64,000 nucleotides of DNA from Natroniella sulfidigena (lineage in GTDB: Bacteria; Bacillota; Halanaerobiia; Halobacteroidales; Halobacteroidaceae). Position numbers and translations under genes: made by a program. The stretch covers positions 1 through 64,000 of the forward strand of contig NZ_JALKBY010000001.1 of NCBI RefSeq assembly GCF_023223645.1. Direction: 5' to 3'. The notes under the pieces are model-generated. The model was not told the DNA's origin and made no database searches. It saw nothing but the letters and a program-made list of their open reading frames with translations. This document shows, piece after piece, positions 1 to 64,000 of the stretch. How positions within the stretch are numbered: the stretch's first letter is position 1; every line of letters begins with the position of its first letter.

Positions 1-237
1 CTATTTTTCAAGTGGATCAAGCAACATCTAAAAATAAAGAGCTTCTTTGGACAAAATAAAAATGCTGTCTTAACACAAATTTATAGTGCTGTAATCTTAT
101 TTTTAATTCTAAAATTGCTTGAAAAAGAATCTAAATTTAAAGGAAGTTTACTTAAACTCACTAGAAAAATAAAGTATTCTATCTGTTTAGTTACAACAAA
201 TGATTTCAATTGGAATAGATGGATTAACAGTAGTTGA
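1..237 (+). CDS. IS4-family transposase, C-terminal part (5' end outside window)
   Basis: An open frame enters from the window edge and stops with TGA at 235-237 (78 residues visible). It begins LFFKWIKQHLKIKSFFG, the stretch that in IS4-family DDE transposases directly follows the catalytic Glu; the Lys of WIK fits the K of the YREK signature (E-x6-K). The rest, rich in Leu/Ile with a basic tail, is the usual C-terminus. The catalytic Asp residues are outside the window, so intactness cannot be judged. The AT-rich 288 bases to the next gene hold no gene that I can see. An imperfect palindrome around 326-350 (ACTGTCAAAG...CTTTGAAAAG) could belong to the element's right end, but this is only a guess. 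Confidence 0.8.
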   Translation, partial: LFFKWIKQHLKIKSFFGQNKNAVLTQIYSAVILFLILKLLEKESKFKGSLLKLTRKIKYSICLVTTNDFNWNRWINSS

Positions 238-525
238 TAAAATTTTACTACCTAAAACCTAGGTTAATAGACTTTTATCTAGAAATATATTCTATATTTT
301 ACTTTTAATATAGAATAAGGGCTACTGTCAAAGTAATTATTGCTTTGAAAAGTCTACTAAGCTATAAATTTTTGATTGCTAATTTGATTTGATTGAGTTA
401 GTAAATCTATATTTTTTAACAATGCAACGATAGTGTATTAATATGATTAATTATAAAATTAACAGGTAATTTTAGTAATGAATTAAGTTATGCGTGGACA
501 TAAAATTTCTAGAGGAGGAGAAAAT

Positions 526-1035
526 ATGAAAGAATTAATAGTTAAAAGGTTGGAGCAGAGAGGGGTTAGTATCAGGGAGATAGCAGACTTGGTTTATAAA
601 TTACAGAGCCCTTATGATGACACAATAACAATGGATAAATGTATAGATTCGGTTGATCAAGTTTTAAATAAGCGTGAAGTACAATATACTTTATTGACAG
701 GAATTGCTTTAGATAAGTTGACAGAGCAAGGGGCAGTAGAGGAGCCATTGGCCAGTATTATTGAACGCGATGAACCACTTTATGGGGTTGATGAAAGCCT
801 TGCTTTAGCAATTGCTAATATCTACGGAACGATTGGATTCACAAGCTTTGGCTACTTGGATAAGAATAAGATAGGTGTAATGAAGAAATTAGATACGATT
901 AAGGGTGAACAGGTCAATACATTTATAGATGATTTAGTGGCAGGGATTGCTGCGGCTGCAGCAGCAAGAATTGCTCATCAAAAGAGGAGTGAAGAAGAAG
1001 CAGAAGAGGAATTAACACAAAAAGAAGTATCCTAA
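526..1035 (+). CDS. Phosphatidylglycerophosphatase A-like protein (PgpA/YutG family)
   Basis: A 169-residue soluble protein resembling the YutG-type branch of the PgpA superfamily: an N-terminal helical part (MKELIVKRLEQRGVSIREI), the segment LALAIANIYGTIGFTSFGYLDK in the centre, and the conserved FIDDLVAGIAAAAAARI near the C-terminus. Classical PgpA removes phosphate from phosphatidylglycerophosphate, but the short YutG-type proteins lack its membrane segments, and their substrate is not settled. The start is ATG 526 behind AGAGGAGGAG; an in-frame ATG at 490 has no ribosome site. The next gene starts 15 bases downstream, so the two are probably cotranscribed. The C-terminal tail is acidic. 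Confidence 0.7.
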   Translation: MKELIVKRLEQRGVSIREIADLVYKLQSPYDDTITMDKCIDSVDQVLNKREVQYTLLTGIALDKLTEQGAVEEPLASIIERDEPLYGVDESLALAIANIYGTIGFTSFGYLDKNKIGVMKKLDTIKGEQVNTFIDDLVAGIAAAAAARIAHQKRSEEEAEEELTQKEVS

Positions 1036-1049
1036 AATGAGGTGGTGTA

Positions 1050-2021
1050 ATGGGTTACTGTCAAGTTGTAGCTACAGTCAGAGGAATCATCAGTTATCGA
1101 TTACGACAGATCTTTAATGAGCGAAAGTTGAATTATTCGCTAAAAGTAGTTAGACAGAGTGATGGACGTAAGATAGAGTTTTCTACAATTATTTCTGAGC
1201 AAAAACAAGAAAAGATCATTCAGTTAATTAAAGATAATAGCTTAGACCCGATTATAACAATTTTGCCGGTCAAAGACTATGATAATCCACTTTGTCAGCG
1301 AGAAATCAGAGAGCTTACACTGGCTGCTGGAGCTAGTGTAAGCTCTTTAGCAGAGTTATATGATGGAGTTGAAGTTGGTTCTTTTAGTAGAGTAGTGGGT
1401 AATGCTATCTTACAAGAAGAAGTTAAGGTTGGAGAAGGAACCTTTATAGGGAGTGGAGTTGTTGTTAGAACACAGACAGAGATTGGCGATAATTGTCATG
1501 TTGGAACTGGAGCTATTATTGGAAACAATGTTAAATTGGGAGATAATGTTACAATTGAAGAGAATGTAACGATTAGAGGACATGTAACGATTGGTAATAA
1601 TGTTTCGATTGGCACAGCAGCTAATATTGAGAGTAATGTAGAAATTAAAGATCAGATTAAGATCGGGCCAATGTCTAGGGTCTTTAATGTTGGTCGTAAA
1701 AAGGTTGAATTAGAGACATCTGATGATAGAAGGGTGATTTCAACTGTAGTTGACTCAGGAACTTTCATTGGCAGTGGAGCTATTGTTGGTGGTAAGATAG
1801 GTTCTAAGGTAATGGTTGGTTCTAATTCGGTAGTTCATACAGCCATAGTAGGTGATGAAGCTACAGTTGGTTCTGGAGCGGTCGTACCTTTTGGGAGTGA
1901 GATAGAAGCAGGAATAACTGTAATTGGTTCTCCAGCTAAGCCAATTGCTGAATACAAGGCTGAAAAGAAGTTGTTTAAGTTTTTAAAGGAGAAATATATG
2001 AGTGATCTAGAAGAGGTTTAA
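1050..2021 (+). CDS. Hexapeptide-repeat (left-handed beta-helix) protein
   Basis: 323 residues. From about residue 95 to 300 it shows many [LIV]-G-x4 hexapeptide turns (VKVGEGTFIGSGVVVRTQ, IGNNVKLGDNVTIEENVTI), the left-handed beta-helix fold of acyltransferases and related bacterial proteins; GSPAKPIAEY at the end is typical for acetyltransferases. The first 80 residues form a separate alpha/beta segment that I cannot assign. A loop with charged residues interrupts the helix around 205-235. No His in a clear catalytic context was recognised, so enzyme activity is unproven. Start ATG 1050 follows GAGGTGG. It lies between a PgpA-like and a polyprenyl-phosphate transporter gene, which suggests an envelope or lipid role. 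Confidence 0.6.
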   Translation: MGYCQVVATVRGIISYRLRQIFNERKLNYSLKVVRQSDGRKIEFSTIISEQKQEKIIQLIKDNSLDPIITILPVKDYDNPLCQREIRELTLAAGASVSSLAELYDGVEVGSFSRVVGNAILQEEVKVGEGTFIGSGVVVRTQTEIGDNCHVGTGAIIGNNVKLGDNVTIEENVTIRGHVTIGNNVSIGTAANIESNVEIKDQIKIGPMSRVFNVGRKKVELETSDDRRVISTVVDSGTFIGSGAIVGGKIGSKVMVGSNSVVHTAIVGDEATVGSGAVVPFGSEIEAGITVIGSPAKPIAEYKAEKKLFKFLKEKYMSDLEEV

Positions 2022-2056
2022 GTTGAAAATTTTTATGTCAAAGTGGGAGGAAATTT

Positions 2057-2815
2057 ATGAATGACTTTCTTGAGTTATTTTTAAAAGGAATTCCTTTAGG
2101 AATAGCTAATACATTACCTGGGGTTAGTGGTGGAACAATGGCTCTAATCCTAAGGATTTATGGACGACTGGTACGAGGGATTAAAAAAATTGAAGTTGTT
2201 GTCTTAACTCCTATTGGTTTAGGAGCTGTAGTAGGTGCATTTGTAAGTTCTAAGGTGATTGTCAATCTATTAGATAGCCATCCTAGTCTGATATTTGCTT
2301 TTTTATTAGGATTGATTTTAGCTTCTAGCAAGATAACAGCCCAAGAGATAGAAGAGTTTAATTTAAATTCAGTAGCTTTAATCGGCTTAGGGGTAGTTAT
2401 AGCTTACTTTTATTCTGCAGAAGTTACTCAGGTAGCTAGTGGAGGGGAAATTGCTCTTAGCCGCTTCTTTACTGGAGGATTATTTGGTAGTATAGCGATG
2501 ATTTTACCAGGAGTTAGTGGAGGAACAATTTTAGTAATGTTAGGTCTCTACGAAGGGGTAATAGGAGCAATCAGTGAGCTAGAATTGCTTGTTTTAGCTT
2601 TATTTGCTATAGGGGTAGCTAGTGGATTATTACTATTTTCTTGGTTGTTATCTTATTTATTAGAGCGATTTCGTTCATTATTAATGGCCTTTCTAACGGG
2701 GTTGATCTTGGGTTCGGCTAGAAGTGTCATTCCTACTACTATTGGGTTAGCTGAAGTTATTACTTTTATTTTAGGAGTAGTTCTTATTTTGTTATTGTCG
2801 GATAATAATTATTAA
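2057..2815 (+). CDS. DUF368 membrane protein, polyprenyl-phosphate transporter (PopT family)
   Basis: 252 residues, about seven to eight hydrophobic segments. It carries the DUF368 hallmark PGVSGGT twice (residues about 21 and 150), reflecting an internal inverted duplication. DUF368 proteins (PopT of Staphylococcus aureus and a Vibrio cholerae homologue) recycle undecaprenyl phosphate across the cytoplasmic membrane for wall synthesis. Start ATG 2057 behind GGGAGGAAA. Its two upstream neighbours are lipid or envelope-type genes. A UppP homologue that makes the same carrier lies 15 kb downstream. Confidence 0.85.
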   Translation: MNDFLELFLKGIPLGIANTLPGVSGGTMALILRIYGRLVRGIKKIEVVVLTPIGLGAVVGAFVSSKVIVNLLDSHPSLIFAFLLGLILASSKITAQEIEEFNLNSVALIGLGVVIAYFYSAEVTQVASGGEIALSRFFTGGLFGSIAMILPGVSGGTILVMLGLYEGVIGAISELELLVLALFAIGVASGLLLFSWLLSYLLERFRSLLMAFLTGLILGSARSVIPTTIGLAEVITFILGVVLILLLSDNNY

Positions 2816-2829
2816 TTTTTAATTTGGTA

Positions 2830-2858
2830 TTGACAGTTCTTTTTATTTGCGATATTAT
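2830..2858 (+). promoter_or_regulatory. Sigma-A promoter for mtrB(-trp)
   Basis: TTGACA at 2830-2835, 17-base spacer, TATTAT at 2853-2858. It sits just after the DUF368 gene and 32 bases before the mtrB start. No comparable promoter was seen between mtrB and trpE, so it may also drive the trp operon. Confidence 0.75.
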
Positions 2859-2889
2859 AAAGAATAAGTAAGATTTGAGGAGGTTAGTA

Positions 2890-3111
2890 ATGGATAGAGT
2901 AAGTAATGAAGATTATATAATGGTTAAAGCCCTAGAAGATGGAGTAACAATCATTGGATTGACCCGTGGGGAACAGACCAAATTTCATCATACTGAAAAG
3001 TTAGATCAAGGTGAAGTAATGATTGCTCAGTTTACTAAACATACATCTGCGATTAAGATTCGCGGTAAAGCTGAATTGATTACTAAGCATGGAAGAGTTG
3101 AATCTGAGTAA
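2890..3111 (+). CDS. mtrB: trp RNA-binding attenuation protein (TRAP)
   Basis: 73 residues, the usual length for TRAP (75 in Bacillus subtilis). TRAP forms an 11-subunit ring that, when loaded with tryptophan, wraps RNA with repeated (G/U)AG triplets around its rim. Diagnostic matches to Bacillus MtrB are VKALEDGVTIIGLTRG, KFHHTEKLDQGEVMIAQFT and HTSAIKIRGKAEL; the Lys-Glu-Lys RNA-contact residues and the Gly-Leu-Thr-Arg-Gly and His-Thr-Ser tryptophan-pocket elements are present. Start ATG 2890 behind GAGGAGG. It directly precedes the trp leader and trpE, unlike in B. subtilis, where mtrB lies with folE away from trp. No anti-TRAP gene is seen in the window. Confidence 0.95.
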   Translation: MDRVSNEDYIMVKALEDGVTIIGLTRGEQTKFHHTEKLDQGEVMIAQFTKHTSAIKIRGKAELITKHGRVESE

Positions 3112-3123
3112 GATTTTAGAATA

Positions 3124-3215
3124 TAGATTAGTACTAGAGATTAGTTGAGAAAAATTGAATATTGAATTAGTTAAGTTGAGATGAGGATAGTTAAGATGAG
3201 TTGAGTTGAGCCTAG
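3124..3215 (+). promoter_or_regulatory. TRAP-binding triplet array in trp leader
   Basis: Ten NAG triplets start at exact 5-base steps: 3168, 3173, 3178, 3183, 3188, 3193, 3198, 3203, 3208, 3213 (TAG AAG GAG GAG TAG AAG GAG GAG GAG TAG), that is, 2-base spacers throughout. Eight fit (G/U)AG and two are AAG. A looser upstream group has TAG/GAG at 3124, 3129, 3135, 3142 and 3147. The 2-3 base spacing is what the 11-fold TRAP ring requires. The last triplets overlap the 5' strand of a stem (GCCTAGGGG, 3210-3218) that can pair with CCCC 3231-3234 and TAGGC 3250-3254. Confidence 0.88.
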
Positions 3216-3253
3216 GGGAAAGTATATCTACCCCTATTGATAAGTAATTTAGG

Positions 3254-3283
3254 CCATTAGACTCAAGTCTGATGGTTTTTTAT
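3254..3283 (+). terminator. trp leader attenuator (intrinsic terminator)
   Basis: CCATTAGACT (3254-3263) pairs with AGTCTGATGG (3266-3275), followed by six Ts and more T-rich sequence. It lies between the TRAP triplets and trpE, where the B. subtilis trp attenuator lies. The alternative stem 3210-3218 with 3231-3234/3250-3254 uses C3254 of this terminator, so it could serve as the antiterminator. The overlap is short, and the competition is inferred. Confidence 0.85.
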
Positions 3284-3306
3284 ATTTTAGAGGTAATTAA
3301 TTTCAA

Positions 3307-3347
3307 GAGGAGAGTGAGTTAAGATGAGTTTAGCTGAGTTTAGTAAG
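3307..3347 (+). promoter_or_regulatory. Second TRAP-type triplet cluster, upstream of trpE
   Basis: Triplets at 3310 (GAG), 3316 (GAG), 3321 (AAG), 3326 (GAG), 3331 (TAG), 3336 (GAG), 3341 (TAG) and 3345 (AAG); six of these keep a strict 5-base period. The cluster covers the ribosome site and start of the small upstream ORF at 3324 and ends 16 bases before the trpE ATG. Binding here would be expected to block translation rather than transcription. There are fewer triplets than in the leader array. Confidence 0.65.
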
Positions 3348-3377
3348 CAAAGGGTGATAGATTATGTATTATCCTAG
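3324..3377 (+). CDS. Possible 17-residue upstream ORF overlapping the trpE start
   Basis: ATG at 3324 follows the strong site AAGAGGAGAG and encodes [17 protein letters not shown], ending with TAG 3375-3377, so it overlaps the first 14 bases of trpE in another frame. trpE itself has only a moderate AGGGTGA site. Ribosomes ending this ORF could re-initiate at trpE (translational coupling). It has no Trp codon, so it is not a classical leader peptide. The GAG-rich start may simply be TRAP site, and expression is unproven. Confidence 0.45.
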   Translation: MSLAEFSKQRVIDYVLS

Positions 3378-4860
3378 CTACCAGGAGTTTGAAAAGTTGA
3401 GCAAGCAGGGAGAGTTGATTCCTGTGTACAGAGAGATTACTGCTGATTTGGAGACTCCTGTATCTGCTTTTAAAAAGATTAGAGCAGAGAAGAATTCTTA
3501 TTTATTAGAAAGTGTTGAGCAAGGAGAAAATTTAGGACGGTATTCATTTATTGGAGTTGACTATCATGCTCTATTAAGTTGTCAGAATGGTCAGTTAATA
3601 ATTAAGGATCGAGCTGATCAGATTGTACAGCAGAAGCAGACAGAAAATCCTGTCGAGGAGTTACAGGAGATTTTAGAAAGTTATCAAGCGGTTCAGTTAG
3701 AAGAGTTGCCGATGTTTTATGGTGGGGCTGTTGGTTATTTAGGTTATGATGTAGTTAGATATTTTGAAGATATACCACTGCAAACAGAGAATGACTTACA
3801 ATTGCCAGAGATGTTATTTATCTTAAGTGATACAGTTTTAGTCTTTGATCATCTATACCATAAAATTAAGGTCGTGACCAATGTTAAGGTTAAGGATGAT
3901 CCTAGTTTGGCTTATCAACGGGCCAAAGCTAAGATAGACGAGCTTGTTAAGAAGTTGCAGCAGCCTATTACAATAGAACAGCAACAACCAAAAGTTAATG
4001 ATAAGCAATTAGAGTTTGAATCTAACTTAGAGAAGGAAGAGTTTATAGCTAGCGTTAAGCAAGCTAAAGAGTATATCAAAGCAGGAGATATATTCCAAGT
4101 TGTTCTCTCGCAGAGATTGGAGATGGAGGTTGAATCAGAGGGGTTTGATATTTATCGCCAGCTAAGAAGGGTCAATCCTTCACCATATATGTATTATCTT
4201 GATTTTGAAGAACTTAAGTTAGTAGGATCTTCCCCAGAGCTGTTGGTCAGGGTTGAAGATGGTTTAATTGAGAATAGACCGATTGCTGGTACCAGAAAGA
4301 GGGGCGAAGATGCTAAAGAGGATCAAGCGTTGGCTGAAGATCTATTGAGTGATGAGAAAGAGAAGGCCGAACATGTAATGTTAGTTGATCTAGGCAGAAA
4401 TGATGTCGGTAGAGTCAGCAAGTATGGTAAGGTTGATGTAACACAATTTATGGAAGTTGAATATTATTCTCATGTGATGCATTTAGTCTCTAATGTCCAA
4501 GGTGAGCTGAGAGAAGATGAAGATATTTATTCAGGATTGCAGGCCTGCTTTCCTGCTGGAACAGTTTCAGGGGCTCCTAAGATTAGAGCAATGGAGATTA
4601 TAGATGAATTGGAGACGACAAGACGGGGGCCATATGCTGGAAGTATCGGTTACTTTGGTTATTCAGGTAATTTAGATAGTTGTATTACAATCAGGACAAT
4701 TTTACTTAAAGATAATAAAGCTTATGTGCAAGCTGGAGCTGGAATTGTAGCTGATTCAGATCCTGAAGCGGAATACCAAGAGACATTAAATAAGGCCCGA
4801 GCCTTGTTGAAGGCAGTTTATCAAGCTGAAAGAGGTGGGGCCTATGGTGTTAGTAATTGA
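3364..4860 (+). CDS. trpE: Anthranilate synthase component I
   Basis: 498 residues. TrpE makes anthranilate from chorismate with ammonia delivered by TrpG. The N-terminal domain opens with [20 protein letters not shown]. The chorismate-binding domain (about 220-490) carries [23 protein letters not shown], the family motifs [16 protein letters not shown] and [14 protein letters not shown], and [18 protein letters not shown]. The feedback-site serine region in [10 protein letters not shown] near residue 45 is present. Start ATG 3364 is forced by an in-frame TAG at 3358. The end overlaps trpG by 17 bases. Regulation by TRAP is expected at the leader and at the ribosome-site region. Confidence 0.97.
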
Positions 4861-5410
4861 TAATTATGATTCATTCACCTATAATTTGGTGCAGTTGATT
4901 GGTAAGCTAGGAGTAGAGATTGAAGTTAGGCGTAATGATCAGATTACGATAGCAGAGATTAGGGAGCTAAATCCAGAGCGGATTGTTATTTCACCAGGGC
5001 CAGGACGACCAGAGGATGCTGGAATTTCACTGGAGGTTGTTGAGCAACTAGCAGGAGAGATACCGATCTTAGGAATCTGTTTGGGCCATCAGACTATTGG
5101 TGCTGCCTATGGAGCTGAGGTTGTTAGTGCACCTGAGCTGGTACATGGGAAGGTTAGTAGGATCAAGCATCAACAGAGAGGGGTTTTAGCAGGAGTGGCT
5201 GATCAGTTTGAAGCTACAAGGTATCATTCCTTGATGATTGAACCTGACAGTCTGCCAGCTAGCTTGGAAGTGATTGCTGAGACTGAGGATGGCTTGATTA
5301 TGGGGGTTGCAGATAGTGAGGCTCAATTATATGGTCTCCAGTTTCATCCCGAATCGATCATGTCAGAAGCAGGGGAGAAGATTGTCGATAACTTTTTAAA
5401 TATTAGCTAA
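4844..5410 (+). CDS. trpG: Anthranilate synthase component II (glutamine amidotransferase)
   Basis: 188 residues, a class I glutamine amidotransferase that supplies ammonia to TrpE. The oxyanion strand PGPGRPEDAGIS, the nucleophile motif ILGICLGHQTIGAAYG (Cys about residue 80) and the catalytic His-Glu in GLQFHPESIMSEAG are present. ATG 4844 follows GAGGTGGGG; a GTG at 4835 in the same frame lies inside that site. In Bacillus this subunit sits in the folate operon and is shared with PabB; here it is inside the trp operon, overlapping trpE. An AT-rich gap of more than 300 bases with a repeat element separates it from trpD. Confidence 0.96.
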   Translation: MVLVIDNYDSFTYNLVQLIGKLGVEIEVRRNDQITIAEIRELNPERIVISPGPGRPEDAGISLEVVEQLAGEIPILGICLGHQTIGAAYGAEVVSAPELVHGKVSRIKHQQRGVLAGVADQFEATRYHSLMIEPDSLPASLEVIAETEDGLIMGVADSEAQLYGLQFHPESIMSEAGEKIVDNFLNIS

Positions 5411-5435
5411 TAGATTGATTATTATTTGCTTTACC

Positions 5436-5613
5436 ATGAGGAAAGTTTCTCGTTCTAAAAAATTTTTTCTAAGTTTCTAGGACTCACCTCCAAGCAAATA
5501 AGAGTAAGCTAATTTAGATGAGAAAATTAGCTAATTCATACTCTGATTTACTTTACGGTTCGTCAAGAAACTAGACGAAAAAATTTAGATGTCACTGCGA
5601 AACCTTCCTCATG
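5436..5613. repeat. Inverted-repeat element with GTCACTGCGAAAC core
   Basis: The 311-base gap between trpG and trpD contains an element bounded by ATGAGGAAAGTTT (5436-5448) and AAACCTTCCTCAT (about 5601-5613), complementary except one base. Before the right end stands GATGTCACTGCGAAAC, which recurs at 33250-33265 inside a shorter hairpin with the same ATGAGG/CCTCAT ends. Inner segments also pair (TAAGTTTCTAG with AAGAAACTAG; AGTAAGCTAATTT with AAAATTAGCT). No ORF is seen. It looks like a small non-autonomous or palindromic intergenic repeat. Confidence 0.6.
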
Positions 5614-5649
5614 ATAAGATTTTAGATTGTTTTTAAGATTTTGATTTTA

Positions 5650-5698
5650 AGGTGTTGATTTTAACTGTCAACTGTACACTGTTAACTGTACACTGAAC
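5650..5698. repeat. AACTGTCA-type repeat arm upstream of trpD
   Basis: Degenerate tandem units of the type AACTGTCA/AACTGTAC run from TTTTAACTGTCAACTG to ACTGTACACTGAAC. The same arm is found at 8293-8330, 10448-10490 and 43240-43280, where a complementary left arm is also present. Here no clear left arm is seen. Confidence 0.6.
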
Positions 5699-5708
5699 TA
5701 AAAAAGGG

Positions 5709-5755
5709 GAGTTGAGTTGAGATGAGAAGAGTGATTGAGAAGGTAGTTAGTGGAG
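5709..5755 (+). promoter_or_regulatory. TRAP-type triplet cluster covering the trpD start
   Basis: GAG triplets start at 5709, 5714, 5719, 5724 and 5729 at exact 5-base steps, followed by GAG 5737, TAG 5744, TAG 5748 and GAG 5753. They span the Shine-Dalgarno GGGGAG and the ATG at 5722. The layout resembles the translational TRAP sites known at trpG, trpP and ycbK of B. subtilis. TRAP would hide the ribosome site when tryptophan is plentiful. Some GAGs are part of the ribosome site and coding sequence, so chance cannot be fully excluded. Confidence 0.65.
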
Positions 5756-6747
5756 AGGATTTGTCAGTAGCTGAGAGTAAGGAAGCGATGAATTTGATTA
5801 TGAGTGGTGAGGCGACTCCAGCACAGATTGGAGGATTGATTACTGCTTTACGGACTAAAGGAGAGACAATTGAAGAGATTACAGGAGCAGCGGAGGTAAT
5901 GCGGGCCAAGGCAGAGCCAATCACTACCAACCAAGAGTTGGTTGTCGATGTCTGTGGAACAGGTGGCGATGATTTAAATACTTTTAATATTTCGACGACT
6001 GTTGCTTTTGTAGTTGCAGGAGCAGGAGTAGCAATGGCTAAGCATGGTAACCGTTCTGTCTCTAGTAAGAGTGGTAGTGCCGATCTATTAGAGGAGTTGG
6101 GGGTTAATTTGGATTTAACACCTGAACAGGTGGGCCAATGTATCGATGAGATAGGGATTGGCTTTTTATATGCTCCTACCTTTCATGGAGCAATGAAGCA
6201 TGCGATTGGTCCAAGGCGAGAGTTAGGAGTTAGAACTATTTTTAATATGTTAGGGCCACTGACCAATCCAGCTGGTGCGGATATACAGCTGCTAGGGGTT
6301 TATGATCCTGAGTTGACTGAGCCGATTGCTCATGTATTGAAGAACTTAGGGGTTGAGTCAGCTTTTGTAGTCCACGGGATGGTAGGTTTAGATGAATTAT
6401 CGACGGTTGGTGAGACTAAGGTTAGCCAACTTGATGCTGGAGAGATAAGAAATTATTATCTTAAGCCAGAGGATTTAGGATTAGAACGGGTTGCAATCGA
6501 TGATTTAACAGGTGGAGATCCTGAGGAGAATGCTCAAATTACTTTAGATATCTTAAATGGTAAGGCTGATAAAAAGCAAGAGATTGTCCTTTTGAATGCT
6601 GCTGCAGCACTGACAGCTGCTGGTCGAGTTGCTGATTTGAAAGAGGGGATTGAGTTGGCCCGGCAAGTAATCGAAGAAGGTCTGGCTTTAGAGAAGTTAA
6701 AGCAGTTGATTGAGATCAGTAATAGTTTACAAAGGCAGGCGAGTTAA
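5722..6747 (+). CDS. trpD: Anthranilate phosphoribosyltransferase
   Basis: 341 residues. It joins anthranilate to phosphoribosyl pyrophosphate. Family motifs are the PRPP-binding VDVCGTGGDDLNTFNIST (about 75-92), KHGNRSVSSKSGSADLLEELG, and FNMLGPLTNPA. Start ATG 5722 sits inside a GAG-triplet array that also forms its ribosome site GGGGAG. trpC follows at once. The gap to trpG is filled with repeats, so read-through or an unseen internal promoter supplies trpDCF. Confidence 0.97.
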   Translation: MRRVIEKVVSGEDLSVAESKEAMNLIMSGEATPAQIGGLITALRTKGETIEEITGAAEVMRAKAEPITTNQELVVDVCGTGGDDLNTFNISTTVAFVVAGAGVAMAKHGNRSVSSKSGSADLLEELGVNLDLTPEQVGQCIDEIGIGFLYAPTFHGAMKHAIGPRRELGVRTIFNMLGPLTNPAGADIQLLGVYDPELTEPIAHVLKNLGVESAFVVHGMVGLDELSTVGETKVSQLDAGEIRNYYLKPEDLGLERVAIDDLTGGDPEENAQITLDILNGKADKKQEIVLLNAAAALTAAGRVADLKEGIELARQVIEEGLALEKLKQLIEISNSLQRQAS

Positions 6748-6748
6748 G

Positions 6749-7519
6749 TTGATTTTAGATAAGATTGTTGCTCATAAAAAAATAGAGGTTAAAGAACAGA
6801 AAGAAGAGGAATCACAAGCTGAGTTAGAAGAAAAAATTGCTCAACTAGATTCAACCAGAGATTTTAAGGAGGCTTTAAGTGCAGCAGGGATGGGATTAAT
6901 TGCTGAGGTTAAGCGAGCTTCTCCTTCTAAAGGGATTATTAGAGAAGACTTTAAGCCTGCTGAGATTGCTAAGGACTATCAAAAGGCAGGGGCCAACGCT
7001 TTATCAATTTTGACCGATCAAGAATTTTTCCAAGGTGAGTTGGCTTATTTAGAGCAGGTAAGAGAGGTAGTTGAGTTACCGTTATTGCGTAAAGATTTCA
7101 TTATTGATCCTTATCAGATCTATCAGGCTAGAGCTTATGGTGCTGATGCGATTTTATTGATTGCAGCAATCTTGACAGCTGAAGAGTTAGAACGGTATTT
7201 AAAGCTGGCTAAGGGGCTAGGTCTTGATATTTTAGTAGAAGTTCATAACGAACAAGAGTTAGAGATGGTCTTAGAGTTAGAGCCAGAGATAATTGGGGTC
7301 AATAATCGTGACTTAAAGGTCTTTGAGGTTGATTTAGAGACGACAATTAGGTTGAAGAAATCAATTCCACAAGATAAAATAGTAGTCAGTGAAAGTGGGA
7401 TTAAGGAGCGAGCGGATGTTGAATTGTTAATCGAGCAAGGGGTCGATGGAATTTTGGTAGGGGAAGCCTTAATGAGAAGTGAAGATCTTGAGGTTAAAGT
7501 GAAAGAGTTGATAGGATGA
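6749..7519 (+). CDS. trpC: Indole-3-glycerol phosphate synthase
   Basis: 256 residues, TIM barrel enzyme that closes the indole ring. Recognisable are LIAEVKRASPSKGIIRED (catalytic Lys), LSILTDQEFFQG, LRKDFIIDPYQIYQAR, IIGVNNRDLKVFEVDL and VSESGI. The most likely start is TTG 6749, one base after the trpD stop and giving LILDKIVAHKKIEV, the usual N-terminus; AAAGGCAGG lies about 8 bases upstream. Upstream in-frame starts would lie inside trpD. It overlaps trpF by four bases (ATGA). Confidence 0.95.
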   Translation: MILDKIVAHKKIEVKEQKEEESQAELEEKIAQLDSTRDFKEALSAAGMGLIAEVKRASPSKGIIREDFKPAEIAKDYQKAGANALSILTDQEFFQGELAYLEQVREVVELPLLRKDFIIDPYQIYQARAYGADAILLIAAILTAEELERYLKLAKGLGLDILVEVHNEQELEMVLELEPEIIGVNNRDLKVFEVDLETTIRLKKSIPQDKIVVSESGIKERADVELLIEQGVDGILVGEALMRSEDLEVKVKELIG

Positions 7520-8142
7520 CTCAGATTAAGATTTGTGGTTTGACCAATTTAGAAGATGCTCAACTGGCTAGCCAATTAGGAGCAGATTTACTGGGATTTA
7601 TCTTTGCTGACAGTCCTAGACAGGTCACTGTTCAGCAGGTTCAAGAGATTATCTCTAAGCTTAATGAGCAGGTTAAAACGGTAGGTGTCTTTGCTAATCA
7701 GTCATTAGAAGAGGTGAATCAAATCGCAGAAGCTTGTCAGTTGGATTATCTTCAACTGCATGGTGATGAATCTCCAAGCTATTGCCAACAGCTTGAGTTG
7801 CCAGTAATTAAGGCCTTTCGAGTTAAGGATCGAAGTTATCTAGAAGAGTTAGCTCAATATGATGTAGCTAAATTCTTGCTGGATACTTACCATCCTGATA
7901 AGTTAGGTGGTAGTGGGCAGACCTTTAATTGGGAGTTGGCTTTAGCAGCTAAGGAGTATGGAGAGGTTATAATTGCAGGTGGTTTGGATGAAACTAATGT
8001 TAAGCAAGCGATTGAAGCTGTTCAACCCGCAGGAGTTGATGTCAGCAGTGGAGTTGAAGCCAAGCCAGGGGTTAAAGATCATGACAAATTAAAAAGATTT
8101 ATAAGAGCAATTGACAATTTACAATGTACAGTTAAAAATTAA
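7516..8142 (+). CDS. trpF: Phosphoribosylanthranilate isomerase
   Basis: 208 residues, a TIM barrel enzyme that isomerises phosphoribosylanthranilate. KICGLTNLEDAQLA carries the catalytic Cys; DLLGFIFADSPRQVT, LQLHGDES (catalytic Asp region), FLLDTYHPDKLGGSGQTF and IIAGGLDETNV are family motifs. ATG 7516 overlaps the trpC stop. The last ten codons (IDNLQCTVKN) coincide with the left arm of an intergenic repeat (8109-8142), so the natural C-terminus seems to have been replaced by repeat sequence after the conserved SSGVE segment. Confidence 0.96.
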   Translation: MTQIKICGLTNLEDAQLASQLGADLLGFIFADSPRQVTVQQVQEIISKLNEQVKTVGVFANQSLEEVNQIAEACQLDYLQLHGDESPSYCQQLELPVIKAFRVKDRSYLEELAQYDVAKFLLDTYHPDKLGGSGQTFNWELALAAKEYGEVIIAGGLDETNVKQAIEAVQPAGVDVSSGVEAKPGVKDHDKLKRFIRAIDNLQCTVKN

Positions 8143-8331
8143 GTAATAAAGAGTAATTAAAAAATTTAAGAGCTGATTTTTTCATCACGAAGGGTTCGAA
8201 GAACCTAGAGGGAGAAAGTAAGAGACAAATGTACAATTGACAAGGAACAATGTACAATTAAAAATCTTTAAAGAACTTTTGTTTTAAGGAAGTGGTTTTA
8301 ACTGTCAACTGTCAACAGTCAACTGTAAACT
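8109..8331. repeat. Palindromic AACTGTCA-family element between trpF and trpB
   Basis: Left-type arms ATTGACAATTTACAATGTAC (8110 on) and ATGTACAATTGACAAGGAAC (8229 on) are roughly complementary to the right arm AACTGTCAACTGTCAACAGT (8299 on). The centre contains no ORF. The left arm runs into the last codons of trpF. It fills most of the 210 bases between trpF and trpB. Related copies lie at 10357-10492, 43124-43280 and 49575-49725. Confidence 0.65.
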
Positions 8332-8352
8332 AAAAAAAGGGGAGTGGAGATA

Positions 8353-9531
8353 ATGTCTAAAGGAAAATTTGGTGAGTTTGGTGGAACTTATGTTCCAGAA
8401 TTGTTGATTCCAGCGTTAGAGGAGTTAGCTGAAGCTTATGATAAGTATAAGGAAGATCAGGAGTTTCAAGATGAATTTAGATATTATTTAAAGGAGTATG
8501 TAGGGCGAGCTAACCCATTATATTATGCAGAAAGATTGACTAAGAAGCTAGGTGGAGCTAAGATCTATTTGAAACGTGAAGATTTAAATCATATGGGAGC
8601 CCATAAGATCAATAATACCTTAGGACAAGTATTGTTGGCTAAGCGAATGGGTAAAGAGAAGGTGATTGCTGAGACGGGAGCAGGTCAGCACGGTGTAGCT
8701 ACTGCTACTGTAGCAGCTATGTTTGGGATGGATTGTGAGATCTTTATGGGAGCAGAAGATGTTGAACGCCAAGCTTTGAATGTTTTTCGGATGAGATTAT
8801 TAGGAGCTGAAGTTAGATCGATTACGGATGGAACTGCTACTTTGACCGATGCTGTCGATGCAGCGATTAAGCATTGGGTTGAAAATAGTGAGGATACATT
8901 CTATCTGTTAGGTTCTGTAGTTGGCCCGCATCCTTATCCAACGATGGTACGGGATTTCCAATCTGTAATTGGTGAAGAGGCACGAGAGCAGATTCTTGCT
9001 GCTGAAGAGCGGTTACCAGATTATTTAGTTGCCTGTATTGGTGGAGGAAGTAATGCAATTGGCCTATTCCATCCTTTTATTGATGATGAAGATGTTAAGA
9101 TGGTAGGAGTAGAGGCAGCAGGATTGGGTGTTGATACTGACAAGCATGCAGCGACTTTGACTAAGGGAGAAAAAGGAATTATTCATGGTTATAAAAGTTA
9201 TGTCTTACAGGATGATGATGGTCAGATTATGCCGGTTCATTCTATTTCAGCCGGGTTGGATTATCCGGGTGTTGGCCCTGAACATAGTCATTTGAGAGAC
9301 TCAGGACGTGCTCAGTATGAAGCGGTAACTGATCAGCAAGCATTAAAAGCATTTCAATTGTTATCTGAGGTGGAAGGAATTATTCCTGCATTAGAGAGTT
9401 CTCATGCGATTGCTTATGCTCAGCAGTTGGCCCCTCAATTAGAGCAAGATCAGATAATTATTGTTAACTTATCAGGACGTGGTGATAAGGATGTGTATAG
9501 TGTAGCCGATCAATTGGGAGTTGAAATTTAG
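8353..9531 (+). CDS. trpB: Tryptophan synthase beta chain
   Basis: 392 residues, PLP enzyme that condenses indole with serine. [19 protein letters not shown] at the start, the PLP lysine in [13 protein letters not shown] (about residue 83), [16 protein letters not shown], the phosphate loop [12 protein letters not shown] and the C-terminal [10 protein letters not shown] are all present. Start ATG 8353 with GGGGAGTGGAG upstream; GTG 8344 lies within that site. Only two GAG triplets are seen here, so a TRAP site is not claimed. trpA starts on the last base of its stop codon. Confidence 0.97.
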
Positions 9532-10340
9532 TGGGGCGGATTGGAGATACCTTCACTAAGTTACAACAAAAAAATGAGAAGGCCTTAATTCCTTTCTTGA
9601 TGGCTGGAGATCCTAATTTAGAATTGACTAAAGAGTTGGTCTTGACTGCTGAAGAGAATGGAGCTGATTTACTAGAGTTAGGAATTCCTTATTCAGCTCC
9701 TTTAGCAGACGGGCCAACGATCCAAAAGGCAGCTCAAAGGAGTTTGGCCCAGGGTACTAATTTAACTGCTATCTTTAAGTTGGTAGAAGATATTAGAGAA
9801 GAAAGTGAGCTGCCACTAATTTTAATGGGTTATTATAATTCCATCTTCAGTTTTGGTTTAGAAAAATTTGTCAAGCGATGTGCAGAGGCTGGAGTTGATG
9901 GAGTTATTATTCCTGACTTACCTCCAGAAGAAGGAGCAGAATTACAGGAGTTGAGTACAGAGTTAGATATTATTCTGTTACTTGCTTCTACCAGTAATCA
10001 AACTCGAATTGAAAAGGTAACTGATCTTTCTTCAGGCTTTATTTATGCTGTTTCGACTCCTGGAGTGACAGGAGCTAGAGCGGAGTTATCAACTGAGGTT
10101 AAAAAGACAGTTACTAAGATAAAAGATATTAAAGATATCCCAGTAGCAGTTGGTTTTGGTATTTCATCCCCTACTCATGCCCAACAGATCGGAGAATTTG
10201 CTGATGGAATAATTGTAGGTAGTGCAATTATTGAGCGAATAGAGAAGAATTTAGACTTGCTTGAAAGAGATAAGGAAGAATTAATAGCTAAAGTTTCTGA
10301 TTTTATCTCTAGTTTGAAGGAGCCGTTAACCAAATTATAA
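9531..10340 (+). CDS. trpA: Tryptophan synthase alpha chain
   Basis: 269 residues, TIM barrel that cleaves indole-3-glycerol phosphate and passes indole to TrpB. ALIPFLMAGDPNLELT, the catalytic Glu in DLLELGIPYSAPLADGP, GVIIPDLPPEEG (catalytic Asp), YAVSTPGVTGARAE and VAVGFGISSPTHA are present. It starts with GTG 9531, sharing one base with the trpB TAG; no ATG is available near the N-terminus. This pattern gives tight translational coupling and equal dosing of the alpha2beta2 complex. It is the last gene of the operon. Confidence 0.96.
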   Translation: MGRIGDTFTKLQQKNEKALIPFLMAGDPNLELTKELVLTAEENGADLLELGIPYSAPLADGPTIQKAAQRSLAQGTNLTAIFKLVEDIREESELPLILMGYYNSIFSFGLEKFVKRCAEAGVDGVIIPDLPPEEGAELQELSTELDIILLLASTSNQTRIEKVTDLSSGFIYAVSTPGVTGARAELSTEVKKTVTKIKDIKDIPVAVGFGISSPTHAQQIGEFADGIIVGSAIIERIEKNLDLLERDKEELIAKVSDFISSLKEPLTKL

Positions 10341-10356
10341 AATAGCCTTATAATGG

Positions 10357-10492
10357 ATAATTGACGGAATGTACAATTTACAATTCAAGATCTTAAAAGA
10401 TTAAGTTTTTTGAAAAGACTTATGGTAACAATCTTTGATTGTTTTTAAGGTTTTTAATTGTCAATTGTCAATTGTACATTGTAAACTGATCT
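10357..10492. repeat. Palindromic AACTGTCA-family element after trpA
   Basis: Left arm ATTGACGGAATGTACAATTT (10360 on) pairs imperfectly with the right arm TTGTCAATTGTACATTGTAA (about 10459-10480); the centre carries the TTTTTGAAAAGACTTATGG/GATTGTTTTTAAGGTTTT block seen in other copies. No ORF. Part of the 414-base non-coding stretch between trpA and accD. Confidence 0.6.
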
Positions 10493-10528
10493 TGTAAGCA
10501 AGTTGCAATTTCTTAATTTTGTGTTATA

Positions 10529-10570
10529 ATATGACCAGTATTCTACTGACAGACTGGTCATATTTTTTTG
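10529..10570 (+). terminator. Terminator of the trp operon
   Basis: ATATGACCAGT (10529-10539) pairs perfectly with ACTGGTCATAT (10553-10563) around a 13-base loop and is followed by seven Ts. A TATAAT-like hexamer (10525-10530) with TTGCAA 16 bases upstream overlaps the left edge, so a promoter with an operator is a less likely alternative. Confidence 0.75.
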
Positions 10571-10617
10571 TGTTTTTAAGTACTTGCTTAGCAACCAATG
10601 GCTTAATTTAAATTAAT

Positions 10618-10646
10618 TTGACTAAAAATGGAGCATAAATTATTAT
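10618..10646 (+). promoter_or_regulatory. Promoter for accDA-pfkA-pyk
   Basis: TTGACT at 10618-10623, 17 bases, TATTAT at 10641-10646, about 110 bases before accD. It is the best -35/-10 pair between the trp terminator and accD. Confidence 0.6.
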
Positions 10647-10669
10647 AATTTAAATCTTGGGAATAATAT

Positions 10670-10702
10670 AATTTAGTCTCGCCGAAAATGGCGAGATAAA
10701 TT
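10670..10702 (+). other. Stem-loop in the accD 5' leader
   Basis: AATTTA-(bulged G)-TCTCGCC pairs with GGCGAGA-TAAATT around the loop GAAAAT, a 13-bp stem just downstream of the predicted transcription start. No U-run follows, so it is not a terminator. It may stabilise the RNA or bind a regulator; it does not resemble the FapR operator known to me. Confidence 0.5.
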
Positions 10703-10754
10703 TGAGCTGACTAAATTTAATAGTCCTTAATTTTAAGTAAGTGGGGTGGAAGAA

Positions 10755-11669
10755 GTGTTAAAGGATTTATTTGGAGGAAAGTCTAAGTATGTTACTGTAG
10801 AAAGAAAGAAACGTTCTGAAGAAAAAGGAAATGAACATAAAGAAGATAGCGATAAAAAGGAAATGCCTGATGATTTATGGACAAAGTGTAAAAGTTGTAA
10901 GCAAATTATTTTTAATAAAAAGTTGGCTAAAAGTTTAAAAATATGCCCTGAATGTGGTAGTTACTTTAGATTGACGGCTGCCGAGCGGTTGTCTTTGTTG
11001 GTAGATGATGAGAAATTTGAAGAGTATGATGCTGATTTACAAGCGGAAAATCCATTAGATTTTCCTGACTATGAGCAGAAAATTGATAAATATCAAGAAC
11101 AGACAGGTTTAAAAGAGGCGGTAATTACTGGGATTGGAGAAATGAATGGTTGGCAAGTTTCCTTGGCTGTAATTGATTCTAGATTTTTGATGGGGAGTAT
11201 GAATTCAGTTGTAGGAGAAAAGGTTACTCGAGCAATAGAAAGAGCTTTAGAAAAAGAGTTGCCATTAGTAATTGTATCTGGTGGTGGCGGAGGTGCTCGC
11301 ATGTATGAAGGGATGTTGTCCTTGATGCAGATGGCTAAGACTAGTGCAGCATTGAAAAGATTGGATCAAGCTGGTGGGCTCTTTATTTCTGTCTTAACCG
11401 ATCCGACTTATGGTGGTATTTCAGCCAGCTTTGCTTCCTTAGGTGATGTTAATCTAGCAGAGCCACAAGCTAAGATTGGTTTTGCGGGGCCACGGGTGAT
11501 TAAGCAGACAATCAATCGGGATCTGCCGGAAGGGTTTCAAACAGCTGAGTTTTTATTAGAACATGGTATGATTGATAAGGTAGTTGAAAGAGCAGACTTA
11601 AAGGATGTAATTGCTAGAATTATAGATATTCATAAATTGAGAGGTGGAGAGAACAATGGCACAGAATAA
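10755..11669 (+). CDS. accD: Acetyl-CoA carboxylase carboxyltransferase subunit beta
   Basis: 304 residues. With AccA it transfers CO2 from carboxybiotin to acetyl-CoA, making malonyl-CoA. A four-cysteine zinc ribbon (CKSCKQ...CPECG, about residues 46-68) precedes the crotonase-type carboxyltransferase domain with [30 protein letters not shown] and [18 protein letters not shown]. Start chosen is GTG 10755, with GGGGTGG upstream; an in-frame GTG at 10746 lies inside that site and would add three residues. The end overlaps accA by 14 bases. The order accD-accA-pfkA-pyk is as in Bacillus. Confidence 0.93.
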
Positions 11670-12657
11670 TAACTTAGAATTTGAAAAACCTCTTATTGAA
11701 TTGGAAGAAAAGATTACTGAATTGACGAAGTTTATGGAAGAAAGAGATATTAATTTGACTGATGAGATTGAGCGACTAGAGACTAGGGCAAATAGGTTAC
11801 GAGAAGAAATTTATTCTGAATTGGAACCGTGGCAGATTTTAAAGATAGCTCGTCATGTTGAGCGTCCTACTACTATGGACTATATTAATTTAATTTGTGA
11901 TGACTTTATTGAATTACATGGTGATCGTAATTTTGGAGACGATCAAGCTTTGATTGGTGGTATTGGTAAGATTGATAATCTACCAGTTACGATTGTAGGT
12001 CATCAGAAAGGAAAAGAGACTAAGGATAATATCAAGCGTAATTTTGGGATGGCTCATCCAGAAGGGTATCGAAAAGCATTACGTTTAATGAAACAAGCTG
12101 AAAAGTTTAATCGACCAATTATAGCATTGGTCAATACGCCAGGTGCTTATCCAGGAATTGGGGCTGAAGAACGTGGCCAAGCAGAAGCTATTGCTAAGAA
12201 TATGATGGAAATGACAGGCCTTGAGGTACCAATTATTGTTGTTGTTATTGGAGAAGGAGGTAGTGGTGGAGCCTTAGGTATTGGAGTTGGAGATAGAGTA
12301 TTTATGTTAGAGTATACCTATTATTCTGTCTGTTCTCCAGAAGCTTGTGCTGCTATCTTGTGGAAGGACTCTGATAAGGCTAAAGTAGCAGCTAAGGCTT
12401 TGAAATTGACTGCTAAAGACTTGGTAGATTTAGGGGTAATTGATGATATAATTGCTGAACCGCCTGGAGGAGCTCATAAAGATTATAAACGCAGTGCAGA
12501 TTTATTAAAAGAAAAGCTTATTCAAGAAATTAATCAGTTGGAAAGATTAGAAACAGCTGAATTATTAGAGAATAGATATAATAAATTTAGAACAATGGGT
12601 TATATTAAAAAAGAAGCTGAAGAACAGATAGATGAATCGATTGAGAATTGTGGTTGA
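11656..12657 (+). CDS. accA: Acetyl-CoA carboxylase carboxyltransferase subunit alpha
   Basis: 333 residues. An N-terminal coiled segment ([19 protein letters not shown]) is followed by the carboxyltransferase fold with [76 protein letters not shown] and [18 protein letters not shown] 11656 follows GAGGTGGAG and lies inside the end of accD, so the two subunits are translationally coupled. The biotin carboxylase and carrier genes are not in this window. Confidence 0.96.
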
Positions 12658-12677
12658 AATGTAAGGAGGAGTAGAGG

Positions 12678-13676
12678 ATGAAAAAGGTAGCTGTTTTAAC
12701 CAGTGGAGGAGATGCACCAGGGATGAATGCTGCTATCAGAGCAGTTGTTAGAAAAGGGATTTATGAAGGCTTGAAGGTAATAGGAGTTAAAAGAGGATAC
12801 GCTGGTTTGATTGAAGGAGATTTTGAGCCTTTAGAGCGTCGCTCAGTAGCAGATATTATTCATCGTGGTGGAACTGTTTTAAGGTCAGCTCGTTGTGAAG
12901 AGTTTAGGACTAAAGAAGGTAGAAGAAAAGCTGTCGAGCAATTAAAGTATATCGGTGCTGAAGGATTAGTAGTAATTGGTGGTGATGGTTCATTTAAAGG
13001 AGCCCAACTATTAAGTGATGAATCAGATATCAAAACAGTTGGGATTCCAGGAACGATAGATAATGATATTGCTTGTACTGATTATTCTATTGGCTATGAT
13101 ACTGCCCTAAATACTATTTTAGATGCTATGAATAAGATCAGAGATACAGCCACTTCCCATGAAAGAACCTTTGTAATTGAAGCTATGGGTAGGCATTCTG
13201 GCTTTTTGACATTAATGTCTGGATTAGCAGGGGGAGCAGAATCGATTCTGATTCCTGAGTTTGACTTTGATCTTGACCAAGTCTGTCAAAAGTTAGAAGC
13301 TGGTTATGAGCGGGGCAAGTTACATAGTATCATTTTAGTAGCTGAAGGTATTGGTGAGAAGTTTAAGCCTAATCGTGACTTAAATGAAAGTAAAGCATTT
13401 GCCTTAGGAGAAGAGATCAGCAAAAGAATTGGTCTCGAAACAAGAGTAACCGTTTTGGGACATTTGCAGCGGGGAGGAACTCCAACAGCTCAAGATAGGT
13501 TATTGGCCACTAGATTAGGAGCATCTGCTATAGATGTATTGTTAGCAGGAGATACAAATAAGATGGTTGGTGTTATCCATGATCAAGTAGAGATTGCTGA
13601 AATTAAAGAGGCCATTAAGAGTCAAAAAGAAGTAGATGAGGATTTATATGAATTAGCTAATATATTATCATTATAA
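12678..13676 (+). CDS. pfkA: ATP-dependent 6-phosphofructokinase
   Basis: 332 residues, slightly longer than the 319 of B. subtilis. It phosphorylates fructose 6-phosphate in glycolysis. Motifs: ATP loop LTSGGDAPGMNAAIRAVVR, VIGGDGSFKGA, catalytic GIPGTIDNDIACTDYSIG, EAMGRHSGFLTLM and LGHLQRGGTPTAQDR. Gly at the GGDGS position points to ATP rather than pyrophosphate as donor. ATG 12678 follows AAGGAGGAG. It lies between accA and pyk in one transcription unit. Confidence 0.96.
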   Translation: MKKVAVLTSGGDAPGMNAAIRAVVRKGIYEGLKVIGVKRGYAGLIEGDFEPLERRSVADIIHRGGTVLRSARCEEFRTKEGRRKAVEQLKYIGAEGLVVIGGDGSFKGAQLLSDESDIKTVGIPGTIDNDIACTDYSIGYDTALNTILDAMNKIRDTATSHERTFVIEAMGRHSGFLTLMSGLAGGAESILIPEFDFDLDQVCQKLEAGYERGKLHSIILVAEGIGEKFKPNRDLNESKAFALGEEISKRIGLETRVTVLGHLQRGGTPTAQDRLLATRLGASAIDVLLAGDTNKMVGVIHDQVEIAEIKEAIKSQKEVDEDLYELANILSL

Positions 13677-13708
13677 GAAGTAGTGACAGAATAAAGGAGT
13701 GGAGAGTA

Positions 13709-15460
13709 ATGAGAAGGACTAAAATTGTTTGTACTATTGGCCCTGCTAGTGAAGATAGAGAAACCTTAGCAAAATTAATAGATGCAGGAATGAATGTAGC
13801 TCGTTTAAACTTTTCTCATGGTGATCATCAAGAGCATCAAGCTCGAATTGATCTGATTAGAGAGTTAGCTAGAGAGAAAGGAAGACCAGTAGCTATTTTA
13901 TTGGATACCAAAGGGCCAGAAATTAGAACAGGGATGCTAGAAAATGATCAAAAGGTAGATTTAGAAGCAGGAGAACAAATTACTTTAACAACTGAAGAGG
14001 TTGAAGGAACAGCTAGTAAAGTATCAGTTAATTATCCAAATTTGCCGCAGGATATTTCTGAAGGCAAGAGAATCTTGATTGATGATGGGTTAATTGAGCT
14101 AAAGGTAACAGAAACAACAGAAACAGAGGTTATTTGTGAGGTAATCAATGGTGGTAAGTTAGGTTCTAGAAAAGGGGTTAATTTGCCAGGAATATCTGTT
14201 AAATTACCTGCTATTACTGATAAAGATGTTGCGGATATTGAATTTGGAATTGAGCAAGGAGTAGATTTTATTGCTGCTTCTTTTGTACGCAAAGCTGATG
14301 ATGTGTTGGCAATCAGAGAGATCTTAGAAGAACATAACTCTGGGATTTATATTATACCTAAGATTGAAAATCAGGAAGGCGTAGAAAATATTGAAGGGAT
14401 TCTTGAAGTCTCAGATGGGTTGATGGTAGCTCGAGGTGATCTAGGAGTTGAAATTCCTCCCGAAAGAGTACCAACAGCTCAAAAGATGATGATTAATAGG
14501 TGCAATGAGGCGGGTAAGCCTGTAATTACAGCTACTCAGATGTTGGATTCAATGATCAGAAACCCTAGACCAACAAGAGCTGAAGCTAGTGATGTTGCTA
14601 ATGCAATACATGATGGTACAGATGCTACGATGTTATCTGGTGAAACTGCTGCTGGAGATTATCCAGTTGAAGCTGTGAAAACAATGGCACGGATTGCACT
14701 AGAGACTGAAAAATCGTTAGAACGTAATTTATTAGGAGCGATGAATAATCAAGAACAAATATCTACTACAAATTCAATCAGTTATGCTACCTGTAAGACT
14801 GCATCTGATTTAGAAGCAGCAGCTATTATTACTTCTACTCGTTCTGGTTATACTGCTCGGATGGTTTCTAAATATCGTCCTTATCCACCGATTATAGCAG
14901 CAACTCCTAGTCAGAAGATATTGAATAGATTATCCTTATCTTGGGGGGTTAGGCCGGTATTAGTTAATGAAACAGAATCTACTGATGAGATGATTGAAGA
15001 GTCAGTTACTGCTGCATTAAGTAGTCAGTATATTGAAAATGGTGATGTAGTAGTTATTACTGCAGGAACTCCAGTTGGAATTACAGGTACGACTAATTTA
15101 TTGAAAGTACATACTGTTGGTGAAGTAATAACTCAGAGTATAGGAATTGGGAAAAAATCTGCTAGTGGACGAGTTTGTGTTGTGGAAGATGCTGAAACAG
15201 CAGAAGATAAGATTCAAGAGCAAGATATTTTAGTTACTTCTGTGACTGATGAAAAGTTTACTCCGCTATTGGAGAAATGTTCAGCAGTTATCACAGAAGA
15301 AGGAGGATTGACCTCTCATGCTGCAATTATAGGATTACAGCTTGAGATTCCTGTAATTGTTGGTGCTGAAAATATTATGGATAAATTAGAAACTGGTGAT
15401 ATTGTAACTGTAGATAGTATTCGTGGTCTGGTCTATAAAGGTGAAACTAGAGTCTTATAA
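13709..15460 (+). CDS. pyk: Pyruvate kinase with C-terminal PEP-utilising domain
   Basis: 583 residues, the long form found in Bacillus. RTKIVCTIGPASEDRETL, MNVARLNFSHGDHQEHQ, ILLDTKGPEIRTG, the catalytic IIPKIENQEGVENIE, MVARGDLGVEIP and ITATQMLDSMIRNPRPTRAE are all present. After about residue 470 a PEP-utilising mobile-domain copy follows with EEGGLTSHAAIIGLQL, the Thr-Ser-His motif that in PEP synthase holds the phospho-His. It makes ATP and pyruvate from PEP. ATG 13709 follows AAAGGAGTGG. A terminator follows. Confidence 0.96.
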   Translation: MRRTKIVCTIGPASEDRETLAKLIDAGMNVARLNFSHGDHQEHQARIDLIRELAREKGRPVAILLDTKGPEIRTGMLENDQKVDLEAGEQITLTTEEVEGTASKVSVNYPNLPQDISEGKRILIDDGLIELKVTETTETEVICEVINGGKLGSRKGVNLPGISVKLPAITDKDVADIEFGIEQGVDFIAASFVRKADDVLAIREILEEHNSGIYIIPKIENQEGVENIEGILEVSDGLMVARGDLGVEIPPERVPTAQKMMINRCNEAGKPVITATQMLDSMIRNPRPTRAEASDVANAIHDGTDATMLSGETAAGDYPVEAVKTMARIALETEKSLERNLLGAMNNQEQISTTNSISYATCKTASDLEAAAIITSTRSGYTARMVSKYRPYPPIIAATPSQKILNRLSLSWGVRPVLVNETESTDEMIEESVTAALSSQYIENGDVVVITAGTPVGITGTTNLLKVHTVGEVITQSIGIGKKSASGRVCVVEDAETAEDKIQEQDILVTSVTDEKFTPLLEKCSAVITEEGGLTSHAAIIGLQLEIPVIVGAENIMDKLETGDIVTVDSIRGLVYKGETRVL

Positions 15461-15474
15461 TTATGGTGAGCAAG

Positions 15475-15502
15475 GTGCGTGGCTTAAGCTACGCACTTTT
15501 AT
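15475..15502 (+). terminator. Terminator after pyk
   Basis: GTGCGTGGC (15475-15483) pairs with GCTACGCAC (15488-15496), loop TTAA, followed by TTTTATTTT. Confidence 0.85.
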
Positions 15503-15506
15503 TTTC

Positions 15507-15622
15507 ATTAAGGAAATTATGATTTTTAGAGGTTATGGATAACTTTTACTAGTTTGTATTTGTTGGTTTTACTTAAACTCAATCTTAGACTTAAACTGAG
15601 TTGCCGGAGGCAACTTTTTTAT
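15507..15622 (+). repeat. Dispersed 115-bp repeat, copy 1
   Basis: ATTAAGGAAATTATGATTTT, TAGAGGTTATGGATAACTTT, then TTGGTTTTACTTAAACTCAATCTTAGACTT in two blocks and finally GAGTTGCC-GGA-GGCAACTTTTTT, a short hairpin with U-run. Copy 2 at 26723-26838 is nearly identical to it, including the hairpin; copy 3 at 38724-38815 lacks the hairpin. The end can act as a terminator. It is non-coding. Confidence 0.8.
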
Positions 15623-15703
15623 ATAATTAAATGCTTAAATAATAAAGGATAATGATTCTTAATAAAGAATATATAAATTATAATTGGAGAAGGTGGGTTG
15701 GTA

Positions 15704-16171
15704 ATGGTAAAATTAATTTTACTCTTTACTTTGGTACCGCTAGCAGAGCTATTTTTTTTGATTAAGGTTGGTGAATATGTAGGAATTGGTTGGACTATTC
15801 TTTTAGTGGCTAGTACAGGAATAGTTGGAGTTTCTTTGGCTAAATTACAAGGATTAGCGATTATAGGTCAGACTAAGCTTACGTTGGCCCGGGCTAAGAT
15901 GCCTAAAGATGAGTTGGTTGATGGTTTATTGGTCTTACTTGGCTCAGCAATGTTGTTAACGCCTGGTTTATTGACTGATTTAGCTGGATTTTCTTTAATA
16001 GTACCTATTACTAGAGTGAGAATTAGAGAGGTTGTTAAGAATAAATTTAAAGGAAAGATAATTTCAGGTAATTTCAGTTTTGGGACAAGTTCTACTAAGC
16101 AAAGGAATAAGCGAAAGAAAGATGATGATGAGACTATAATAGATATTGATGACTATCAAGAGATTGATTAA
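15704..16171 (+). CDS. fxsA: FxsA family membrane protein
   Basis: 155 residues. Hydrophobic segments around 1-20 (LILLFTLVPLAELFFLIKVG), 25-45 and 75-95 fit FxsA, a small cytoplasmic-membrane protein named for relief of phage F exclusion in E. coli; its normal cell role is unknown. The motifs EYVGIGWTILLVASTGIVG and LLTPGLLTDLAGF are typical. The basic C-terminus ends in an acidic tail (DDDETIIDIDD). ATG 15704 follows GGAGAAGGTGGG; TTG 15698 lies in that site. fxsA next to pyk matches the Bacillus order. Confidence 0.85.
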   Translation: MVKLILLFTLVPLAELFFLIKVGEYVGIGWTILLVASTGIVGVSLAKLQGLAIIGQTKLTLARAKMPKDELVDGLLVLLGSAMLLTPGLLTDLAGFSLIVPITRVRIREVVKNKFKGKIISGNFSFGTSSTKQRNKRKKDDDETIIDIDDYQEID

Positions 16172-16198
16172 GAGTAAATTTTCAAGGGAGGGAATTGT

Positions 16199-17377
16199 GT
16201 GAATCAAGATTATCACAAGATGATGAGTAAAATGTCGGGTAGTATCTCTAGGGTAGAAGATCTGACGGCAGATGAAATTGCCTATCGAAAAGAGATTGTT
16301 AACTTTACTGATCGTGATTTAGAATTATTAGAGGAGATGAAGGGTTTATTTCATGAGATTGTTGATCAAGTAGTAGAAGAATTTTATGATCATATTTATA
16401 GTTTTGGCCCGTTACAGGAGATTATTGATCAACATAGCACCGTAGAAAGATTGAGTAAAACCCAAAAACAATATTTTTTAGAGTTGGTTGATGGAGTTGA
16501 TGGAGGTTATGATGTAAACTATTTTAAAGAAAGATTTAAAATAGGCAAGGTACATGATAGGATCAATTTAGGGCCCAAGTACTATATTGGTGGGTATGCT
16601 ACTTATTACAACTTAACGATCCCTAAAATAATTGATTACTTTCAAGAAGAACCTGCTAAGATTTCAGAAGCAGTAATGGCTTTTTTGCGGATTACTAACT
16701 TAGATATGCAAGTAGCAATGGAGACGTATATTGCTGCTTTTATGGAGTTAGGAACAACAATCGATACTTTAGAGGGAGCAAGTACTAACGTAACGAATGT
16801 CTCTGAAGATTTGGCTTACTCTAGTGATGAGTTAAAAGAAGCTTCTGACCAGTTAACGAATAATGTGATTGAAATTTCGGAACGGAGTCAAGAACAGGCA
16901 ATCAATGCTCAAGAGGCAACAGAAGAGATTAAGAACTTAGCTGAGATGTCAGAAAATACATCGGAAAAGATTGAAGAAGCAATAAAGACGATTGAAAAGA
17001 TAGCTAGTCAAACAAATTTATTGGCTTTAAATGCTTCTATTGAGGCTGCTCGAGCAGGAGAACATGGTCGTGGTTTTGCAGTTGTAGCACAGGAAATTAA
17101 GAACTTAGCAGAAGATTCTACAGAAGCTGTAGACCGAATCGGGGCAATGGTACAAGAGATTCAAGAAACTACAGTCAGTAGTACAGAAAAAACAGTAGGT
17201 CTAATTGAGAATATATCAGATGCTTTAGATGATAATGCTGCTGCTACTGAAGAGGCAAGTGCTTTTACAGAAGAGCAAGGGGCGACTATTCATGAATTGG
17301 CTGAATCGGCTAATAAATTGTCTGAAACTTCAAACCAGATGCAAGAGTTAGTTCAAAAATTAAAAGCTAAGCTGTGA
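16199..17377 (+). CDS. Globin-coupled methyl-accepting chemotaxis protein (HemAT-like)
   Basis: 392 residues with no membrane segment. Residues about 25-185 form a protoglobin haem domain; [18 protein letters not shown] contains the proximal His (119) in the usual V-H-x-x-I-x-L setting. Residues 200-392 are a methyl-accepting signalling coiled coil with the hairpin tip [18 protein letters not shown], which contacts CheA/CheW. HemAT proteins sense oxygen for aerotaxis; in an anaerobe the expected response is avoidance. It starts with GTG 16199 behind AAGGGAGGG. It stands alone, with no che genes nearby. Confidence 0.92.
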
Positions 17378-17395
17378 TTTAATGGTTACTTAATT

Positions 17396-17495
17396 ACAAT
17401 TCAGTTTAAGTTTGAGTCTAAGTCTAAGTAAGAGCTAAGCCCTTATGTTTCTAGTGGTTGACTTAAACTTAAACTCAGTTTTAAACTTAAGCTAT
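17396..17495. repeat. TTAAGTTTGAGTCTAAG repeat region
   Basis: Left TTAAGTTTGAGTCTAAGTC (17405 on) is roughly complementary to right TTGACTTAAACTTAAACTCA (17457 on). The units match the ACTTAAACTTAGACTTAA motif of the 115-bp family and of 33300-33330 and 43359-43388. No gene is seen in 17378-17594. Confidence 0.5.
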
Positions 17496-17594
17496 GTATC
17501 AATAAAGTAGATAATGTAAATTGATTTTTAGTTAGTAAAGATGATATAATGGAATGGCTTTTAAATAAGTAATTGATAGTATAGGAGGAAGAAG

Positions 17595-18371
17595 ATGGAC
17601 TTAATTGAAGTTATAATTTTAGGAATTGTACAAGGAGTAGTGGATCCCATGCCTGTCAGTAGTTCAGGGCATTTAGTACTTGTACAACATTTATTTGGGA
17701 TTGAAGAGCGATTAACCCTAAGTATATTTTTACATTTTGGAACATTGATTGCGATTATGATTGTCTTTTGGCAGGATATAGTTGGAATAACTAAATTTAA
17801 AACGAGCTTTAAATACAGGAAGTTTACTAAGTATATTTTAATTGGAATTATTCCTGCTGGGGTAATTGGTGTTGTATTTAAAGGGTTTTTTGAAGAGGTA
17901 TTTGCTTCTACAATAGTCGTTGGTGTGATGTTATTGGTTACAGGAACATTACTTTGGATTTCTGAGCGAGTCAATGATGAGGGTCGAAAAATGGAAGAGA
18001 TGGAATTTAGTGATTCATTAGTAGTTGGTTTTGCCCAGGCGGCTGCTATTTTTCCAGGGCTTTCCCGTTCAGGTACTACAATCATAGCAGGTTTGCTTAA
18101 GGGGTTGGATAGAGAGTTAGCTGTACGTTATTCTTTCTTACTATCTATACCTGTTGTTTTAGGAGCGACCTTATTACAGGCTGTTGATTTGTTGCGGGTA
18201 GGCATTGGGGAGATAACTGTTTTTCAGATTATTGTGGGAACAATAACTTCGGTAATATCTGGTTATGTAGCACTTAAATTATTAATAAAGATTGTTGAAA
18301 GACAACGGCTGAGTTTATTTGCTTATTATTGTTGGGCTTTAGGGTTTTTAGTGATTTGGCTAGTTGGATAA
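17595..18371 (+). CDS. uppP: Undecaprenyl-diphosphatase (UppP/BacA family), variant active site
   Basis: 258 residues, about eight hydrophobic segments. UppP removes a phosphate from undecaprenyl diphosphate so the lipid carrier can be reused; overexpression gives bacitracin resistance. The second conserved region FPGLSRSGTTIIAGLLKGL and the His of PVSSSGHLVL are intact. The first motif, normally EGLTEFLPVSS, reads QGVVDPMPVSSSGH: E17 (E. coli numbering) is Gln, which is common, but E21 is Asp, and T-E-F-L is V-D-P-M. Activity is likely but may differ. ATG 17595 follows AGGAGG. A strong terminator follows. Confidence 0.85.
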   Translation: MDLIEVIILGIVQGVVDPMPVSSSGHLVLVQHLFGIEERLTLSIFLHFGTLIAIMIVFWQDIVGITKFKTSFKYRKFTKYILIGIIPAGVIGVVFKGFFEEVFASTIVVGVMLLVTGTLLWISERVNDEGRKMEEMEFSDSLVVGFAQAAAIFPGLSRSGTTIIAGLLKGLDRELAVRYSFLLSIPVVLGATLLQAVDLLRVGIGEITVFQIIVGTITSVISGYVALKLLIKIVERQRLSLFAYYCWALGFLVIWLVG

Positions 18372-18415
18372 GAGCAGAGGTGGAATCTCAAAGAGAATAA
18401 ATCAGAGTAAAATCT

Positions 18416-18457
18416 ACTCATAAATATTAAATTTATTTAATATTTATGAGTTTTTTT
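18416..18457 (+). terminator. Terminator after uppP
   Basis: ACTCATAAATATTAAA (18416-18431) pairs perfectly with TTTAATATTTATGAGT (18436-18451), followed by a T-run. Confidence 0.9.
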
Positions 18458-18464
18458 AATTTTC

Positions 18465-18493
18465 TTGACAACGTTAGCAAATGTTTGTATAAT
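18465..18493 (+). promoter_or_regulatory. Consensus sigma-A promoter of the first peptide ABC operon
   Basis: TTGACA 18465-18470, 17-base spacer, TATAAT 18488-18493: an exact consensus. Transcription would begin near 18500, leaving a leader of about 280 bases. Confidence 0.85.
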
Positions 18494-18776
18494 TGAACTA
18501 AATATCATAAAATTATCACATGAATATCAAACAAATTTCAACTGGAAATCGATAAGTTTAAATTTAATAAAACGTATTCTGAACAGTATATGTTTTAGTT
18601 TTTTGCGTTGTGTACTATTTTTATTGGGCTTAATTAATACATAAGTTCAATAACATAAAAAATAGAACTTAATTAAGTAACTTAGGAGGTGGGGCCAAAG
18701 GAGTGAGCAGGCGATAATATTTTTAATTTTCAAAATGTTTTAAATTATAAGTATTGGAGGAGGAGAGGATTAAAAA
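18494..18776 (+). other. Long 5' leader of the peptide ABC operon
   Basis: AT-rich and without a convincing ORF. TAAGTTCAATA...AATAGAACTTA (about 18651-18672) can form a stem. AGGAGGTGGGGCCAAAGGAG (18684-18703) looks like a ribosome site followed by a five-codon GTG frame. No known riboswitch class was recognised. The real ribosome site GGAGGAGGAGAGG lies just before ATG 18777. Confidence 0.4.
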
Positions 18777-20435
18777 ATGGTTAAGAAGAGAAATATTGTA
18801 GCTGTCTTGTTGGTATTAGTTTTAGGGCTAATAGTAGTTGGTTGTGGTGAAGATGAAGCTGATGTGTCAGTGGAGGGATTGACTCAAGTCCCGGAAGTTA
18901 CTATGTATACAACCACTGCTGAATATGACCCAGTAAGATATGAAGCTGCTTTTATGGTAGCGGAAAATTGGGAAGAGTTAGGAGTAGAGGTGAATGTTCG
19001 TCCACTAGAGTTTAATTCATTGATTGAAAGAGTCTTTGATGCTGAAGAGAAGGATTTTAATGCCTTTATTTTAGGCTGGTCAGGAAGAATTGAGCGATTA
19101 GATCCTGATATGTTCCTGTACTCTAACTTCCATAGTTCCCAGGACATGCCTGGAGGAAATAATGCCTATGGTTATTTCAGCGAAGAGTATGATCAGTTAG
19201 CAGAAGCTCAACGGGAAGAGATGGAGATTGAAGAAAGACAAAAGATAGTTCATGAATTACAAGATATGTTGGCTGAGGATATTCCGAAGATTGCACTTTA
19301 TTATAGAGATGAATATCAAGCGTACAATCATGAAAGATTTGACAACTTTACTGTGATGCCAGGGGAAGGAATTTATAATGAATGGACTCCAGTAGAGATT
19401 GAGCCATTGACTGACGATACTGTCCTTGAGATAGCTTCAACACAAGATTTGGATACTTTAAATCCAATGACGGCTCAAACTGTATGGGAGTGGAAATTAC
19501 TTAGATTAGTTTATGATAAGTTAGTAAGATTAAGTCCTGATGTAGAACCTACTCCATCAGCTGCGGAAGATTGGGAGATTGTTGATGATGTGACTGTAGA
19601 TGTTACATTAAGAGATGGAATGGATTTTCATGATGGAGAAGCAGTAACTGTAGATGATGTTAAATTTACCTTTGATTATATGTTAGAATGGGGTGTACCT
19701 TATTTTGATACCTTCTTAAATCCTGTAGATAGTGTGGAGGTAGTAGCTGATAATGTAGTTAGATTCAATTTAGTTGAACCTTATGCACCATTCATTACAA
19801 ATACGTTGGCCCAAATACCTATTTTACCAGAGCATATCTGGTCAGATGTTGTAGATGGTGAAGAGATAACTCATCCAGATGAATGGGACAACCCAGAGCC
19901 TATCGGTAGTGGACCATTCAAGTTTGAGTACTGGAGAAGAGGAGAAGAGATTAAGTTAGCAGCGAATGAAGACCACTTTACTCCACCGAAGATTGATGGT
20001 CTACTTCAGGTATTATATGGTCATGCTGAAGGGGTCTTAGGAGCTTTAGAACAAGGGGACGCTGATATGAATGCTTGGAGATTTGAGCCACTTCATATTG
20101 AACAAGTAAGAGAATTAGATCATTTGACATTAACTGAAGCTCCTGATATTGGTTATTATTATACAGGATTCAATTTAAGAGAGGCACCATTTGATAATCA
20201 TGACTTTAGAAAAGCGATGGCTCATACTGTCGATTATGATACTATAATTGATGCTTTAATTCATGGTTATGGACAAGCAGGTGGAGCTGGAGCAGTACTT
20301 TCTCCTGCTAATGAATTCTGGGCCAACCCTGATATGGCTAGCTATGAATTTGATTTAGAAAGAGCTAGAGAGATCTTAGAAGAAGCAGGATATACTTGGG
20401 ATTCAACTGGCAGATTATATCTACCAGAAGAATAA
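18777..20435 (+). CDS. Peptide-type ABC substrate-binding lipoprotein with circularly permuted domain order
   Basis: 552 residues. Signal peptide and lipobox (LIVVGCGE, Cys 23) show an exported lipoprotein. It belongs to solute-binding family 5 (DppA/OppA), but the order of parts is exchanged. Residues about 38-205 match the usual C-terminal part: EVTMYTTTAEY, ELGVEVNVRPLEFNSLIER and LDPDMFLYSNFHSS correspond to residues about 380-540 of the normal paralogue at 59006 (DPDNFLYNNFHSS). Residues about 213-552 match the normal N-terminal and middle part (LEIASTQDLDTLNP, DWEIVDD, FHDGEAVTVDDVKFTFDYML, GSGPFKFEYW, YYTGFNLREAPFDNHDFRKA) and end at LEEAGYTWDSTGRLYLPEE, exactly where residue 38 would continue. 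First gene of an A-B-C-D-F operon. Confidence 0.9.
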   Translation: MVKKRNIVAVLLVLVLGLIVVGCGEDEADVSVEGLTQVPEVTMYTTTAEYDPVRYEAAFMVAENWEELGVEVNVRPLEFNSLIERVFDAEEKDFNAFILGWSGRIERLDPDMFLYSNFHSSQDMPGGNNAYGYFSEEYDQLAEAQREEMEIEERQKIVHELQDMLAEDIPKIALYYRDEYQAYNHERFDNFTVMPGEGIYNEWTPVEIEPLTDDTVLEIASTQDLDTLNPMTAQTVWEWKLLRLVYDKLVRLSPDVEPTPSAAEDWEIVDDVTVDVTLRDGMDFHDGEAVTVDDVKFTFDYMLEWGVPYFDTFLNPVDSVEVVADNVVRFNLVEPYAPFITNTLAQIPILPEHIWSDVVDGEEITHPDEWDNPEPIGSGPFKFEYWRRGEEIKLAANEDHFTPPKIDGLLQVLYGHAEGVLGALEQGDADMNAWRFEPLHIEQVRELDHLTLTEAPDIGYYYTGFNLREAPFDNHDFRKAMAHTVDYDTIIDALIHGYGQAGGAGAVLSPANEFWANPDMASYEFDLERAREILEEAGYTWDSTGRLYLPEE

Positions 20436-20449
20436 ATAATTACAACTAA

Positions 20450-20490
20450 CAGAATAGTTAGGAATAGCCCTAACTATTCTGTCTTTCTTT
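20450..20490 (+). terminator. Stem-loop between binding-protein and permease genes
   Basis: ACAGAATAGTTAGG (20450-20463) pairs with CCTAACTATTCTGT (20470-20483), then CTTTCTTTG. Probably a partial terminator or 3'-end stabiliser giving more binding protein than permease. Confidence 0.75.
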
Positions 20491-20530
20491 GTTATAAAAT
20501 TGATATTGCCTATGGAGGTGATGGCTAGAA

Positions 20531-21502
20531 ATGATTAAGATGGTTTTGAAAAGATTAGGGCAGACTATTTTGAGTTTAGTAGTAGTAGCAACTATTATAT
20601 TTTTTATGTTTAGATTGATGCCTGGAGATCCAACAGCAGCAGTAGTAGATCCTTCTATTAGTACTGAAGCTAGAGAAGCAATGATCCAGCGGTTAGGACT
20701 TGATCAGCCGTTATATCAACAGTATTTTTCTTTTTTATCTGATGCTGTCAGAGGGGATTTAGGACGTTCATTTTATTATAGAAGACCGGTAATGGAAGTA
20801 ATAGGAGATAAAGTAATCAATACTTTGATGTTAATGTTATCTGCTATGCTTATAGCTTATGTAATTGGAATTTTGGTAGGTGCTTATTTGGCTTGGAAGC
20901 GGGGAAGCAAGAAAGAAGCAACTTTGATTTCAATAGCATTGACCTTTAGGTCTGCACCTACATTTTGGGTAGGAATGTTATTTATTATGTTCTTTTCTTT
21001 TAGATTAGGTTGGTTCCCACACTCAGGAATGAGAAGTTCTGGTTATGAAGCAGCTAATACATTTGAGGTCTTTTTCTCATTAGATTTTTTACGCCATCTA
21101 TTTTTACCGGCGGTAGTGGCAGGACTTTACTTTTTAGCAACTCCATTATTAATGATGAGAAATACGATGCTGGAAGTGTTGGGTGAAGATTTTATAGAAA
21201 TGTGTCATGCTAAAGGGTTAAAAGAGAAGGTTATTTTGTATCGTCATGCTGCACGGAATGCTTTATTGCCTGTGGTAACAACTGGTGCTTTATTTTTAGG
21301 ACAAGCGATAGGTGGACAGGTATTAATTGAGTATGTGTTTGGTTGGCCTGGTTTGGGTACTGAAATTATTCAAGCAGCTCAAAGGCATGATTATCCGTTG
21401 GCCCAAGCAAGCTTTTTATTAATAGCGTTAATGGTAATGATAATGAACTTTTTGGCTGATTTACTTTATAGCTATTTAGATCCAAGAATAACTTATAAGT
21501 AA
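20531..21502 (+). CDS. Peptide-type ABC transporter permease (DppB-like)
   Basis: 323 residues, six membrane segments. The N-terminal LMPGDPTAAVVDPSIS, the GDLGRSFYYRRPVMEVI segment and the cytoplasmic loop EMCHAKGLKEKVILYRHAARNALLPV (EAA motif) are typical of DppB/OppB. The C-terminal LLYSYLDPRITYK is the family ending. It forms the transmembrane channel with the next gene product. Start ATG 20531 behind TGGAGGTG; the next gene follows within 20 bases. Confidence 0.93.
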   Translation: MIKMVLKRLGQTILSLVVVATIIFFMFRLMPGDPTAAVVDPSISTEAREAMIQRLGLDQPLYQQYFSFLSDAVRGDLGRSFYYRRPVMEVIGDKVINTLMLMLSAMLIAYVIGILVGAYLAWKRGSKKEATLISIALTFRSAPTFWVGMLFIMFFSFRLGWFPHSGMRSSGYEAANTFEVFFSLDFLRHLFLPAVVAGLYFLATPLLMMRNTMLEVLGEDFIEMCHAKGLKEKVILYRHAARNALLPVVTTGALFLGQAIGGQVLIEYVFGWPGLGTEIIQAAQRHDYPLAQASFLLIALMVMIMNFLADLLYSYLDPRITYK

Positions 21503-21518
21503 GAAGGTGGTGAATATA

Positions 21519-22451
21519 ATGACTGAACCTGTAGTAGAAAATCTAGAAGAAGTTAAAGTAGAGAGAAAGGATGTCAAGGGGGGATCGCTTGCAAGTACTT
21601 TTAAACTCTTTAAGGATGTACTAAAAAGAGATAAAATGGCTATGTTTGGGGTTGTAGTATTAATCTTTTTTATTTTAGTAGCTGCGTTTGCTCCGCTGAT
21701 TGCTCCTTATGACCCCTATGAAATGAACCGCACAGAGGATGGAGCGATTGCAAGGTTAGAACCTCCTTCTGCTCAACATTGGTTTGGAACTACTAATTTA
21801 GGGAGAGATGTATTCAGCCAAGTTGTAATGGGCTCTAGGATTGCTTTATTAGTAGGGTTTTTGGCTGCCTTTTTGGTAACTTTTATTGGTACTAATGTAG
21901 GGTTGATTGCTGGATATTATGGAGGAGCGATTGATAATTTTTTAATGCGAGTTGTAGATATTATGTATGCTTTACCATTTATACCTTTTGTGATTATATT
22001 AGTAGCACTGTTAGATCCAAGTATCTGGAACATTATTTTAGCTATCTCTTTGCTTACTTGGCGGACTGTAGCACGGATTATTCGTTCACAGGTCTTATCA
22101 GTGGCTAATAGACCATTCATTAAGGCTGCTAAAGTAGCAGGAGCATCTGATTTAAGGATTATGTATAAGTATATTGCTCCTAATATTATTCCGATTGCTT
22201 TATTAGAAATGGCCTTTATGGTTAGTTGGGCTATTTTGGCTGAGGCCAGTGTCAGCTTTATTGGTTTTGGAGATCCAGATGTAATTAGCTGGGGCCAAAT
22301 TTTACATACAAGCTTTTTGACTGGAGCTATTAGGACTGCCTGGTGGTGGGTTATTCCTCCAGGAGTAGCTATTGTATTAGTCTTAGTGGCAATCTTCTTT
22401 ACTGCTAGAGCCTTTGAAGAAATTGTAAATCCAAGATTGAGGAGGCGATAA
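21519..22451 (+). CDS. Peptide-type ABC transporter permease (DppC-like)
   Basis: 310 residues with a charged cytoplasmic N-terminus, then six membrane segments. FAPLIAPYDPYEMN, HWFGTTNLGRDVFSQVVMGSR and the EAA loop KAAKVAGASDLRIMYKYIAPN are typical DppC/OppC marks; the end is FEEIVNPRLRRR. ATG 21519 has AAGAAGGTGG about 8 bases upstream; two GTG codons at 21507 and 21510 lie within that site. Partner of the permease at 20531. Confidence 0.93.
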   Translation: MTEPVVENLEEVKVERKDVKGGSLASTFKLFKDVLKRDKMAMFGVVVLIFFILVAAFAPLIAPYDPYEMNRTEDGAIARLEPPSAQHWFGTTNLGRDVFSQVVMGSRIALLVGFLAAFLVTFIGTNVGLIAGYYGGAIDNFLMRVVDIMYALPFIPFVIILVALLDPSIWNIILAISLLTWRTVARIIRSQVLSVANRPFIKAAKVAGASDLRIMYKYIAPNIIPIALLEMAFMVSWAILAEASVSFIGFGDPDVISWGQILHTSFLTGAIRTAWWWVIPPGVAIVLVLVAIFFTARAFEEIVNPRLRRR

Positions 22452-22454
22452 TTG

Positions 22455-23498
22455 ATGCCACTGTTAGAAGTAAATAATTTAGGAATAGATTATATTACAG
22501 AAAAAGGAACTCTAGAAGCTGTTAGAGATGTCTCCTTCACTTTAGAAAAAGGAAAAAATTTAGGGTTAGTAGGTGAGAGTGGTTGTGGGAAGACTACTGT
22601 TGCTAAGTCTTTGATGAAATTATTACCCAGTAATGGAGTTATTTCAGAAGGAGAGATTATTTTTAAAGGGCAAGATGTAGTAGAGATGACAAAGGAGGAA
22701 GTTAGACAGATTCGCTGGAATGATATCTCAATGATTGCTCAAAGTGCAATGAATGCAATGGATCCAGTTTATAAAATAAAGGATCAAATTATAGAAGCGA
22801 TTAAGACCCATCAACCACAAGTAAGCAAGACAGAGGCAATAGAGCGAGCAGCTAAATTATTTGAGTTAGTAGGGTTGGAGCGCAAAAGGCTTGAGAGTTA
22901 TCCACATCAATTAAGTGGTGGAATGAAGCAGAGAACAATTATTGCGATGGCTTTAGCTTTGAGTCCTGCCTTAGTAATTGCAGATGAACCGACTACAGCT
23001 TTGGATGTAGTTGTACAAGATCGGATCTTGCATCAGATTATAAAGCTGCAGCAAGAAATAAATAGTTCAATGGTCTTTATTACCCATGATATTTCTGTAG
23101 TAGCAGAAACCTGTGATCAGATTATTGTAATGTATGGGGGAAGAATTGCTGAGATAGGAAGTACTAGAGACTTTTTTAAGGATACTCATCATCCTTATGG
23201 GTTAGGTTTACAAAATGCATTTCCAAGCATTAAAGAGATAGGAGAGAGGCTGATTTCAATACCAGGTTCCCCTCCTAATTTAATTAATCCTAAGCCAGGT
23301 TGTCGATTTGCTCCAAGATGTCCTTTTGTAGAAGATATTTGTTATGCAGAAATGCCTGATTTAATAGAAATTAAACCAGGTCATTATTCTGCGTGCCACT
23401 TTACTGATAAAATAGATCAATTTAGAAAAGAAGCAAAGTTGAGAGAAACTTGGGAGCGGGTGAAGGAGCGCCAAATAAAAAAACAGTTAACAAGATAG
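22455..23498 (+). CDS. Peptide-type ABC transporter ATP-binding protein (DppD-like)
   Basis: 347 residues. Walker A GESGCGKTTVAKSLM, Q-loop region, signature LSGGMKQRTIIAMALALSP, Walker [14 protein letters not shown] and the switch His (FITHDISVV) are intact. The C-terminal oligopeptide domain has the cysteine cluster PGCRFAPRCPFVEDICY, common in this subfamily, where some members bind an iron-sulfur cluster. ATG 22455 follows GAGGAGGCG. The product pairs with the next gene's ATPase on the inner face of the membrane. Confidence 0.94.
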   Translation: MPLLEVNNLGIDYITEKGTLEAVRDVSFTLEKGKNLGLVGESGCGKTTVAKSLMKLLPSNGVISEGEIIFKGQDVVEMTKEEVRQIRWNDISMIAQSAMNAMDPVYKIKDQIIEAIKTHQPQVSKTEAIERAAKLFELVGLERKRLESYPHQLSGGMKQRTIIAMALALSPALVIADEPTTALDVVVQDRILHQIIKLQQEINSSMVFITHDISVVAETCDQIIVMYGGRIAEIGSTRDFFKDTHHPYGLGLQNAFPSIKEIGERLISIPGSPPNLINPKPGCRFAPRCPFVEDICYAEMPDLIEIKPGHYSACHFTDKIDQFRKEAKLRETWERVKERQIKKQLTR

Positions 23499-23523
23499 TT
23501 TAGATAACTAAGGAGGTGAGAAT

Positions 23524-24501
23524 ATGGCAAATAATATGGTAAAGGTAGAAGGGCTAAAGAAATATTTTGCAGTAGGAGCGGGTGTAACAAAGATATTCAA
23601 GCCGCAAGAATATGTTAAAGCGATCGATAATATTTCCTTAAACATTAAAGAAGGTGAAATTCTTGGTTTAGCTGGAGAGAGTGGCTCAGGAAAGACTACT
23701 ATTGGAGAGATACTATTGAGGTTACAGGAGCCAACTGCAGGCAAGATAGTTCTTGATGGAAATGACTTTACTAAATTAACCAGAAAAGATGAGAAGAAGT
23801 TCAGAAGAGAAGTACAGATGATCTTTCAAGACCCTTATGAAACTTTAAATCCGCGATTTACTATTTATCAGACTGTAGCTGAACCACTATTAATTCATAA
23901 ATTAGGTGATGAAGATGAAATTTATGATAGAGTAGTAGCTGCATTAGAAACAGCTGAGTTGAAGCCAGCGGAAAAGTATTTAAATCAATATCCTCATGAA
24001 TTAAGTGGAGGACAAAGACAGAGAGTAGCTATTGCTAGAGGAATTGTATTAGAGCCTAAATTCTTAGTAGCTGATGAGCCTGTATCTATGTTGGATGTTT
24101 CTATTCGAGCGGGGATTTTAAATTTATTGGGAGATTTGCGGGATGAACTTGGTCTGACTATGGTCTATATCTCTCATGATCTATCTACAATTAAGTATTT
24201 ATGTGATCGGATAGCAATTTTATATCTAGGAAAGATCATGGAGATTGGCCCTACTGATGAAGTAATAATGAATCCAAGACATCCTTATACCAAGACCTTA
24301 TTATCAGCAGTGCCTGTTCCTGATCCTGATGAGAATAGAAAGAGAATTGATCTTGATGATGAAGTAGCTAATCAGATTGATATTCCACAGGGATGTCGAT
24401 TTAAACCACGGTGTTCTATGGCTAAGAGTGAGTGTACAGAATGTAATCATGAAATGAAAGAAGTAGGAAAAGATCATTATTCGGCATGTATTTTAAATTA
24501 A
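23524..24501 (+). CDS. Peptide-type ABC transporter ATP-binding protein (DppF-like)
   Basis: 325 residues. Walker A GESGSGKTTIGEILLR, FQDPYETLNPRFTI, signature LSGGQRQRVAIARGI, Walker B LVADEPVSMLDVSI, and YISHDLSTI are present. The C-terminal domain has the cysteines of PQGCRFKPRCSMAKSEC, plus CNHEMKEVG before a final Cys. The substrate cannot be told from the ATPase. ATG 23524 follows AAGGAGGTG. Last gene of the operon, followed by a strong terminator. Confidence 0.94.
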   Translation: MANNMVKVEGLKKYFAVGAGVTKIFKPQEYVKAIDNISLNIKEGEILGLAGESGSGKTTIGEILLRLQEPTAGKIVLDGNDFTKLTRKDEKKFRREVQMIFQDPYETLNPRFTIYQTVAEPLLIHKLGDEDEIYDRVVAALETAELKPAEKYLNQYPHELSGGQRQRVAIARGIVLEPKFLVADEPVSMLDVSIRAGILNLLGDLRDELGLTMVYISHDLSTIKYLCDRIAILYLGKIMEIGPTDEVIMNPRHPYTKTLLSAVPVPDPDENRKRIDLDDEVANQIDIPQGCRFKPRCSMAKSECTECNHEMKEVGKDHYSACILN

Positions 24502-24505
24502 TTTT

Positions 24506-24542
24506 AAAAGGTTTCTTAGCTTAAGCTAAGAAACCTTTTTTT
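24506..24542 (+). terminator. Terminator of the first peptide ABC operon
   Basis: AAAAGGTTTCTTAGC (24506-24520) pairs perfectly with GCTAAGAAACCTTTT (24525-24539), loop TTAA, with a T-run. Confidence 0.92.
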
Positions 24543-24643
24543 ACATTAAATAAAGCTGATTGGTAGATGAAATTATGATTTGAATAAATAATTATTTGTT
24601 GGGAAAGATATCTATGAGCTAGAAGAAGGAGGAGGTGGATATA

Positions 24644-24808
24644 ATGTCTAACATTAAGTGTACTGTAGAAGAGTGTCAGTATAATTCTAGTGATATTTGC
24701 CAAGCATCCACTATTGAAATTAATCCTAATGTGAAAGATCATATGATTAGTAATTCTAAGGATACTGCGTGTGAAACTTTTATGTCAAAAGGAAAGGTAA
24801 TGGAGTAA
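24644..24808 (+). CDS. DUF1540 small cysteine-rich protein
   Basis: 54 residues, starting at ATG 24644 behind AAGGAGGAGGTGG. MSNIKCTVEECQYNSSDICQASTIEI has the family pattern C-x4-C-x-YN-x5-C-x-A-x2-I, and TACETFMSK supplies the fourth Cys. DUF1540 proteins are common in Clostridia and in spore-forming Firmicutes and are thought to bind metal through the four cysteines; their function is unknown. A terminator follows directly, so it is probably a single-gene unit. The gene is too short for usual ORF cut-offs. Confidence 0.88.
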   Translation: MSNIKCTVEECQYNSSDICQASTIEINPNVKDHMISNSKDTACETFMSKGKVME

Positions 24809-24819
24809 TCAGCTAAATC

Positions 24820-24855
24820 AAGTTGGCCCTATAAAAGTAGGGGCCAACTTTTATT
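24820..24855 (+). terminator. Terminator after the DUF1540 gene
   Basis: AAGTTGGCCC (24820-24829) pairs with GGGCCAACTT (24841-24850), followed by TTATTT. Confidence 0.85.
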
Positions 24856-24935
24856 TAAACTGATAATTAGGTTTCTATGATGAATGAACAACGTATTCTA
24901 AAAACTGTTTTTCAGTCCCTTGTTTACGGGATTCT

Positions 24936-26486
24936 CTATTTATTGTATTGAGCCCAAACATTTTCAATTACGCAGTTGTTAACTAATGGAGCGCTTTGAC
25001 TAGTTTGTTCTTCCTCTTTATTTTCCACAAGATCGTTAGTAACTACACGTCCACCAATTTTTTCATAACTCTCCTGCCATGACTTTAGTGCCTCATAGCC
25101 TGCATGGTCTAAATACCTCAATGCCAGGTTTATTTTTACCTCTTTATCGGGAGGAATAGTATTTAAATGAGTGGTAAGCTTAGGGACCTCAATGCAAGTT
25201 AATGTACCTGTAATTGATACTTGCCATTGATCATCCTGGTTTTCAATATTGACGTTAAGTCTCGTAAATTTCAGCAATAAGCGAATCAATGCAACCATAA
25301 AGCCGATAACCAGCCCTACTAATAAATCAATGCCAACGATTGCAAAAACAGTGATAAAGTATACTACCAATTCATCGTATCTCTTCAGTTCTTTTATATG
25401 ATTTATGTTTACCAGCCCAATACCGATATATACTAATAGTCCGGCTAGTGACGCTAAAGGAACCAAAATTATTACATCGGGTAAAAACACTACAAAAATT
25501 AAGACCCAAACACCATGGAGGATTGCCGAAAGGCGAGTTTTAGCTCCTGATGAGATATTTGCTTTACTGCGGATTATGACACCGGTAATGGGAAGTCCCC
25601 CAAGCAGTCCGGAAATAGTGTTGCCTATTCCTTGAGCAGTTAATTCTTTATTAAGGCAACAGCGGGGTCCCGAGTGTAACTTATCCGTTGCTACGGCACT
25701 TAACAATGACTCGGCGCTTGCTACTAATGTAAGCACTACGATGCCAGCAATAAAAGTTCCGAAATTTGTACTTGGCAACACCGGTAGAGAAATAGATTCT
25801 ATAAGGCTACCGGCTAGCTCTACACGTGGAACATCGAGACTAAAGGCTATGGAGATAATGGTAGCGACAACAACGGCTACCAGTGATCCAGGTATGTTAC
25901 GAAGTCGTTTGGGTTTTAGTATAGACCAAACTATTAAAATAATAATTGTAAAAACTCCCAAAAATGTAGCTTCCGGATTTAAATTCATGACAGAATTTGG
26001 AATGTCAAAAAGGTTTTCAATGCCTTTGCCTACAGGTTCTACCCCAAACACTACATGAATTTGGGAAATAGCAATGAGGATACCAATAGCTGCCATCATT
26101 CCATGGATAACTGCCGGTGAGATTGCCAAAGCAATAGGAGCAAGTCCAATCTTACCTATAATTATTTGCGAAATTCCGGCTCCCACCGTCATTGCGGCGG
26201 TAACACCCCAGCCAAGCTCCTGAACAAAACCAAAAATTATAACGCTCAATCCGGCAGCCGGTCCGCTAACTTGCAGTGGTGCGCCTCCTAGAGTACCAAC
26301 CACAATACCGCCGACAATAGCAGCAATGATCCCTGCCATCAACGGAGCTCCAGAGGCCAGTGCAATGCCAAGAGAAAGAGGAAGGGCTACTAAAAAGGTT
26401 ACCAGTGAAGCGGGTAAATCATTTTTAATAAGACTACTAAAATCTGATATGTCAAGTCCTTTTTTATCGGGCAAATTGAGAGACAT
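24936..26486 (-). CDS. SulP family anion transporter with STAS domain
   Basis: 516 residues from the ATG at 26486 (in-frame TTG at 26495 would add three; the Shine-Dalgarno AAAGGAGG lies only three bases from TTG and twelve from ATG). The first 400 residues form the SulP transport domain: LPASLVTFLVALPLSLGIALASGAPLMAGI, GTLGGAPLQVSGPAAGLSV, and GNTISGLLGGLPITGVIIRS. A C-terminal STAS domain occupies about 415-490. SulP proteins carry bicarbonate, sulfate or other anions; this branch lies often with carbonic anhydrases, but no such gene is near. Base composition is richer in G+C than its neighbours (28 of 60 at 26221-26280), hinting at transfer. Confidence 0.9.
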   Translation of the reverse strand: MSLNLPDKKGLDISDFSSLIKNDLPASLVTFLVALPLSLGIALASGAPLMAGIIAAIVGGIVVGTLGGAPLQVSGPAAGLSVIIFGFVQELGWGVTAAMTVGAGISQIIIGKIGLAPIALAISPAVIHGMMAAIGILIAISQIHVVFGVEPVGKGIENLFDIPNSVMNLNPEATFLGVFTIIILIVWSILKPKRLRNIPGSLVAVVVATIISIAFSLDVPRVELAGSLIESISLPVLPSTNFGTFIAGIVVLTLVASAESLLSAVATDKLHSGPRCCLNKELTAQGIGNTISGLLGGLPITGVIIRSKANISSGAKTRLSAILHGVWVLIFVVFLPDVIILVPLASLAGLLVYIGIGLVNINHIKELKRYDELVVYFITVFAIVGIDLLVGLVIGFMVALIRLLLKFTRLNVNIENQDDQWQVSITGTLTCIEVPKLTTHLNTIPPDKEVKINLALRYLDHAGYEALKSWQESYEKIGGRVVTNDLVENKEEEQTSQSAPLVNNCVIENVWAQYNK

Positions 26487-26495
26487 GTTATTCAA

Positions 26496-26722
26496 ATACC
26501 TCCTTTAGTATTTTTAAAGCAATAGTAATGTAAAGGATTGTTTCTAGACTAGTTAACAAAAATCTAAAAATAGTACTTTAGTCCTAAGTATTAGATGTAT
26601 TTCTCTATTATATCTCAAATTCCTGCAAGCAATTGGATATTATCAATATATTTACGATTCATACTGGTTTCTGTCCATTACTTAAAACGTATGGCTGGTT
26701 GGACTGGCTGTATCTTTTGTAT
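26496..26722. other. Non-coding stretch upstream of SulP
   Basis: Together with the repeat that follows this is a 410-base space between divergent genes. It contains the SulP ribosome site (ACCTCCTTT, 26497-26505). I see no gene; a short open frame near 26595 has no ribosome site and runs into the repeat. Confidence 0.5.
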
Positions 26723-26838
26723 CATTAAGGAAATTATGTTTTTTAGAGGTTGTGGATGGCTTTTACTAATTGGAATTTTTTGGTTTTACTTAAACTCAAT
26801 CTTAGACTTGAACTGAGTTGCCGGAGGCAACTTTTTTA
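26723..26838 (+). repeat. Dispersed 115-bp repeat, copy 2
   Basis: Nearly the same as 15507-15622: ATTAAGGAAATTATG, TTTTTAGAGGTTGTGGAT, GGTTTTACTTAAACTCAA, TCTTAGACTTGAACTGAG, then GTTGCC-GGA-GGCAAC and TTTTTT. Here it has no gene upstream on the plus strand to terminate, which supports a mobile or repeat origin rather than a gene-specific terminator. Confidence 0.8.
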
Positions 26839-26851
26839 CTTCTAATTCTTG

Positions 26852-26880
26852 TTGACAAAAGAAGGTTAAATTGATACTAT
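26852..26880 (+). promoter_or_regulatory. Promoter of the TetR/RND pump operon
   Basis: TTGACA 26852-26857, 17 bases, TACTAT 26875-26880. The palindromic operator begins on the next base. Confidence 0.8.
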
Positions 26881-26908
26881 TTAATTGACTGACCAGTTAG
26901 TCAATTAA
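26881..26908 (+). promoter_or_regulatory. TetR-type palindromic operator
   Basis: TTAATTGACT (26881-26890) and AGTCAATTAA (26899-26908) are perfect inverted copies around GACCAGTT. It lies directly behind the -10 box and 14 bases before the regulator's ATG, the normal place for an autorepressing TetR-family protein. Confidence 0.85.
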
Positions 26909-26922
26909 TAAGGAGGGAATAA

Positions 26923-27501
26923 ATGGGTAAAAAAAGAAGCGATAAAGAAGAAATGGTTATTTCGGCAGCGATTGAGTTATTTTCAAAGCAGGGATTCTTT
27001 AAGACTACAGTCAGTGAAATTGCTGATTTAGCAGGAGTAGCTAAAGGAACTGTCTATTGGTATTTTGATAGTAAAGAAGAGTTGTTTCAAAGTATTTTAG
27101 TCAATAAATTAGATGATTTACAGTTAGAGCTTGAGAAAAAGATTAGAGTAGAAAATTCTGCACTTGAAAAATTGAGTGAAATTATTATTTCTTATCTTAA
27201 ATTCTACCAAGAGGGAAAAGGAGTTTCTAAAATGTTTAGAGAGTGTACAACTGCTCTTGGTAAAGAATTTTTTAATGATTATATTATAGATTTTAATCAA
27301 CGTCAGATTGAAATAGTGGCTAAAGTAGTTGAGCAGGCTAAAGAAGAAAGGGTGATAGAGTCTAAGTAGGAGAATTTAGATTTGGCCCGAATCTTGCTAG
27401 GAATGATCAGAACTTTCAACCCTTATCTTTATCAGCAAAATGATCTAATGGATAAGGTAGAATTGATTAAAGATGTATTTTTAAATGGAGTTAGCAAATA
27501 G
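26923..27501 (+). pseudogene. TetR/AcrR-family regulator interrupted by an in-frame TAG
   Basis: ATG 26923 behind AAGGAGGG. Residues 1-60 form the TetR helix-turn-helix domain: AAIELFSKQGFFKTTVSEIA, GVAKGTVYWYFDSKEELFQ. The frame meets TAG at 27367-27369 (codon 149) and then continues in the same frame with ENLDLARILLGMIRTFNPYL and stops at TAG 27499-27501. The downstream part is the normal TetR C-terminal helix, and the total of 192 codons is the normal length. So a single amber codon splits an otherwise complete gene. Causes could be a nonsense mutation, a sequencing error, or read-through (suppressor or pyrrolysine tRNA). The truncated form keeps DNA binding but loses part of the dimer interface. 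Confidence 0.85.
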
Positions 27502-27537
27502 ATTGTAGTTATTATTGAGCTAAAAAGGGGGATACAT

Positions 27538-28821
27538 ATGCAGAGAGTTAAATTGACTAGTTTGATTGTTTTACTTGTTTTAGCTATTAGTACTTTGCCT
27601 GCTTTTGGAGCAGACTCAATCAATTTAACGGAAGAGAAAGCGATTGAGTTGGCTTTAGAAAATAATAGTCAGATTGAGAGTTTAAGAAGAGAGGTCAAGA
27701 TTGCTCAAAAGCAAGTTGAGATTGCTCGTGCTAGCTTTTATCCACAGTTGGATTTGGGGGCTGGCTATACGAGATTAGGGGAAGCACCATTTGATTTTCA
27801 AACCCAACAAGAGTTATCTCAAAATAGATTCACTACCAGTCTTGATTTAGAATTACCTCTTTATACGGGGGGCCAACGAAGCATTGGTTATCAGCAAGCT
27901 GAAAAAGGGGTATTGACTGCCCAAAAGGAGCTAGAGGAGCAGAAAAAAGAATTGGCTTATCAAGTCAGTGAACAATACTACAGTCTTTTAGAGGCTGAAG
28001 AGATGGTTCAAGTTAGCAAAAAGAGTTTAGAACGAATTGAAGATTATGTTCAGACTGCTGAAGTTAATTATGAGGTTGGTATTTTTACTAGAACTAACCT
28101 GCTTCAAGCTCAGACTCAGAAACTACAAGCTGAACAGGGGCTTTTAAGAGCTAGAAATGGAGCTGAATTAGCTGAATTGGCTTTAAAGAATACTCTTAAG
28201 CTTCCTCGGGAGACTGAGGTGGAGTTGGTCAAAGAATTGGATTGGGAAGAAAAAGATTATCAGTTCGATAAAGTAAAAGAAATTGCTTTTAATAATCGCT
28301 TGGATTTAGAATTATTAGAGCTCAATCGTGAAGTTGTAGAGTTGAACTTGGAACGAAAGAAGGGAGAAGCTCATCCAAATTTATTTTTAAGTGGTAATTA
28401 TGAAGCTCAAGATGATAGCTTTACAGTTGATGGTGATTGGAGAGTAAGTCTTGGTTTAAGCTATAATTTGTATGATGGTGGAGAGCGAAGAGCTGAGCTT
28501 GCTCAGATTGAAGAGGAACTTGATATTTTAGATTTAAGAGCTGATGATTTGAAAGATTTGATTGAGTTAGAAGTTGAAGAAGCATTATTAAAGATTAGTG
28601 AGACTAGAGAAGGAATTAAGTTAATGGAGTTGAGTTTAGAAAAAGCAGAGGAAAATTTAAAAGAGAGTGAAGCTAATTATCAAGAAGGCTTAATCACTAC
28701 TAATGATCTTCTTGAGGCCGAAGCAACTTATCAAGAGGTGCAAAGTGATTATCTGAGTGCAATTTATGATTATAATTTAGCAGTGGCTAAGCTTTATCAA
28801 GTTAAAGGAATTGGGAGGTAG
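27538..28821 (+). CDS. TolC-family outer membrane efflux protein
   Basis: 427 residues. A signal peptide (LTSLIVLLVLAISTLPAFGA) is followed by two repeated helical hairpins of the outer membrane efflux family: EEKAIELALENNSQIESLRR, ASFYPQLDLGAGY, then NRLDLELLELNREVVELNLE, and LSYNLYDGG. TolC trimers form a channel through the outer membrane and a periplasmic tunnel, so the organism must be diderm. ATG 27538 follows AAAAAGGGGG. First structural gene of the pump operon; five bases separate it from the adaptor gene. Confidence 0.93.
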   Translation: MQRVKLTSLIVLLVLAISTLPAFGADSINLTEEKAIELALENNSQIESLRREVKIAQKQVEIARASFYPQLDLGAGYTRLGEAPFDFQTQQELSQNRFTTSLDLELPLYTGGQRSIGYQQAEKGVLTAQKELEEQKKELAYQVSEQYYSLLEAEEMVQVSKKSLERIEDYVQTAEVNYEVGIFTRTNLLQAQTQKLQAEQGLLRARNGAELAELALKNTLKLPRETEVELVKELDWEEKDYQFDKVKEIAFNNRLDLELLELNREVVELNLERKKGEAHPNLFLSGNYEAQDDSFTVDGDWRVSLGLSYNLYDGGERRAELAQIEEELDILDLRADDLKDLIELEVEEALLKISETREGIKLMELSLEKAEENLKESEANYQEGLITTNDLLEAEATYQEVQSDYLSAIYDYNLAVAKLYQVKGIGR

Positions 28822-28826
28822 GAAGG

Positions 28827-30074
28827 ATGAATAAATTAAAGATAGTTGTAGTGGTTTTATTACTTTCATTAGTAACTGTTGCCTGTAGCAATGGAGAAGA
28901 AGCAGAAGAGGCAACTGCTTCAAATAATATGCAACAAGAAGTAGCTGTTGAGGTAGAAGAGGCACAGATAGGAGAAGTAGTTAATTATATAAATTTAGGA
29001 GGTCGAACGGAGCCGAGTAAAGAGGTGCAAGTAACTCCTCAAGCTCAAGGGGAAGTAGTGGAAGTTTATGTTTCGACTGGACAGCAGGTAGAAGAAGGTG
29101 AGCGATTACTTAAGATTGATGAAGAACCTTTACGAGTTGAGTTAAATCAAGCTCAAGCTACTTTAAAAGCTGCTCAGGCTAATTTGGATCGTATTTTAGC
29201 TGGGGAACGAGAAGAGAAGATTGAACAGTTGAAATTACAGTTAGAGCAGGCTGAAAGTGGATATCAACAGGTTAAAAGAGAGTATCAGCGCCAACAAGAG
29301 CTGTATGAAAAAAATGCAATCTCCAATCAGCAGTTTGAACAGAGTGAATTAGAGTATATCAATGCTAGTAAGGAGTATCAATTAGCTGAGTTGAACCTGG
29401 AGATGGCTGAGATTGGAGCTAGAGATGAGGAGATTGAGGCTGCTAAAGCAGAAGTAGAACAAGCCGAAGCTGGATTAGATGGAGCCAAGATTCAGTATGA
29501 TAATAGAGTAGTGACTGCTCCTATTGATGGTCAGGTTTATAATTTAAATATTGAGGCTGGAGAGATGGTAGCTAATTCACCAGTTGTTGCAATAGCTGAT
29601 CTTGAAGAGGTTAAGGTAAGTGCTGATTTGAGTGAAAGATATATTAATCAAGTTCAAGTTGGCCAGCTAAGTCAGATTGAAATTCCATCTTTAGAGCAAG
29701 AATATGAAGGAGAATTAACTGAAATCAGTCCAGTTGCTGGTGAAAATCGAAGTTACGGGATTGAGATTAATTTGACAAATCAAAATGATCTGCTCAAAGG
29801 TGGAATGTATAGTCGAATTAAACTTGAAACAGAAAGAAGTGAAGAAGCGATTGTTTTACCACAGCAAGTTGTTGCTTTAGATAATGATCAGGATGTTGTC
29901 TTTGTATATCAAGATGGTCAAGCGGAAAGAAGAGAAGTTGAAACTGGCTTGATGGATGATCAAAAGGTAGCAATTAAATCAGGAGTTGAAGTTGGCGAGC
30001 AAGTAATTATTCGTGGCCAAGAGAATTTAAATGATGGGGATAGTATCCAGATTATGGAGCGGGGTGGTAACTAA
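28827..30074 (+). CDS. RND efflux membrane fusion (adaptor) protein
   Basis: 415 residues. Lipoprotein signal LVTVACSN (Cys near 20). A lipoyl half-motif (VTPQAQGEVVEVYVSTGQQV), a long helical hairpin with coiled coil at about 95-215 (YQQVKREYQRQQELYEKNAI), the second lipoyl half (VTAPIDGQVYNLNIEAGE) and beta-barrel domains follow in the order usual for HlyD/AcrA adaptors. It links the RND pump with the TolC channel. ATG 28827; the stop overlaps the RND gene start by one base. Confidence 0.93.
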   Translation: MNKLKIVVVVLLLSLVTVACSNGEEAEEATASNNMQQEVAVEVEEAQIGEVVNYINLGGRTEPSKEVQVTPQAQGEVVEVYVSTGQQVEEGERLLKIDEEPLRVELNQAQATLKAAQANLDRILAGEREEKIEQLKLQLEQAESGYQQVKREYQRQQELYEKNAISNQQFEQSELEYINASKEYQLAELNLEMAEIGARDEEIEAAKAEVEQAEAGLDGAKIQYDNRVVTAPIDGQVYNLNIEAGEMVANSPVVAIADLEEVKVSADLSERYINQVQVGQLSQIEIPSLEQEYEGELTEISPVAGENRSYGIEINLTNQNDLLKGGMYSRIKLETERSEEAIVLPQQVVALDNDQDVVFVYQDGQAERREVETGLMDDQKVAIKSGVEVGEQVIIRGQENLNDGDSIQIMERGGN

Positions 30075-33000
30075 TGAAACTATCTGATTTTTCTGTTGAT
30101 CGTTCAGTTACTATTACCATGATTGTACTGGCAATCATTATTTTGGGTGCATTTTCTTTGCCGTTGATGCCAGTTGATTTGATGCCAGAGATGGATCTTC
30201 CCTATGCAGTTGTAATGACTACTCATGAGGGTGCAACTCCAAGTGAGGTTGAGGAGAGTATAACTCGCCCTATAGAGGAGACTATTGCTGTGGTTGATAA
30301 TGTAACCAATATTACTTCTTCTTCTCATCCTAATCGTTCGGTAGTCTTCATCGAGTTTGATTGGGGGACTGATTTAGATTTTGCAACTTTGGATATGCGT
30401 GAGAGTGTAGAGATGATTGAAGACCATCTTCCTGATGATGCTGATAAGCCCCAGGTAGTCAGATTCGATCCTAATAGTATGCCAATTATGAATTTAGAGC
30501 TAGGTGGAGATATGGACTTAGCAGAGTTGCGAAATTTAGCTGAGGATATAGTTGAACCTTCTTTGGAAAGGGTACCTGGAGTAGCTAGTGTTGATGTTTC
30601 AGGAGGTTTGGAGCGAGAGATACAGGTTGATATTGATCCAGATCGAATGATTTATTATGGATTTAGTCTTCAAGATGTGATTGAGCAGTTAAGGGCTGAA
30701 AATGTTAATATTAGTGGAGGCTCTGTAGATCATGGAACTAAGGACCTCTTAATCAGAACTGATGGTGAGTTTGACTCGGTTGAACAGATTGGTGATCTTC
30801 AATTGATGAATCAAGAAGGGGTTAAGGTTGATTTAGCAGAGTTTGCTGAAGTGAAAGATGATTATAAAGAACGCTCTGTTTATAGTTATTTAAATGGTGA
30901 AGAGAGTATTAGCCTTGAGATTCAAGATGAAAGTGGAGGCAATACAGTTCAAATAGCTAATGCAGTTTTAGAAGAGGTAGAACAGATTCAAAATAATGAA
31001 GATGATTTTGAGTTAACAGTTGTTGAGAATCAAGCTGAGTTTATTGAGGATTCTATTGCTAATGTTCAACGGAACGCAGTCTTAGGTGGGCTTTTAGCAA
31101 TGCTTGTTCTCTTTTTATTCCTAAGAAATATTCGGAGTACACTGATTGTGGGGACTGCAATTCCAGTTTCAATTGTTACAGCTATTGTTTTGATGTATTT
31201 TGCCGATATGTCTTTGAATTTAATGTCTTTAGGTGGTTTAGCTTTAGGAATTGGTATGTTGGTTGATAATGCAATTGTTGTATTAGAGAATATTTATCGT
31301 TTTCAACAGGAAGGAAAGAGTAGAGTGGATGCTGCTAAGAAGGGAACTGCTGAGGTAGGAACAGCAATTTTGGCTTCAACATTGACAACAGCAGCTGTAT
31401 TTTTACCTGTAGTTTATATTGAAGGTTTGGCTTCTGAGATTTTTGGTGCTTTAGCCTGGTCTGTAACCTTCTCTTTAGTTGCTTCTTTACTTGTTGCTTT
31501 GACCTTTATTCCGATGTTGTCGGCTAAGTTTTTGAAGGTTAATGATGATGCAGTTATTGAAGAAGATGAAACTGAAGTTGAATTTGGTTGGATAAGAAAA
31601 GGGTATCAAAGATTTTTAGATATATCTTTGAATTATCGTTATCTAGTCTTAGCATCTTTAGTTATCTTTGTTCTACTCTTTGGATTTGGGGTAGCAAGGG
31701 ATATTATTCCTTTAGAGACTGAGTTTCTTCCTGATACTGATCAAGGTGTCTTTAATATTCAGGTTGAATTGCCTGAAGGAGAAGCTCTAAGGGAGACTGA
31801 TCGAGTAGTTCAGGAAGTTGAACGAAGATTAGAAGAGATTCCAGAGTTAAGACATTATTCCAGTCAAGCTGGAGGTAATAATTCTAATACTGGTGAGATC
31901 ACTGCTGAGTTGGTTGGTTTGGCTGATAGAGAACGGAGTACTTCTGTTGTTGCTGAAGAGGTAAGAGGGTTAGTAGCTGATATTGCTGGTGCAGATATTA
32001 ATGTTACTCCTGTTACTGGAATGGGCGGTGGCGGAGGTATGGGAGCTCCGATTGAGGTTACAATTGCTGGTTCGGACCTTGATATTTTAAGCCAGTTAGC
32101 CGATCAAATTGAACCAGAAGTGGAAGCAGTAGAAGGAACACGTAATGTAGGATTGAGTATAGATGAAGGACGTCCTGAAGTACAGATTGATATTGATCGT
32201 GATCAAGCTAGAGATTTAGGGTTTAATGTACAACAGATAGCTTCAACGGTTAGAACGGCAATGGATGGTCAAGTAGCTACTCAGTATAAGGAAGGTGGAG
32301 AGGAGTTTGATGTACGGGTTCGTTTGGCTGAAGAGTATAGAGGGGATATTAATCAGTTGATGGATCTGAAGTTGACTTCACCAGAAGGAGCAGTAGTTCC
32401 TTTATCTCAAGTTGCTAATGTTGAGGTAGCTACAGGGTTGACCAGTATTGAAAGAGAGAATCAACAGCGGACTATCACAGTCAGTACCCATCTTCATGAA
32501 CGAAGTTTGGGAGCAGTTCAAGCTGATATTGAAGAGCGGGTTGATCAACTTGATATTCCTGATGGTTATACAGTCAGTTATGGCGGAGAGGCTGAAGATC
32601 AACAGGATGCTTTTGGTGATTTAGGTATTGCGATGATTTTAGCAGTTATTTTAGTTTATATGGTGATGGCTTCTCAATTTGAGTCGTTACTCCATCCATT
32701 TACGATAATGTTAACTGTTCCGTTAGCTTTGATTGGAGCAATACTTGGATTGGTGGTTGCTAGAATGCCTTTGAGTGTGCCAGGGATTATCGGGGTAATT
32801 ATGCTGGCAGGTATTGTGGTCAATAATGCGATTGTAATGGTTGATTATATCAATGTGCGACGGGAAAGGGAGCCACGTCGAGAAGCAATCTTGAATGCTG
32901 GGCCAATTAGATTACGTCCGGTTATGATGACGACTTTGACTACGGCTTTAGCTTTGGTTCCGTTGGCCCTTGGACTGGGTGATGGTGCTGAGGTTCAGCA

Positions 33001-33157
33001 ACCGATGGCAGTTGTTGTAATTAGTGGGCTTTTATTTTCTACTATTTTGACTTTGGTTGTAATACCTTGTTTTTATTCAATTCTTGATGATTTGAGTAAT
33101 TTCTTAAAAAGATTACTTAGAATTGAAAGTGAAGAAGAGTTGACGGTTAGTAATTGA
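30074..33157 (+). CDS. RND-family efflux transporter (AcrB/MexB-like)
   Basis: 1027 residues, twelve membrane segments in two halves with two large periplasmic loops. The start VDRSVTITMIVLAIIILGAF, GGLALGIGMLVDNAIVVLENI in TM4 (proton-relay Asp), ASTLTTAAVFLPVVYIEGL, and in the second half GIIGVIMLAGIVVNNAIVMVDYIN and MMTTLTTALALVPLALGLG are the hydrophobe/amphiphile efflux marks. A Gly-rich stretch (GMGGGGGMG) lies in the second loop. Energy comes from proton or sodium influx. Substrates are unknown. Operon: tetR-tolC-MFP-RND. Confidence 0.95.
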   Translation: MKLSDFSVDRSVTITMIVLAIIILGAFSLPLMPVDLMPEMDLPYAVVMTTHEGATPSEVEESITRPIEETIAVVDNVTNITSSSHPNRSVVFIEFDWGTDLDFATLDMRESVEMIEDHLPDDADKPQVVRFDPNSMPIMNLELGGDMDLAELRNLAEDIVEPSLERVPGVASVDVSGGLEREIQVDIDPDRMIYYGFSLQDVIEQLRAENVNISGGSVDHGTKDLLIRTDGEFDSVEQIGDLQLMNQEGVKVDLAEFAEVKDDYKERSVYSYLNGEESISLEIQDESGGNTVQIANAVLEEVEQIQNNEDDFELTVVENQAEFIEDSIANVQRNAVLGGLLAMLVLFLFLRNIRSTLIVGTAIPVSIVTAIVLMYFADMSLNLMSLGGLALGIGMLVDNAIVVLENIYRFQQEGKSRVDAAKKGTAEVGTAILASTLTTAAVFLPVVYIEGLASEIFGALAWSVTFSLVASLLVALTFIPMLSAKFLKVNDDAVIEEDETEVEFGWIRKGYQRFLDISLNYRYLVLASLVIFVLLFGFGVARDIIPLETEFLPDTDQGVFNIQVELPEGEALRETDRVVQEVERRLEEIPELRHYSSQAGGNNSNTGEITAELVGLADRERSTSVVAEEVRGLVADIAGADINVTPVTGMGGGGGMGAPIEVTIAGSDLDILSQLADQIEPEVEAVEGTRNVGLSIDEGRPEVQIDIDRDQARDLGFNVQQIASTVRTAMDGQVATQYKEGGEEFDVRVRLAEEYRGDINQLMDLKLTSPEGAVVPLSQVANVEVATGLTSIERENQQRTITVSTHLHERSLGAVQADIEERVDQLDIPDGYTVSYGGEAEDQQDAFGDLGIAMILAVILVYMVMASQFESLLHPFTIMLTVPLALIGAILGLVVARMPLSVPGIIGVIMLAGIVVNNAIVMVDYINVRREREPRREAILNAGPIRLRPVMMTTLTTALALVPLALGLGDGAEVQQPMAVVVISGLLFSTILTLVVIPCFYSILDDLSNFLKRLLRIESEEELTVSN

Positions 33158-33427
33158 TAGTTGACTTCGTGAAGTTATTATTCCCGTTAACTTAAGACGA
33201 TTTTTTGGTATATTAGAATTATGTGTAACTTTTGTTTTGAACTATGAGGGATGTCACTGCGAAACATCCCTCATGATTTATAGTTATTAGATTTTAGGTT
33301 TTACTTAAACTTAGACTTAACCTTAAACTTAATGCCAATAAAAAGTAGTTGATTAGAAATTCATGTGTTAAGTTGATGCACCTGGTGAAGTTATATAAGT
33401 TATTAAATTGAGTAAAGTTTGATAGAT
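33158..33427. other. Non-coding region after the RND gene, with repeat fragments
   Basis: Contains the ATGAGGGATGT hairpin (33244-33274) and an ACTTAAACTTAGACTTAACC block (33303-33322) like the 115-bp family. TTAGAAATTCATGTGTTAAG and TTGATGCA (33352 on) recur near 49757-49790 (TTAGAAAATTATGTATTAAG, TTGATGCA), so this too is repeat sequence. No gene. Confidence 0.55.
33244..33274. repeat. Short hairpin copy of the GTCACTGCGAAAC element
   Basis: ATGAGGGATGT (33244-33254), loop CACTGCGAA, ACATCCCTCAT (33264-33274): a perfect 11-bp stem. The loop and right arm match 5588-5613 in the trpG-trpD gap. Confidence 0.7.
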
Positions 33428-33476
33428 TAGGCATAAGTTGATCTCTTTTCTTTAGGAGATAGCTTATGCCTATTTT
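33428..33476. terminator. Bidirectional terminator between RND and deacetylase genes
   Basis: TAGGCATAAG (33428-33437) pairs with CTTATGCCTA (33463-33472); an inner ATCTC...GGAGAT stem continues it. T-rich on the plus side, A-rich upstream for the minus-strand gene. Confidence 0.7.
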
Positions 33477-33507
33477 CATTGATAATTTAAATTGGAGAAG
33501 ATTTGAT

Positions 33508-34374
33508 TTAAAAGAGTAATTCATCAACAGTTTTAAATTCATAACCGTCCTCTTGTAATAATTCTATTATTTCAGGTAAAGCTTCGACAGTCTCTTTATG
33601 GATGACACCATTATGCAATAGTACAATTCCTCCTGGATGGTAATGCCTTTCTACTTGTCCTACGATTTCTTCATGAGTATCTTCTGCATAATGCCAATCG
33701 AAGCTATCAATTGACCAGTTGACTAACTTCCATCCTTGATAGCCTAAGAATTCAATAGTCTCATCAGTGATAGCACCAAAGGGTGGTCTAATAATTGTAG
33801 GATAAACCCCTGTAGTCTTCTCAATCTTTTCTGAAGTTGGTATTATTTGATTATCCAATACCTCCTCATTTGTTAAATCTTTAAAATTATCATGATCCCA
33901 AGAGTGATTAGCAATTTGATGCCCTTCATCTACTATTCTTTGAGCAATATCAGGAAATTGTTTGACATTTTGTCCTAAGACAAAGAAAGTTGCTTTAATA
34001 TCTTCTTCTTTTAGGATGTCTAAAATTTCTGGTGTATTTATATGCTCTGGTCCATCATCAAAGGTAAGGGCAATTACCTTTTCTTCGGTTGGTTCACTTA
34101 AGAAGAAAGTTTCTGGGTATTTTCTTGCCTGTTCTTCAATAGTTTCTTTAAAATTATCCAGTTCCACTTCAACTTCGTCATCTAAATCCTCATCTGGATT
34201 TCCATTGTAGAGTTTAGGTTCAGCCTCCGACTCATCTTGATTTTCTGCAATTTCAGTTTCATTCTCTGAATTATTATTGTCTGGATCCGTCCCAACTCCT
34301 AAATTTAATAACGCAAAGCTAAATAAAGCAACTACTAATAATAAACCTACTCCGATAAAGTGTTTAGATTTCAT
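33508..34374 (-). CDS. Polysaccharide deacetylase (NodB domain), membrane-anchored or secreted
   Basis: 288 residues. An N-terminal hydrophobic segment (FIGVGLLLVVALFSFALLNL) is followed by a very acidic, Asn/Glu-rich linker (about 30-75) and the NodB domain. Catalytic motifs are complete: ALTFDDGPE (Asp base and metal Asp), NHSWDHDNF (metal His pair), RPPFG and VLLHNG. Such enzymes remove acetyl groups from peptidoglycan or other N-acetylated polymers outside the cytoplasmic membrane. The ATG is at 34374, with AAAGGAGA upstream. It is alone on this strand. Confidence 0.92.
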   Translation of the reverse strand: MKSKHFIGVGLLLVVALFSFALLNLGVGTDPDNNNSENETEIAENQDESEAEPKLYNGNPDEDLDDEVEVELDNFKETIEEQARKYPETFFLSEPTEEKVIALTFDDGPEHINTPEILDILKEEDIKATFFVLGQNVKQFPDIAQRIVDEGHQIANHSWDHDNFKDLTNEEVLDNQIIPTSEKIEKTTGVYPTIIRPPFGAITDETIEFLGYQGWKLVNWSIDSFDWHYAEDTHEEIVGQVERHYHPGGIVLLHNGVIHKETVEALPEIIELLQEDGYEFKTVDELLF

Positions 34375-34590
34375 TTATTTCTCCTTTCATTTATTGTATA
34401 ATAGTAAATAAGTCATCATAGATTGTTTAGTACTTATAGTTTATTTTATCATAATTAAGCTATATTTATAGATTGAATTTATGGGAAATTATTCTTGGTT
34501 AAATAAAGAAGATATTTTAACTTGATTTTAATCACAGAGATAGTGAGATTTTTCTATTATAATTTAATTATAACAAGGAGGAGATTAGTC

Positions 34591-36192
34591 ATGGATAAAG
34601 TAAAATTAAATACTAAGGATAAAGTTTTATTGCTGGTGATATTGATATTAGGTTTAGCTACTATGATTAATTTTAAAGTGATAGATTTAGAGTTTGCATC
34701 TTTTCTGGAAGGAAATGAAGGTGTTGAGGTAGCTGGATTAAGAAGGATGATTAGGATTATTTTAATAAGTAATTTTTTGATTATAACTGCAGTTATTAGC
34801 TTTATAATTACTAATTTTTTTAAGCAGACTGAGAAGGGATTAGAAAAAATTAAGAGTGGGTTACAGCGATTAGCTAATGGCGATTTAGTGAGTAAAATAG
34901 ATACTGAGCAAGAGAATAGATTTGAAGAGGTATACATAGCATTTAATGATTTACTTGAGCAACAAAGCCTTTTAATCAAGGATGTTTTAGAAGAGACTGA
35001 AAATCTATCATTATATAGTGAGATACAATCTGCAAGTACAGAGGCAGGAGATCAGGCGATAGAGACTACTAATGAATTGATTGAAGGTATGTCGGCTAGT
35101 ATTGAAGAGATTTCTGCTAGTTCAGAAGAGGTGACAAGTTTTGCTGAGGAGTCTACCGCTCAGACTCAGATAGGCAAGGAGAATATGGAAGATAGTGTAG
35201 AGATTATGGAAGAAATTTCAGATAAGGTAGGGAATACGGTAAGTTTAGTTGAAGAGTTGAATAATAATACTGAAGAGATAGGGAGTATTATTGAGTTAAT
35301 TACTAATGTTGCAGATCAAACTAATTTATTGGCTTTGAATGCAGCAATAGAGGCAGCTAGAGCAAGTAATGAAGATGGGAATCAAGGACATGGCTTTACA
35401 GTCGTTGCAGAGGAGATTAGAGAGTTAGCAGAGGAGACGACGAAAGCTACTGTTGAGATTAAGGAGTTGATCGATAACACTAGGAGTAATTCTAAGAAGG
35501 TTATTAAGTCGATTAAAGAGGTGGAAGAGAAGACACTACAGGGCCAACAAATTACTGAAGAAAGTAATCGATTATTCTTCCAGATCGAAGAAGCGACTGA
35601 TGAAACTGCAGTCCAGATTGAACAGATAGCTTATGCTGCTCAAGATTTGGCCCAGCATAGTCAAGGATTAATGGAGACTGCCGATGATATAGGTGATATG
35701 TCAAAAGAGATTAAAGATTCATCACAAGGGCTAGAAGATAAAGTTAAAAAGGTGAAGAAGATACTTGGGCAATTTGATTTAGGAGATCAGGTATTGGCTA
35801 ATGAATGGAGTAGTAAGTATGAGATTGGGATAGAAAAGGTTGATGAGCAGCATCGAGGGATCTTTGAAAAGGCTAATTACTTGCTTGAAGTTTATAAAAA
35901 GCAACAGTCGGGTGAAGAGATTGGTGAGGTATTAGATTTTTTACAAGAATATATTGAGCAACACTTTAATGATGAAGAGGAGATTCAACGTAGTTATGGA
36001 TATCCTGAATATGAAGAACATAAGAAGCTACATGATGCTTTTAAAAGTACGGTTGGAGAAGTTATTACAGAGTATAAGCAGTCAAATAATATTACATCAT
36101 TGATGAAGTTAAATAAGATGGCTATCGGATGGTTGTTAGAACATATTAAAAAAGAGGATCAGAAGTTAGCTCAATATATTAAGAAGAATTAA
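34591..36192 (+). CDS. Methyl-accepting chemotaxis protein with C-terminal hemerythrin domain
   Basis: 533 residues. Two membrane segments close together (about 10-30 and 50-75) enclose only a short loop, so no large external sensor exists. A HAMP-like part and the signalling coiled coil (tip [15 protein letters not shown]) follow. Residues about 405-533 form a bacteriohemerythrin: [49 protein letters not shown] and [13 protein letters not shown] supply the His/Glu/Asp set for a di-iron site that binds O2. Like DcrH of Desulfovibrio, it should sense oxygen from inside. Start ATG 34591 behind AAGGAGGAG. Confidence 0.93.
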
Positions 36193-36200
36193 TCTTAATT

Positions 36201-36240
36201 CCCGAGCCGATGCCAGATGGTGTTGGCCCGGGTTTTATTA
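36201..36240 (+). terminator. Terminator after the hemerythrin chemoreceptor
   Basis: CCCGAGCC (36201-36208) pairs with GGCCCGGG (36225-36232) with one A-C mismatch, followed by TTTTATTATT. Confidence 0.75.
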
Positions 36241-36314
36241 TTAAAAATTTAATAAATAAAAACAAAATGGAGAAATATAAAAGTAAATAACTTTAGATTG
36301 AGGAGGAGTAATTA

Positions 36315-36875
36315 ATGGTAGCAGCAATTTTACTTGCAATATCTTCTACGCTTGATGATTTAAGTATAGGTTTTTCTATGGGTTTAAAGAAAGGGCGACT
36401 TGCTGTGCGTTCAATCTTTGGAATAGCTACTATTTCAGGATTAACAATGGCTATTGGTCTGTTAATTGGAGAGCAACTTGCTCGATTTTTTCCAGAAAGA
36501 ATCGATATATATATCAGTGTTACTGTTTTTGTTTTGTTTGGTCTATGGTTTCTTTGGGAGGGATATACTGGTGATGACCAAGAAGAGGCTCAAGAAAAAG
36601 TTGAAGAGAACTTAACAGAAAGGCAGTATATGTCGTGGTATGCAATTGTAACTCTGGGGTTGGCTTTAGGGGTAAATTCATTGTTTTTAGGATTTTCTGG
36701 TGGGTTGCAAGATTATCCAGTATTGTTTACTAGTATTGCTACTGGAGCTGCTAGTATGTTTTTTATCTGGTCTGGATCTCGATTAGGAGGGCGATTAACA
36801 GGCTGGATTGGTAATCGGGCTGATTATATAGCAGGAACTATACTACTTTTTATGGCAGTTATGGAAGTAGTTTAG
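36315..36875 (+). CDS. MntP/YtaF-like small membrane protein
   Basis: 186 residues in two three-helix halves with an acidic linker (GDDQEEAQEKVEENL) between. LAISSTLDDLSIGFSMGLKKG and LGLALGVNSLFLGFSGGL resemble the repeated D-[AG]-[FL]-[ST]-[VI]-G elements of MntP (manganese efflux) and YtaF, the family of the gene at 52656. The second half has Asn instead of the usual Asp. Transport of manganese is possible but not shown. ATG 36315 with GAGGAGG upstream. No partner gene is evident. Confidence 0.6.
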   Translation: MVAAILLAISSTLDDLSIGFSMGLKKGRLAVRSIFGIATISGLTMAIGLLIGEQLARFFPERIDIYISVTVFVLFGLWFLWEGYTGDDQEEAQEKVEENLTERQYMSWYAIVTLGLALGVNSLFLGFSGGLQDYPVLFTSIATGAASMFFIWSGSRLGGRLTGWIGNRADYIAGTILLFMAVMEVV

Positions 36876-37232
36876 ATGATAAAAAGTACTAGTATTTTTA
36901 TTGCCTCTTATTTGTAGAATATACTGTAGGAGGTGATTTTAAATGAAGGAAGAGGAGAATGAAAAAGTAGAGGGAAGCATTGATAATCTTGGTCTTAGAG
37001 GGACAAATGAGTATAGTGTAGAAGCAAGAAGAGAAGCTTTATTTCAAGTAGATACTGATCTAGAAAAGCCGAAAAACTTCAAGGAGGATATTGCAAGAAT
37101 AATTGGAGAATATAATGGTTAGGTGTCTATACTGTTTTTTATGGTATGGAATTGGCTTAAATATAATGATAAAAGTTTTAGTATTTTTAGTACACCTTAT
37201 TTGTAAGATATATTATAGGAGGTGTTTTAATG
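36876..37232 (+). repeat. Duplicated 5' regions of two small genes
   Basis: The 70 bases before ATG 36943 and before ATG 37230 are clear relatives: both contain TGATAAAA, TAGTATTTTTA, CTTATTTGTA, a (G)ATATA(C/T)T block and TAGGAGGTG in the same order and nearly the same spacing. The AATATA/ATATAT block about 18 bases after GTATT could be a sporulation-type (sigma G-like) promoter, but this is conjecture. Confidence 0.6.
36943..37122 (+). CDS. Small acidic protein of unknown function
   Basis: 59 residues from ATG 36943 behind TAGGAGGTG: MKEEENEKVEGSIDNLGLRG, then SVEARREALFQVDTDLEKPK and a tail KEDIARIIGEYNG. Soluble and charged, no Cys. Not recognised. Its upstream region is duplicated before the next gene, and both proteins begin MKE(E/D) with an acidic N-terminus, so the two are probably expressed under the same control. 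Confidence 0.65.
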   Translation: MKEEENEKVEGSIDNLGLRGTNEYSVEARREALFQVDTDLEKPKNFKEDIARIIGEYNG

Positions 37233-37565
37233 AAAGAAGATAAGGATAAGAATGAGAGAAATATGAGCTTTCCCGAAGATGATGTAGCAGAAGAAATTAT
37301 TGCTAACCTTGATCCTAGAAATACAAGGGAAGGAAATATAAAAGCAGGCAGAATTGATATGCCTCAGGTAGAGGTAGAGGAAGGACAACAAAGTGAGTTT
37401 AAAGATAGTGTAGCACAAATAAGTGGGAAGTTTAGTGATCAAGTGCTGATGGGCTCTCCAGCTAGTGAAGCAGCTGAAGAAAATAATATCAATATAGGTC
37501 GAACTGGCTTAGAGGAGATCATTGCAGCTTCTGACAAGAAGCTAGAAGAGAAGATGAATGACTAA
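37230..37565 (+). CDS. Acidic protein of unknown function
   Basis: 111 residues, soluble, strongly acidic, no Cys or Trp. Segments: MKEDKDKNERNMSFPEDDVA, IIANLDPRNTREGNIKAGRI, then FKDSVAQISGKFSDQVLMGS and a C-terminal helix IIAASDKKLEEKMND. I do not recognise the family; the composition and possible sporulation-type promoter would fit a minor spore protein, but there is no direct mark. ATG 37230 behind TAGGAGGTG. A bidirectional terminator follows. Confidence 0.7.
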   Translation: MKEDKDKNERNMSFPEDDVAEEIIANLDPRNTREGNIKAGRIDMPQVEVEEGQQSEFKDSVAQISGKFSDQVLMGSPASEAAEENNINIGRTGLEEIIAASDKKLEEKMND

Positions 37566-37592
37566 TAATAAAGTAAAGTGGCTTTAGATATT

Positions 37593-37627
37593 AATCTAAG
37601 TGGGCCAACAGCTCACTTAGATTTTTT
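37593..37627. terminator. Bidirectional terminator
   Basis: AATCTAAGTGGGC (37593-37605) pairs with GCTCACTTAGATT (37611-37623), loop CAACA, T-run on the plus side. It separates the small acidic gene from the convergent mnmH. Confidence 0.85.
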
Positions 37628-38693
37628 AATTCAGCTCTAGCTCAGTGGTAAAGTTAATCAATTGGTTAGTTATATTCTCTAAGTTGTCATCTTCAATTAT
37701 CAAGGAGAAGTCATTGATTTGCTCCTGGGAATACTTATAGAGAGGATCATAATATTTTCTGAGCAGAATCTTAACTACTTCCTCCAGCTCTCCTCTCTGG
37801 CAATGGTTGATCAGCTTCTGATAGCCTTTTTTGCCTATCTTCTTGATCAGATGTTTTTTGACTACTGAAATAGACTCTAAAGTTCGGTCTATGAAAGCTG
37901 TTTTTTCTTCAGTGTAACTGGCTGAATATTCAGTAAGGATCTGCTCGACTCTACTCTCTAATGAGCACTTAACTAAAATATGGATACCATTTTCCATTGA
38001 TTCTAATAAGAAGTCTGGTAAGACGGAAATACCAATCCTCCTACTTTCAGATTCAATAGCGATTAGAGGTGCTTCGCTTAATTTTTCTAATTCTTCCCAA
38101 AGTAATGAGTCAAATTGCTTTTGATTGGTAGGTTGTCCTAATCCAATACTGCCAAAGGCTGAACCACGATGGTTAGCTAACTTTTCTAGATCAATGATAG
38201 GGAGTCCACTATCCTGTAAGCGATAGAGAAGCTCAGTCTTACCGACTCCTGTGAAGCCATGAATCACTAATAATTTACTAGTTAGTTTGTAATTTTCTAA
38301 TTGGTCTAGAATGAATCGACGATAAGATTTATAGCCCCCCTTTAATTTATAAACGCTAAGCCCTATTAGTTCACAAAAAAGAGAGATGCTTTCACTCCTT
38401 AAGCCACCCCTAGCACAAAAGATGATAGTATTTTCATATTCTTCGGTTAATGGTTTAATCTTCTTTAACAGTTTAGGTATTTTAGGTGCCACCAACTCCA
38501 CTGCCAGCATTTTAGCTTGAGCAGGGCTTTTTTGGGTGTAGATATTTCCGATGTTGGCCCGTTCTTGATTATTAAAGATAGGAATGTTGACTGCTCCAGG
38601 AATGGTTGCTTCCTTAAATTCATCAGGTGTTCTAACATCAATAAAGCCTATTGATTCTTGTTCTAATACTTCTTGGTAGGTTATTAATTCCAT
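37626..38693 (-). CDS. mnmH: tRNA 2-selenouridine synthase (SelU/YbbB)
   Basis: 355 residues. MnmH replaces sulfur by selenium in 5-substituted 2-thiouridine at the wobble base of certain tRNAs, with selenophosphate as donor, via a geranylated intermediate. The N-terminal rhodanese domain has DVRTPDEF and the catalytic Cys in FCARGGLRSES (Cys 93). A P-loop domain follows with HGFTGVGKTELL (about 145) and LANHRGSAFGSIG. The selenophosphate synthase gene selD is expected elsewhere in the genome. ATG at 38693 (minus strand). Not in an operon with other genes. Confidence 0.95.
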   Translation of the reverse strand: MELITYQEVLEQESIGFIDVRTPDEFKEATIPGAVNIPIFNNQERANIGNIYTQKSPAQAKMLAVELVAPKIPKLLKKIKPLTEEYENTIIFCARGGLRSESISLFCELIGLSVYKLKGGYKSYRRFILDQLENYKLTSKLLVIHGFTGVGKTELLYRLQDSGLPIIDLEKLANHRGSAFGSIGLGQPTNQKQFDSLLWEELEKLSEAPLIAIESESRRIGISVLPDFLLESMENGIHILVKCSLESRVEQILTEYSASYTEEKTAFIDRTLESISVVKKHLIKKIGKKGYQKLINHCQRGELEEVVKILLRKYYDPLYKYSQEQINDFSLIIEDDNLENITNQLINFTTELELN

Positions 38694-38723
38694 AATTTTA
38701 TTCTCCTATATTCATTTTTATTG

Positions 38724-38815
38724 TTTAGGAAATTATGATTTTTAAAGATTGCGGATGACTTTTATTTTTAAGGTTTTTAATGGTTTACTTAAGCTTAGCC
38801 TTAGGCTATAACCAA
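38724..38815 (+). repeat. Dispersed 115-bp repeat, copy 3 (partial)
   Basis: TTTAGGAAATTATGATTTTT, AAAGATTGCGGATGACTTTT, then GGTTTACTTAAGCTTAGCCT. It matches the first 90 bases of the copies at 15507 and 26723, without the closing GTTGCC hairpin. It lies in the 378-base non-coding space between mnmH and the purC-like gene. Confidence 0.65.
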
Positions 38816-39071
38816 AGGTGATTTTATTCTTGGATATACTATCTTATTGTACCGTTTTCATCAAAAAATATTTAATTCCTGCTTTAGCAGACTTAGTTTT
38901 TATAGAAATAAGAAGATAAAATGGGATACTGTAGAGATAAAGGATGAACTTAGTCTCTTTATATGGTATAATAAAAAACAAATTTATTTTTGAAATGGTA
39001 GAGTTGAGAGGTCATCATATTAGTAGTAGCGATGATTTAGTATATAATATTAAAATTAAGGGGTGGTATTA

Positions 39072-39758
39072 ATGGATTTAGTTTACACAGGGAAGACGAA
39101 GGATGTATATGCTTTAGAGGATGGAAACTATTTGTTGAAATTTAAAGATGATGTAACAGGTGAGGATGGTGTCTTTGATCCTGGAGCAAATGAGGTTGGA
39201 TTGACAATAGAAGGAGCAGGTAAAGCAGGATTGAGATTGACAAAGTTATTCTTTGAAAGATTAAAAGAAGAAGGAATACCTACTCATTATATTGATGCAG
39301 ATATTGAGAAGGCAACTATGACTGTAATGCCTGCAGAGGTATTTGGAGAAGGGATTGAAGTAATCTGTCGCCATAGAGCAGTGGGGAGTTTTTATAGGCG
39401 GTATGGTATGTATGTTGAAGAAGGACAACCTTTAGACTCTTTTGTGGAGATTACTCTTAAGGATGATGAGCGTAAAGATCCACCGATAACTAAGGATGCT
39501 TTAGATATGTTGGGAATATTAACTGCTGATGAATATGAAACAGTAAAGGAATTAACACAAAAGATTGCAGATGTAGTCAAAGATGAACTTAGTAAAAAAG
39601 GACTTGAACTTTATGATATCAAGTTTGAGTTTGGTAGAGTAGGAGATTCTGGAGAGATTGTATTGATAGATGAAATATCAGGAGGAAATATGAGAGCTTT
39701 CAAGGATGGAGAATACATTGAGCCATTACGTTTAGAAAAGTTAATGTTGGAGGAATAA
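39072..39758 (+). CDS. SAICAR synthase-like protein (divergent PurC)
   Basis: 228 residues, the usual PurC size. PurC makes SAICAR from CAIR, aspartate and ATP in purine synthesis. [68 protein letters not shown] and YDIKFEFGR are clear family segments. The C-terminal motif that normally reads DEISPDTCR-x-WD here reads [19 protein letters not shown], and the early GK(A/G)K nucleotide loop is GKTKD. The gene stands alone, not in a pur operon. It is either the housekeeping PurC of a divergent branch or a paralogue with another substrate. ATG 39072 follows AAGGGGTGG. Confidence 0.7.
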
Positions 39759-39830
39759 TCTAGAGGAATATAATGAATTTGGATAGAAAGTATGATCAAG
39801 TAACCAATTTAGAAAAATAGTAGATCAACT

Positions 39831-39861
39831 AGCCAACAAGTTTAAACTTGTTGGCTTTTTT
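39831..39861 (+). terminator. Terminator after the purC-like gene
   Basis: AGCCAACAAG (39831-39840) pairs with CTTGTTGGCT (39847-39856), loop TTTAAA, T-run. Confidence 0.88.
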
Positions 39862-39879
39862 AAGCTGAAAGGAGTAGTT

Positions 39880-40524
39880 ATGGCTGAAAAAGTTATTTTA
39901 GTTCATGGTTATAATAAAGATCAAAGCGATATGTTGTCATTGAAGAATAATTTAGAAAAAGAAGGTTATCAGGGTTTCTTAGTTGATTTGCCTTTAAGAT
40001 TTGAAGAGATTAGGGATGCCACTGAAGTCTTTGCTACAGAAGTTAAAAAGATTATTGATAGTTTAGAAGAAGGAGAACGAATTAACTTTGTTGGTCATAG
40101 CACTGGGGGATTAGTAATTAGACACTACTTGGCTAAAAGTAAGCTAAACTTTAATTTAGGTAGGGTTGTATTAATTGCTACTCCAAATCAAGGGAGTGAT
40201 TTAGCAGAAATCGCTTCAACAATAAAGCCATTTACAGATGTTTTTAAAACTTTAGATTCATTACAATCTAAGAAGGTAAAAGAGTTAAATTTGTCTTCTG
40301 CTAAAGAGGTTGAGATAGGAGCTATTGCAGGAAATAAGAATAATCTTTTACTTGGTCAATTATTAGAAGGTGCAAATGATGGGCGGGTGAGGGTTGATTC
40401 TGTTAAGTATAATGGATTGAGTGACTTTGTAGTTTTACCCTATGATCATAAGGAAATCCATCATAAGTCAAAAACGGCAAAATTGGTTGATTATTTTTTA
40501 AGAATTGGTGAATTCCAAGAATAG
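39880..40524 (+). CDS. Alpha/beta hydrolase, lipase-like
   Basis: 214 residues. The strand KVILVHGYNKDQSDM with the oxyanion HG, the nucleophile elbow NFVGHSTGGLVIRHYL (Ser about residue 84) and a C-terminal His in YDHKEIHHK fit a triacylglycerol-lipase/esterase fold; IATPNQGSDLAE is typical for PGAP1/lipase-like members. No signal peptide, so it is cytoplasmic. The substrate is unknown. ATG 39880 behind AAAGGAG. Confidence 0.85.
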   Translation: MAEKVILVHGYNKDQSDMLSLKNNLEKEGYQGFLVDLPLRFEEIRDATEVFATEVKKIIDSLEEGERINFVGHSTGGLVIRHYLAKSKLNFNLGRVVLIATPNQGSDLAEIASTIKPFTDVFKTLDSLQSKKVKELNLSSAKEVEIGAIAGNKNNLLLGQLLEGANDGRVRVDSVKYNGLSDFVVLPYDHKEIHHKSKTAKLVDYFLRIGEFQE

Positions 40525-40706
40525 AGAGAAGATAAAAAAGATTAATTTAATAGGTTATTACTAATAAAATCCATCAGCAGAGTAGTTGGTAGATTTTTAT
40601 GATTGTAGTACAATTTATTGTAAAAAGATGGTATTGATTTAAATCTAACCTCAGAGCAATAATTAAATAGTAAATGTCAGGATTTCGGCAGGGTTTATGT
40701 ATAAAA

Positions 40707-40733
40707 ACAAAAAAACTTACCTTAGCGGTAAGT
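40707..40733 (-). terminator. Terminator of the tRNA-Leu gene
   Basis: On the minus strand ACTTACC-GCTAA-GGTAAGT followed by seven Ts, 24 bases after the tRNA 3' end. Confidence 0.85.
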
Positions 40734-40756
40734 GCTGTAATCTCTATTAAGTTAAA

Positions 40757-40844
40757 TGGTGCCGAAGGTGGGAGTCGAACCCACACGATCGCAAGGATCA
40801 CTGGATTTTGAATCCAGCGCGTCTGCCAATTCCGCCACTTCGGC
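40757..40844 (-). tRNA. tRNA-Leu (anticodon CAA)
   Basis: Read on the minus strand: acceptor stem GCCGAAG (40844-40838) pairs with CTTCGGC, discriminator A, CCA encoded. Anticodon arm CTGGA-TTCAAAA-TCCAG gives anticodon CAA (Leu, codon UUG). A long variable arm (TGATCCTTGCGATCG region) marks a class II tRNA, and the T arm GTGGG-TTCGACT-CCCAC is standard. Eighty-eight bases. A terminator follows on the same strand. Confidence 0.96.
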
Positions 40845-41119
40845 TCTTTCCTGTTCAACAATTAATATAATAACATATAGGTTTTTGAATTGCAAGGATA
40901 AATTTAATTTAATTTTGGTTTGTTCGAAATTAATATTTTAAGTTAGATGAGGTTGTTTTCAAAAAGTTATAACAGCAAGATGTTTAATTGGAAAGTTATT
41001 AGTTTTTTATGAATTAATTAGATGGAATGTAGGAAAACTAGAATTAAGGAGTAGAGAAAGAGTTAGTATTTACTAATGCTCTTATAGTTTAGTTAAGAGC
41101 ATTTATTGGAGGTGAGGAT

Positions 41120-41707
41120 ATAAATAATAATTTAGAGACTGATTTTATTAGATATACTTTAAAGAGTATTGGAGCTACAATAATTGGGGCCAAACCTGCT
41201 GAATTAAAGAATATAAAGGTAGATAAAGGTAATTATGAGCTGTGGAAAAAGTGTAAAAATGAAGTCTTAAGTTATTATGATCAAATAAGAGTTATAGAAT
41301 TAGATAAAGAGTTTACTCGGAGGAGAACTTTGTTTTATCACCAAACTGCTTTAGATAGACAGTTAGATAATGTTAAGGTACTTAATTTTTTGAAGCAATT
41401 AGGTTACCCTGAAGAATATAAATTTAAATCATATCTTGATTTGTTAGTTACTAAGTTGAAAAATTATGATTTAGGTAGTGGAGGCTTTCCACATGAGATT
41501 GGCATCTTTCTTGGTTATCCACTTAAGGATGTTTTAGGTTTTATGGGTTATAGTGACTTGGAATATACTTGTAGAGAAGAATGGAAAGTATATGGTGATA
41601 AGGCTATTTCGGCATTACAGAAGAATAGATTTGATTTAGCTAGAGATTATTTTAGCAGGAAGTTGGAGCAGGTTCAAAATATCAAACAAGTTCATAAGGT
41701 TATATGA
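41120..41707 (+). CDS. DUF3793 protein with apparent ATA start codon
   Basis: 195 residues in the proposed frame. DUF3793 marks: FIRYTLKSIGATIIGAKPAE near the start, RRRTLFYHQTALDRQL, FLKQLGYPEEY, and the strongly conserved FPHEIGIFLGYPLKDVLGFM followed by CREEWKVYGD. Function is unknown; the family is widespread in anaerobic Firmicutes. The frame is open back to a TAG at 41090, but no ATG, GTG or TTG occurs before 41330, which would cut off the conserved N-terminus. The site GGAGGTGAGG (41108-41117) is followed by ATA AAT AAT at 41120, at the same spacing as GGAGGTGAGAATATG of the gene at 23524. So ATA is probably the start, or the start codon has mutated. Confidence 0.75.
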   Translation: MNNNLETDFIRYTLKSIGATIIGAKPAELKNIKVDKGNYELWKKCKNEVLSYYDQIRVIELDKEFTRRRTLFYHQTALDRQLDNVKVLNFLKQLGYPEEYKFKSYLDLLVTKLKNYDLGSGGFPHEIGIFLGYPLKDVLGFMGYSDLEYTCREEWKVYGDKAISALQKNRFDLARDYFSRKLEQVQNIKQVHKVI

Positions 41708-41740
41708 AAAACAGCTAAGGCATCTGCCTTAGCTGTTAAT
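41708..41740. terminator. Bidirectional terminator
   Basis: AACAGCTAAGGCA (41710-41722) pairs with TGCCTTAGCTGTT (41725-41737). A-run before and T-rich after; it serves the DUF3793 gene and the convergent SLH gene. Confidence 0.85.
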
Positions 41741-41743
41741 AAG

Positions 41744-42943
41744 TTAGGATAATAAAGAGCTACTAGTTAAAATCTGTGTAACTGCAGAGTTAATAGCATC
41801 TTGTCTAGCTAAATCCTGTGCTTTATCCCAATCTTGCTCAATAGCTGCTTCAATTAAAGCAGTTGAGATATTGGTACTGATAGAGATGGATTCTATTAAA
41901 CGCTCTCTACTTAAATCTTCTAATTGATCCCAATCAGTATTCAATAAAGCAGTTACCTCTTCGGTTGATAGCCCTTCTTCAAGTAAATTGTTAGTTACCT
42001 CTTGTCGTAATCGTGGTGTAACACTTTGCCAGTCTCCATCAGCAATCGAGATTAATTCATCAGGACTGAAGAAGTCACCAGTTAACTCGCTTGCTTGACT
42101 AGCTAAATCTTCTTGGGTAATTAAGCCATAAGCTTTAACATAGGTAGCTCTATTTCTATTTTGATCAAAGAGTAAATATACTTGATCAGATTTTAGCATT
42201 TCATCTAAGTCGACCATTCGATTATTTCTGCCAATTAAACTGTCTTGATCAACATCAACTGTTTCAGTTCCTTGTTCTGAATTGACTCTGATTTTGCCTG
42301 AGATAGGATATGTCTCCACAATATCTCCTGTAATTACTTCAAAGTTCATTAATTCGGTCAATAACTTTGCACTTTCTGCTCGAGTGACATGATTGTCTGC
42401 TCTAAAAGTTCCATCAGGATAACCCTCGATCATTCCAATTTCAGAAGATAGGTTGATCAGTTCTTTGGCCCAGTATTCATCAGAAAGGTCTGAATAATAA
42501 TCACCTTCAACTTTAATACTGTTCTCCTCTTGGTCAAGTCCTAGACTTCGACTGAGCATTGCAATAATTTCTGCTCTAGTAATTGGATTTTGTGGTTTAA
42601 AAGTTTCATCAGGATAACCAGTAATAATTTCTTCTTGAACTAAAGCTGAAATATAACCTTTAGCAGAATGATCACTGATATCAGTTAATTCTGAAACGAT
42701 AGCTGGTTCTAAATCCATCGCTCTAGCTAAAGAATAAGCAAACTCACCTCGAGTAATTGCTTGGTTTGGTTCAAAATTTCCATTATTATAAACATACATA
42801 ATCTCTTGATCAAGCAATGAACTAATATAATTTAGTCCCCAGTGATCATTAGATACATCTTGCGGTTGAAAAGCCATGACAGGTAAACTAAAACTGACTA
42901 CTAGAATTAATGTTAGAATTGATAGTATAATTTTTTTCGGCAT
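41744..42943 (-). CDS. Secreted protein with three SLH domains
   Basis: 399 residues. Signal peptide LSILTLILVVSFSLPVMAFQ. Three S-layer homology domains: DVSNDHWGLNYISSLLDQEI/FEPNQAITRGEFAYSLARAM; AKGYISALVQEEIITGYPDE/FKPQNPITRAEIIAMLSRS; and DEYWAKELINLSSEIGMIEG/FRADNHVTRAESAKLLTEL. TRAE-type motifs bind pyruvylated cell-wall polymer. After residue 210 a small beta-rich part and a helical, Asp/Glu-rich region with two related repeats (DTDWDQLEDLSRERLIESI; EQDWDKAQDLARQDAINSA) follow. No long outer-membrane barrel of the OmpM type is visible. Role: surface-layer or envelope attachment. Confidence 0.9.
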   Translation of the reverse strand: MPKKIILSILTLILVVSFSLPVMAFQPQDVSNDHWGLNYISSLLDQEIMYVYNNGNFEPNQAITRGEFAYSLARAMDLEPAIVSELTDISDHSAKGYISALVQEEIITGYPDETFKPQNPITRAEIIAMLSRSLGLDQEENSIKVEGDYYSDLSDEYWAKELINLSSEIGMIEGYPDGTFRADNHVTRAESAKLLTELMNFEVITGDIVETYPISGKIRVNSEQGTETVDVDQDSLIGRNNRMVDLDEMLKSDQVYLLFDQNRNRATYVKAYGLITQEDLASQASELTGDFFSPDELISIADGDWQSVTPRLRQEVTNNLLEEGLSTEEVTALLNTDWDQLEDLSRERLIESISISTNISTALIEAAIEQDWDKAQDLARQDAINSAVTQILTSSSLLS

Positions 42944-43497
42944 TCTTAGTAAGTACTCCTCTCTAATATGGTCTATCTGTACTTAAAATCTTAACATAAT
43001 TTATCGATAATATCTATCAAATTCTAATTGTAATTTGTGGAGAGGTAGGCAGTTTCTATATTATCAACCTAAAGTGGGTATGATAATAATGTGGCACTTT
43101 TGTGCCACATTATAGTTTACAGTTGACGGTTTACAGTTTACAGTTAAAATGCAAAATCTTAAAAAATAAGTCGTTTAAAGCACGTATGTATTCAATATTT
43201 AACATGGTTTAAGATTTTAGGGTTTTAATGGTTTTTCTACCTACTGTCAACCGTCAACTGTTCACTGTCAACTGATATAAAGTGGCAAGGTGCCACTTTA
43301 TATCTATGAATAAAGGAGATAGCTGTTTTTTGATGAAATAAAATTAGTAGCTTAAGTTCTTGAGTTTAAGGCTAAGTCTAAGTTTGAGTAAGGTCTAAAA
43401 CGTTAAATTAAATTTAGGTTCAGAATTATCTTAAATCACATAAAAATTAAGGCTAATTAATTGCTAGTAAGGCATATATATTAAGGAGGAGTTATTT
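42944..43497. other. 554-base non-coding region upstream of polA
   Basis: Contains a palindromic repeat element (43081-43305), a TTGAGTTTAAGGCTAAGTCTAAGTTTGAG block (43357-43385) of the ACTTAAACTTAG type on the opposite orientation, and the polA ribosome site. No gene was seen. Confidence 0.6.
43081..43305. repeat. Complete palindromic AACTGTCA-family element
   Basis: Best preserved copy. Outer hairpin GTGGCAC-TTTT-GTGCCAC (43091-43108); left arm TTTACAGTTGACGGTTTACA (43117 on); inner CAAAATCTTAAAA; centre without ORF; inner TAAGATTTTAGGGTTTTAAT; right arm CTGTCAACCGTCAACTGTTC (43244 on); outer hairpin GATATAAAGTGGCA-AGG-TGCCACTTTATATC (43275-43305). Left and right arms are complementary over more than 40 bases with some mismatches. 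The last hairpin shares GATATAAAGTG/CTTTATATC with 49719-49741. Confidence 0.75.
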
Positions 43498-46101
43498 TTG
43501 CAAAAAAAAGAGTTATCTTTACTGGATGGGAATAGTTTGCTGTATCGTGCTTTTTATGCTTTACCGACTACTTTGACCAAATCTGATGGGACGGTGACTA
43601 ATGCTGTCTTTGGTTTTACTAGGATGTTATTCAGTTTATTAGAAGAGCGGGAGCCGGATTTATTAGGGGTTGCTTTTGATCTACCGGCACCTACTTTTCG
43701 CCATCAAGAATATGAAGAGTATAAAGGAAATCGTAAAGAGACACCTGATGAATTGAAGCCTCAATTTAGAATAGCTAAAGAGGTCTTAGAGGCACTAGAG
43801 GTACCGATTTTTGAAAAGGAAGGGTATGAAGCGGATGATCTAATCGGGACTTTGGCCCAGAAAGCAGAAGAGGAAGGCTATCAGGTTACAATTGTAACCG
43901 GTGATCGGGATAATTTACAATTGATTACTGAGAATATCCAAGTGATGTATAATAAGCGGGGAATCAGTGATATTGTTGATTATGATTTAGAAAAGTTTAG
44001 AGAAGAATATGAATTAGAGCCACAACAGTTAATCGATAAGAAGGGCTTAATGGGTGATAAGTCTGATAATATTCCTGGTGTTGATGGGATTGGTAAGAAG
44101 ACATCTACTAAATTATTAAAAGAGTTTGGTTCTTTAGAGAATGTCTTGGCTAATATAGATCAAGTAGGGGGTAAAAAGAGAAAGGCTACCTTAAGGGAGC
44201 AAGCAGATAGGGCCAAATTGAGTAAGAAGCTAGCAGAAATAAAGGTGGATGTACCGCTAGAAGTTGATTTTTCTGAATTGGTTTTATCGGATTATAAAAA
44301 TCAACAAGTCTATGATCTATTTATGGAATTGGAGTTCAGTAGCTTGATCTCTCAGATAGGTGGTCATCAGAAGTTAGAAGTAGTTGACTATCAATTAATC
44401 GAGAACCAAGAAGAGTTAGAAAAATTAGATCTAACAAAAGAGGTTGCTATCACTTTAGATTTGACCGGGCCAAAGCTAAAACAGGAGTTAGCAGGTGTTG
44501 CAGTGGCTACTCTAGAGCAGAGTTTTTATTGTAATTTGGCTACTGATGAATTATTGAATTGGTTAGAAGATATTTTCACAACTAAGGAAGTCTTAATGGT
44601 AGAAGCCAAAGAACAGATTAGATATTTATTGCAGCAGGGCATTGAGGTTAAGAAGCTTAGCTTTGAGCCATTGGTAGCTGATTATCTGTTAAAGCCTAGT
44701 GAAAAGGAGAAGGAATTTGAAGAGTTGGTAACAAGCCATCTGCAACGGGAGATTGAAGAAGTTACAGAAGAGGAGTCATTGGTCTTACAGACCAGCCTCT
44801 TATTTGATTTGGAAGAGGAGTTAGTTGCTAAATTAGAAGAGAATGAATTGCTATCATTGTTTAGAGAGGTTGAATTGCCATTGGTCAGTATGTTGGCCCA
44901 ATTGGAGTTGACAGGAATCAAGGTTAGCTCTGAGGAACTAGAGCGATTGTCGACTAAGTTGGCTGAAAAGATTGCTACTATAGAAGAGCAAGCTTTTCAG
45001 TTGGCAGGAGAGGAGTTTAACCTCAACTCACCGAAGCAATTAGGGGTTATCTTATTTGAAAAATTGGGCTTACCTGTCATTAAAAGGACGAAGACGGGTT
45101 ATTCGACCAGTGCTAGTGTCTTAGAGAAGCTAGAGGGCCAACATGATATTATTCCATTGATCTCTGAGTACAGAACTTATACTAAGTTGAAATCAACCTA
45201 TGTTGACCCATTAAGTGATTATATCAATCAAGAGACGGGAAGAATCCATACTACATTCAATCAATTGGTGACTGCTACTGGAAGATTGAGCAGTGCAGAG
45301 CCTAATCTGCAAAATATCCCAATCAGAACTGAGGAAGGTCGTGAGATCAGGCAGGTCTTTGTTGCTGAAGAGGGTAAGCATTTACTTGCTGCTGATTATT
45401 CTCAGGTAGAGTTGAGGGTGTTGGCCCATATTTCCCAAGATGAAGGGTTGAAGGAAGCCTATCAGCAAGGGATCGATATACATACTAAGACTGCCAGTGA
45501 GATCTTTGGGTTGGCTCTAGATGAAGTTGGTAGAGAAGAGCGACGTAAAGCTAAAGCAGTCAATTTTGGAATTGCCTATGGGATCAGTGATTGGGGATTG
45601 GCTAAGCGACTTAATATCGGTAATCAAGAAGCCAAAGAATATATTGAGCTCTATTTTGAGCGTTACCCCCAGGTTAAGGAGTATATTGATACTACAATTG
45701 CACAAGCTAAAAGGAAGGGTTATGTCAAAACACTCTTTGATCGAAAACGTTACTTACCACAGATAAATAGTAAAAACTATCATCAACGTAGTTTTGCAGA
45801 AAGAATGGCAATCAATACTCCAATTCAAGGGACTGCAGCCGATATTATGAAGATGGCGATGATTGATGTCTTCAATTTGATTAATAATGGAGAGTTTAGC
45901 AGTCAAATTTTATTACAAGTTCATGATGAGTTGGTCTTAGAGGTTCCTACTGCTGAATTAGAGGAGGTTGCTCAGCTGGTAAGAGAAAGAATGGAGCAAG
46001 CAGTTGAGTTGGATGTTGAGTTAGAGGTTGATCTGAAGTACGGTGCTAATTGGAATCAAATGAAGGAGATTGAAGGGGGCGAAATAGATGTTATCGACTA
46101 A
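43498..46101 (+). CDS. polA: DNA polymerase I
   Basis: 867 residues. Residues 1-290 form the 5'-3' exonuclease (LLDGNSLLYRAFYAL, YEADDLIGTLAQKAE, VTGDRDNLQLI, GLMGDKSDNIPGVDGIGKKT). The middle domain lacks the Asp/Glu metal ligands of a 3'-5' exonuclease (VAITLDLTGPKLKQ), so proofreading is probably absent, as in Bacillus. Polymerase motifs: TATGRLSSAEPNLQNIPIR, motif A LAADYSQVELRVLAHIS (about 633), motif B RRKAKAVNFGIAYGIS, motif C LQVHDELVLEVP (about 805). Start TTG 43498 behind AAGGAGGAG. It overlaps tldD by 14 bases. Confidence 0.96.
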   Translation: MQKKELSLLDGNSLLYRAFYALPTTLTKSDGTVTNAVFGFTRMLFSLLEEREPDLLGVAFDLPAPTFRHQEYEEYKGNRKETPDELKPQFRIAKEVLEALEVPIFEKEGYEADDLIGTLAQKAEEEGYQVTIVTGDRDNLQLITENIQVMYNKRGISDIVDYDLEKFREEYELEPQQLIDKKGLMGDKSDNIPGVDGIGKKTSTKLLKEFGSLENVLANIDQVGGKKRKATLREQADRAKLSKKLAEIKVDVPLEVDFSELVLSDYKNQQVYDLFMELEFSSLISQIGGHQKLEVVDYQLIENQEELEKLDLTKEVAITLDLTGPKLKQELAGVAVATLEQSFYCNLATDELLNWLEDIFTTKEVLMVEAKEQIRYLLQQGIEVKKLSFEPLVADYLLKPSEKEKEFEELVTSHLQREIEEVTEEESLVLQTSLLFDLEEELVAKLEENELLSLFREVELPLVSMLAQLELTGIKVSSEELERLSTKLAEKIATIEEQAFQLAGEEFNLNSPKQLGVILFEKLGLPVIKRTKTGYSTSASVLEKLEGQHDIIPLISEYRTYTKLKSTYVDPLSDYINQETGRIHTTFNQLVTATGRLSSAEPNLQNIPIRTEEGREIRQVFVAEEGKHLLAADYSQVELRVLAHISQDEGLKEAYQQGIDIHTKTASEIFGLALDEVGREERRKAKAVNFGIAYGISDWGLAKRLNIGNQEAKEYIELYFERYPQVKEYIDTTIAQAKRKGYVKTLFDRKRYLPQINSKNYHQRSFAERMAINTPIQGTAADIMKMAMIDVFNLINNGEFSSQILLQVHDELVLEVPTAELEEVAQLVRERMEQAVELDVELEVDLKYGANWNQMKEIEGGEIDVID

Positions 46102-47482
46102 GTTGATCAGACAGTTATTACAGGTTGCTTTAGAAGGAGGCGGTGATTTTGCAGAGGTCTTCTTTGAGAATTCTAAAAGTAATTCCTTGGTACTGGAGAA
46201 TTCCAAGCTAGAACGAGTCAAGACAGGCTATGATCTGGGGGTTGGAATTAGGGTCTTAAGTGGAGATAAGGTCTCCTATGCTTATACAGATGATCTATCG
46301 AAAGAGGCTTTGTTACAGACTGCTAAGGTTGCTGGAGCAGCAAGTCAAGGTCAAAATAAAGTAACAATTACAGACTTGAGAAAAGGGACTATTAATCAAG
46401 TTCATCCAGTTCAGATTAGGCCTGAAGATGTTGCTAAGCAGAAGAAAGCAGAGTTAATGAAAGAAGCAAATCAAGCTGCTTTAAATTATGATGATAGTAT
46501 TAGGCAGGTTATGATTAGTTATGCTGATAATACTCAAGAGATTATGATTGCTAATTCTGATGGCTTATATATTGAAGATGAACGGATTCATACTAGAATG
46601 AGAGTCAAGGCTATTGCTAGTGATGGTGAGAAGATTCAGACAGGTAGTGAAAGTCCAGGCTTACAGGTTGGATTTGAATTATTCGATCAGCATCCGCCAC
46701 AGAAGTTGGGTGAGGAAGCAGCTAGACAAGCGGTAACGATGCTTGGGGCCAAATCTGCTCCATCTGGTAAGATGCCAGTGGTAATCAATCATGGCTTTGG
46801 TGGAGTTTTATTCCATGAAGCATGTGGTCATGGTTTAGAGGCTGATCTTGTTCAGAAGAATTCTTCTGTCTTTGCTGGGCAAGTTGGTAAGCAGGTTGCT
46901 TCTGAAGTCGTAACTGCTGTCGATGATGCAACGATTAAGAATGGCTGGGGCTCCTTTGGGATCGATGATGAGGGCCAACAAGCTGAGCGGACAGTATTGA
47001 TTGAAGATGGGATCTTAAAGGATTATATGTATGATCTAAAGGCTGCTCGAAAGGATGAGCGAGCTTCAACTGGTAATGGAAGAAGGGACTCTTATCAATC
47101 ACTGCCAGTTCCACGGATGAGCAATACCTTTATTGAAGCAGGTGATAGTGAGCCAGATGATATTATCACTGCGGTTGATGATGGATTATATGCTAAGAAG
47201 TTGAGTGGTGGACAGGTAGAGACGGCGACTGGAGAGTTTGTCTTTACTGTTGCTGAAGGATACTTGATTAAGAATGGTCAACTAGCTGAACCTGTTAGAG
47301 GAGCTACCTTGATCGGTAGAGGAATAGATGTCTTACAGAAGATTTCGATGGTCGGTAATGATCTCAAGTTGGCCCCTGGAATGTGTGGTAAAGCAGGTCA
47401 AAGCATTCCAGCGGCAGTTGGTCAACCGACATTATTGGTTGATGAAATTACTGTTGGTGGTACAGAAAGGAAAGGTGAGTAA
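46088..47482 (+). CDS. tldD: TldD-family metalloprotease
   Basis: 464 residues. The active site HEACGHGLEADLVQKNSS carries the HExxxH zinc motif (about residue 244) that only the TldD partner of the TldD/TldE pair has. LEVRVGYDLGVGI-like segments (KTGYDLGVGIRVLSGD), YSYADN/VMISYADNTQEIMI and SGGQVETATGEFVF are typical. TldD/E acts as a heterodimer that degrades unfolded peptides, known from microcin B17 maturation and CcdA breakdown. ATG 46088 behind GAAGGGGG, inside the polA end. The tldE-type gene follows after one base. No peptide precursor gene is seen next to it. Confidence 0.94.
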   Translation: MLSTKLIRQLLQVALEGGGDFAEVFFENSKSNSLVLENSKLERVKTGYDLGVGIRVLSGDKVSYAYTDDLSKEALLQTAKVAGAASQGQNKVTITDLRKGTINQVHPVQIRPEDVAKQKKAELMKEANQAALNYDDSIRQVMISYADNTQEIMIANSDGLYIEDERIHTRMRVKAIASDGEKIQTGSESPGLQVGFELFDQHPPQKLGEEAARQAVTMLGAKSAPSGKMPVVINHGFGGVLFHEACGHGLEADLVQKNSSVFAGQVGKQVASEVVTAVDDATIKNGWGSFGIDDEGQQAERTVLIEDGILKDYMYDLKAARKDERASTGNGRRDSYQSLPVPRMSNTFIEAGDSEPDDIITAVDDGLYAKKLSGGQVETATGEFVFTVAEGYLIKNGQLAEPVRGATLIGRGIDVLQKISMVGNDLKLAPGMCGKAGQSIPAAVGQPTLLVDEITVGGTERKGE

Positions 47483-47483
47483 G

Positions 47484-48830
47484 ATGAGTCTTGATTTGAA
47501 AGAGTTAATTACTAAAGCCCAACAACTTGGAGCAGAGGATGTTGAGTTATATTATGAGACTTCAACTACTAATGACATTGAAGTTTATCAAGGGGAGGTA
47601 GAGTCTTTAGAGGCAGCTCATGCTAAAGGATTAGGGATTAGAATCTTTGTTGATGATAAGATGGGATTTGCCTATACTGCTAATTTCAATCAAGATGCAT
47701 TAGAAGAAGCGATTAAAGAAGCAATTGCTAATGCTGAAGTAGCTACACCAGATCAATATCGTACTTTACCAAAGGGGGATTATCAGTATCAACAACTTGA
47801 TATTTATGATCCAGCTTTAGAGAAGAGTGAGGTTGAAGATAAGATTGCAATAGCTTTAGAGATGGAAGAAGCAGCTTTAAACTATAGTGATCAGATCGAT
47901 GCTGTCTTAAGTACTAACTATGGTGACTTTGTCGCAGAGGTAACAATTGCCAATTCGAATGGGCTCTATGAAAGTTATAAGACGAATGATTGCTATGCTT
48001 ACCTTTATGTTAAGGCTAGCCAAGGTGATGACCAACAGACGGGAATCGCTCTTTCATATGGTCGCTCATTAGCTGAATTAACACCGACTGCTACTGGAGA
48101 AGAGGCAGCTCAAAATGCGATTGAACTATTAGGAGCCAAACAGGTTGAATCCCAAAAGGCACCGGTTGTCTTTACCTCCAAGGTTGGAAGTATGTTCATG
48201 TATGTCTTGGCCCAAGCATTGACAGCAGAGGCAGTACAGAAAGGGCGTTCTCTCTTTGCTGATAAGTTAGATCAGACTGTAGCAGCTGAAAATGTCAATC
48301 TTATCGATAATGGTCTATTAGAAGAAGGATTAGCAACAGCTCCTTTCGATAGTGAGGGGGTTCCTGCAAGTCCAACCGATATTATCAAAGATGGGGTCTT
48401 GACCAATTATCTCTATGATACTTATACTGCCAATAAGGATGGAGTCGAATCTACTGGTAATGCTGAACGGGGTTCTTATCGAGGAATTCCTGGTGTATCA
48501 CCTAGTAATTTCTATTTAGCACCAGGTGATCAAGATCCTGAAGATATTATTAGTGGGGTAGATAATGGTTTTTATGTCCATAAGGTCTCTGGTTTAGTAA
48601 CTGGAGGGGCCAACCCAATTTCAGGTGATTTTTCTGTAGGAGCGACAGGTCAATGGATCGAAGATGGAGAGATTAAAGGAGCTGTCAGTGAGATAACGAT
48701 AGCTGGTAATTTAATCGATTTTTTAAAGGATATTGATCAATTAGGAAATGATCTTAAATTCAATCCATTGATCGGTTCATTTGCTACTCCTACCTTTAGG
48801 GTTAAAGAGTTAGCAATTAGTGGTTCTTAA
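47484..48830 (+). CDS. tldE: TldE/PmbA-family protein
   Basis: 448 residues from ATG 47484 (GAAAGGTGAG upstream, one base after the tldD stop). Same fold as TldD but without HExxxH: at the equivalent place it has APVVFTSKVGSMFMYVLAQAL, so it is the non-catalytic partner. ELITKAQQLGAEDVELYYET, GEVESLEAAHAKGLGIRIF, TGNAERGSYRGIPGVSPSNF and the end FKDIDQLGNDLKFNPLIGSFATPTFRVKEL (in pieces) are family-typical. Expected to form the TldD/TldE complex in the cytoplasm. Confidence 0.94.
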   Translation: MSLDLKELITKAQQLGAEDVELYYETSTTNDIEVYQGEVESLEAAHAKGLGIRIFVDDKMGFAYTANFNQDALEEAIKEAIANAEVATPDQYRTLPKGDYQYQQLDIYDPALEKSEVEDKIAIALEMEEAALNYSDQIDAVLSTNYGDFVAEVTIANSNGLYESYKTNDCYAYLYVKASQGDDQQTGIALSYGRSLAELTPTATGEEAAQNAIELLGAKQVESQKAPVVFTSKVGSMFMYVLAQALTAEAVQKGRSLFADKLDQTVAAENVNLIDNGLLEEGLATAPFDSEGVPASPTDIIKDGVLTNYLYDTYTANKDGVESTGNAERGSYRGIPGVSPSNFYLAPGDQDPEDIISGVDNGFYVHKVSGLVTGGANPISGDFSVGATGQWIEDGEIKGAVSEITIAGNLIDFLKDIDQLGNDLKFNPLIGSFATPTFRVKELAISGS

Positions 48831-48839
48831 ATCCTGTAT

Positions 48840-48878
48840 ACTCCTTTCAAAATTGTGCAAGCTATAAACGAAAGGAGT
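48840..48878 (+). promoter_or_regulatory. Hairpin sequestering the Shine-Dalgarno of the next gene
   Basis: ACTCCTTTC (48840-48848) is perfectly complementary to GAAAGGAGT (48870-48878) around a 21-base loop. The right strand is the ribosome site AAAGGAG of the gene starting at 48886. Folding would hide the site. Confidence 0.6.
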
Positions 48879-48885
48879 GGTCAGA

Positions 48886-49092
48886 GTGGATTTAAGGTTA
48901 TATAATTGTCCAATCTGTTATGAGGATACATTACATGAAGTAGTGGGACTTAATTCTGATTATCTAACTGTCCGTTGTACTTCCTGTGCTACGACTTCGG
49001 CAGTTGAGGAAGAAGGTTTTAATGGTTACGAAGAGGCTTCAATCGAATTAAATCAAGAATTGAATGGACTATTAGATGAGTTTGATTACTGA
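48886..49092 (+). CDS. Small zinc-ribbon-like protein of unknown function
   Basis: 68 residues from GTG 48886, 6 bases after AAAGGAGTGG. Two Cys pairs, YNCPICYEDTLHEVV and VRCTSCATTSAVEE, 20 residues apart, suggest a single zinc ribbon; the second half is acidic (LNQELNGLLDEFDY). The family is not recognised. An in-frame GTG at 48877 lies within the ribosome site. Its translation may be controlled by the upstream hairpin. It lies between tldE and a thioesterase gene. A GTAGGGGC/GCCCCTAC hairpin without a U-run follows (49096-49115). Confidence 0.65.
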   Translation: MDLRLYNCPICYEDTLHEVVGLNSDYLTVRCTSCATTSAVEEEGFNGYEEASIELNQELNGLLDEFDY

Positions 49093-49147
49093 TTGGTAGG
49101 GGCGTTGGCCCCTACTAGTTAGTGAATATTGATTAGGAGGCATAGAA

Positions 49148-49555
49148 ATGGAATTTAGTCATCAAATCAGAGTTACTTATCAAGAAACAGATAGGATGGG
49201 GGTAGTTTATTATGCCAATTACTTACATTGGTTTGAGATAGGAAGGACTGAGCTGTTACGCCAGCTAGGAATCAGTTATAAGGAATTAGAGGAGCGAGGG
49301 GTAGTCTTACCAGTAGTAGAATCACATTGTAACTATCATGCTCCAGCCCGTTATGATGATTTGGTCGATATCTATACGGAAGTTGAAGAGCTAAAACGGA
49401 CTAAGATCACCTTTAATTATAAAATTGTCCGAGCTGAAGATGAGCAGTTATTGACGACAGGTAGTACAGTCCACCCATTTGTTAATCATGATTTTAAGCC
49501 CTTATCACTAAAGAAGGCTCAACCAGAGTTATGGTCTTTGTTACAGAAAAATTAA
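49148..49555 (+). CDS. Acyl-CoA thioesterase (4HBT/YbgC family)
   Basis: 135 residues, one hotdog fold. RVTYQETDRMGVVYYANYLHWFEIGRTELLR carries the family motif with the catalytic Asp (D15-x-M-G) and Tyr/His; PVVESHCNYHAPARYDD and HPFVNHDFKP fit as well. Such enzymes hydrolyse short acyl-CoA or acyl-ACP esters; the exact substrate cannot be told. ATG 49148 behind TAGGAGG. A long repeat-filled gap follows. Confidence 0.9.
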   Translation: MEFSHQIRVTYQETDRMGVVYYANYLHWFEIGRTELLRQLGISYKELEERGVVLPVVESHCNYHAPARYDDLVDIYTEVEELKRTKITFNYKIVRAEDEQLLTTGSTVHPFVNHDFKPLSLKKAQPELWSLLQKN

Positions 49556-49569
49556 AGTAAATTACAATA

Positions 49570-49892
49570 TTGTGTAACTTCAATTGATAATTGATAGTTT
49601 AAAATTGATAGTTAAAATTCAAAATTTAACCCTTTTAAAGCCTTTATAACTAGGGGTAATGTGCTTTTTATGTTTTATGGTTTTAACTATCCACTATCAA
49701 TTATCAACTATAAACTATTGATATAAAGTGAAGCTTTATATCAATAAAAGTAAGATGATTAGAAAATTATGTATTAAGTTGATGCATATGAATTATAAAT
49801 ATAATCTAAAGGTTTTGAACTTAACTATTCATTATTCGTTATCAGTTGTTAACTGTTTTTATAACCATTCACTATTCATTATTAACTATTAA
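49570..49892. repeat. Palindromic repeats between the thioesterase and mutM genes
   Basis: Left arm ATTGATAATTGATAGTTTAA (49580 on) pairs with right arm CTATCAATTATCAACTATAA (49695 on); the centre has TTCAAAATTTAACCC and TTTATGGTTTTAA. An outer hairpin TGATATAAAG-TGAAG-CTTTATATCA (49719-49743) is shared with 43275-43305. A further block TTAACTATTCATTATTCGTT/ATTCACTATTCATTATTAAC (49819-49890) has lost its partner arm. The arm sequence (TTGATAATTGATAG) differs from the AACTGTCA copies, so this is a sister subtype. No gene in the 361 bases. Confidence 0.6.
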
Positions 49893-49916
49893 TTGCTCTT
49901 ACGAGGGGGTATTAAA

Positions 49917-50744
49917 TTGCCAGAATTGCCAGAAGTACAGACGGTAGTCGATACATTACAGCCATTGATTATAGACCAAGTAATCACAGAGGTAGAGGTC
50001 AAGAATGAAAAGTTGATAGCTAAGCCTGAGGTAGATGAATTTAAGGAGATCTTAAGAGGAAGTCGGATTGAACAGGTTCGTAGAAGAGGGAAGTATATCA
50101 TCATTGAATTTGATAATGACTATTATTTAGTGACCCATTTGAGGATGACCGGGCGTTTTGTCTATGCTACAGAAGATGATCCAGTTGATAAGTATGATTA
50201 TATCTTTTTGAAATTTGCGGATGGTGATCAGTTGAGGTTAGGTAGTAAGAGGAAGTTTACCAGAACTTATTTGGTCAATGACTTACAAGAAGCTGGTAGT
50301 CTGACTAAGTTAGGACCAGAACCTCTGACAGAAGAGTTTACAGTGGAGAGGTTTAAGGAGATGATCTCTTCTCGGCGGGGAAGAATCAAACCACTACTAT
50401 TAAACCAAAGGTTTTTAGCTGGGTTAGGTAATATCTATGTCGATGAGAGTCTATATCTAGCTCAAGTCCATCCCTTAAGGACGGCTGATACTCTGACTGA
50501 AAAAGAGATTGAAGAGCTTTATCAGGCAATTAGGCAGGTGTTGAGTGAGGGAATTGAGCATCGGGGTACAACTAAGTGGGATTATGTCGATGCCAGTGGA
50601 CAAGCTGGTAGTTATCAGAATTATTTGCGGGTTTATGATCGAGAAGGTAAAGAATGTAAGAGGTGTGATAGTAGTTTAAGACGAATTAAGGTAGGGGGGC
50701 GTAGTTCTTATTTCTGCCCTGATTGTCAACAACAGGAGGAGTAA
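49917..50744 (+). CDS. mutM: Formamidopyrimidine-DNA glycosylase
   Basis: 275 residues. It removes 8-oxoguanine and formamidopyrimidines from DNA and cuts the strand. The start must be TTG 49917, because the mature enzyme needs Pro2 as nucleophile and Glu3: PELPEVQTVVDTLQPL. Other motifs: LRMTGRFVY, GPEPLTEEF, LLNQRFLAGLGNIYVDESLY (helix-two-turn-helix), HRGTTKWDYVDASGQAGSYQ and the C-terminal zinc finger CKRCDSSLRR...YFCPDCQ. Ribosome site GAGGGGG. Order polA...mutM-ytaF-coaE echoes Bacillus. Confidence 0.96.
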   Translation: MPELPEVQTVVDTLQPLIIDQVITEVEVKNEKLIAKPEVDEFKEILRGSRIEQVRRRGKYIIIEFDNDYYLVTHLRMTGRFVYATEDDPVDKYDYIFLKFADGDQLRLGSKRKFTRTYLVNDLQEAGSLTKLGPEPLTEEFTVERFKEMISSRRGRIKPLLLNQRFLAGLGNIYVDESLYLAQVHPLRTADTLTEKEIEELYQAIRQVLSEGIEHRGTTKWDYVDASGQAGSYQNYLRVYDREGKECKRCDSSLRRIKVGGRSSYFCPDCQQQEE

Positions 50745-50749
50745 TTAGA

Positions 50750-52609
50750 ATGGCATTATTACAGTTAAAGCAAGCAACTAAAGTTTATCCAGAGAAATTA
50801 ATTTTTGATGATGTTTCGTTACAGATTCAAAAGCGGGATCGCATCGGTTTGATTGGGGCCAATGGAACTGGCAAATCGACCTTGATGAAGGTATTGATTG
50901 GTCAGGAATTTTTAGATCAAGGGGAGATTATGACTGCTAATAATTTGGAAGTTGGTTATTTGGCCCAAGATTTTGGGCTTGATCTGGATAATAAGCTATA
51001 TGATGAATTGTTGGGAGTTTATCAGGACTTATTTGAGTTAGAGGAGCAGTTGAATCAACTGGAGGCTAAGATGAGTCAAGTAGAGGGAAATGCTCTAGAG
51101 CAAGTGATGAATAAATATAGTCGCTTGCGAGAAGAGTATGAAAGGAAAGAGGGTTACCAATACCAAAGCCAGATCAAAGGGGTCTTGCGTGGTTTAGGAT
51201 TTGCTGAAGATGATTGGTCAAGAAATTTAGATTCTTTCAGTGGAGGAGAGAAGACACGGGCTGCATTAGCTAAATTATTGTTACAACAGCCTGATTTATT
51301 ACTATTAGATGAGCCGACAAACCATCTTGACTTAGCGGCTAAGGAATGGTTAGAGGATTATCTACAAGATTATGAGGGAGCAGTTGTAGTAATTGCTCAT
51401 GATCGTTATTTTTTAGATCAAGTTGTCAATCGCATCTGGGAGCTAGAAGCAGGTAGGTTTGAGCAGTATAAGGGCAATTACTCTTTTTATTTGGAAGAAA
51501 AACCAAGAAGGTTATTGACTTGGCAGCGAGAATATGAAGAACAACAGGAAAAAATAGCGAAGATGGAAGCTTATATTAGAAAGAATAAGGCTGGGGTTGA
51601 TGCTAAGCAAGCTCGAGGTAGGCAGAAGCAATTAGATCGAATGGTTAGGATACCTCCACCTCCTAAGTTAGAGCGACCTAAGATTGAATTTAAATTGGAG
51701 ACTACTAGTGGAGAAGAGGTTCTAAAAGTAGAAGGCTTGAAGAAGTCATTTGCTAGTGAAGTATTATTTGAAAGAATTGACTTTAGGATCTATCGGGGTG
51801 AAAAGATTGCTTTAGTTGGCCCGAATGGCAGTGGTAAATCGACCCTCTTTCGCTTGTTATTAGAAGATATCAAGCCAGAAGAAGGCCAAATTAAGTGGGG
51901 CAGTAAGGTCAAGGTTGGTTATTATCGACAGGAGCATGAAGATTTAACCTTAGAGAATAACTTAATTGAAGAGTTACAGAAGGTTAAAGGAGTGACTACC
52001 AGTCAAGCTCGTAAGGTGTTGGCCCGTTTTTTATTTAAGGAAGATGATGTCTTTAAAGAGGTAGAAATGTTGAGTGGAGGGGAAAAAGCAAGGTTATCAT
52101 TGGCCAAATTATCTATTCAAGATTTTAATCTCTTATTATTGGATGAACCGACCAATCATTTAGATATTGATGCTAAGGAATTATTAGAAGAAGCATTGGC
52201 TGATTATCCAGGAACTATCTTAGTTATTTCTCATGATCGCTACTTTTTAGATCGATTGGTTGATAAAATATTCTCACTTGAAGATGGTAGATTGATTGAA
52301 TACTTAGGTGATTATTCAGATTATAGAGCAGAACTAAAAAAACAGAAGTGTTTAGAGCGTGAACTTAAAAAAGAAAGAAGGAAGCAAGAAGAGGGAAGAA
52401 AGGTTACTAGGAAGCAAGATGAGGTTGACTTAGAGAGATTAGAAGAGAAGATAGTGGAATTAGAGGAGCGAGTTGAAGAATTAGAGGTTAAGTTGGGTTC
52501 TGAAGATATTTATGATGACCCTGAGGGAGTAGCCGATTTGACTGAGGAATATAAAGAAATCCAAAGAGAATTGGAAAAATATTATCAGCGTTGGGAAGAG
52601 GCTATTTAA
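50750..52609 (+). CDS. ABC-F family ATPase
   Basis: 619 residues, two ABC domains without membrane segments: Walker A GANGTGKSTLMKVL and GPNGSGKSTLFRLL, signatures FSGGEKTRAALAKLL and LSGGEKARLSLAKLS, Walker B LLLLDEPTNHLDLAAKEWLE and LLLLDEPTNHLDIDAKELLE. The linker (about 240-320) is charged, and a C-terminal coiled coil (LERLEEKIVELEERVEELEV) is of the Uup/YdiF kind. ABC-F proteins act on ribosomes: translation factors or antibiotic resistance. The conserved context does not point to resistance. ATG 50750 behind CAGGAGGAG, six bases after mutM. Confidence 0.92.
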   Translation: MALLQLKQATKVYPEKLIFDDVSLQIQKRDRIGLIGANGTGKSTLMKVLIGQEFLDQGEIMTANNLEVGYLAQDFGLDLDNKLYDELLGVYQDLFELEEQLNQLEAKMSQVEGNALEQVMNKYSRLREEYERKEGYQYQSQIKGVLRGLGFAEDDWSRNLDSFSGGEKTRAALAKLLLQQPDLLLLDEPTNHLDLAAKEWLEDYLQDYEGAVVVIAHDRYFLDQVVNRIWELEAGRFEQYKGNYSFYLEEKPRRLLTWQREYEEQQEKIAKMEAYIRKNKAGVDAKQARGRQKQLDRMVRIPPPPKLERPKIEFKLETTSGEEVLKVEGLKKSFASEVLFERIDFRIYRGEKIALVGPNGSGKSTLFRLLLEDIKPEEGQIKWGSKVKVGYYRQEHEDLTLENNLIEELQKVKGVTTSQARKVLARFLFKEDDVFKEVEMLSGGEKARLSLAKLSIQDFNLLLLDEPTNHLDIDAKELLEEALADYPGTILVISHDRYFLDRLVDKIFSLEDGRLIEYLGDYSDYRAELKKQKCLERELKKERRKQEEGRKVTRKQDEVDLERLEEKIVELEERVEELEVKLGSEDIYDDPEGVADLTEEYKEIQRELEKYYQRWEEAI

Positions 52610-52655
52610 TCACAGGCTATCCCTCCTTGGCATATACATAAAAGAAAAAGGGGGG

Positions 52656-53315
52656 ATGATTATTAACTTAATTGCTGCTTTTATTTTAGCTTTTGCAGTC
52701 AGTTTGGATGGTTTTACAGTAGGGATTACTTATGGTTTAAAAGGGATCAAGATCAATATTTTACCACTACTGATCATCAGTATTGCTTCTGGTTTTACAA
52801 TGATGCTTGCAATGAGTGTAGGGAATGTATTGACCTTATTTATTTCTCCAGCTTGGGCTGAAAGAATTGGAGGATTAATCTTAATTGTAATTGGAATCTG
52901 GCTATTCTATCAATCACTACATATCTTTTTAGCAAGTAGGAGTGATCAAACTGAAGAGGATGGGTTAAATTTTAAAGAATTGGTGAGTATCAGGATCAGT
53001 TCATTAGGGCTGATTATCAATATCTTACAAGAACCAGTAAAGGCTGATTTTGATTATTCAGGAGCTATCAGTAAAAAAGAGGCTATCTTTTTAGGGATTG
53101 CTTTAGCAATGGATGCCTTTGGTGGTGGGATTGGAGCTGGCTTGGCAGGTTATCAACCAGTATTTACTTCGATTGCTACTTTTGTCTCTAAATTTGTATT
53201 ACTGTTGCTAGGGATTCAATTGGGTAAGAGTATTAATTTGAGTAGGTTTGGCAATAAAATTAAGTTGTTACCAGGGTTAATCTTAGTCTTACTAGGGTTG
53301 ATTCAATTATTGTAA
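52656..53315 (+). CDS. ytaF: YtaF-like membrane protein (sporulation / MntP-related)
   Basis: 219 residues, six hydrophobic segments in two repeats: FAVSLDGFTVGITYGLKGIK and FLGIALAMDAFGGGIGAGLAGY carry the paired D-[AG]-F motifs of the MntP/YtaF family. YtaF is listed as a sporulation membrane protein in Bacillus, where ytaF also lies between mutM and coaE; manganese or other cation export is the expected biochemistry. ATG 52656 is very close to AAGGGGGG, and an ATT or later start cannot be ruled out. It is related to the gene at 36315. Confidence 0.82.
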   Translation: MIINLIAAFILAFAVSLDGFTVGITYGLKGIKINILPLLIISIASGFTMMLAMSVGNVLTLFISPAWAERIGGLILIVIGIWLFYQSLHIFLASRSDQTEEDGLNFKELVSIRISSLGLIINILQEPVKADFDYSGAISKKEAIFLGIALAMDAFGGGIGAGLAGYQPVFTSIATFVSKFVLLLLGIQLGKSINLSRFGNKIKLLPGLILVLLGLIQLL

Positions 53316-53410
53316 TTATGTAACTAGTGATTAGTGACTAGTAATTAGTAATTAGGGGTTAGGAAGTTCAAAATCATTTAATTATTATATTATACGAGGG
53401 AGGATTTAAA

Positions 53411-54013
53411 TTGAAGATTGGTTTAACGGGTGGGATTGCTAGTGGAAAGAGTACAGTAGCTGATTATTTAGAGCAATTAGGGGCTACAGTATTAGATGCT
53501 GATAAAATTGCCCATCGATTAATGGAGCCTCAACAGGAGGCTTGGCAGAAGGTTGTTGAATATTTTGGAGAAGAGATATTGTTGACTAACAAGCAGATTG
53601 ACCGTAATAAACTAGGTGAGATTATCTTTAATGATCCTAATGCTAAAGAGAAATTAGATCAATTAACCCACCCGATTATTATTAAGGAGATAGAGGAGTC
53701 TTTAAAAAGGTTAGAGCAGAAAAAGGAAATAATTATAGTTGAAGTACCATTATTGATAGAAGCTGGAATGGAAGATTTATTTGAAGAGGTCTGGTTAGTA
53801 TACCTTCCTAGAGAAGCTCAAATTGAAAGGTTAATGGCTAGAAATAATTTAGATTATCAAGCTGCAGTGGCTAGAGTTGAATCTCAGATGCCCCTTGCAG
53901 AAAAAAAAGATTATGCTGATTTGATTATTAATAATGATCTCAGTGAACAAGAGTTGAAAGAAGAGTTAAGGCAGTTGTGGAATGAAATTAACCTTAACAA
54001 TGAATATTGTTAA
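53411..54013 (+). CDS. coaE: Dephospho-CoA kinase
   Basis: 200 residues. It phosphorylates the 3'-hydroxyl of dephospho-CoA, the last step of CoA synthesis. P-loop GLTGGIASGKSTVADYL, LDADKIAHRLMEP, LTHPIIIKEIE, IIVEVPLLIEAGMEDLF and LMARNNLDYQAAVARVESQM are family motifs. Start TTG 53411 behind GGGAGGA. A short repeat (AGTGATTAGTGACTAGTAAT, 53326 on) lies in the gap before it. The next gene is a lytic transglycosylase, also as in Bacillus-like clusters. Confidence 0.95.
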   Translation: MKIGLTGGIASGKSTVADYLEQLGATVLDADKIAHRLMEPQQEAWQKVVEYFGEEILLTNKQIDRNKLGEIIFNDPNAKEKLDQLTHPIIIKEIEESLKRLEQKKEIIIVEVPLLIEAGMEDLFEEVWLVYLPREAQIERLMARNNLDYQAAVARVESQMPLAEKKDYADLIINNDLSEQELKEELRQLWNEINLNNEYC

Positions 54014-54072
54014 ATTTTAAGCAATAATATTTTAAAGTAATTATTCTAACGGTAAGTATTGGAGTGTTAACT

Positions 54073-54630
54073 ATGAAAATTGAATTTAAAAAGATAACTT
54101 GGCTATTAATCTTTCTAGTATTATTTAGCCTATTATTTATAGTACATAAAGATATTTTGGAGTTAGTCTATCCTCTCGATTATCAGGAGTTAATATTTTC
54201 TGAAGCAGAAAGGTATGATTTAGATCCTTACTTGATTATTTCGATTATTTATGTAGAAAGTAAATTCAGACCTCAGGCCACTTCTGCTAAAGGTGCTCGT
54301 GGTTTGATGCAGATTATGCCTCCGACCGGTGTATGGATTGCTGAAAAACTGGATGATCAAGAATTTTCTGTTGATGATCTGTATGAACCAGAACTGAATA
54401 TTAAATATGGAAGCTGGTATTTAGCAGAATTGAAACAACAGTTTGATAATCGAACGATGGTAATTGCTGCTTATAATGGGGGCCAAGGGAACGTCAAGAA
54501 GTGGTTACACGAAAAGCAGTGGGATGGAGAGTATGAAACTATTAATCAGATTCCATTTGCTGAAACAAGAAATTATGTCAGTAAGGTTGCACGGGCTTAT
54601 TCAATTTATCGTTATATTTATACTGACTAG
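54073..54630 (+). CDS. Membrane-anchored lytic transglycosylase (SLT domain)
   Basis: 185 residues. One N-terminal membrane segment (WLLIFLVLFSLLFIVHK) is followed by the SLT domain: LDPYLIISIIYVESKFRPQA with the catalytic Glu, SAKGARGLMQIMPPTG, LYEPELNIKYGSWYLAEL and VIAAYNGGQGNVKKWL. It cleaves peptidoglycan between MurNAc and GlcNAc, leaving an anhydro end. ATG 54073 has GGAG eight bases upstream; GTG 54064 lies inside the site. Confidence 0.93.
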   Translation: MKIEFKKITWLLIFLVLFSLLFIVHKDILELVYPLDYQELIFSEAERYDLDPYLIISIIYVESKFRPQATSAKGARGLMQIMPPTGVWIAEKLDDQEFSVDDLYEPELNIKYGSWYLAELKQQFDNRTMVIAAYNGGQGNVKKWLHEKQWDGEYETINQIPFAETRNYVSKVARAYSIYRYIYTD

Positions 54631-54670
54631 TTGAATAATTTTGCAAAAGAATTAATAAAAATTCAATTAT

Positions 54671-54699
54671 TTGACAAATGTTTTAGAACTATATATAAT
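54671..54699 (+). promoter_or_regulatory. Consensus sigma-A promoter of the second peptide ABC operon
   Basis: TTGACA 54671-54676, 17-base spacer, TATAAT 54694-54699: exact consensus. About 345 bases of leader follow. Confidence 0.85.
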
Positions 54700-55049
54700 A
54701 ATATATGTTATAATAAAATGTTCTTTTTTGTAGAAATGAAGAAGATAAATTGATATTTTTTTAGGGGGTGGCAAGCTTTAAGCGAGAAGTTATGAATGCA
54801 GTGGTAAGACGACTGACTTTTGTTTCCTTTTTCTCAATATTTCAAATATTAGATAAATAACCCAGGGTTGTGACTGGTTTAAGTCTTCAAGGGAATGACC
54901 TATCCAATTTTCATTTGAATAAAATTTCTAATATTATGATTATTTATAATTATTAATTGGACAACTTCTAAGGTATTGAATTTAACTAGAGGATTGATTT
55001 TTTACTTGCTGTATAAATATATTAAATTACTTATAGAAAGGTGGTAGAA
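54700..55049 (+). other. Long 5' leader of the second peptide ABC operon
   Basis: Contains a G-rich block TTAGGGGGTGGCAAGC (54761-54776), and AACCCAGGGTTGTGACTGGTT (54860-54880) with a small AACCC/GGGTT hairpin. No known riboswitch or T-box mark was recognised. Small open frames exist (54768, 54792), but none has a good ribosome site. The gene's own site is GAAAGGTGG. Confidence 0.4.
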
Positions 55050-55973
55050 ATGTTAACATATATTATACGTAAAGGTGCCATGGCGATTCCGATATTGATT
55101 GGTATTGCAACAATAACTTTTTTATTGAACTTTGTCTTTGTCCCCGGCGATCCAGTTCGGATTGCAATGGGTACTAATGCAGATCCTGATACGATGGAGA
55201 CGATTAGGGAGGAGATGGGATTAAATGATCCATTAATTATGCAATATGGAAGGTTTATTGGAAATGCCGCTAGAGGTGACTTAGGTATTTCATATACTAC
55301 TCGGCGACCAGTGATGGATATGATTTTATCTCGTTTACCTGCCACGGCCATGTTAGCAACTAGTGCAATGGCGATAGCGATTATAATGGGAGTAACAGCT
55401 GGTATTGTTTCAGCAGTCAAGCCCTATTCCTTCTGGGATTATATCTTTATGAGTGGAGCAATGGTTGGAGTTTCGATGCCTGTTTATTGGCTTGGATTAG
55501 TATTAATAGTGATTTTTGCTGTTAATTTTAACCTTTTACCAGTAGGAGGTTATGGAAGTTATAGACACTTGATTTTGCCTGCAATAGCTTTAGGAAGTAG
55601 ACAAGCAGCTTATATTGCTCGAATGACACGTTCAAGCATGTTGGAAATAATCAATAAAGATTATATTAAGACAGCTCGGGCCAAAGGATTAGCTGAAAAA
55701 ATAGTTATTATCAAGCATGCTTTGAGAAATGCTATGATACCAGTTATTACAGTAATTGGGACTCAGCTTGGTTATTTATTAGGAGGAACCGTTTTAACTG
55801 AGGTTACTTTTTCTTGGCCAGGTATAGGTCGAATGGCTATAGATGCAGTATTTAGACGTGATTTTCCTTTGATACAAGGAACAGTCCTCTTTTTAGCAGC
55901 AGTCTTTATTATAGTTAACTTATTAGTTGATTTAAGTTATGGAGTATTAGACCCACGAATTAGATATGATTAA
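55050..55973 (+). CDS. Peptide-type ABC transporter permease (DppB-like)
   Basis: 307 residues, six membrane segments: LIGIATITFLLNFVFVPGDP at the start, GDLGISYTTRRPVMDMILSR, and the EAA loop KTARAKGLAEKIVIIKHALRNAM. The end is LSYGVLDPRIRYD. ATG 55050 follows GAAAGGTGG; GTG 55041 lies inside that site. Order of this operon: B-C-D-F-A, with the binding protein last, unlike the first peptide system. Confidence 0.94.
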   Translation: MLTYIIRKGAMAIPILIGIATITFLLNFVFVPGDPVRIAMGTNADPDTMETIREEMGLNDPLIMQYGRFIGNAARGDLGISYTTRRPVMDMILSRLPATAMLATSAMAIAIIMGVTAGIVSAVKPYSFWDYIFMSGAMVGVSMPVYWLGLVLIVIFAVNFNLLPVGGYGSYRHLILPAIALGSRQAAYIARMTRSSMLEIINKDYIKTARAKGLAEKIVIIKHALRNAMIPVITVIGTQLGYLLGGTVLTEVTFSWPGIGRMAIDAVFRRDFPLIQGTVLFLAAVFIIVNLLVDLSYGVLDPRIRYD

Positions 55974-56022
55974 TCGATAAATATTCTTTAAATTCCAATG
56001 AAAGTAAGAAGGAGGGGTACTA

Positions 56023-56940
56023 GTGAATGTTGAGCCAGAAGTTAGACAGGAAAGTATAGAAACTGAAGAGGTTGAAAAATACAGCCAGTGGAAGGATGCT
56101 TGGAGGAGATTACGGAAGAATAAGATGGCTATGATCGGTTTAGGAATTACTTTAGTGGTTATTTTTGTTGCTATTTTTGCTCCATTGCTTGCTCCACATG
56201 ATCCGTACTATTCTCCAGTAATGGAGGATGGACAAGCTGAATTATCAATGCAAGGGCCAAGCTTATCATATCCGTTAGGAACAGACAGACTAGGGCGTGA
56301 TATATTAAGTAGAATTATTTATGGGACTAGAATTTCATTAATTGTGGGAGTTATAACTCAGCTTATTGCACTGGCAATTGGAATTACCTTAGGATCAGTG
56401 GCAGGATATTATGGAGGAATAGTTGATGATGTAATCTCTTATTTCATCAATGTGTTCTTAGCTTTTCCATTTTTGTTATTTGCGATTGCTATTATGGCTG
56501 TCTTTCAAGATCCAGGTATTGAACAGGTCTTTCTTGCATTAGGATTGGTAACCTGGCCGGGTTTAGCACGGATAGTTAGAGGAGAAGTTATGTCTTTAAA
56601 AGAGGAAGAGTATATTGAAGCCGCAAGGTCATTAGGGGCTAAAGATTTTAGAATTATGACTAAACATGTAATTCCTAACTGTTTAGCACCTATTATCGTT
56701 ACGGTTACGTTGGGAGTGGCTGGTGCTATTTTAGCTGAAGCTGGATTGAGCTTTTTAGGAATAGGAGCTCAGCCACCGATGCCAAGCTGGGGATTAATGT
56801 TGAATGCTGGTAGAGATTATTTAAGAAGTGATCCACGCATGATGTGGTTTCCTGGTTTAGCAATTATGATTACTGTTTTAGGCTTAAATTTATTTGGAGA
56901 TGGATTGCGAGATGTATTAGATCCAAAGATGAGAGATTAG
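56023..56940 (+). CDS. Peptide-type ABC transporter permease (DppC-like)
   Basis: 305 residues. A charged N-terminus (EVRQESIETEEVEKYSQWKD), then FAPLLAPHDPYYSP, SYPLGTDRLGRDILSRIIYG and the EAA loop EAARSLGAKDFRIMTKHVIPN; the end is DGLRDVLDPKMRD. Six membrane segments. It starts with GTG 56023 behind AAGGAGGGG. Partner of the permease at 55050. Confidence 0.94.
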   Translation: MNVEPEVRQESIETEEVEKYSQWKDAWRRLRKNKMAMIGLGITLVVIFVAIFAPLLAPHDPYYSPVMEDGQAELSMQGPSLSYPLGTDRLGRDILSRIIYGTRISLIVGVITQLIALAIGITLGSVAGYYGGIVDDVISYFINVFLAFPFLLFAIAIMAVFQDPGIEQVFLALGLVTWPGLARIVRGEVMSLKEEEYIEAARSLGAKDFRIMTKHVIPNCLAPIIVTVTLGVAGAILAEAGLSFLGIGAQPPMPSWGLMLNAGRDYLRSDPRMMWFPGLAIMITVLGLNLFGDGLRDVLDPKMRD

Positions 56941-56954
56941 GGGAGGTGAACTAG

Positions 56955-57944
56955 ATGGGAGATACTATTTTGGAAGTGAATGATTTACAGACATACTTTT
57001 TTACATCTAAAGGAACGGTTAAAGCAGTAGATGGCGTTAGCTTTAGTATTGAAAAAGGACAGACATTAGGAGTTGTTGGAGAATCTGGTTCAGGAAAGAG
57101 TGTAACAGCATCATCAATTATGCAGTTAATTCCAAATCCTCCTGGTGAAATTGTTGGTGGAGAAATAAACTTTAAAGGTCAGAATTTACTGAATAAATCT
57201 ATAGATCAAATCAGAAAGATTAGAGGTAATGAGATCTCAATGATCTTTCAGGAACCAATGACATCTTTAAATCCTGTCTATACCGTTGGTGATCAAATTT
57301 CTGAGGTGCTTAGATTACATCAAGGATTAAATAAGCAACAGGCTTTAGAGAAGGCGGTAGTTATGTTGGAAAAGGTAGGGATTCCTTCGCCTGAGCAAAG
57401 AGTTCATGAACATCCCCATCAAATGAGTGGTGGAATGAGACAGAGAGTGATGATTGCTATTGCTTTGGCTTGTAATCCTGAACTGTTGATTGCTGATGAG
57501 CCTACGACTGCTTTAGATGTAACTATTCAAGCTCAAATTTTAGAATTGATGCAAGAGTTGAAGGATGAGTTTGAAACTGCAATTATGTTAATTACTCATG
57601 ACTTAGGAGTAATAGCTGAAGTAGCAGATGAAGTGGCAGTTATGTATGGTGGAAGGGTTGTAGAGAAGACTGATGTTATGACTCTATTTAAGAACCCACA
57701 GCATCCATATACCGCTGGATTGATTAATTCAATACCTAAATTAAAGGCAGATACTAATCGTTTAGAACCAATTAAAGGGATTGTACCTGATCCATTCAGT
57801 TTTCCTAATGGTTGTAAATTTGCTAATCGTTGTGACTATGCAGTTGATAAATGCCAACGATATGAACCTCAATTAGAAGAGCTTGATTCTGGTCATATTG
57901 TTCGTTGTTGGAAGCATGATTCATTGAATTTAAAAGCAGAATAG
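56955..57944 (+). CDS. Peptide-type ABC transporter ATP-binding protein (DppD-like)
   Basis: 329 residues. Walker [35 protein letters not shown], signature [16 protein letters not shown], Walker [17 protein letters not shown], switch [10 protein letters not shown]. The C-terminal domain has the cysteine group [20 protein letters not shown] 56955 behind GGGGAGGTG, 14 bases after the permease stop. Functional pair of the ATPase at 57958. Confidence 0.95.
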
Positions 57945-57957
57945 GAGGTGGAAGTTG

Positions 57958-58926
57958 ATGGCAGAAGCAATTTTAGAAGTTAATAATTTAAAAAAGCATT
58001 TCCCAGTAAAAGGGGGGCTTTTCAATAAGCAACAGGAAGTAGTTAAAGCAGTAGATGGCTTGAGTTTTAATGTTAGAAAAGGAGAGACTCTTGGCTTGGT
58101 TGGTGAGTCAGGTTGTGGTAAATCTACAACTGGTCGAGTCTTATTGAGATTATTAAATGCTACTGAAGGAGAAGTTTTATTTGAGGGCCAAGATATTCAT
58201 TCCTTAAATAAAAAAGAACTACGTAGTCTTCGTAGAGAGATGCAGATGATCTTTCAGGATCCTTATGCTTCTTTAAATCCAAGGATGAAAGTAGGAGACA
58301 TCATTGGTGAGCCTTTAGAGATTCATGGTTTGGCTAAAGGAAGAGAAAAGAAGAGAATAGTGAAGGATCTGCTGGATAAAGTAGGATTAGTTCCTGATTA
58401 TATATCTAGATATCCTCATGAATTCAGTGGAGGACAACGACAAAGGATTGGGATTGCTCGAGCTTTGGCTGTTGATCCTAAGGTAATTGTCTGTGATGAG
58501 CCTGTGTCAGCACTTGATGTTTCCGTTCAAGCACAGGTAATTAATTTAATGAAGGATTTACAAAAAGAGTTGGAGCTGACTTATATCTTTATAGCTCATG
58601 ATTTGAGTGTTGTGCGTCATATTAGTGATCGAGTGGCTGTGATGTATCTAGGGAGGATAGTTGAGTTAGCAGATAAGAATAAATTATATGAAGATCCTAA
58701 GCATCCTTATACGAAAGCATTGTTATCAGCTATTCCTGTAGCTGATCCTGAGGTGAAAAGGGAGAAGATTATTCTAGAAGGGGATGTACCGAGTCCAATC
58801 AATCCTCCTAGTGGGTGTACTTTTCATACTCGCTGTCCCTTTGCAGAGGAGATTTGTAAAAGAGAAGTTCCGGAGTTTGCAGAACAAGAAGAAGAGCATT
58901 TTGTAGCTTGTCATTTAGTTGATTAG
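57958..58926 (+). CDS. Peptide-type ABC transporter ATP-binding protein (DppF-like)
   Basis: 322 residues. [20 protein letters not shown] at the start is typical of DppF/OppF. Walker [35 protein letters not shown], signature [17 protein letters not shown], Walker [17 protein letters not shown] and [10 protein letters not shown] are intact; the C-terminal cysteines are in [23 protein letters not shown] 57958 behind AGGAGGTGG; the TTG just before it overlaps the site edge. Confidence 0.95.
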
Positions 58927-59005
58927 AGGAGATGTTAAGTTAATAGTTTTAAAACTATTAATTTAATAAATATATATATAAAGAATTGAGGAGGAAGAGC
59001 TAAAA

Positions 59006-60646
59006 ATGTTTAAAAAATCAGTTGGAATTGGTTTGTTATTGGTTTTATTAGCAGCTTTAGTTGTTGGCTGTGGAGGAGTAGAAGAAGCGACAGAAGAGGC
59101 AGCAGAGGTTACAGAAGAGGATAGGTATGGTGGTACTTATTATGCTAGGTTGGGGTCAGATGCACCAACTTTAGATCCAGCACATTCTACGGATAGTACT
59201 TCATCAAGGGTGATTGAGAATATTTTTGACAGATTAGTAGAATTTGATGGAGATGCAGAGGTTGTTCCTGGTTTAGCTGAAGATTGGGAAATAAGTGAAG
59301 ATGGATTGACATGGACTTTTTATTTGCGAGAAGGTGTTAAGTTCCACAATGGTAGTGAAGTAACTGCTGATGATGTAGTCTTTACTTTCACTAGAATTTT
59401 GGATCCAGCAGTTCAATCAGACCGAGCTAATTATTACGATCGAGTTGAAGGTGCAAGTGAATTTCGAGATGGAGAAATTGATGAAGTACCTGGTTTAGTT
59501 GCTGTGGATGATTATACAGTACAATTTCAGTTAGAAGAATCATATACTCCACTATTATCTATTTTGGCAGTAGATAGTGCTTCAATTGTACCACAAGATG
59601 CAGTGGAGAAGTATGGTAATGATGACTTTGCTAATAATCCTGTTGGTTCTGGACCATTTGAATTTGTAGAATGGCAAAGTGACCATCAAATTGTCCTAGA
59701 AAGAAATGATGATTATTATGTAGATGGACTTCCTTATTTAGATGAGGTTGTCTTTAGAGTTATTTCTGAGTCTTCTTCAGCATTTGCTGAGTATGAACAG
59801 GGCAATATTTATGAACAGATCGATGGTGACCTTCCAGATGGACAGATGGATCGTATTTTAAATTCAGGAGAATTTGATGAAGAATTAGTTGTTGAACCTC
59901 GTTTAGGAACATATTATTTTGGGTTCAATGTCCAAGAGGAACCATTTGATAATCTTAAGGTAAGAAAAGCACTTAATTATGCTGTTGATCGAGATACTAT
60001 AGTTAATGTTATTAGAGCTGGAATTGAAGAGCCTGCTACAGGAATCCTGCCTCCTGGAATGGACGGTTATGATCCAGAATTAGAAGGATATTATGAACAA
60101 GATACTGAAAAAGCTCAGGAGTTATTAGCTGAAGCAGGGTATCCGGATGGGTTACCTGGCACTTATGAGCTTGCTTATAATACAGATGATGCAAATCAGA
60201 GTGTAGCAGAGGCTTTACAAGCTAACTTACGAACTATTGATGTTGATGTTGAATTAGTAAATGTGGAGTGGGGAACTTATTTAGAAAAGATTGATGAAGG
60301 AGATACTGAAATGTTTAGGTTAGGTTGGGTATCAACTTATCCTGATCCAGATAACTTCTTATATAATAACTTCCACTCTAGTAATATTGGAGCGACTAAT
60401 GGATCTTGGTATGATGATCCAGAAACAGATGAGATGTTAGAAAAAGGTCGTGGCATGGCACCAGGTTCTGAACGTGCAGAATTATATTCAGAAATTAATG
60501 AAACATTGATAAAAGATGCACCGTGGATGCCAATTTATTATTATTCTAATACTGTATTGACAAAGCCGTTTGTAAATGACTTCGAGGTAACTGCTCGAGG
60601 AGAAGAACCATTAACAGATGTTTGGTTACATCCAAATTATCAATAA
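59006..60646 (+). CDS. Peptide-type ABC substrate-binding lipoprotein (DppA-like)
   Basis: 546 residues. Lipoprotein signal with VVGCGG (Cys near 22), an acidic Glu/Ala-rich linker, then solute-binding family 5 in normal order: RLGSDAPTLDPAHSTDSTSS, DRLVEFDGDAEVVPGLAEDW, FHNGSEVTADDVVFTFTRIL, GSGPFEFVEW, YYFGFNVQEEPFDNLKVRKA, and the C-terminal VDVELVNVEWGTYLEKID with DPDNFLYNNFHSS. It collects peptides or related solutes in the periplasm and hands them to the BCDF complex. ATG 59006 behind GAGGAGG. It serves as the within-window reference for the permuted protein at 18777. Confidence 0.95.
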   Translation: MFKKSVGIGLLLVLLAALVVGCGGVEEATEEAAEVTEEDRYGGTYYARLGSDAPTLDPAHSTDSTSSRVIENIFDRLVEFDGDAEVVPGLAEDWEISEDGLTWTFYLREGVKFHNGSEVTADDVVFTFTRILDPAVQSDRANYYDRVEGASEFRDGEIDEVPGLVAVDDYTVQFQLEESYTPLLSILAVDSASIVPQDAVEKYGNDDFANNPVGSGPFEFVEWQSDHQIVLERNDDYYVDGLPYLDEVVFRVISESSSAFAEYEQGNIYEQIDGDLPDGQMDRILNSGEFDEELVVEPRLGTYYFGFNVQEEPFDNLKVRKALNYAVDRDTIVNVIRAGIEEPATGILPPGMDGYDPELEGYYEQDTEKAQELLAEAGYPDGLPGTYELAYNTDDANQSVAEALQANLRTIDVDVELVNVEWGTYLEKIDEGDTEMFRLGWVSTYPDPDNFLYNNFHSSNIGATNGSWYDDPETDEMLEKGRGMAPGSERAELYSEINETLIKDAPWMPIYYYSNTVLTKPFVNDFEVTARGEEPLTDVWLHPNYQ

Positions 60647-60661
60647 GATAGTTTTGATTTT

Positions 60662-60700
60662 GAAGCGATTGGTGTTTAAACACCAATCGCTTCTTTATTT
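60662..60700 (+). terminator. Terminator of the second peptide ABC operon
   Basis: GAAGCGATTGGTG (60662-60674) pairs perfectly with CACCAATCGCTTC (60681-60693), loop TTTAAA, then TTTATTTTC. Confidence 0.92.
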
Positions 60701-60719
60701 TCACCAAGCTTACAAAAAC

Positions 60720-60748
60720 TTGACATAAAGATAAGAGTTTAATATAAT
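60720..60748 (+). promoter_or_regulatory. Consensus sigma-A promoter of the TAXI-TRAP operon
   Basis: TTGACA 60720-60725, 17-base spacer, TATAAT 60743-60748: exact consensus. The TAXI receptor gene starts about 510 bases further on. Confidence 0.8.
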
Positions 60749-61262
60749 AATGACTATAATTATATTATTTTATTAGAAAATGAGGATGATTAAGAATTCT
60801 GATATCAGTTTGAGACAGTTTATTATATTCACCATAATATAATAAACTGTCTCAAATTAATGCATCTGAATTTTTATAAGTCATTTGGTTAGTAGTGATT
60901 AATGGGTTAATAATCTAAATCAAATTAAATTTCCCCAAAAATTAACCCGTTGTAAGAGTGAGTAAGGAATAAGAAAGGATAATATTACCAAGGGGCAAAG
61001 GGTATATTTGGTTTAACAGGTGAAATATAAAGGAGGAGACTATATTTTAAATTTTCTTAAAATTGTGGCATGAATTTTGCAAGTTTTAATTAGCAAATTG
61101 TAATATATAGTATAAGAAATTAATTCCTAGACTAGAGGGGAGGGATTGAATAGGAACTGGTGCTGAGGACTCAAAAGGAGTGGCTCATATAATTATACTA
61201 GGAGTTATTAAACAGTGAATTGACTTTAATTAAATTTGATAAAGTAGAAGGGAGAAGTGAAT
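60749..61262 (+). other. Long 5' leader of the TAXI-TRAP operon
   Basis: Holds a perfect 21-bp hairpin (60809-60856), a weaker stem GGGTTAAT...ATTAACCC (60904-60954), an AAAGGAGGAG ribosome-like site at 61031 without ATG behind it, and AGAGGGGAGGGATTGAATAGG (61134-61153), where TTG could open a six-codon frame ending TGGTGCTGA. A second promoter candidate TTGCAA...TATAAG lies near 61078-61110. No known RNA class was recognised. Confidence 0.4.
60809..60856. repeat. Perfect 21-bp inverted repeat
   Basis: TTTGAGACAGTTTATTATATT (60809-60829) in two parts, TTTGAGACAG and TTTATTATATT, is exactly complementary to 60836-60856; loop CACCAT. No U-run follows, so it is not a clear terminator. It lies about 60 bases after the predicted transcription start. 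Confidence 0.85.
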
Positions 61263-62225
61263 ATGTTTAAAAGTAAAAAAGCAATCTTAGGTGTAATTAC
61301 ATTACTAGTTGTAACGATAGGTTTAGTAGGATGTGGAGGAGAGGAGACAGCACAGACTGAGTACTTTTCAATTGGGACTGGTGGAACAGCAGGTGTTTAT
61401 TATCCGCTTGGTGGTGCTATAGCTAACCTTATTGACGATGAAGTAGCTAATGTTAGTACTTCAGCTCAATCAACGGGAGCTTCTGTGGAAAATATTAGAT
61501 TGATTGATAATCAGGAAGTTGAAATAGCAATTATCCAAAATGATTTGGCTAGTTATGCTTACGATGGAGTACAGCAATTTGATGAGCCAGTAGAAAATAT
61601 GAGAGGAATTGCAACTTTATATCCTGAAGTTATTCAGATTGTAGTTAGAGATGAGGCAGGAATAGAAGAAATCTCTGATTTGAAGGGTAAAAGTGTAGCA
61701 GTAGGTGCTCCTGGTAGTGGGGTAGAAGCAAATGCTAAGCAGATTTTAAATACCTTCGGAATTACATATGATGATTTGGATGAGGATTATTTATCATTCT
61801 CTGAAGCGGCTGGTAGATTATCTGATAGGCAGATCGATGCTGCATTCTTAACAGCTGGAACACCAACAGCGGCAGTAATGGATGTTGCTGCAACACAAGA
61901 TATTGATTTGTTGAACTTTAGTCAAGAGCAGATAGATGAATTAAATTCTAAATATCCTTATTTGACTGGGGTTGAAGTTCCGGCTGAGACTTATCGGGGT
62001 CAGGATTCTGAAGCAAGTACAGTTGCATTGCAGGCGACATTGATTGTCCAAGAAGATTTGGAAGAAGATTTGGTTTATGACATCACTGAGGCTATATTTG
62101 AGAATCGAGACAGTTTAATTAGTGCTCATGATAGAGCAGAAGAAATTACTGTTGATACAGCTCAAGATGGAATGACTGTTCCTCTTCATTCAGGTGCAGA
62201 AAGATACTTTAATGAAGTAGAATAA
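61263..62225 (+). CDS. TAXI-type TRAP transporter solute receptor
   Basis: 320 residues. Lipoprotein signal GLVGCGGEE (Cys near 22), then the TAXI family (TRAP-associated extracytoplasmic immunogenic protein): FSIGTGGTAGVYYPLGGAIA, STSAQSTGASVENIRLI, EVEIAIIQNDLASYAY, KGKSVAVGAPGSGVEANAKQ and IDAAFLTAGTPTAAV. The ligand is often glutamate or another carboxylate but cannot be told here. ATG 61263 behind GAAGGGAGAAG; GTG 61257 is in the site. First gene of receptor-DUF1850-fused permease, a common order. Confidence 0.94.
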   Translation: MFKSKKAILGVITLLVVTIGLVGCGGEETAQTEYFSIGTGGTAGVYYPLGGAIANLIDDEVANVSTSAQSTGASVENIRLIDNQEVEIAIIQNDLASYAYDGVQQFDEPVENMRGIATLYPEVIQIVVRDEAGIEEISDLKGKSVAVGAPGSGVEANAKQILNTFGITYDDLDEDYLSFSEAAGRLSDRQIDAAFLTAGTPTAAVMDVAATQDIDLLNFSQEQIDELNSKYPYLTGVEVPAETYRGQDSEASTVALQATLIVQEDLEEDLVYDITEAIFENRDSLISAHDRAEEITVDTAQDGMTVPLHSGAERYFNEVE

Positions 62226-62238
62226 GTTCTAAATAGTG

Positions 62239-62283
62239 AGAGGAGGAATCCGGGCATTAGTTCAAATGTCCGGATATCATTTT
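62239..62283 (+). promoter_or_regulatory. Hairpin between Shine-Dalgarno and start of the DUF1850 gene
   Basis: AGAGGAGG (62239-62246) is followed by a stem ATCCGGGCATT (62248-62258) / AATGTCCGGAT (62265-62275), 11 bp with one G-U, loop AGTTCA, and eight bases later ATG 62284. With the hairpin formed, the spacing becomes about nine bases. The alternative ATG 62266 lies within the stem. Confidence 0.55.
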
Positions 62284-62796
62284 ATGGACTTCTTTTCTAA
62301 AAAATCGGTTGTGATAATAGTAACTATTATGGTTGTAGTTAGTTTCTTTTTATTAGAAGATGAACTATTGGTAATTAAAGATGGAGCAGAGAATATCAGA
62401 TGGGAAGTTGCTAGTCAAGATGAGTTGGAATTTGCAATTGGATATCTACATTCAGTAGCTAAAACCCCTGTTTGGGAGTTTTTTAAAATTAAGGATGGAC
62501 AGTTATATTTAGTGGCAACTGAGTATCAATCTTATGGAGCTGGCTTGCCTTTTTTAGATCAGAATAATCATAGTATTCAAGATGATAAATTTAAAATTGA
62601 GGAGATTGACCAAAGGTTAGATTATATTCCATTGTTAATTGGAAATGAAACTGAACATAAATTTTTAATTGAAGGCCAGGAGTATGAATTATATAAAGTA
62701 GTAGAACCAACGAAAAGAGTCAAAATTGACCTTATAACTGATAGAAAATTTAGAATTTGGAAGAGGGAGGTAGTAAGATGGATGACAAGAAATTAA
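62284..62796 (+). CDS. DUF1850 protein of TAXI-TRAP operon
   Basis: 170 residues from ATG 62284. One membrane segment (SVVIIVTIMVVVSFFLLEDE) near the N-terminus and a beta-rich domain outside; ELEFAIGYLHSVAKTPVWEF and YQSYGAGLPFL are the DUF1850 core. The family occurs almost always between a TAXI receptor and a fused TRAP permease; its role is unknown, probably accessory to transport. Start is uncertain: GTG 62236 has no ribosome site, and ATG 62266 is in the hairpin stem. It overlaps the permease gene by 19 bases. Confidence 0.82.
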   Translation: MDFFSKKSVVIIVTIMVVVSFFLLEDELLVIKDGAENIRWEVASQDELEFAIGYLHSVAKTPVWEFFKIKDGQLYLVATEYQSYGAGLPFLDQNNHSIQDDKFKIEEIDQRLDYIPLLIGNETEHKFLIEGQEYELYKVVEPTKRVKIDLITDRKFRIWKREVVRWMTRN

Positions 62797-64000
62797 GTAT
62801 AGAATCTAAGAGTGATGAAGATTTATTAGAAGAAGTTGGTGTTATAGGTGAATTAAAGGAATACAAGGGGAGTATGGCAATTTTTGTTACAGTACTTGCA
62901 GTTATGATGTCATTATTTCATCTTTATACAGCAGGGTTTGGAGTTTTATTGGCTTTAAAGCAACGAGCAGTTCATTTAGGTTTTGTTTTAGTTTTAATCT
63001 TTTTGATTTATCCGCTTCGCGGAAAGTTAGCTGACAATAAGCTGTTGAGGAAGGTTGATTATTTATTAGCTACTTTAGGGGTTATCGTCAGTGGTTATTT
63101 AGTCGTTAACTATCAAGAATTAGTTCATAGAGCAGGAGCTTTTACTACCTTAGATCAGGTGATGGCAGTAATTGCAATTGTTTTAGTATTAGAAGCAACA
63201 AGGCGGTCAATCGGTTGGGAGTTGCCTGCAATTTCCGTATTGTTCTTATTGTATGCTTACTTTGGCCCTCAGATGCCAGCTATGTTAGGACATAGAGGTT
63301 ATTCTTTTACTAGAATTGCTAGCCACATGTACTTTACAACTGAAGGGATTTTTGGTATTCCTTTAGGGGTTTCAGCTACATATGTATTCTTATTTTTACT
63401 ATTGGGTGCTTTTGCTAAAAGGACAGGATTGGGTGATTTATTTATTGATTTGGCAATGGCTTTAACAGGTAGAACGACTGGTGGCCCAGCTAAAGCAGCA
63501 ATAATCTCTAGTGGGTTTATGGGTTCAATTTCAGGAAGTTCTGTTGCCAATACAGTAACAACTGGTTCTTTTACAATTCCTCTAATGCAGAATGTAGGTT
63601 ATAAGGGTTATTTTGCAGCAGGAGTAGAGGCAGCTGCTTCTACTGGGGGACAGATAATGCCACCAATTATGGGAGCAGCAGCTTTTATTATGTCTGAGTT
63701 TATTGGAGTACCTTATATGGAGATAGCAAGAGCAGCTATTTTACCAGCTTTGTTATATTATTTAGCAGTTGGTTTTATGGTTCACTTTGAAGCTAAGCGG
63801 TTAGGGCTAAGTGGAATGAGCAAAGAGAACGTTCCTAATGTTATGGAAGTTTTAAAGACAAAGGGCCAAATGATAATTCCTTTAGTAGCTATTTTCTATT
63901 ATTTATTCGCTGGATATACTCCTTTAAGAGCTGCTTTTATTGGGATTGTTTTATCCTTTGTATTATGTTATTTACGAGAGGAAACAAGAATGAGTTGGCA
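62778..64000 (+). CDS. TRAP transporter fused permease (4TM/12TM), 5' part
   Basis: About 407 residues visible; the frame is still open at the window end. ATG 62778 follows AGAGGGAGG and overlaps the DUF1850 stop. A hydrophilic start (DDKKLSIESKSDEDLLEE), then the small-subunit-like helices (about 35-170) and the large-subunit core with GVSATYVFLFLLLGAFAKRT, ISSGFMGSISGSSVANTVTT and AASTGGQIMPPIMGAAAFIM. This is the single-chain permease used with TAXI receptors; it drives uptake with a sodium or proton gradient, fitting a halophile. Confidence 0.94.
   Translation, partial: MDDKKLSIESKSDEDLLEEVGVIGELKEYKGSMAIFVTVLAVMMSLFHLYTAGFGVLLALKQRAVHLGFVLVLIFLIYPLRGKLADNKLLRKVDYLLATLGVIVSGYLVVNYQELVHRAGAFTTLDQVMAVIAIVLVLEATRRSIGWELPAISVLFLLYAYFGPQMPAMLGHRGYSFTRIASHMYFTTEGIFGIPLGVSATYVFLFLLLGAFAKRTGLGDLFIDLAMALTGRTTGGPAKAAIISSGFMGSISGSSVANTVTTGSFTIPLMQNVGYKGYFAAGVEAAASTGGQIMPPIMGAAAFIMSEFIGVPYMEIARAAILPALLYYLAVGFMVHFEAKRLGLSGMSKENVPNVMEVLKTKGQMIIPLVAIFYYLFAGYTPLRAAFIGIVLSFVLCYLREETRMSW

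Follow-up and report, generated by a model that had tools for sequence, protein, structure and literature searches.

A naturally circularly permuted OppA/DppA-type binding protein in Natroniella sulfidigena and its widespread permuted subfamily

Introduction

Circular permutation is seldom seen among natural binding proteins, and a gene at positions 18777-20435 of Natroniella sulfidigena contig NZ_JALKBY010000001.1 is a candidate case. It lies in the 64,000-nucleotide stretch that we analyzed (the window) and appears to encode the binding protein of a peptide-type ABC importer with its two ends exchanged. Is this order real, is the gene functional, and is the arrangement confined to this genome?

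Results

A permuted binding protein at the head of an importer operon

The only Pfam family matched by the 18777-20435 product is PF00496 (SBP_bac_5), with 238.1 bits against a gathering score of 32.4; nothing in the match corresponds to the cluster B sugar-binding class of TpMglB-2-like cluster Bc proteins. The match falls into two stretches in swapped order: bases 18900-19145 align to profile positions 289-366 (5.5e-9) and bases 19545-20438 to positions 1-291 (4.3e-61), so that 289-366 precedes 1-291 instead of following it as in the normal linear order of the family. AppA (PDB 1xoc) aligns in the same swapped manner, with query residues 244-543 corresponding to chain residues 51-347 and query residues 47-201 to chain residues 366-512. 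Both halves are thus homologous to one full-length protein, and the native termini are joined. A paralogue at 59006-60646 carries PF00496 positions 1-367 in one piece and in normal order (match 59258-60391). The initial annotation, made from the letters alone, had proposed just this contrast between a permuted gene and a standard paralogue, and both parts of the proposal are borne out. It had also placed DPDMFLYSNFHSS at about residues 109-121, which is exact; the counterpart DPDNFLYNNFHSS lies near the end of the paralogue. The gene and its operon comprise the following features.

18465..18493, + strand: perfect sigma-A-type promoter, TTGACA-17-TATAAT (12/12 consensus match), then a leader of about 280 nt
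18777..20435, + strand: permuted SBP_bac_5 lipoprotein gene of type A, 552 aa; ATG at 18777, stop at 20433-20435
18777..18845, + strand: signal peptide and lipobox (VLVLGLIVVGC) with lipidated Cys23, the sole cysteine
18888..19388, + strand: native C-terminal segment, now N-terminal, aa ~38-204 (PF00496 289-366; AppA 366-512; canonical HMM 393-531)
19386..19418, + strand: fused native C- and N-termini, aa ~204-214, TPVEIEPLTDD (gap between both HMM blocks; homologue alignment)
19419..20411, + strand: native N-terminal segment, now C-terminal, aa ~215-545, up to the EEAGY loop that holds the cut (PF00496 1-291; AppA 51-347)
20449..20482, + strand: terminator-like hairpin between the SBP and permease genes (14-pair stem, T-rich tail)
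20531..21502, + strand: permease, DppB/OppB type (PF00528 and PF19300, BPD_transp_1_N)
21507..22451, + strand: permease, DppC/OppC type (PF00528 and PF12911, OppC_N)
22452..23498, + strand: ATPase, DppD/OppD type (PF00005 and oligo_HPY PF08352)
23524..24501, + strand: ATPase, DppF/OppF type (PF00005 and oligo_HPY PF08352)
24506..24539, + strand: terminator-like hairpin at the operon end (15-pair stem, T tail)

The gene therefore encodes a naturally permuted binding protein of cluster C, the OppA/DppA type, in which the native C-terminal third stands ahead of the N-terminal two thirds. AlphaFold2, supplied with 32 permuted homologues, gave a confident fold for this order (pLDDT 85.8, pTM 0.83), with the signal peptide alone disordered. 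In a Foldseek search of the PDB, the top 50 matches to the model are all normal cluster C proteins (1dpe, 1xoc, 4oet, 5u4o and others), which places the predicted fold in that class. The alignments cover ~350 of about 500 residues, the native N-terminal part, at a TM-score of about 0.5, as far as a program that depends on sequence order can be expected to align a permuted chain. Neither Foldseek nor a sequence search of PDB chains found a solved structure with the permuted order. Structure prediction and the scoring of SBP_bac_5 in two pieces, each of which is recognized independently as PF00496, were checks that the initial annotation had suggested, and both came out in its favor.

Export and transport functions appear intact around the permuted frame. 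A lipobox (VVGC) precedes the permuted start, as had been claimed, and since Cys23 in it is the only cysteine, no inner signal-peptide remnant is left in the linker. The consensus promoter lies 284 bases upstream of the gene; in the leader (18465-18776) we found no Rfam family, only sub-threshold chance matches. Downstream, 20531-24501 encodes two BPD_transp_1 permeases and two oligo_HPY ATPases, the gene set of an Opp/Dpp/Nik-type importer, and a hairpin between the binding protein and permease genes is a common arrangement in importer operons. On this context the window protein is most likely the substrate-binding lipoprotein of an Opp/Dpp-type importer. All NCBIfam equivalog models (Opp4A, DppA, NikA and others) score far below their cut-offs for it.

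Overall, we consider it about 90% probable that 18777-20435 encodes a functional permuted cluster C lipoprotein that feeds the downstream Opp/Dpp-type importer, that it belongs to a permuted clade, here called type A, and that this genome probably received it horizontally. In normal cluster C members the native N- and C-termini adjoin each other in lobe I. In the permutant a linker of some 10 residues connects them, and new termini open in a surface loop past the '(E)AGY' helix of lobe III. The fold and binding cleft would be kept, and the lipid anchor would exit from lobe III instead of lobe I. Type A has spread between phyla and into haloarchaea. A tandem duplication followed by trimming of the outer halves is a plausible origin; among the surveyed homologues, we found no double-length intermediate.

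Independent homologues against artefact and foreign-domain explanations

Could the unusual order have been produced by the assembly, through collapse of two adjacent binding protein genes into one seemingly permuted frame? The source assembly consists of 32 contigs and genes of this kind are multi-copy, but complete circular plasmids and unrelated assemblies carry homologues of the same order and cut, and the window gene has an intact frame, a single lipobox and smooth GC. These independent homologues refute a collapse, to which we assign practically no weight. Just as negligible is the idea that an unrelated domain, the N-terminal ~200 residues, was joined to a C-terminally truncated binding protein. 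The C-terminal piece by itself is indeed an incomplete PF00496 match (1-291 of 368); however, the N-terminal piece has its own matches to PF00496 289-366 and AppA 366-512 and, in all relatives, agrees with the canonical HMM. The trees of the two halves also agree: each recovers the permuted clade, indicating that one protein was permuted rather than unrelated parts swapped, and together with the matches this refutes a foreign origin. Chance is ruled out by a control in which the same domain-order pipeline called none of 57 normal SBP ORFs permuted.

Type A is a widespread permuted subfamily

Complete plasmids and chromosomes from Alphaproteobacteria, haloarchaea and Actinomycetota, and other genomes of the window's phylum, carry homologues that align collinearly with 90-95% of the window protein at 31-51% identity. 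In all of these the cut lies in the same loop and a signal peptide comes first, and most stand ahead of an Opp/Dpp-like permease/ATPase operon. In 61 plasmid records a tblastn search found a single collinear place that covers >=80% of the protein; Nitratireductor sp. OM-1 heads the list with 43.6% over 95%, followed by Halalkalicoccus jeotgali, Natrononativus, Haladaptatus and Maritalea; complete plasmids of Halobaculum, Ketogulonicigenium and others carry homologues as well. One degenerate pattern from the fusion region retrieved a further view of the group, 39 genome-contig loci from Nitriliruptorales, haloarchaea, Rhizobiales, Rhodobacterales and Betaproteobacteria. The Nitriliruptorales (Actinomycetota) relatives reach 50-53% over the fusion region, and those from other families of the window's phylum up to 51% over the full length. 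Against a canonical HMM built from 27 normal-order SBPs, 58 type A ORFs (including the window's, a few partial ones and L141, which was later reassigned to another clade) show block ~394-530 followed by block ~55-382, which puts the type A cut at canonical position ~382. With native order restored, type A forms one clade (support 100/99), and it remains one in each half-tree. The survey of homologues for segment order and the phylogeny of both halves, two further checks named in the initial annotation, thus bear out its reading.

Type A is accordingly a widespread and ancient permuted subfamily common to bacteria and haloarchaea and not peculiar to the N. sulfidigena genome. Closest to the window gene are relatives in G017 and G063, genomes from a different family of the phylum; those of Nitriliruptorales and Nitratireductor come next. 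None of the 12 other genomes searched in the window's order has a collinear homologue, and within the same class we found one distant homologue (genome G284). From this distribution and the tree, the window gene was probably acquired by horizontal transfer, which would also agree with the occurrence of type A in both bacteria and archaea, often on plasmids. The GC of the window operon is not deviant; its flanks show no clear empty insertion site, and synteny of the upstream BacA gene is not conserved in relatives.

The permuted relatives are under purifying selection: dN/dS is about 0.05-0.18 in close pairs of permuted genes, all of them relatives, as the window gene lacks a homologue close enough for the comparison. 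Together with the collinear homologues on complete replicons, the export signals and the intact operon, this supports the initial annotation's view of a working design rather than a broken gene. Of 82 permuted loci, 57 have a detectable full set of four transporter subunits, and the remainder are mostly short or truncated. By simple pattern rules, the signal before the permuted start varies by host: members from the window's phylum have a lipobox, those from haloarchaea a twin-arginine motif together with a lipobox, and most proteobacterial permutants an SPase I-like AxA signal. Most alphaproteobacterial type A members are therefore probably soluble, which argues against tethering as a general reason for the permutation. 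One type A relative, L151:4399-5859 (G218:C27), matches only to about halfway through its ORF, a probable frameshift or decaying copy.

Permutation has arisen repeatedly in the family

To find permutants irrespective of the cut, we searched 398 genomes of the window's phylum with an HMM of the fused native termini and verified the hits by segment order. Permutants of any type occur in about 42 of the 398 sampled genomes, some of which hold several types; this figure is a lower bound, because the detection HMM was trained on these permutants. Type A accounts for 8 genomes. Type B, found in at least 23 (L115-L122, L124-L140, L224; for example L152:5690-7399, - strand), is cut at HMM position ~243 between NPNYW and (V/L)DEI, so that its proteins start with '(V/L)DEI..PI' and end with '..GEYVRL.KNPNYW'. 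Clade P (L141, L225-L231; 8 genomes) has the same cut as the window gene and includes the permutant L141:1708-3663 (G199:C1:2116245-2116751). The cut is shared again by clade Q (L232-L240, L242; about 9 genomes), whose proteins end directly past the LLREAGY helix, and by R, a single lipoprotein permutant (L241:1-1545, G377:C8) that lies near normal-order proteins, with 41% identity to L183. In a clade P relative, L223 (G380:C1:904711-905208), an in-frame TGA in the fusion region marks either a pseudogene or a sequencing error.

A cut past the '(L)L.EAGY' helix is thus common to A, P, Q and R, but trees place A, P and Q apart. Clade P nests beside the normal-order, OppA-like L178/L180/L182, and the AU test rejects forcing A together with the P member L141 (p 1.85e-7), A with Q (p 1.9e-4) and P with Q (p 1.3e-75), with Q and R borderline (p 0.050). 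Sequence comparison thus assigns P and Q an ancestry independent of A despite the same cut. Since the cut is shared by clades of separate ancestry, three or more independent openings of the EAGY loop are the more likely account; the alternative would be several reversions to normal order. We therefore think it probable that permutation of SBP_bac_5 proteins is recurrent, with three or more openings of the EAGY loop (A, P, Q and perhaps R), at least one of a second site (B), and the lobe III loop acting as a permissive or selected hot spot.

Type B is likewise one clade with native order restored and in the half-trees, and whether it and type A go back to separate events is less clear. A single permuted ancestor later re-cut is conceivable, if somewhat doubtful in our view: the two are sisters in some trees (92/84; support 76) and forcing them together is not rejected (AU p 0.397), yet in another tree the normal-order L002/L012 stand between them, and a re-cut would in any case need a second permutation. 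Two separate events seem somewhat more likely.

Discussion

What sets the window protein apart from DppA, OppA, AppA and NikA is its order. It shares with these cluster C proteins the sequence segments, the predicted fold, the lipoprotein signal and the operon of two permeases and two oligo_HPY ATPases, but it has the native C-terminal third first, its termini in the lobe III loop and the native termini fused. Types B, P, Q and R share the family, the fused native termini, a leading signal peptide and, where tested, nearby permease genes; B is cut elsewhere (HMM ~243), whereas P and Q share the window's cut and differ in tree position. In a literature search, mainly of open-access papers, the one published natural permuted SBP that we found is TpMglB-2 (Tp0684) of Treponema pallidum, and we found none for the OppA/DppA class. 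TpMglB-2 is an intact, monomeric sugar-binding protein, proposed as a subclass ('cluster Bc / type Ic'), for whose permutation the authors suggested tethering as the reason (PMC4990184). Both it and the window protein are natural circular permutants of ABC-type binding proteins, but TpMglB-2 belongs to cluster B and has another cut, whereas the window protein belongs to cluster C. As far as we searched, the widespread type A subfamily is undescribed.

The recurrence of permutation in the SBP_bac_5 family is the more surprising result, the window gene itself being an ordinary working member of its subfamily. If a lobe III hot spot exists, it would shift the membrane anchor and the order of lobe folding or secretion while leaving the fold unchanged. 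Repeated cuts at one site, set beside many normal-order relatives, are replicate natural experiments on what fixes permutations, and could address factors such as folding, export, tether position and docking to the permease. Biosensor design could also draw on them as existing permuted scaffolds whose new termini are natural. The class has been hidden because Pfam-style annotation displays permutants as two fragments.

Might the permuted protein have left transport altogether to serve as a sensor or chemoreceptor partner? TpMglB-2 has been discussed as a chemoreceptor (PMC4990184), and two genes upstream, the product of 16199-17377 ends in what looks by eye like a methyl-accepting-type signaling region. 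We nevertheless regard such a role as very improbable: the gene heads an operon that encodes the two permeases and the two ATPases, the hairpin after it is of the kind common in importer operons, relatives keep the transporter genes, and no extracytoplasmic domain was recognized in the 16199 protein. We thus retain the importer function. In related loci, the neighbors include M28 peptidase (30 loci), hydantoinase B (18) and Asp/Glu/hydantoin racemase (15), as well as M20 peptidase, amidohydrolase, hydantoinase A, creatininase and RidA; these counts rest on clusters with Pfam-checked representatives, because first-pass calls in GC-rich loci include antisense ORFs. Such surroundings suggest that type A proteins bind small cyclic or carbamoylated amino-acid-like compounds (hydantoin-like or cyclic amides) rather than free oligopeptides. 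The suggestion carries least weight for the window copy, as no catabolic gene lies beside it; its operon flanks, a BacA-type gene upstream and a sulfate-permease-type gene downstream, are uninformative on the ligand.

Within the protein, G103, R104, R107, D109 and P110 (GRxxRxDP) are invariant across 32 type A proteins, where the normal paralogue has GWVSTYPDPDNF. In DppA the amino group of the ligand is contacted by this region; by analogy, the invariant arginines may point to an acidic ligand, which we offer as a lead only.

Among type A operons of Alphaproteobacteria and haloarchaea (L060-L106), positions beside hydantoinase/oxoprolinase, Asp/Glu/hydantoin racemase, creatininase or M20/M28 peptidase genes recur repeatedly.
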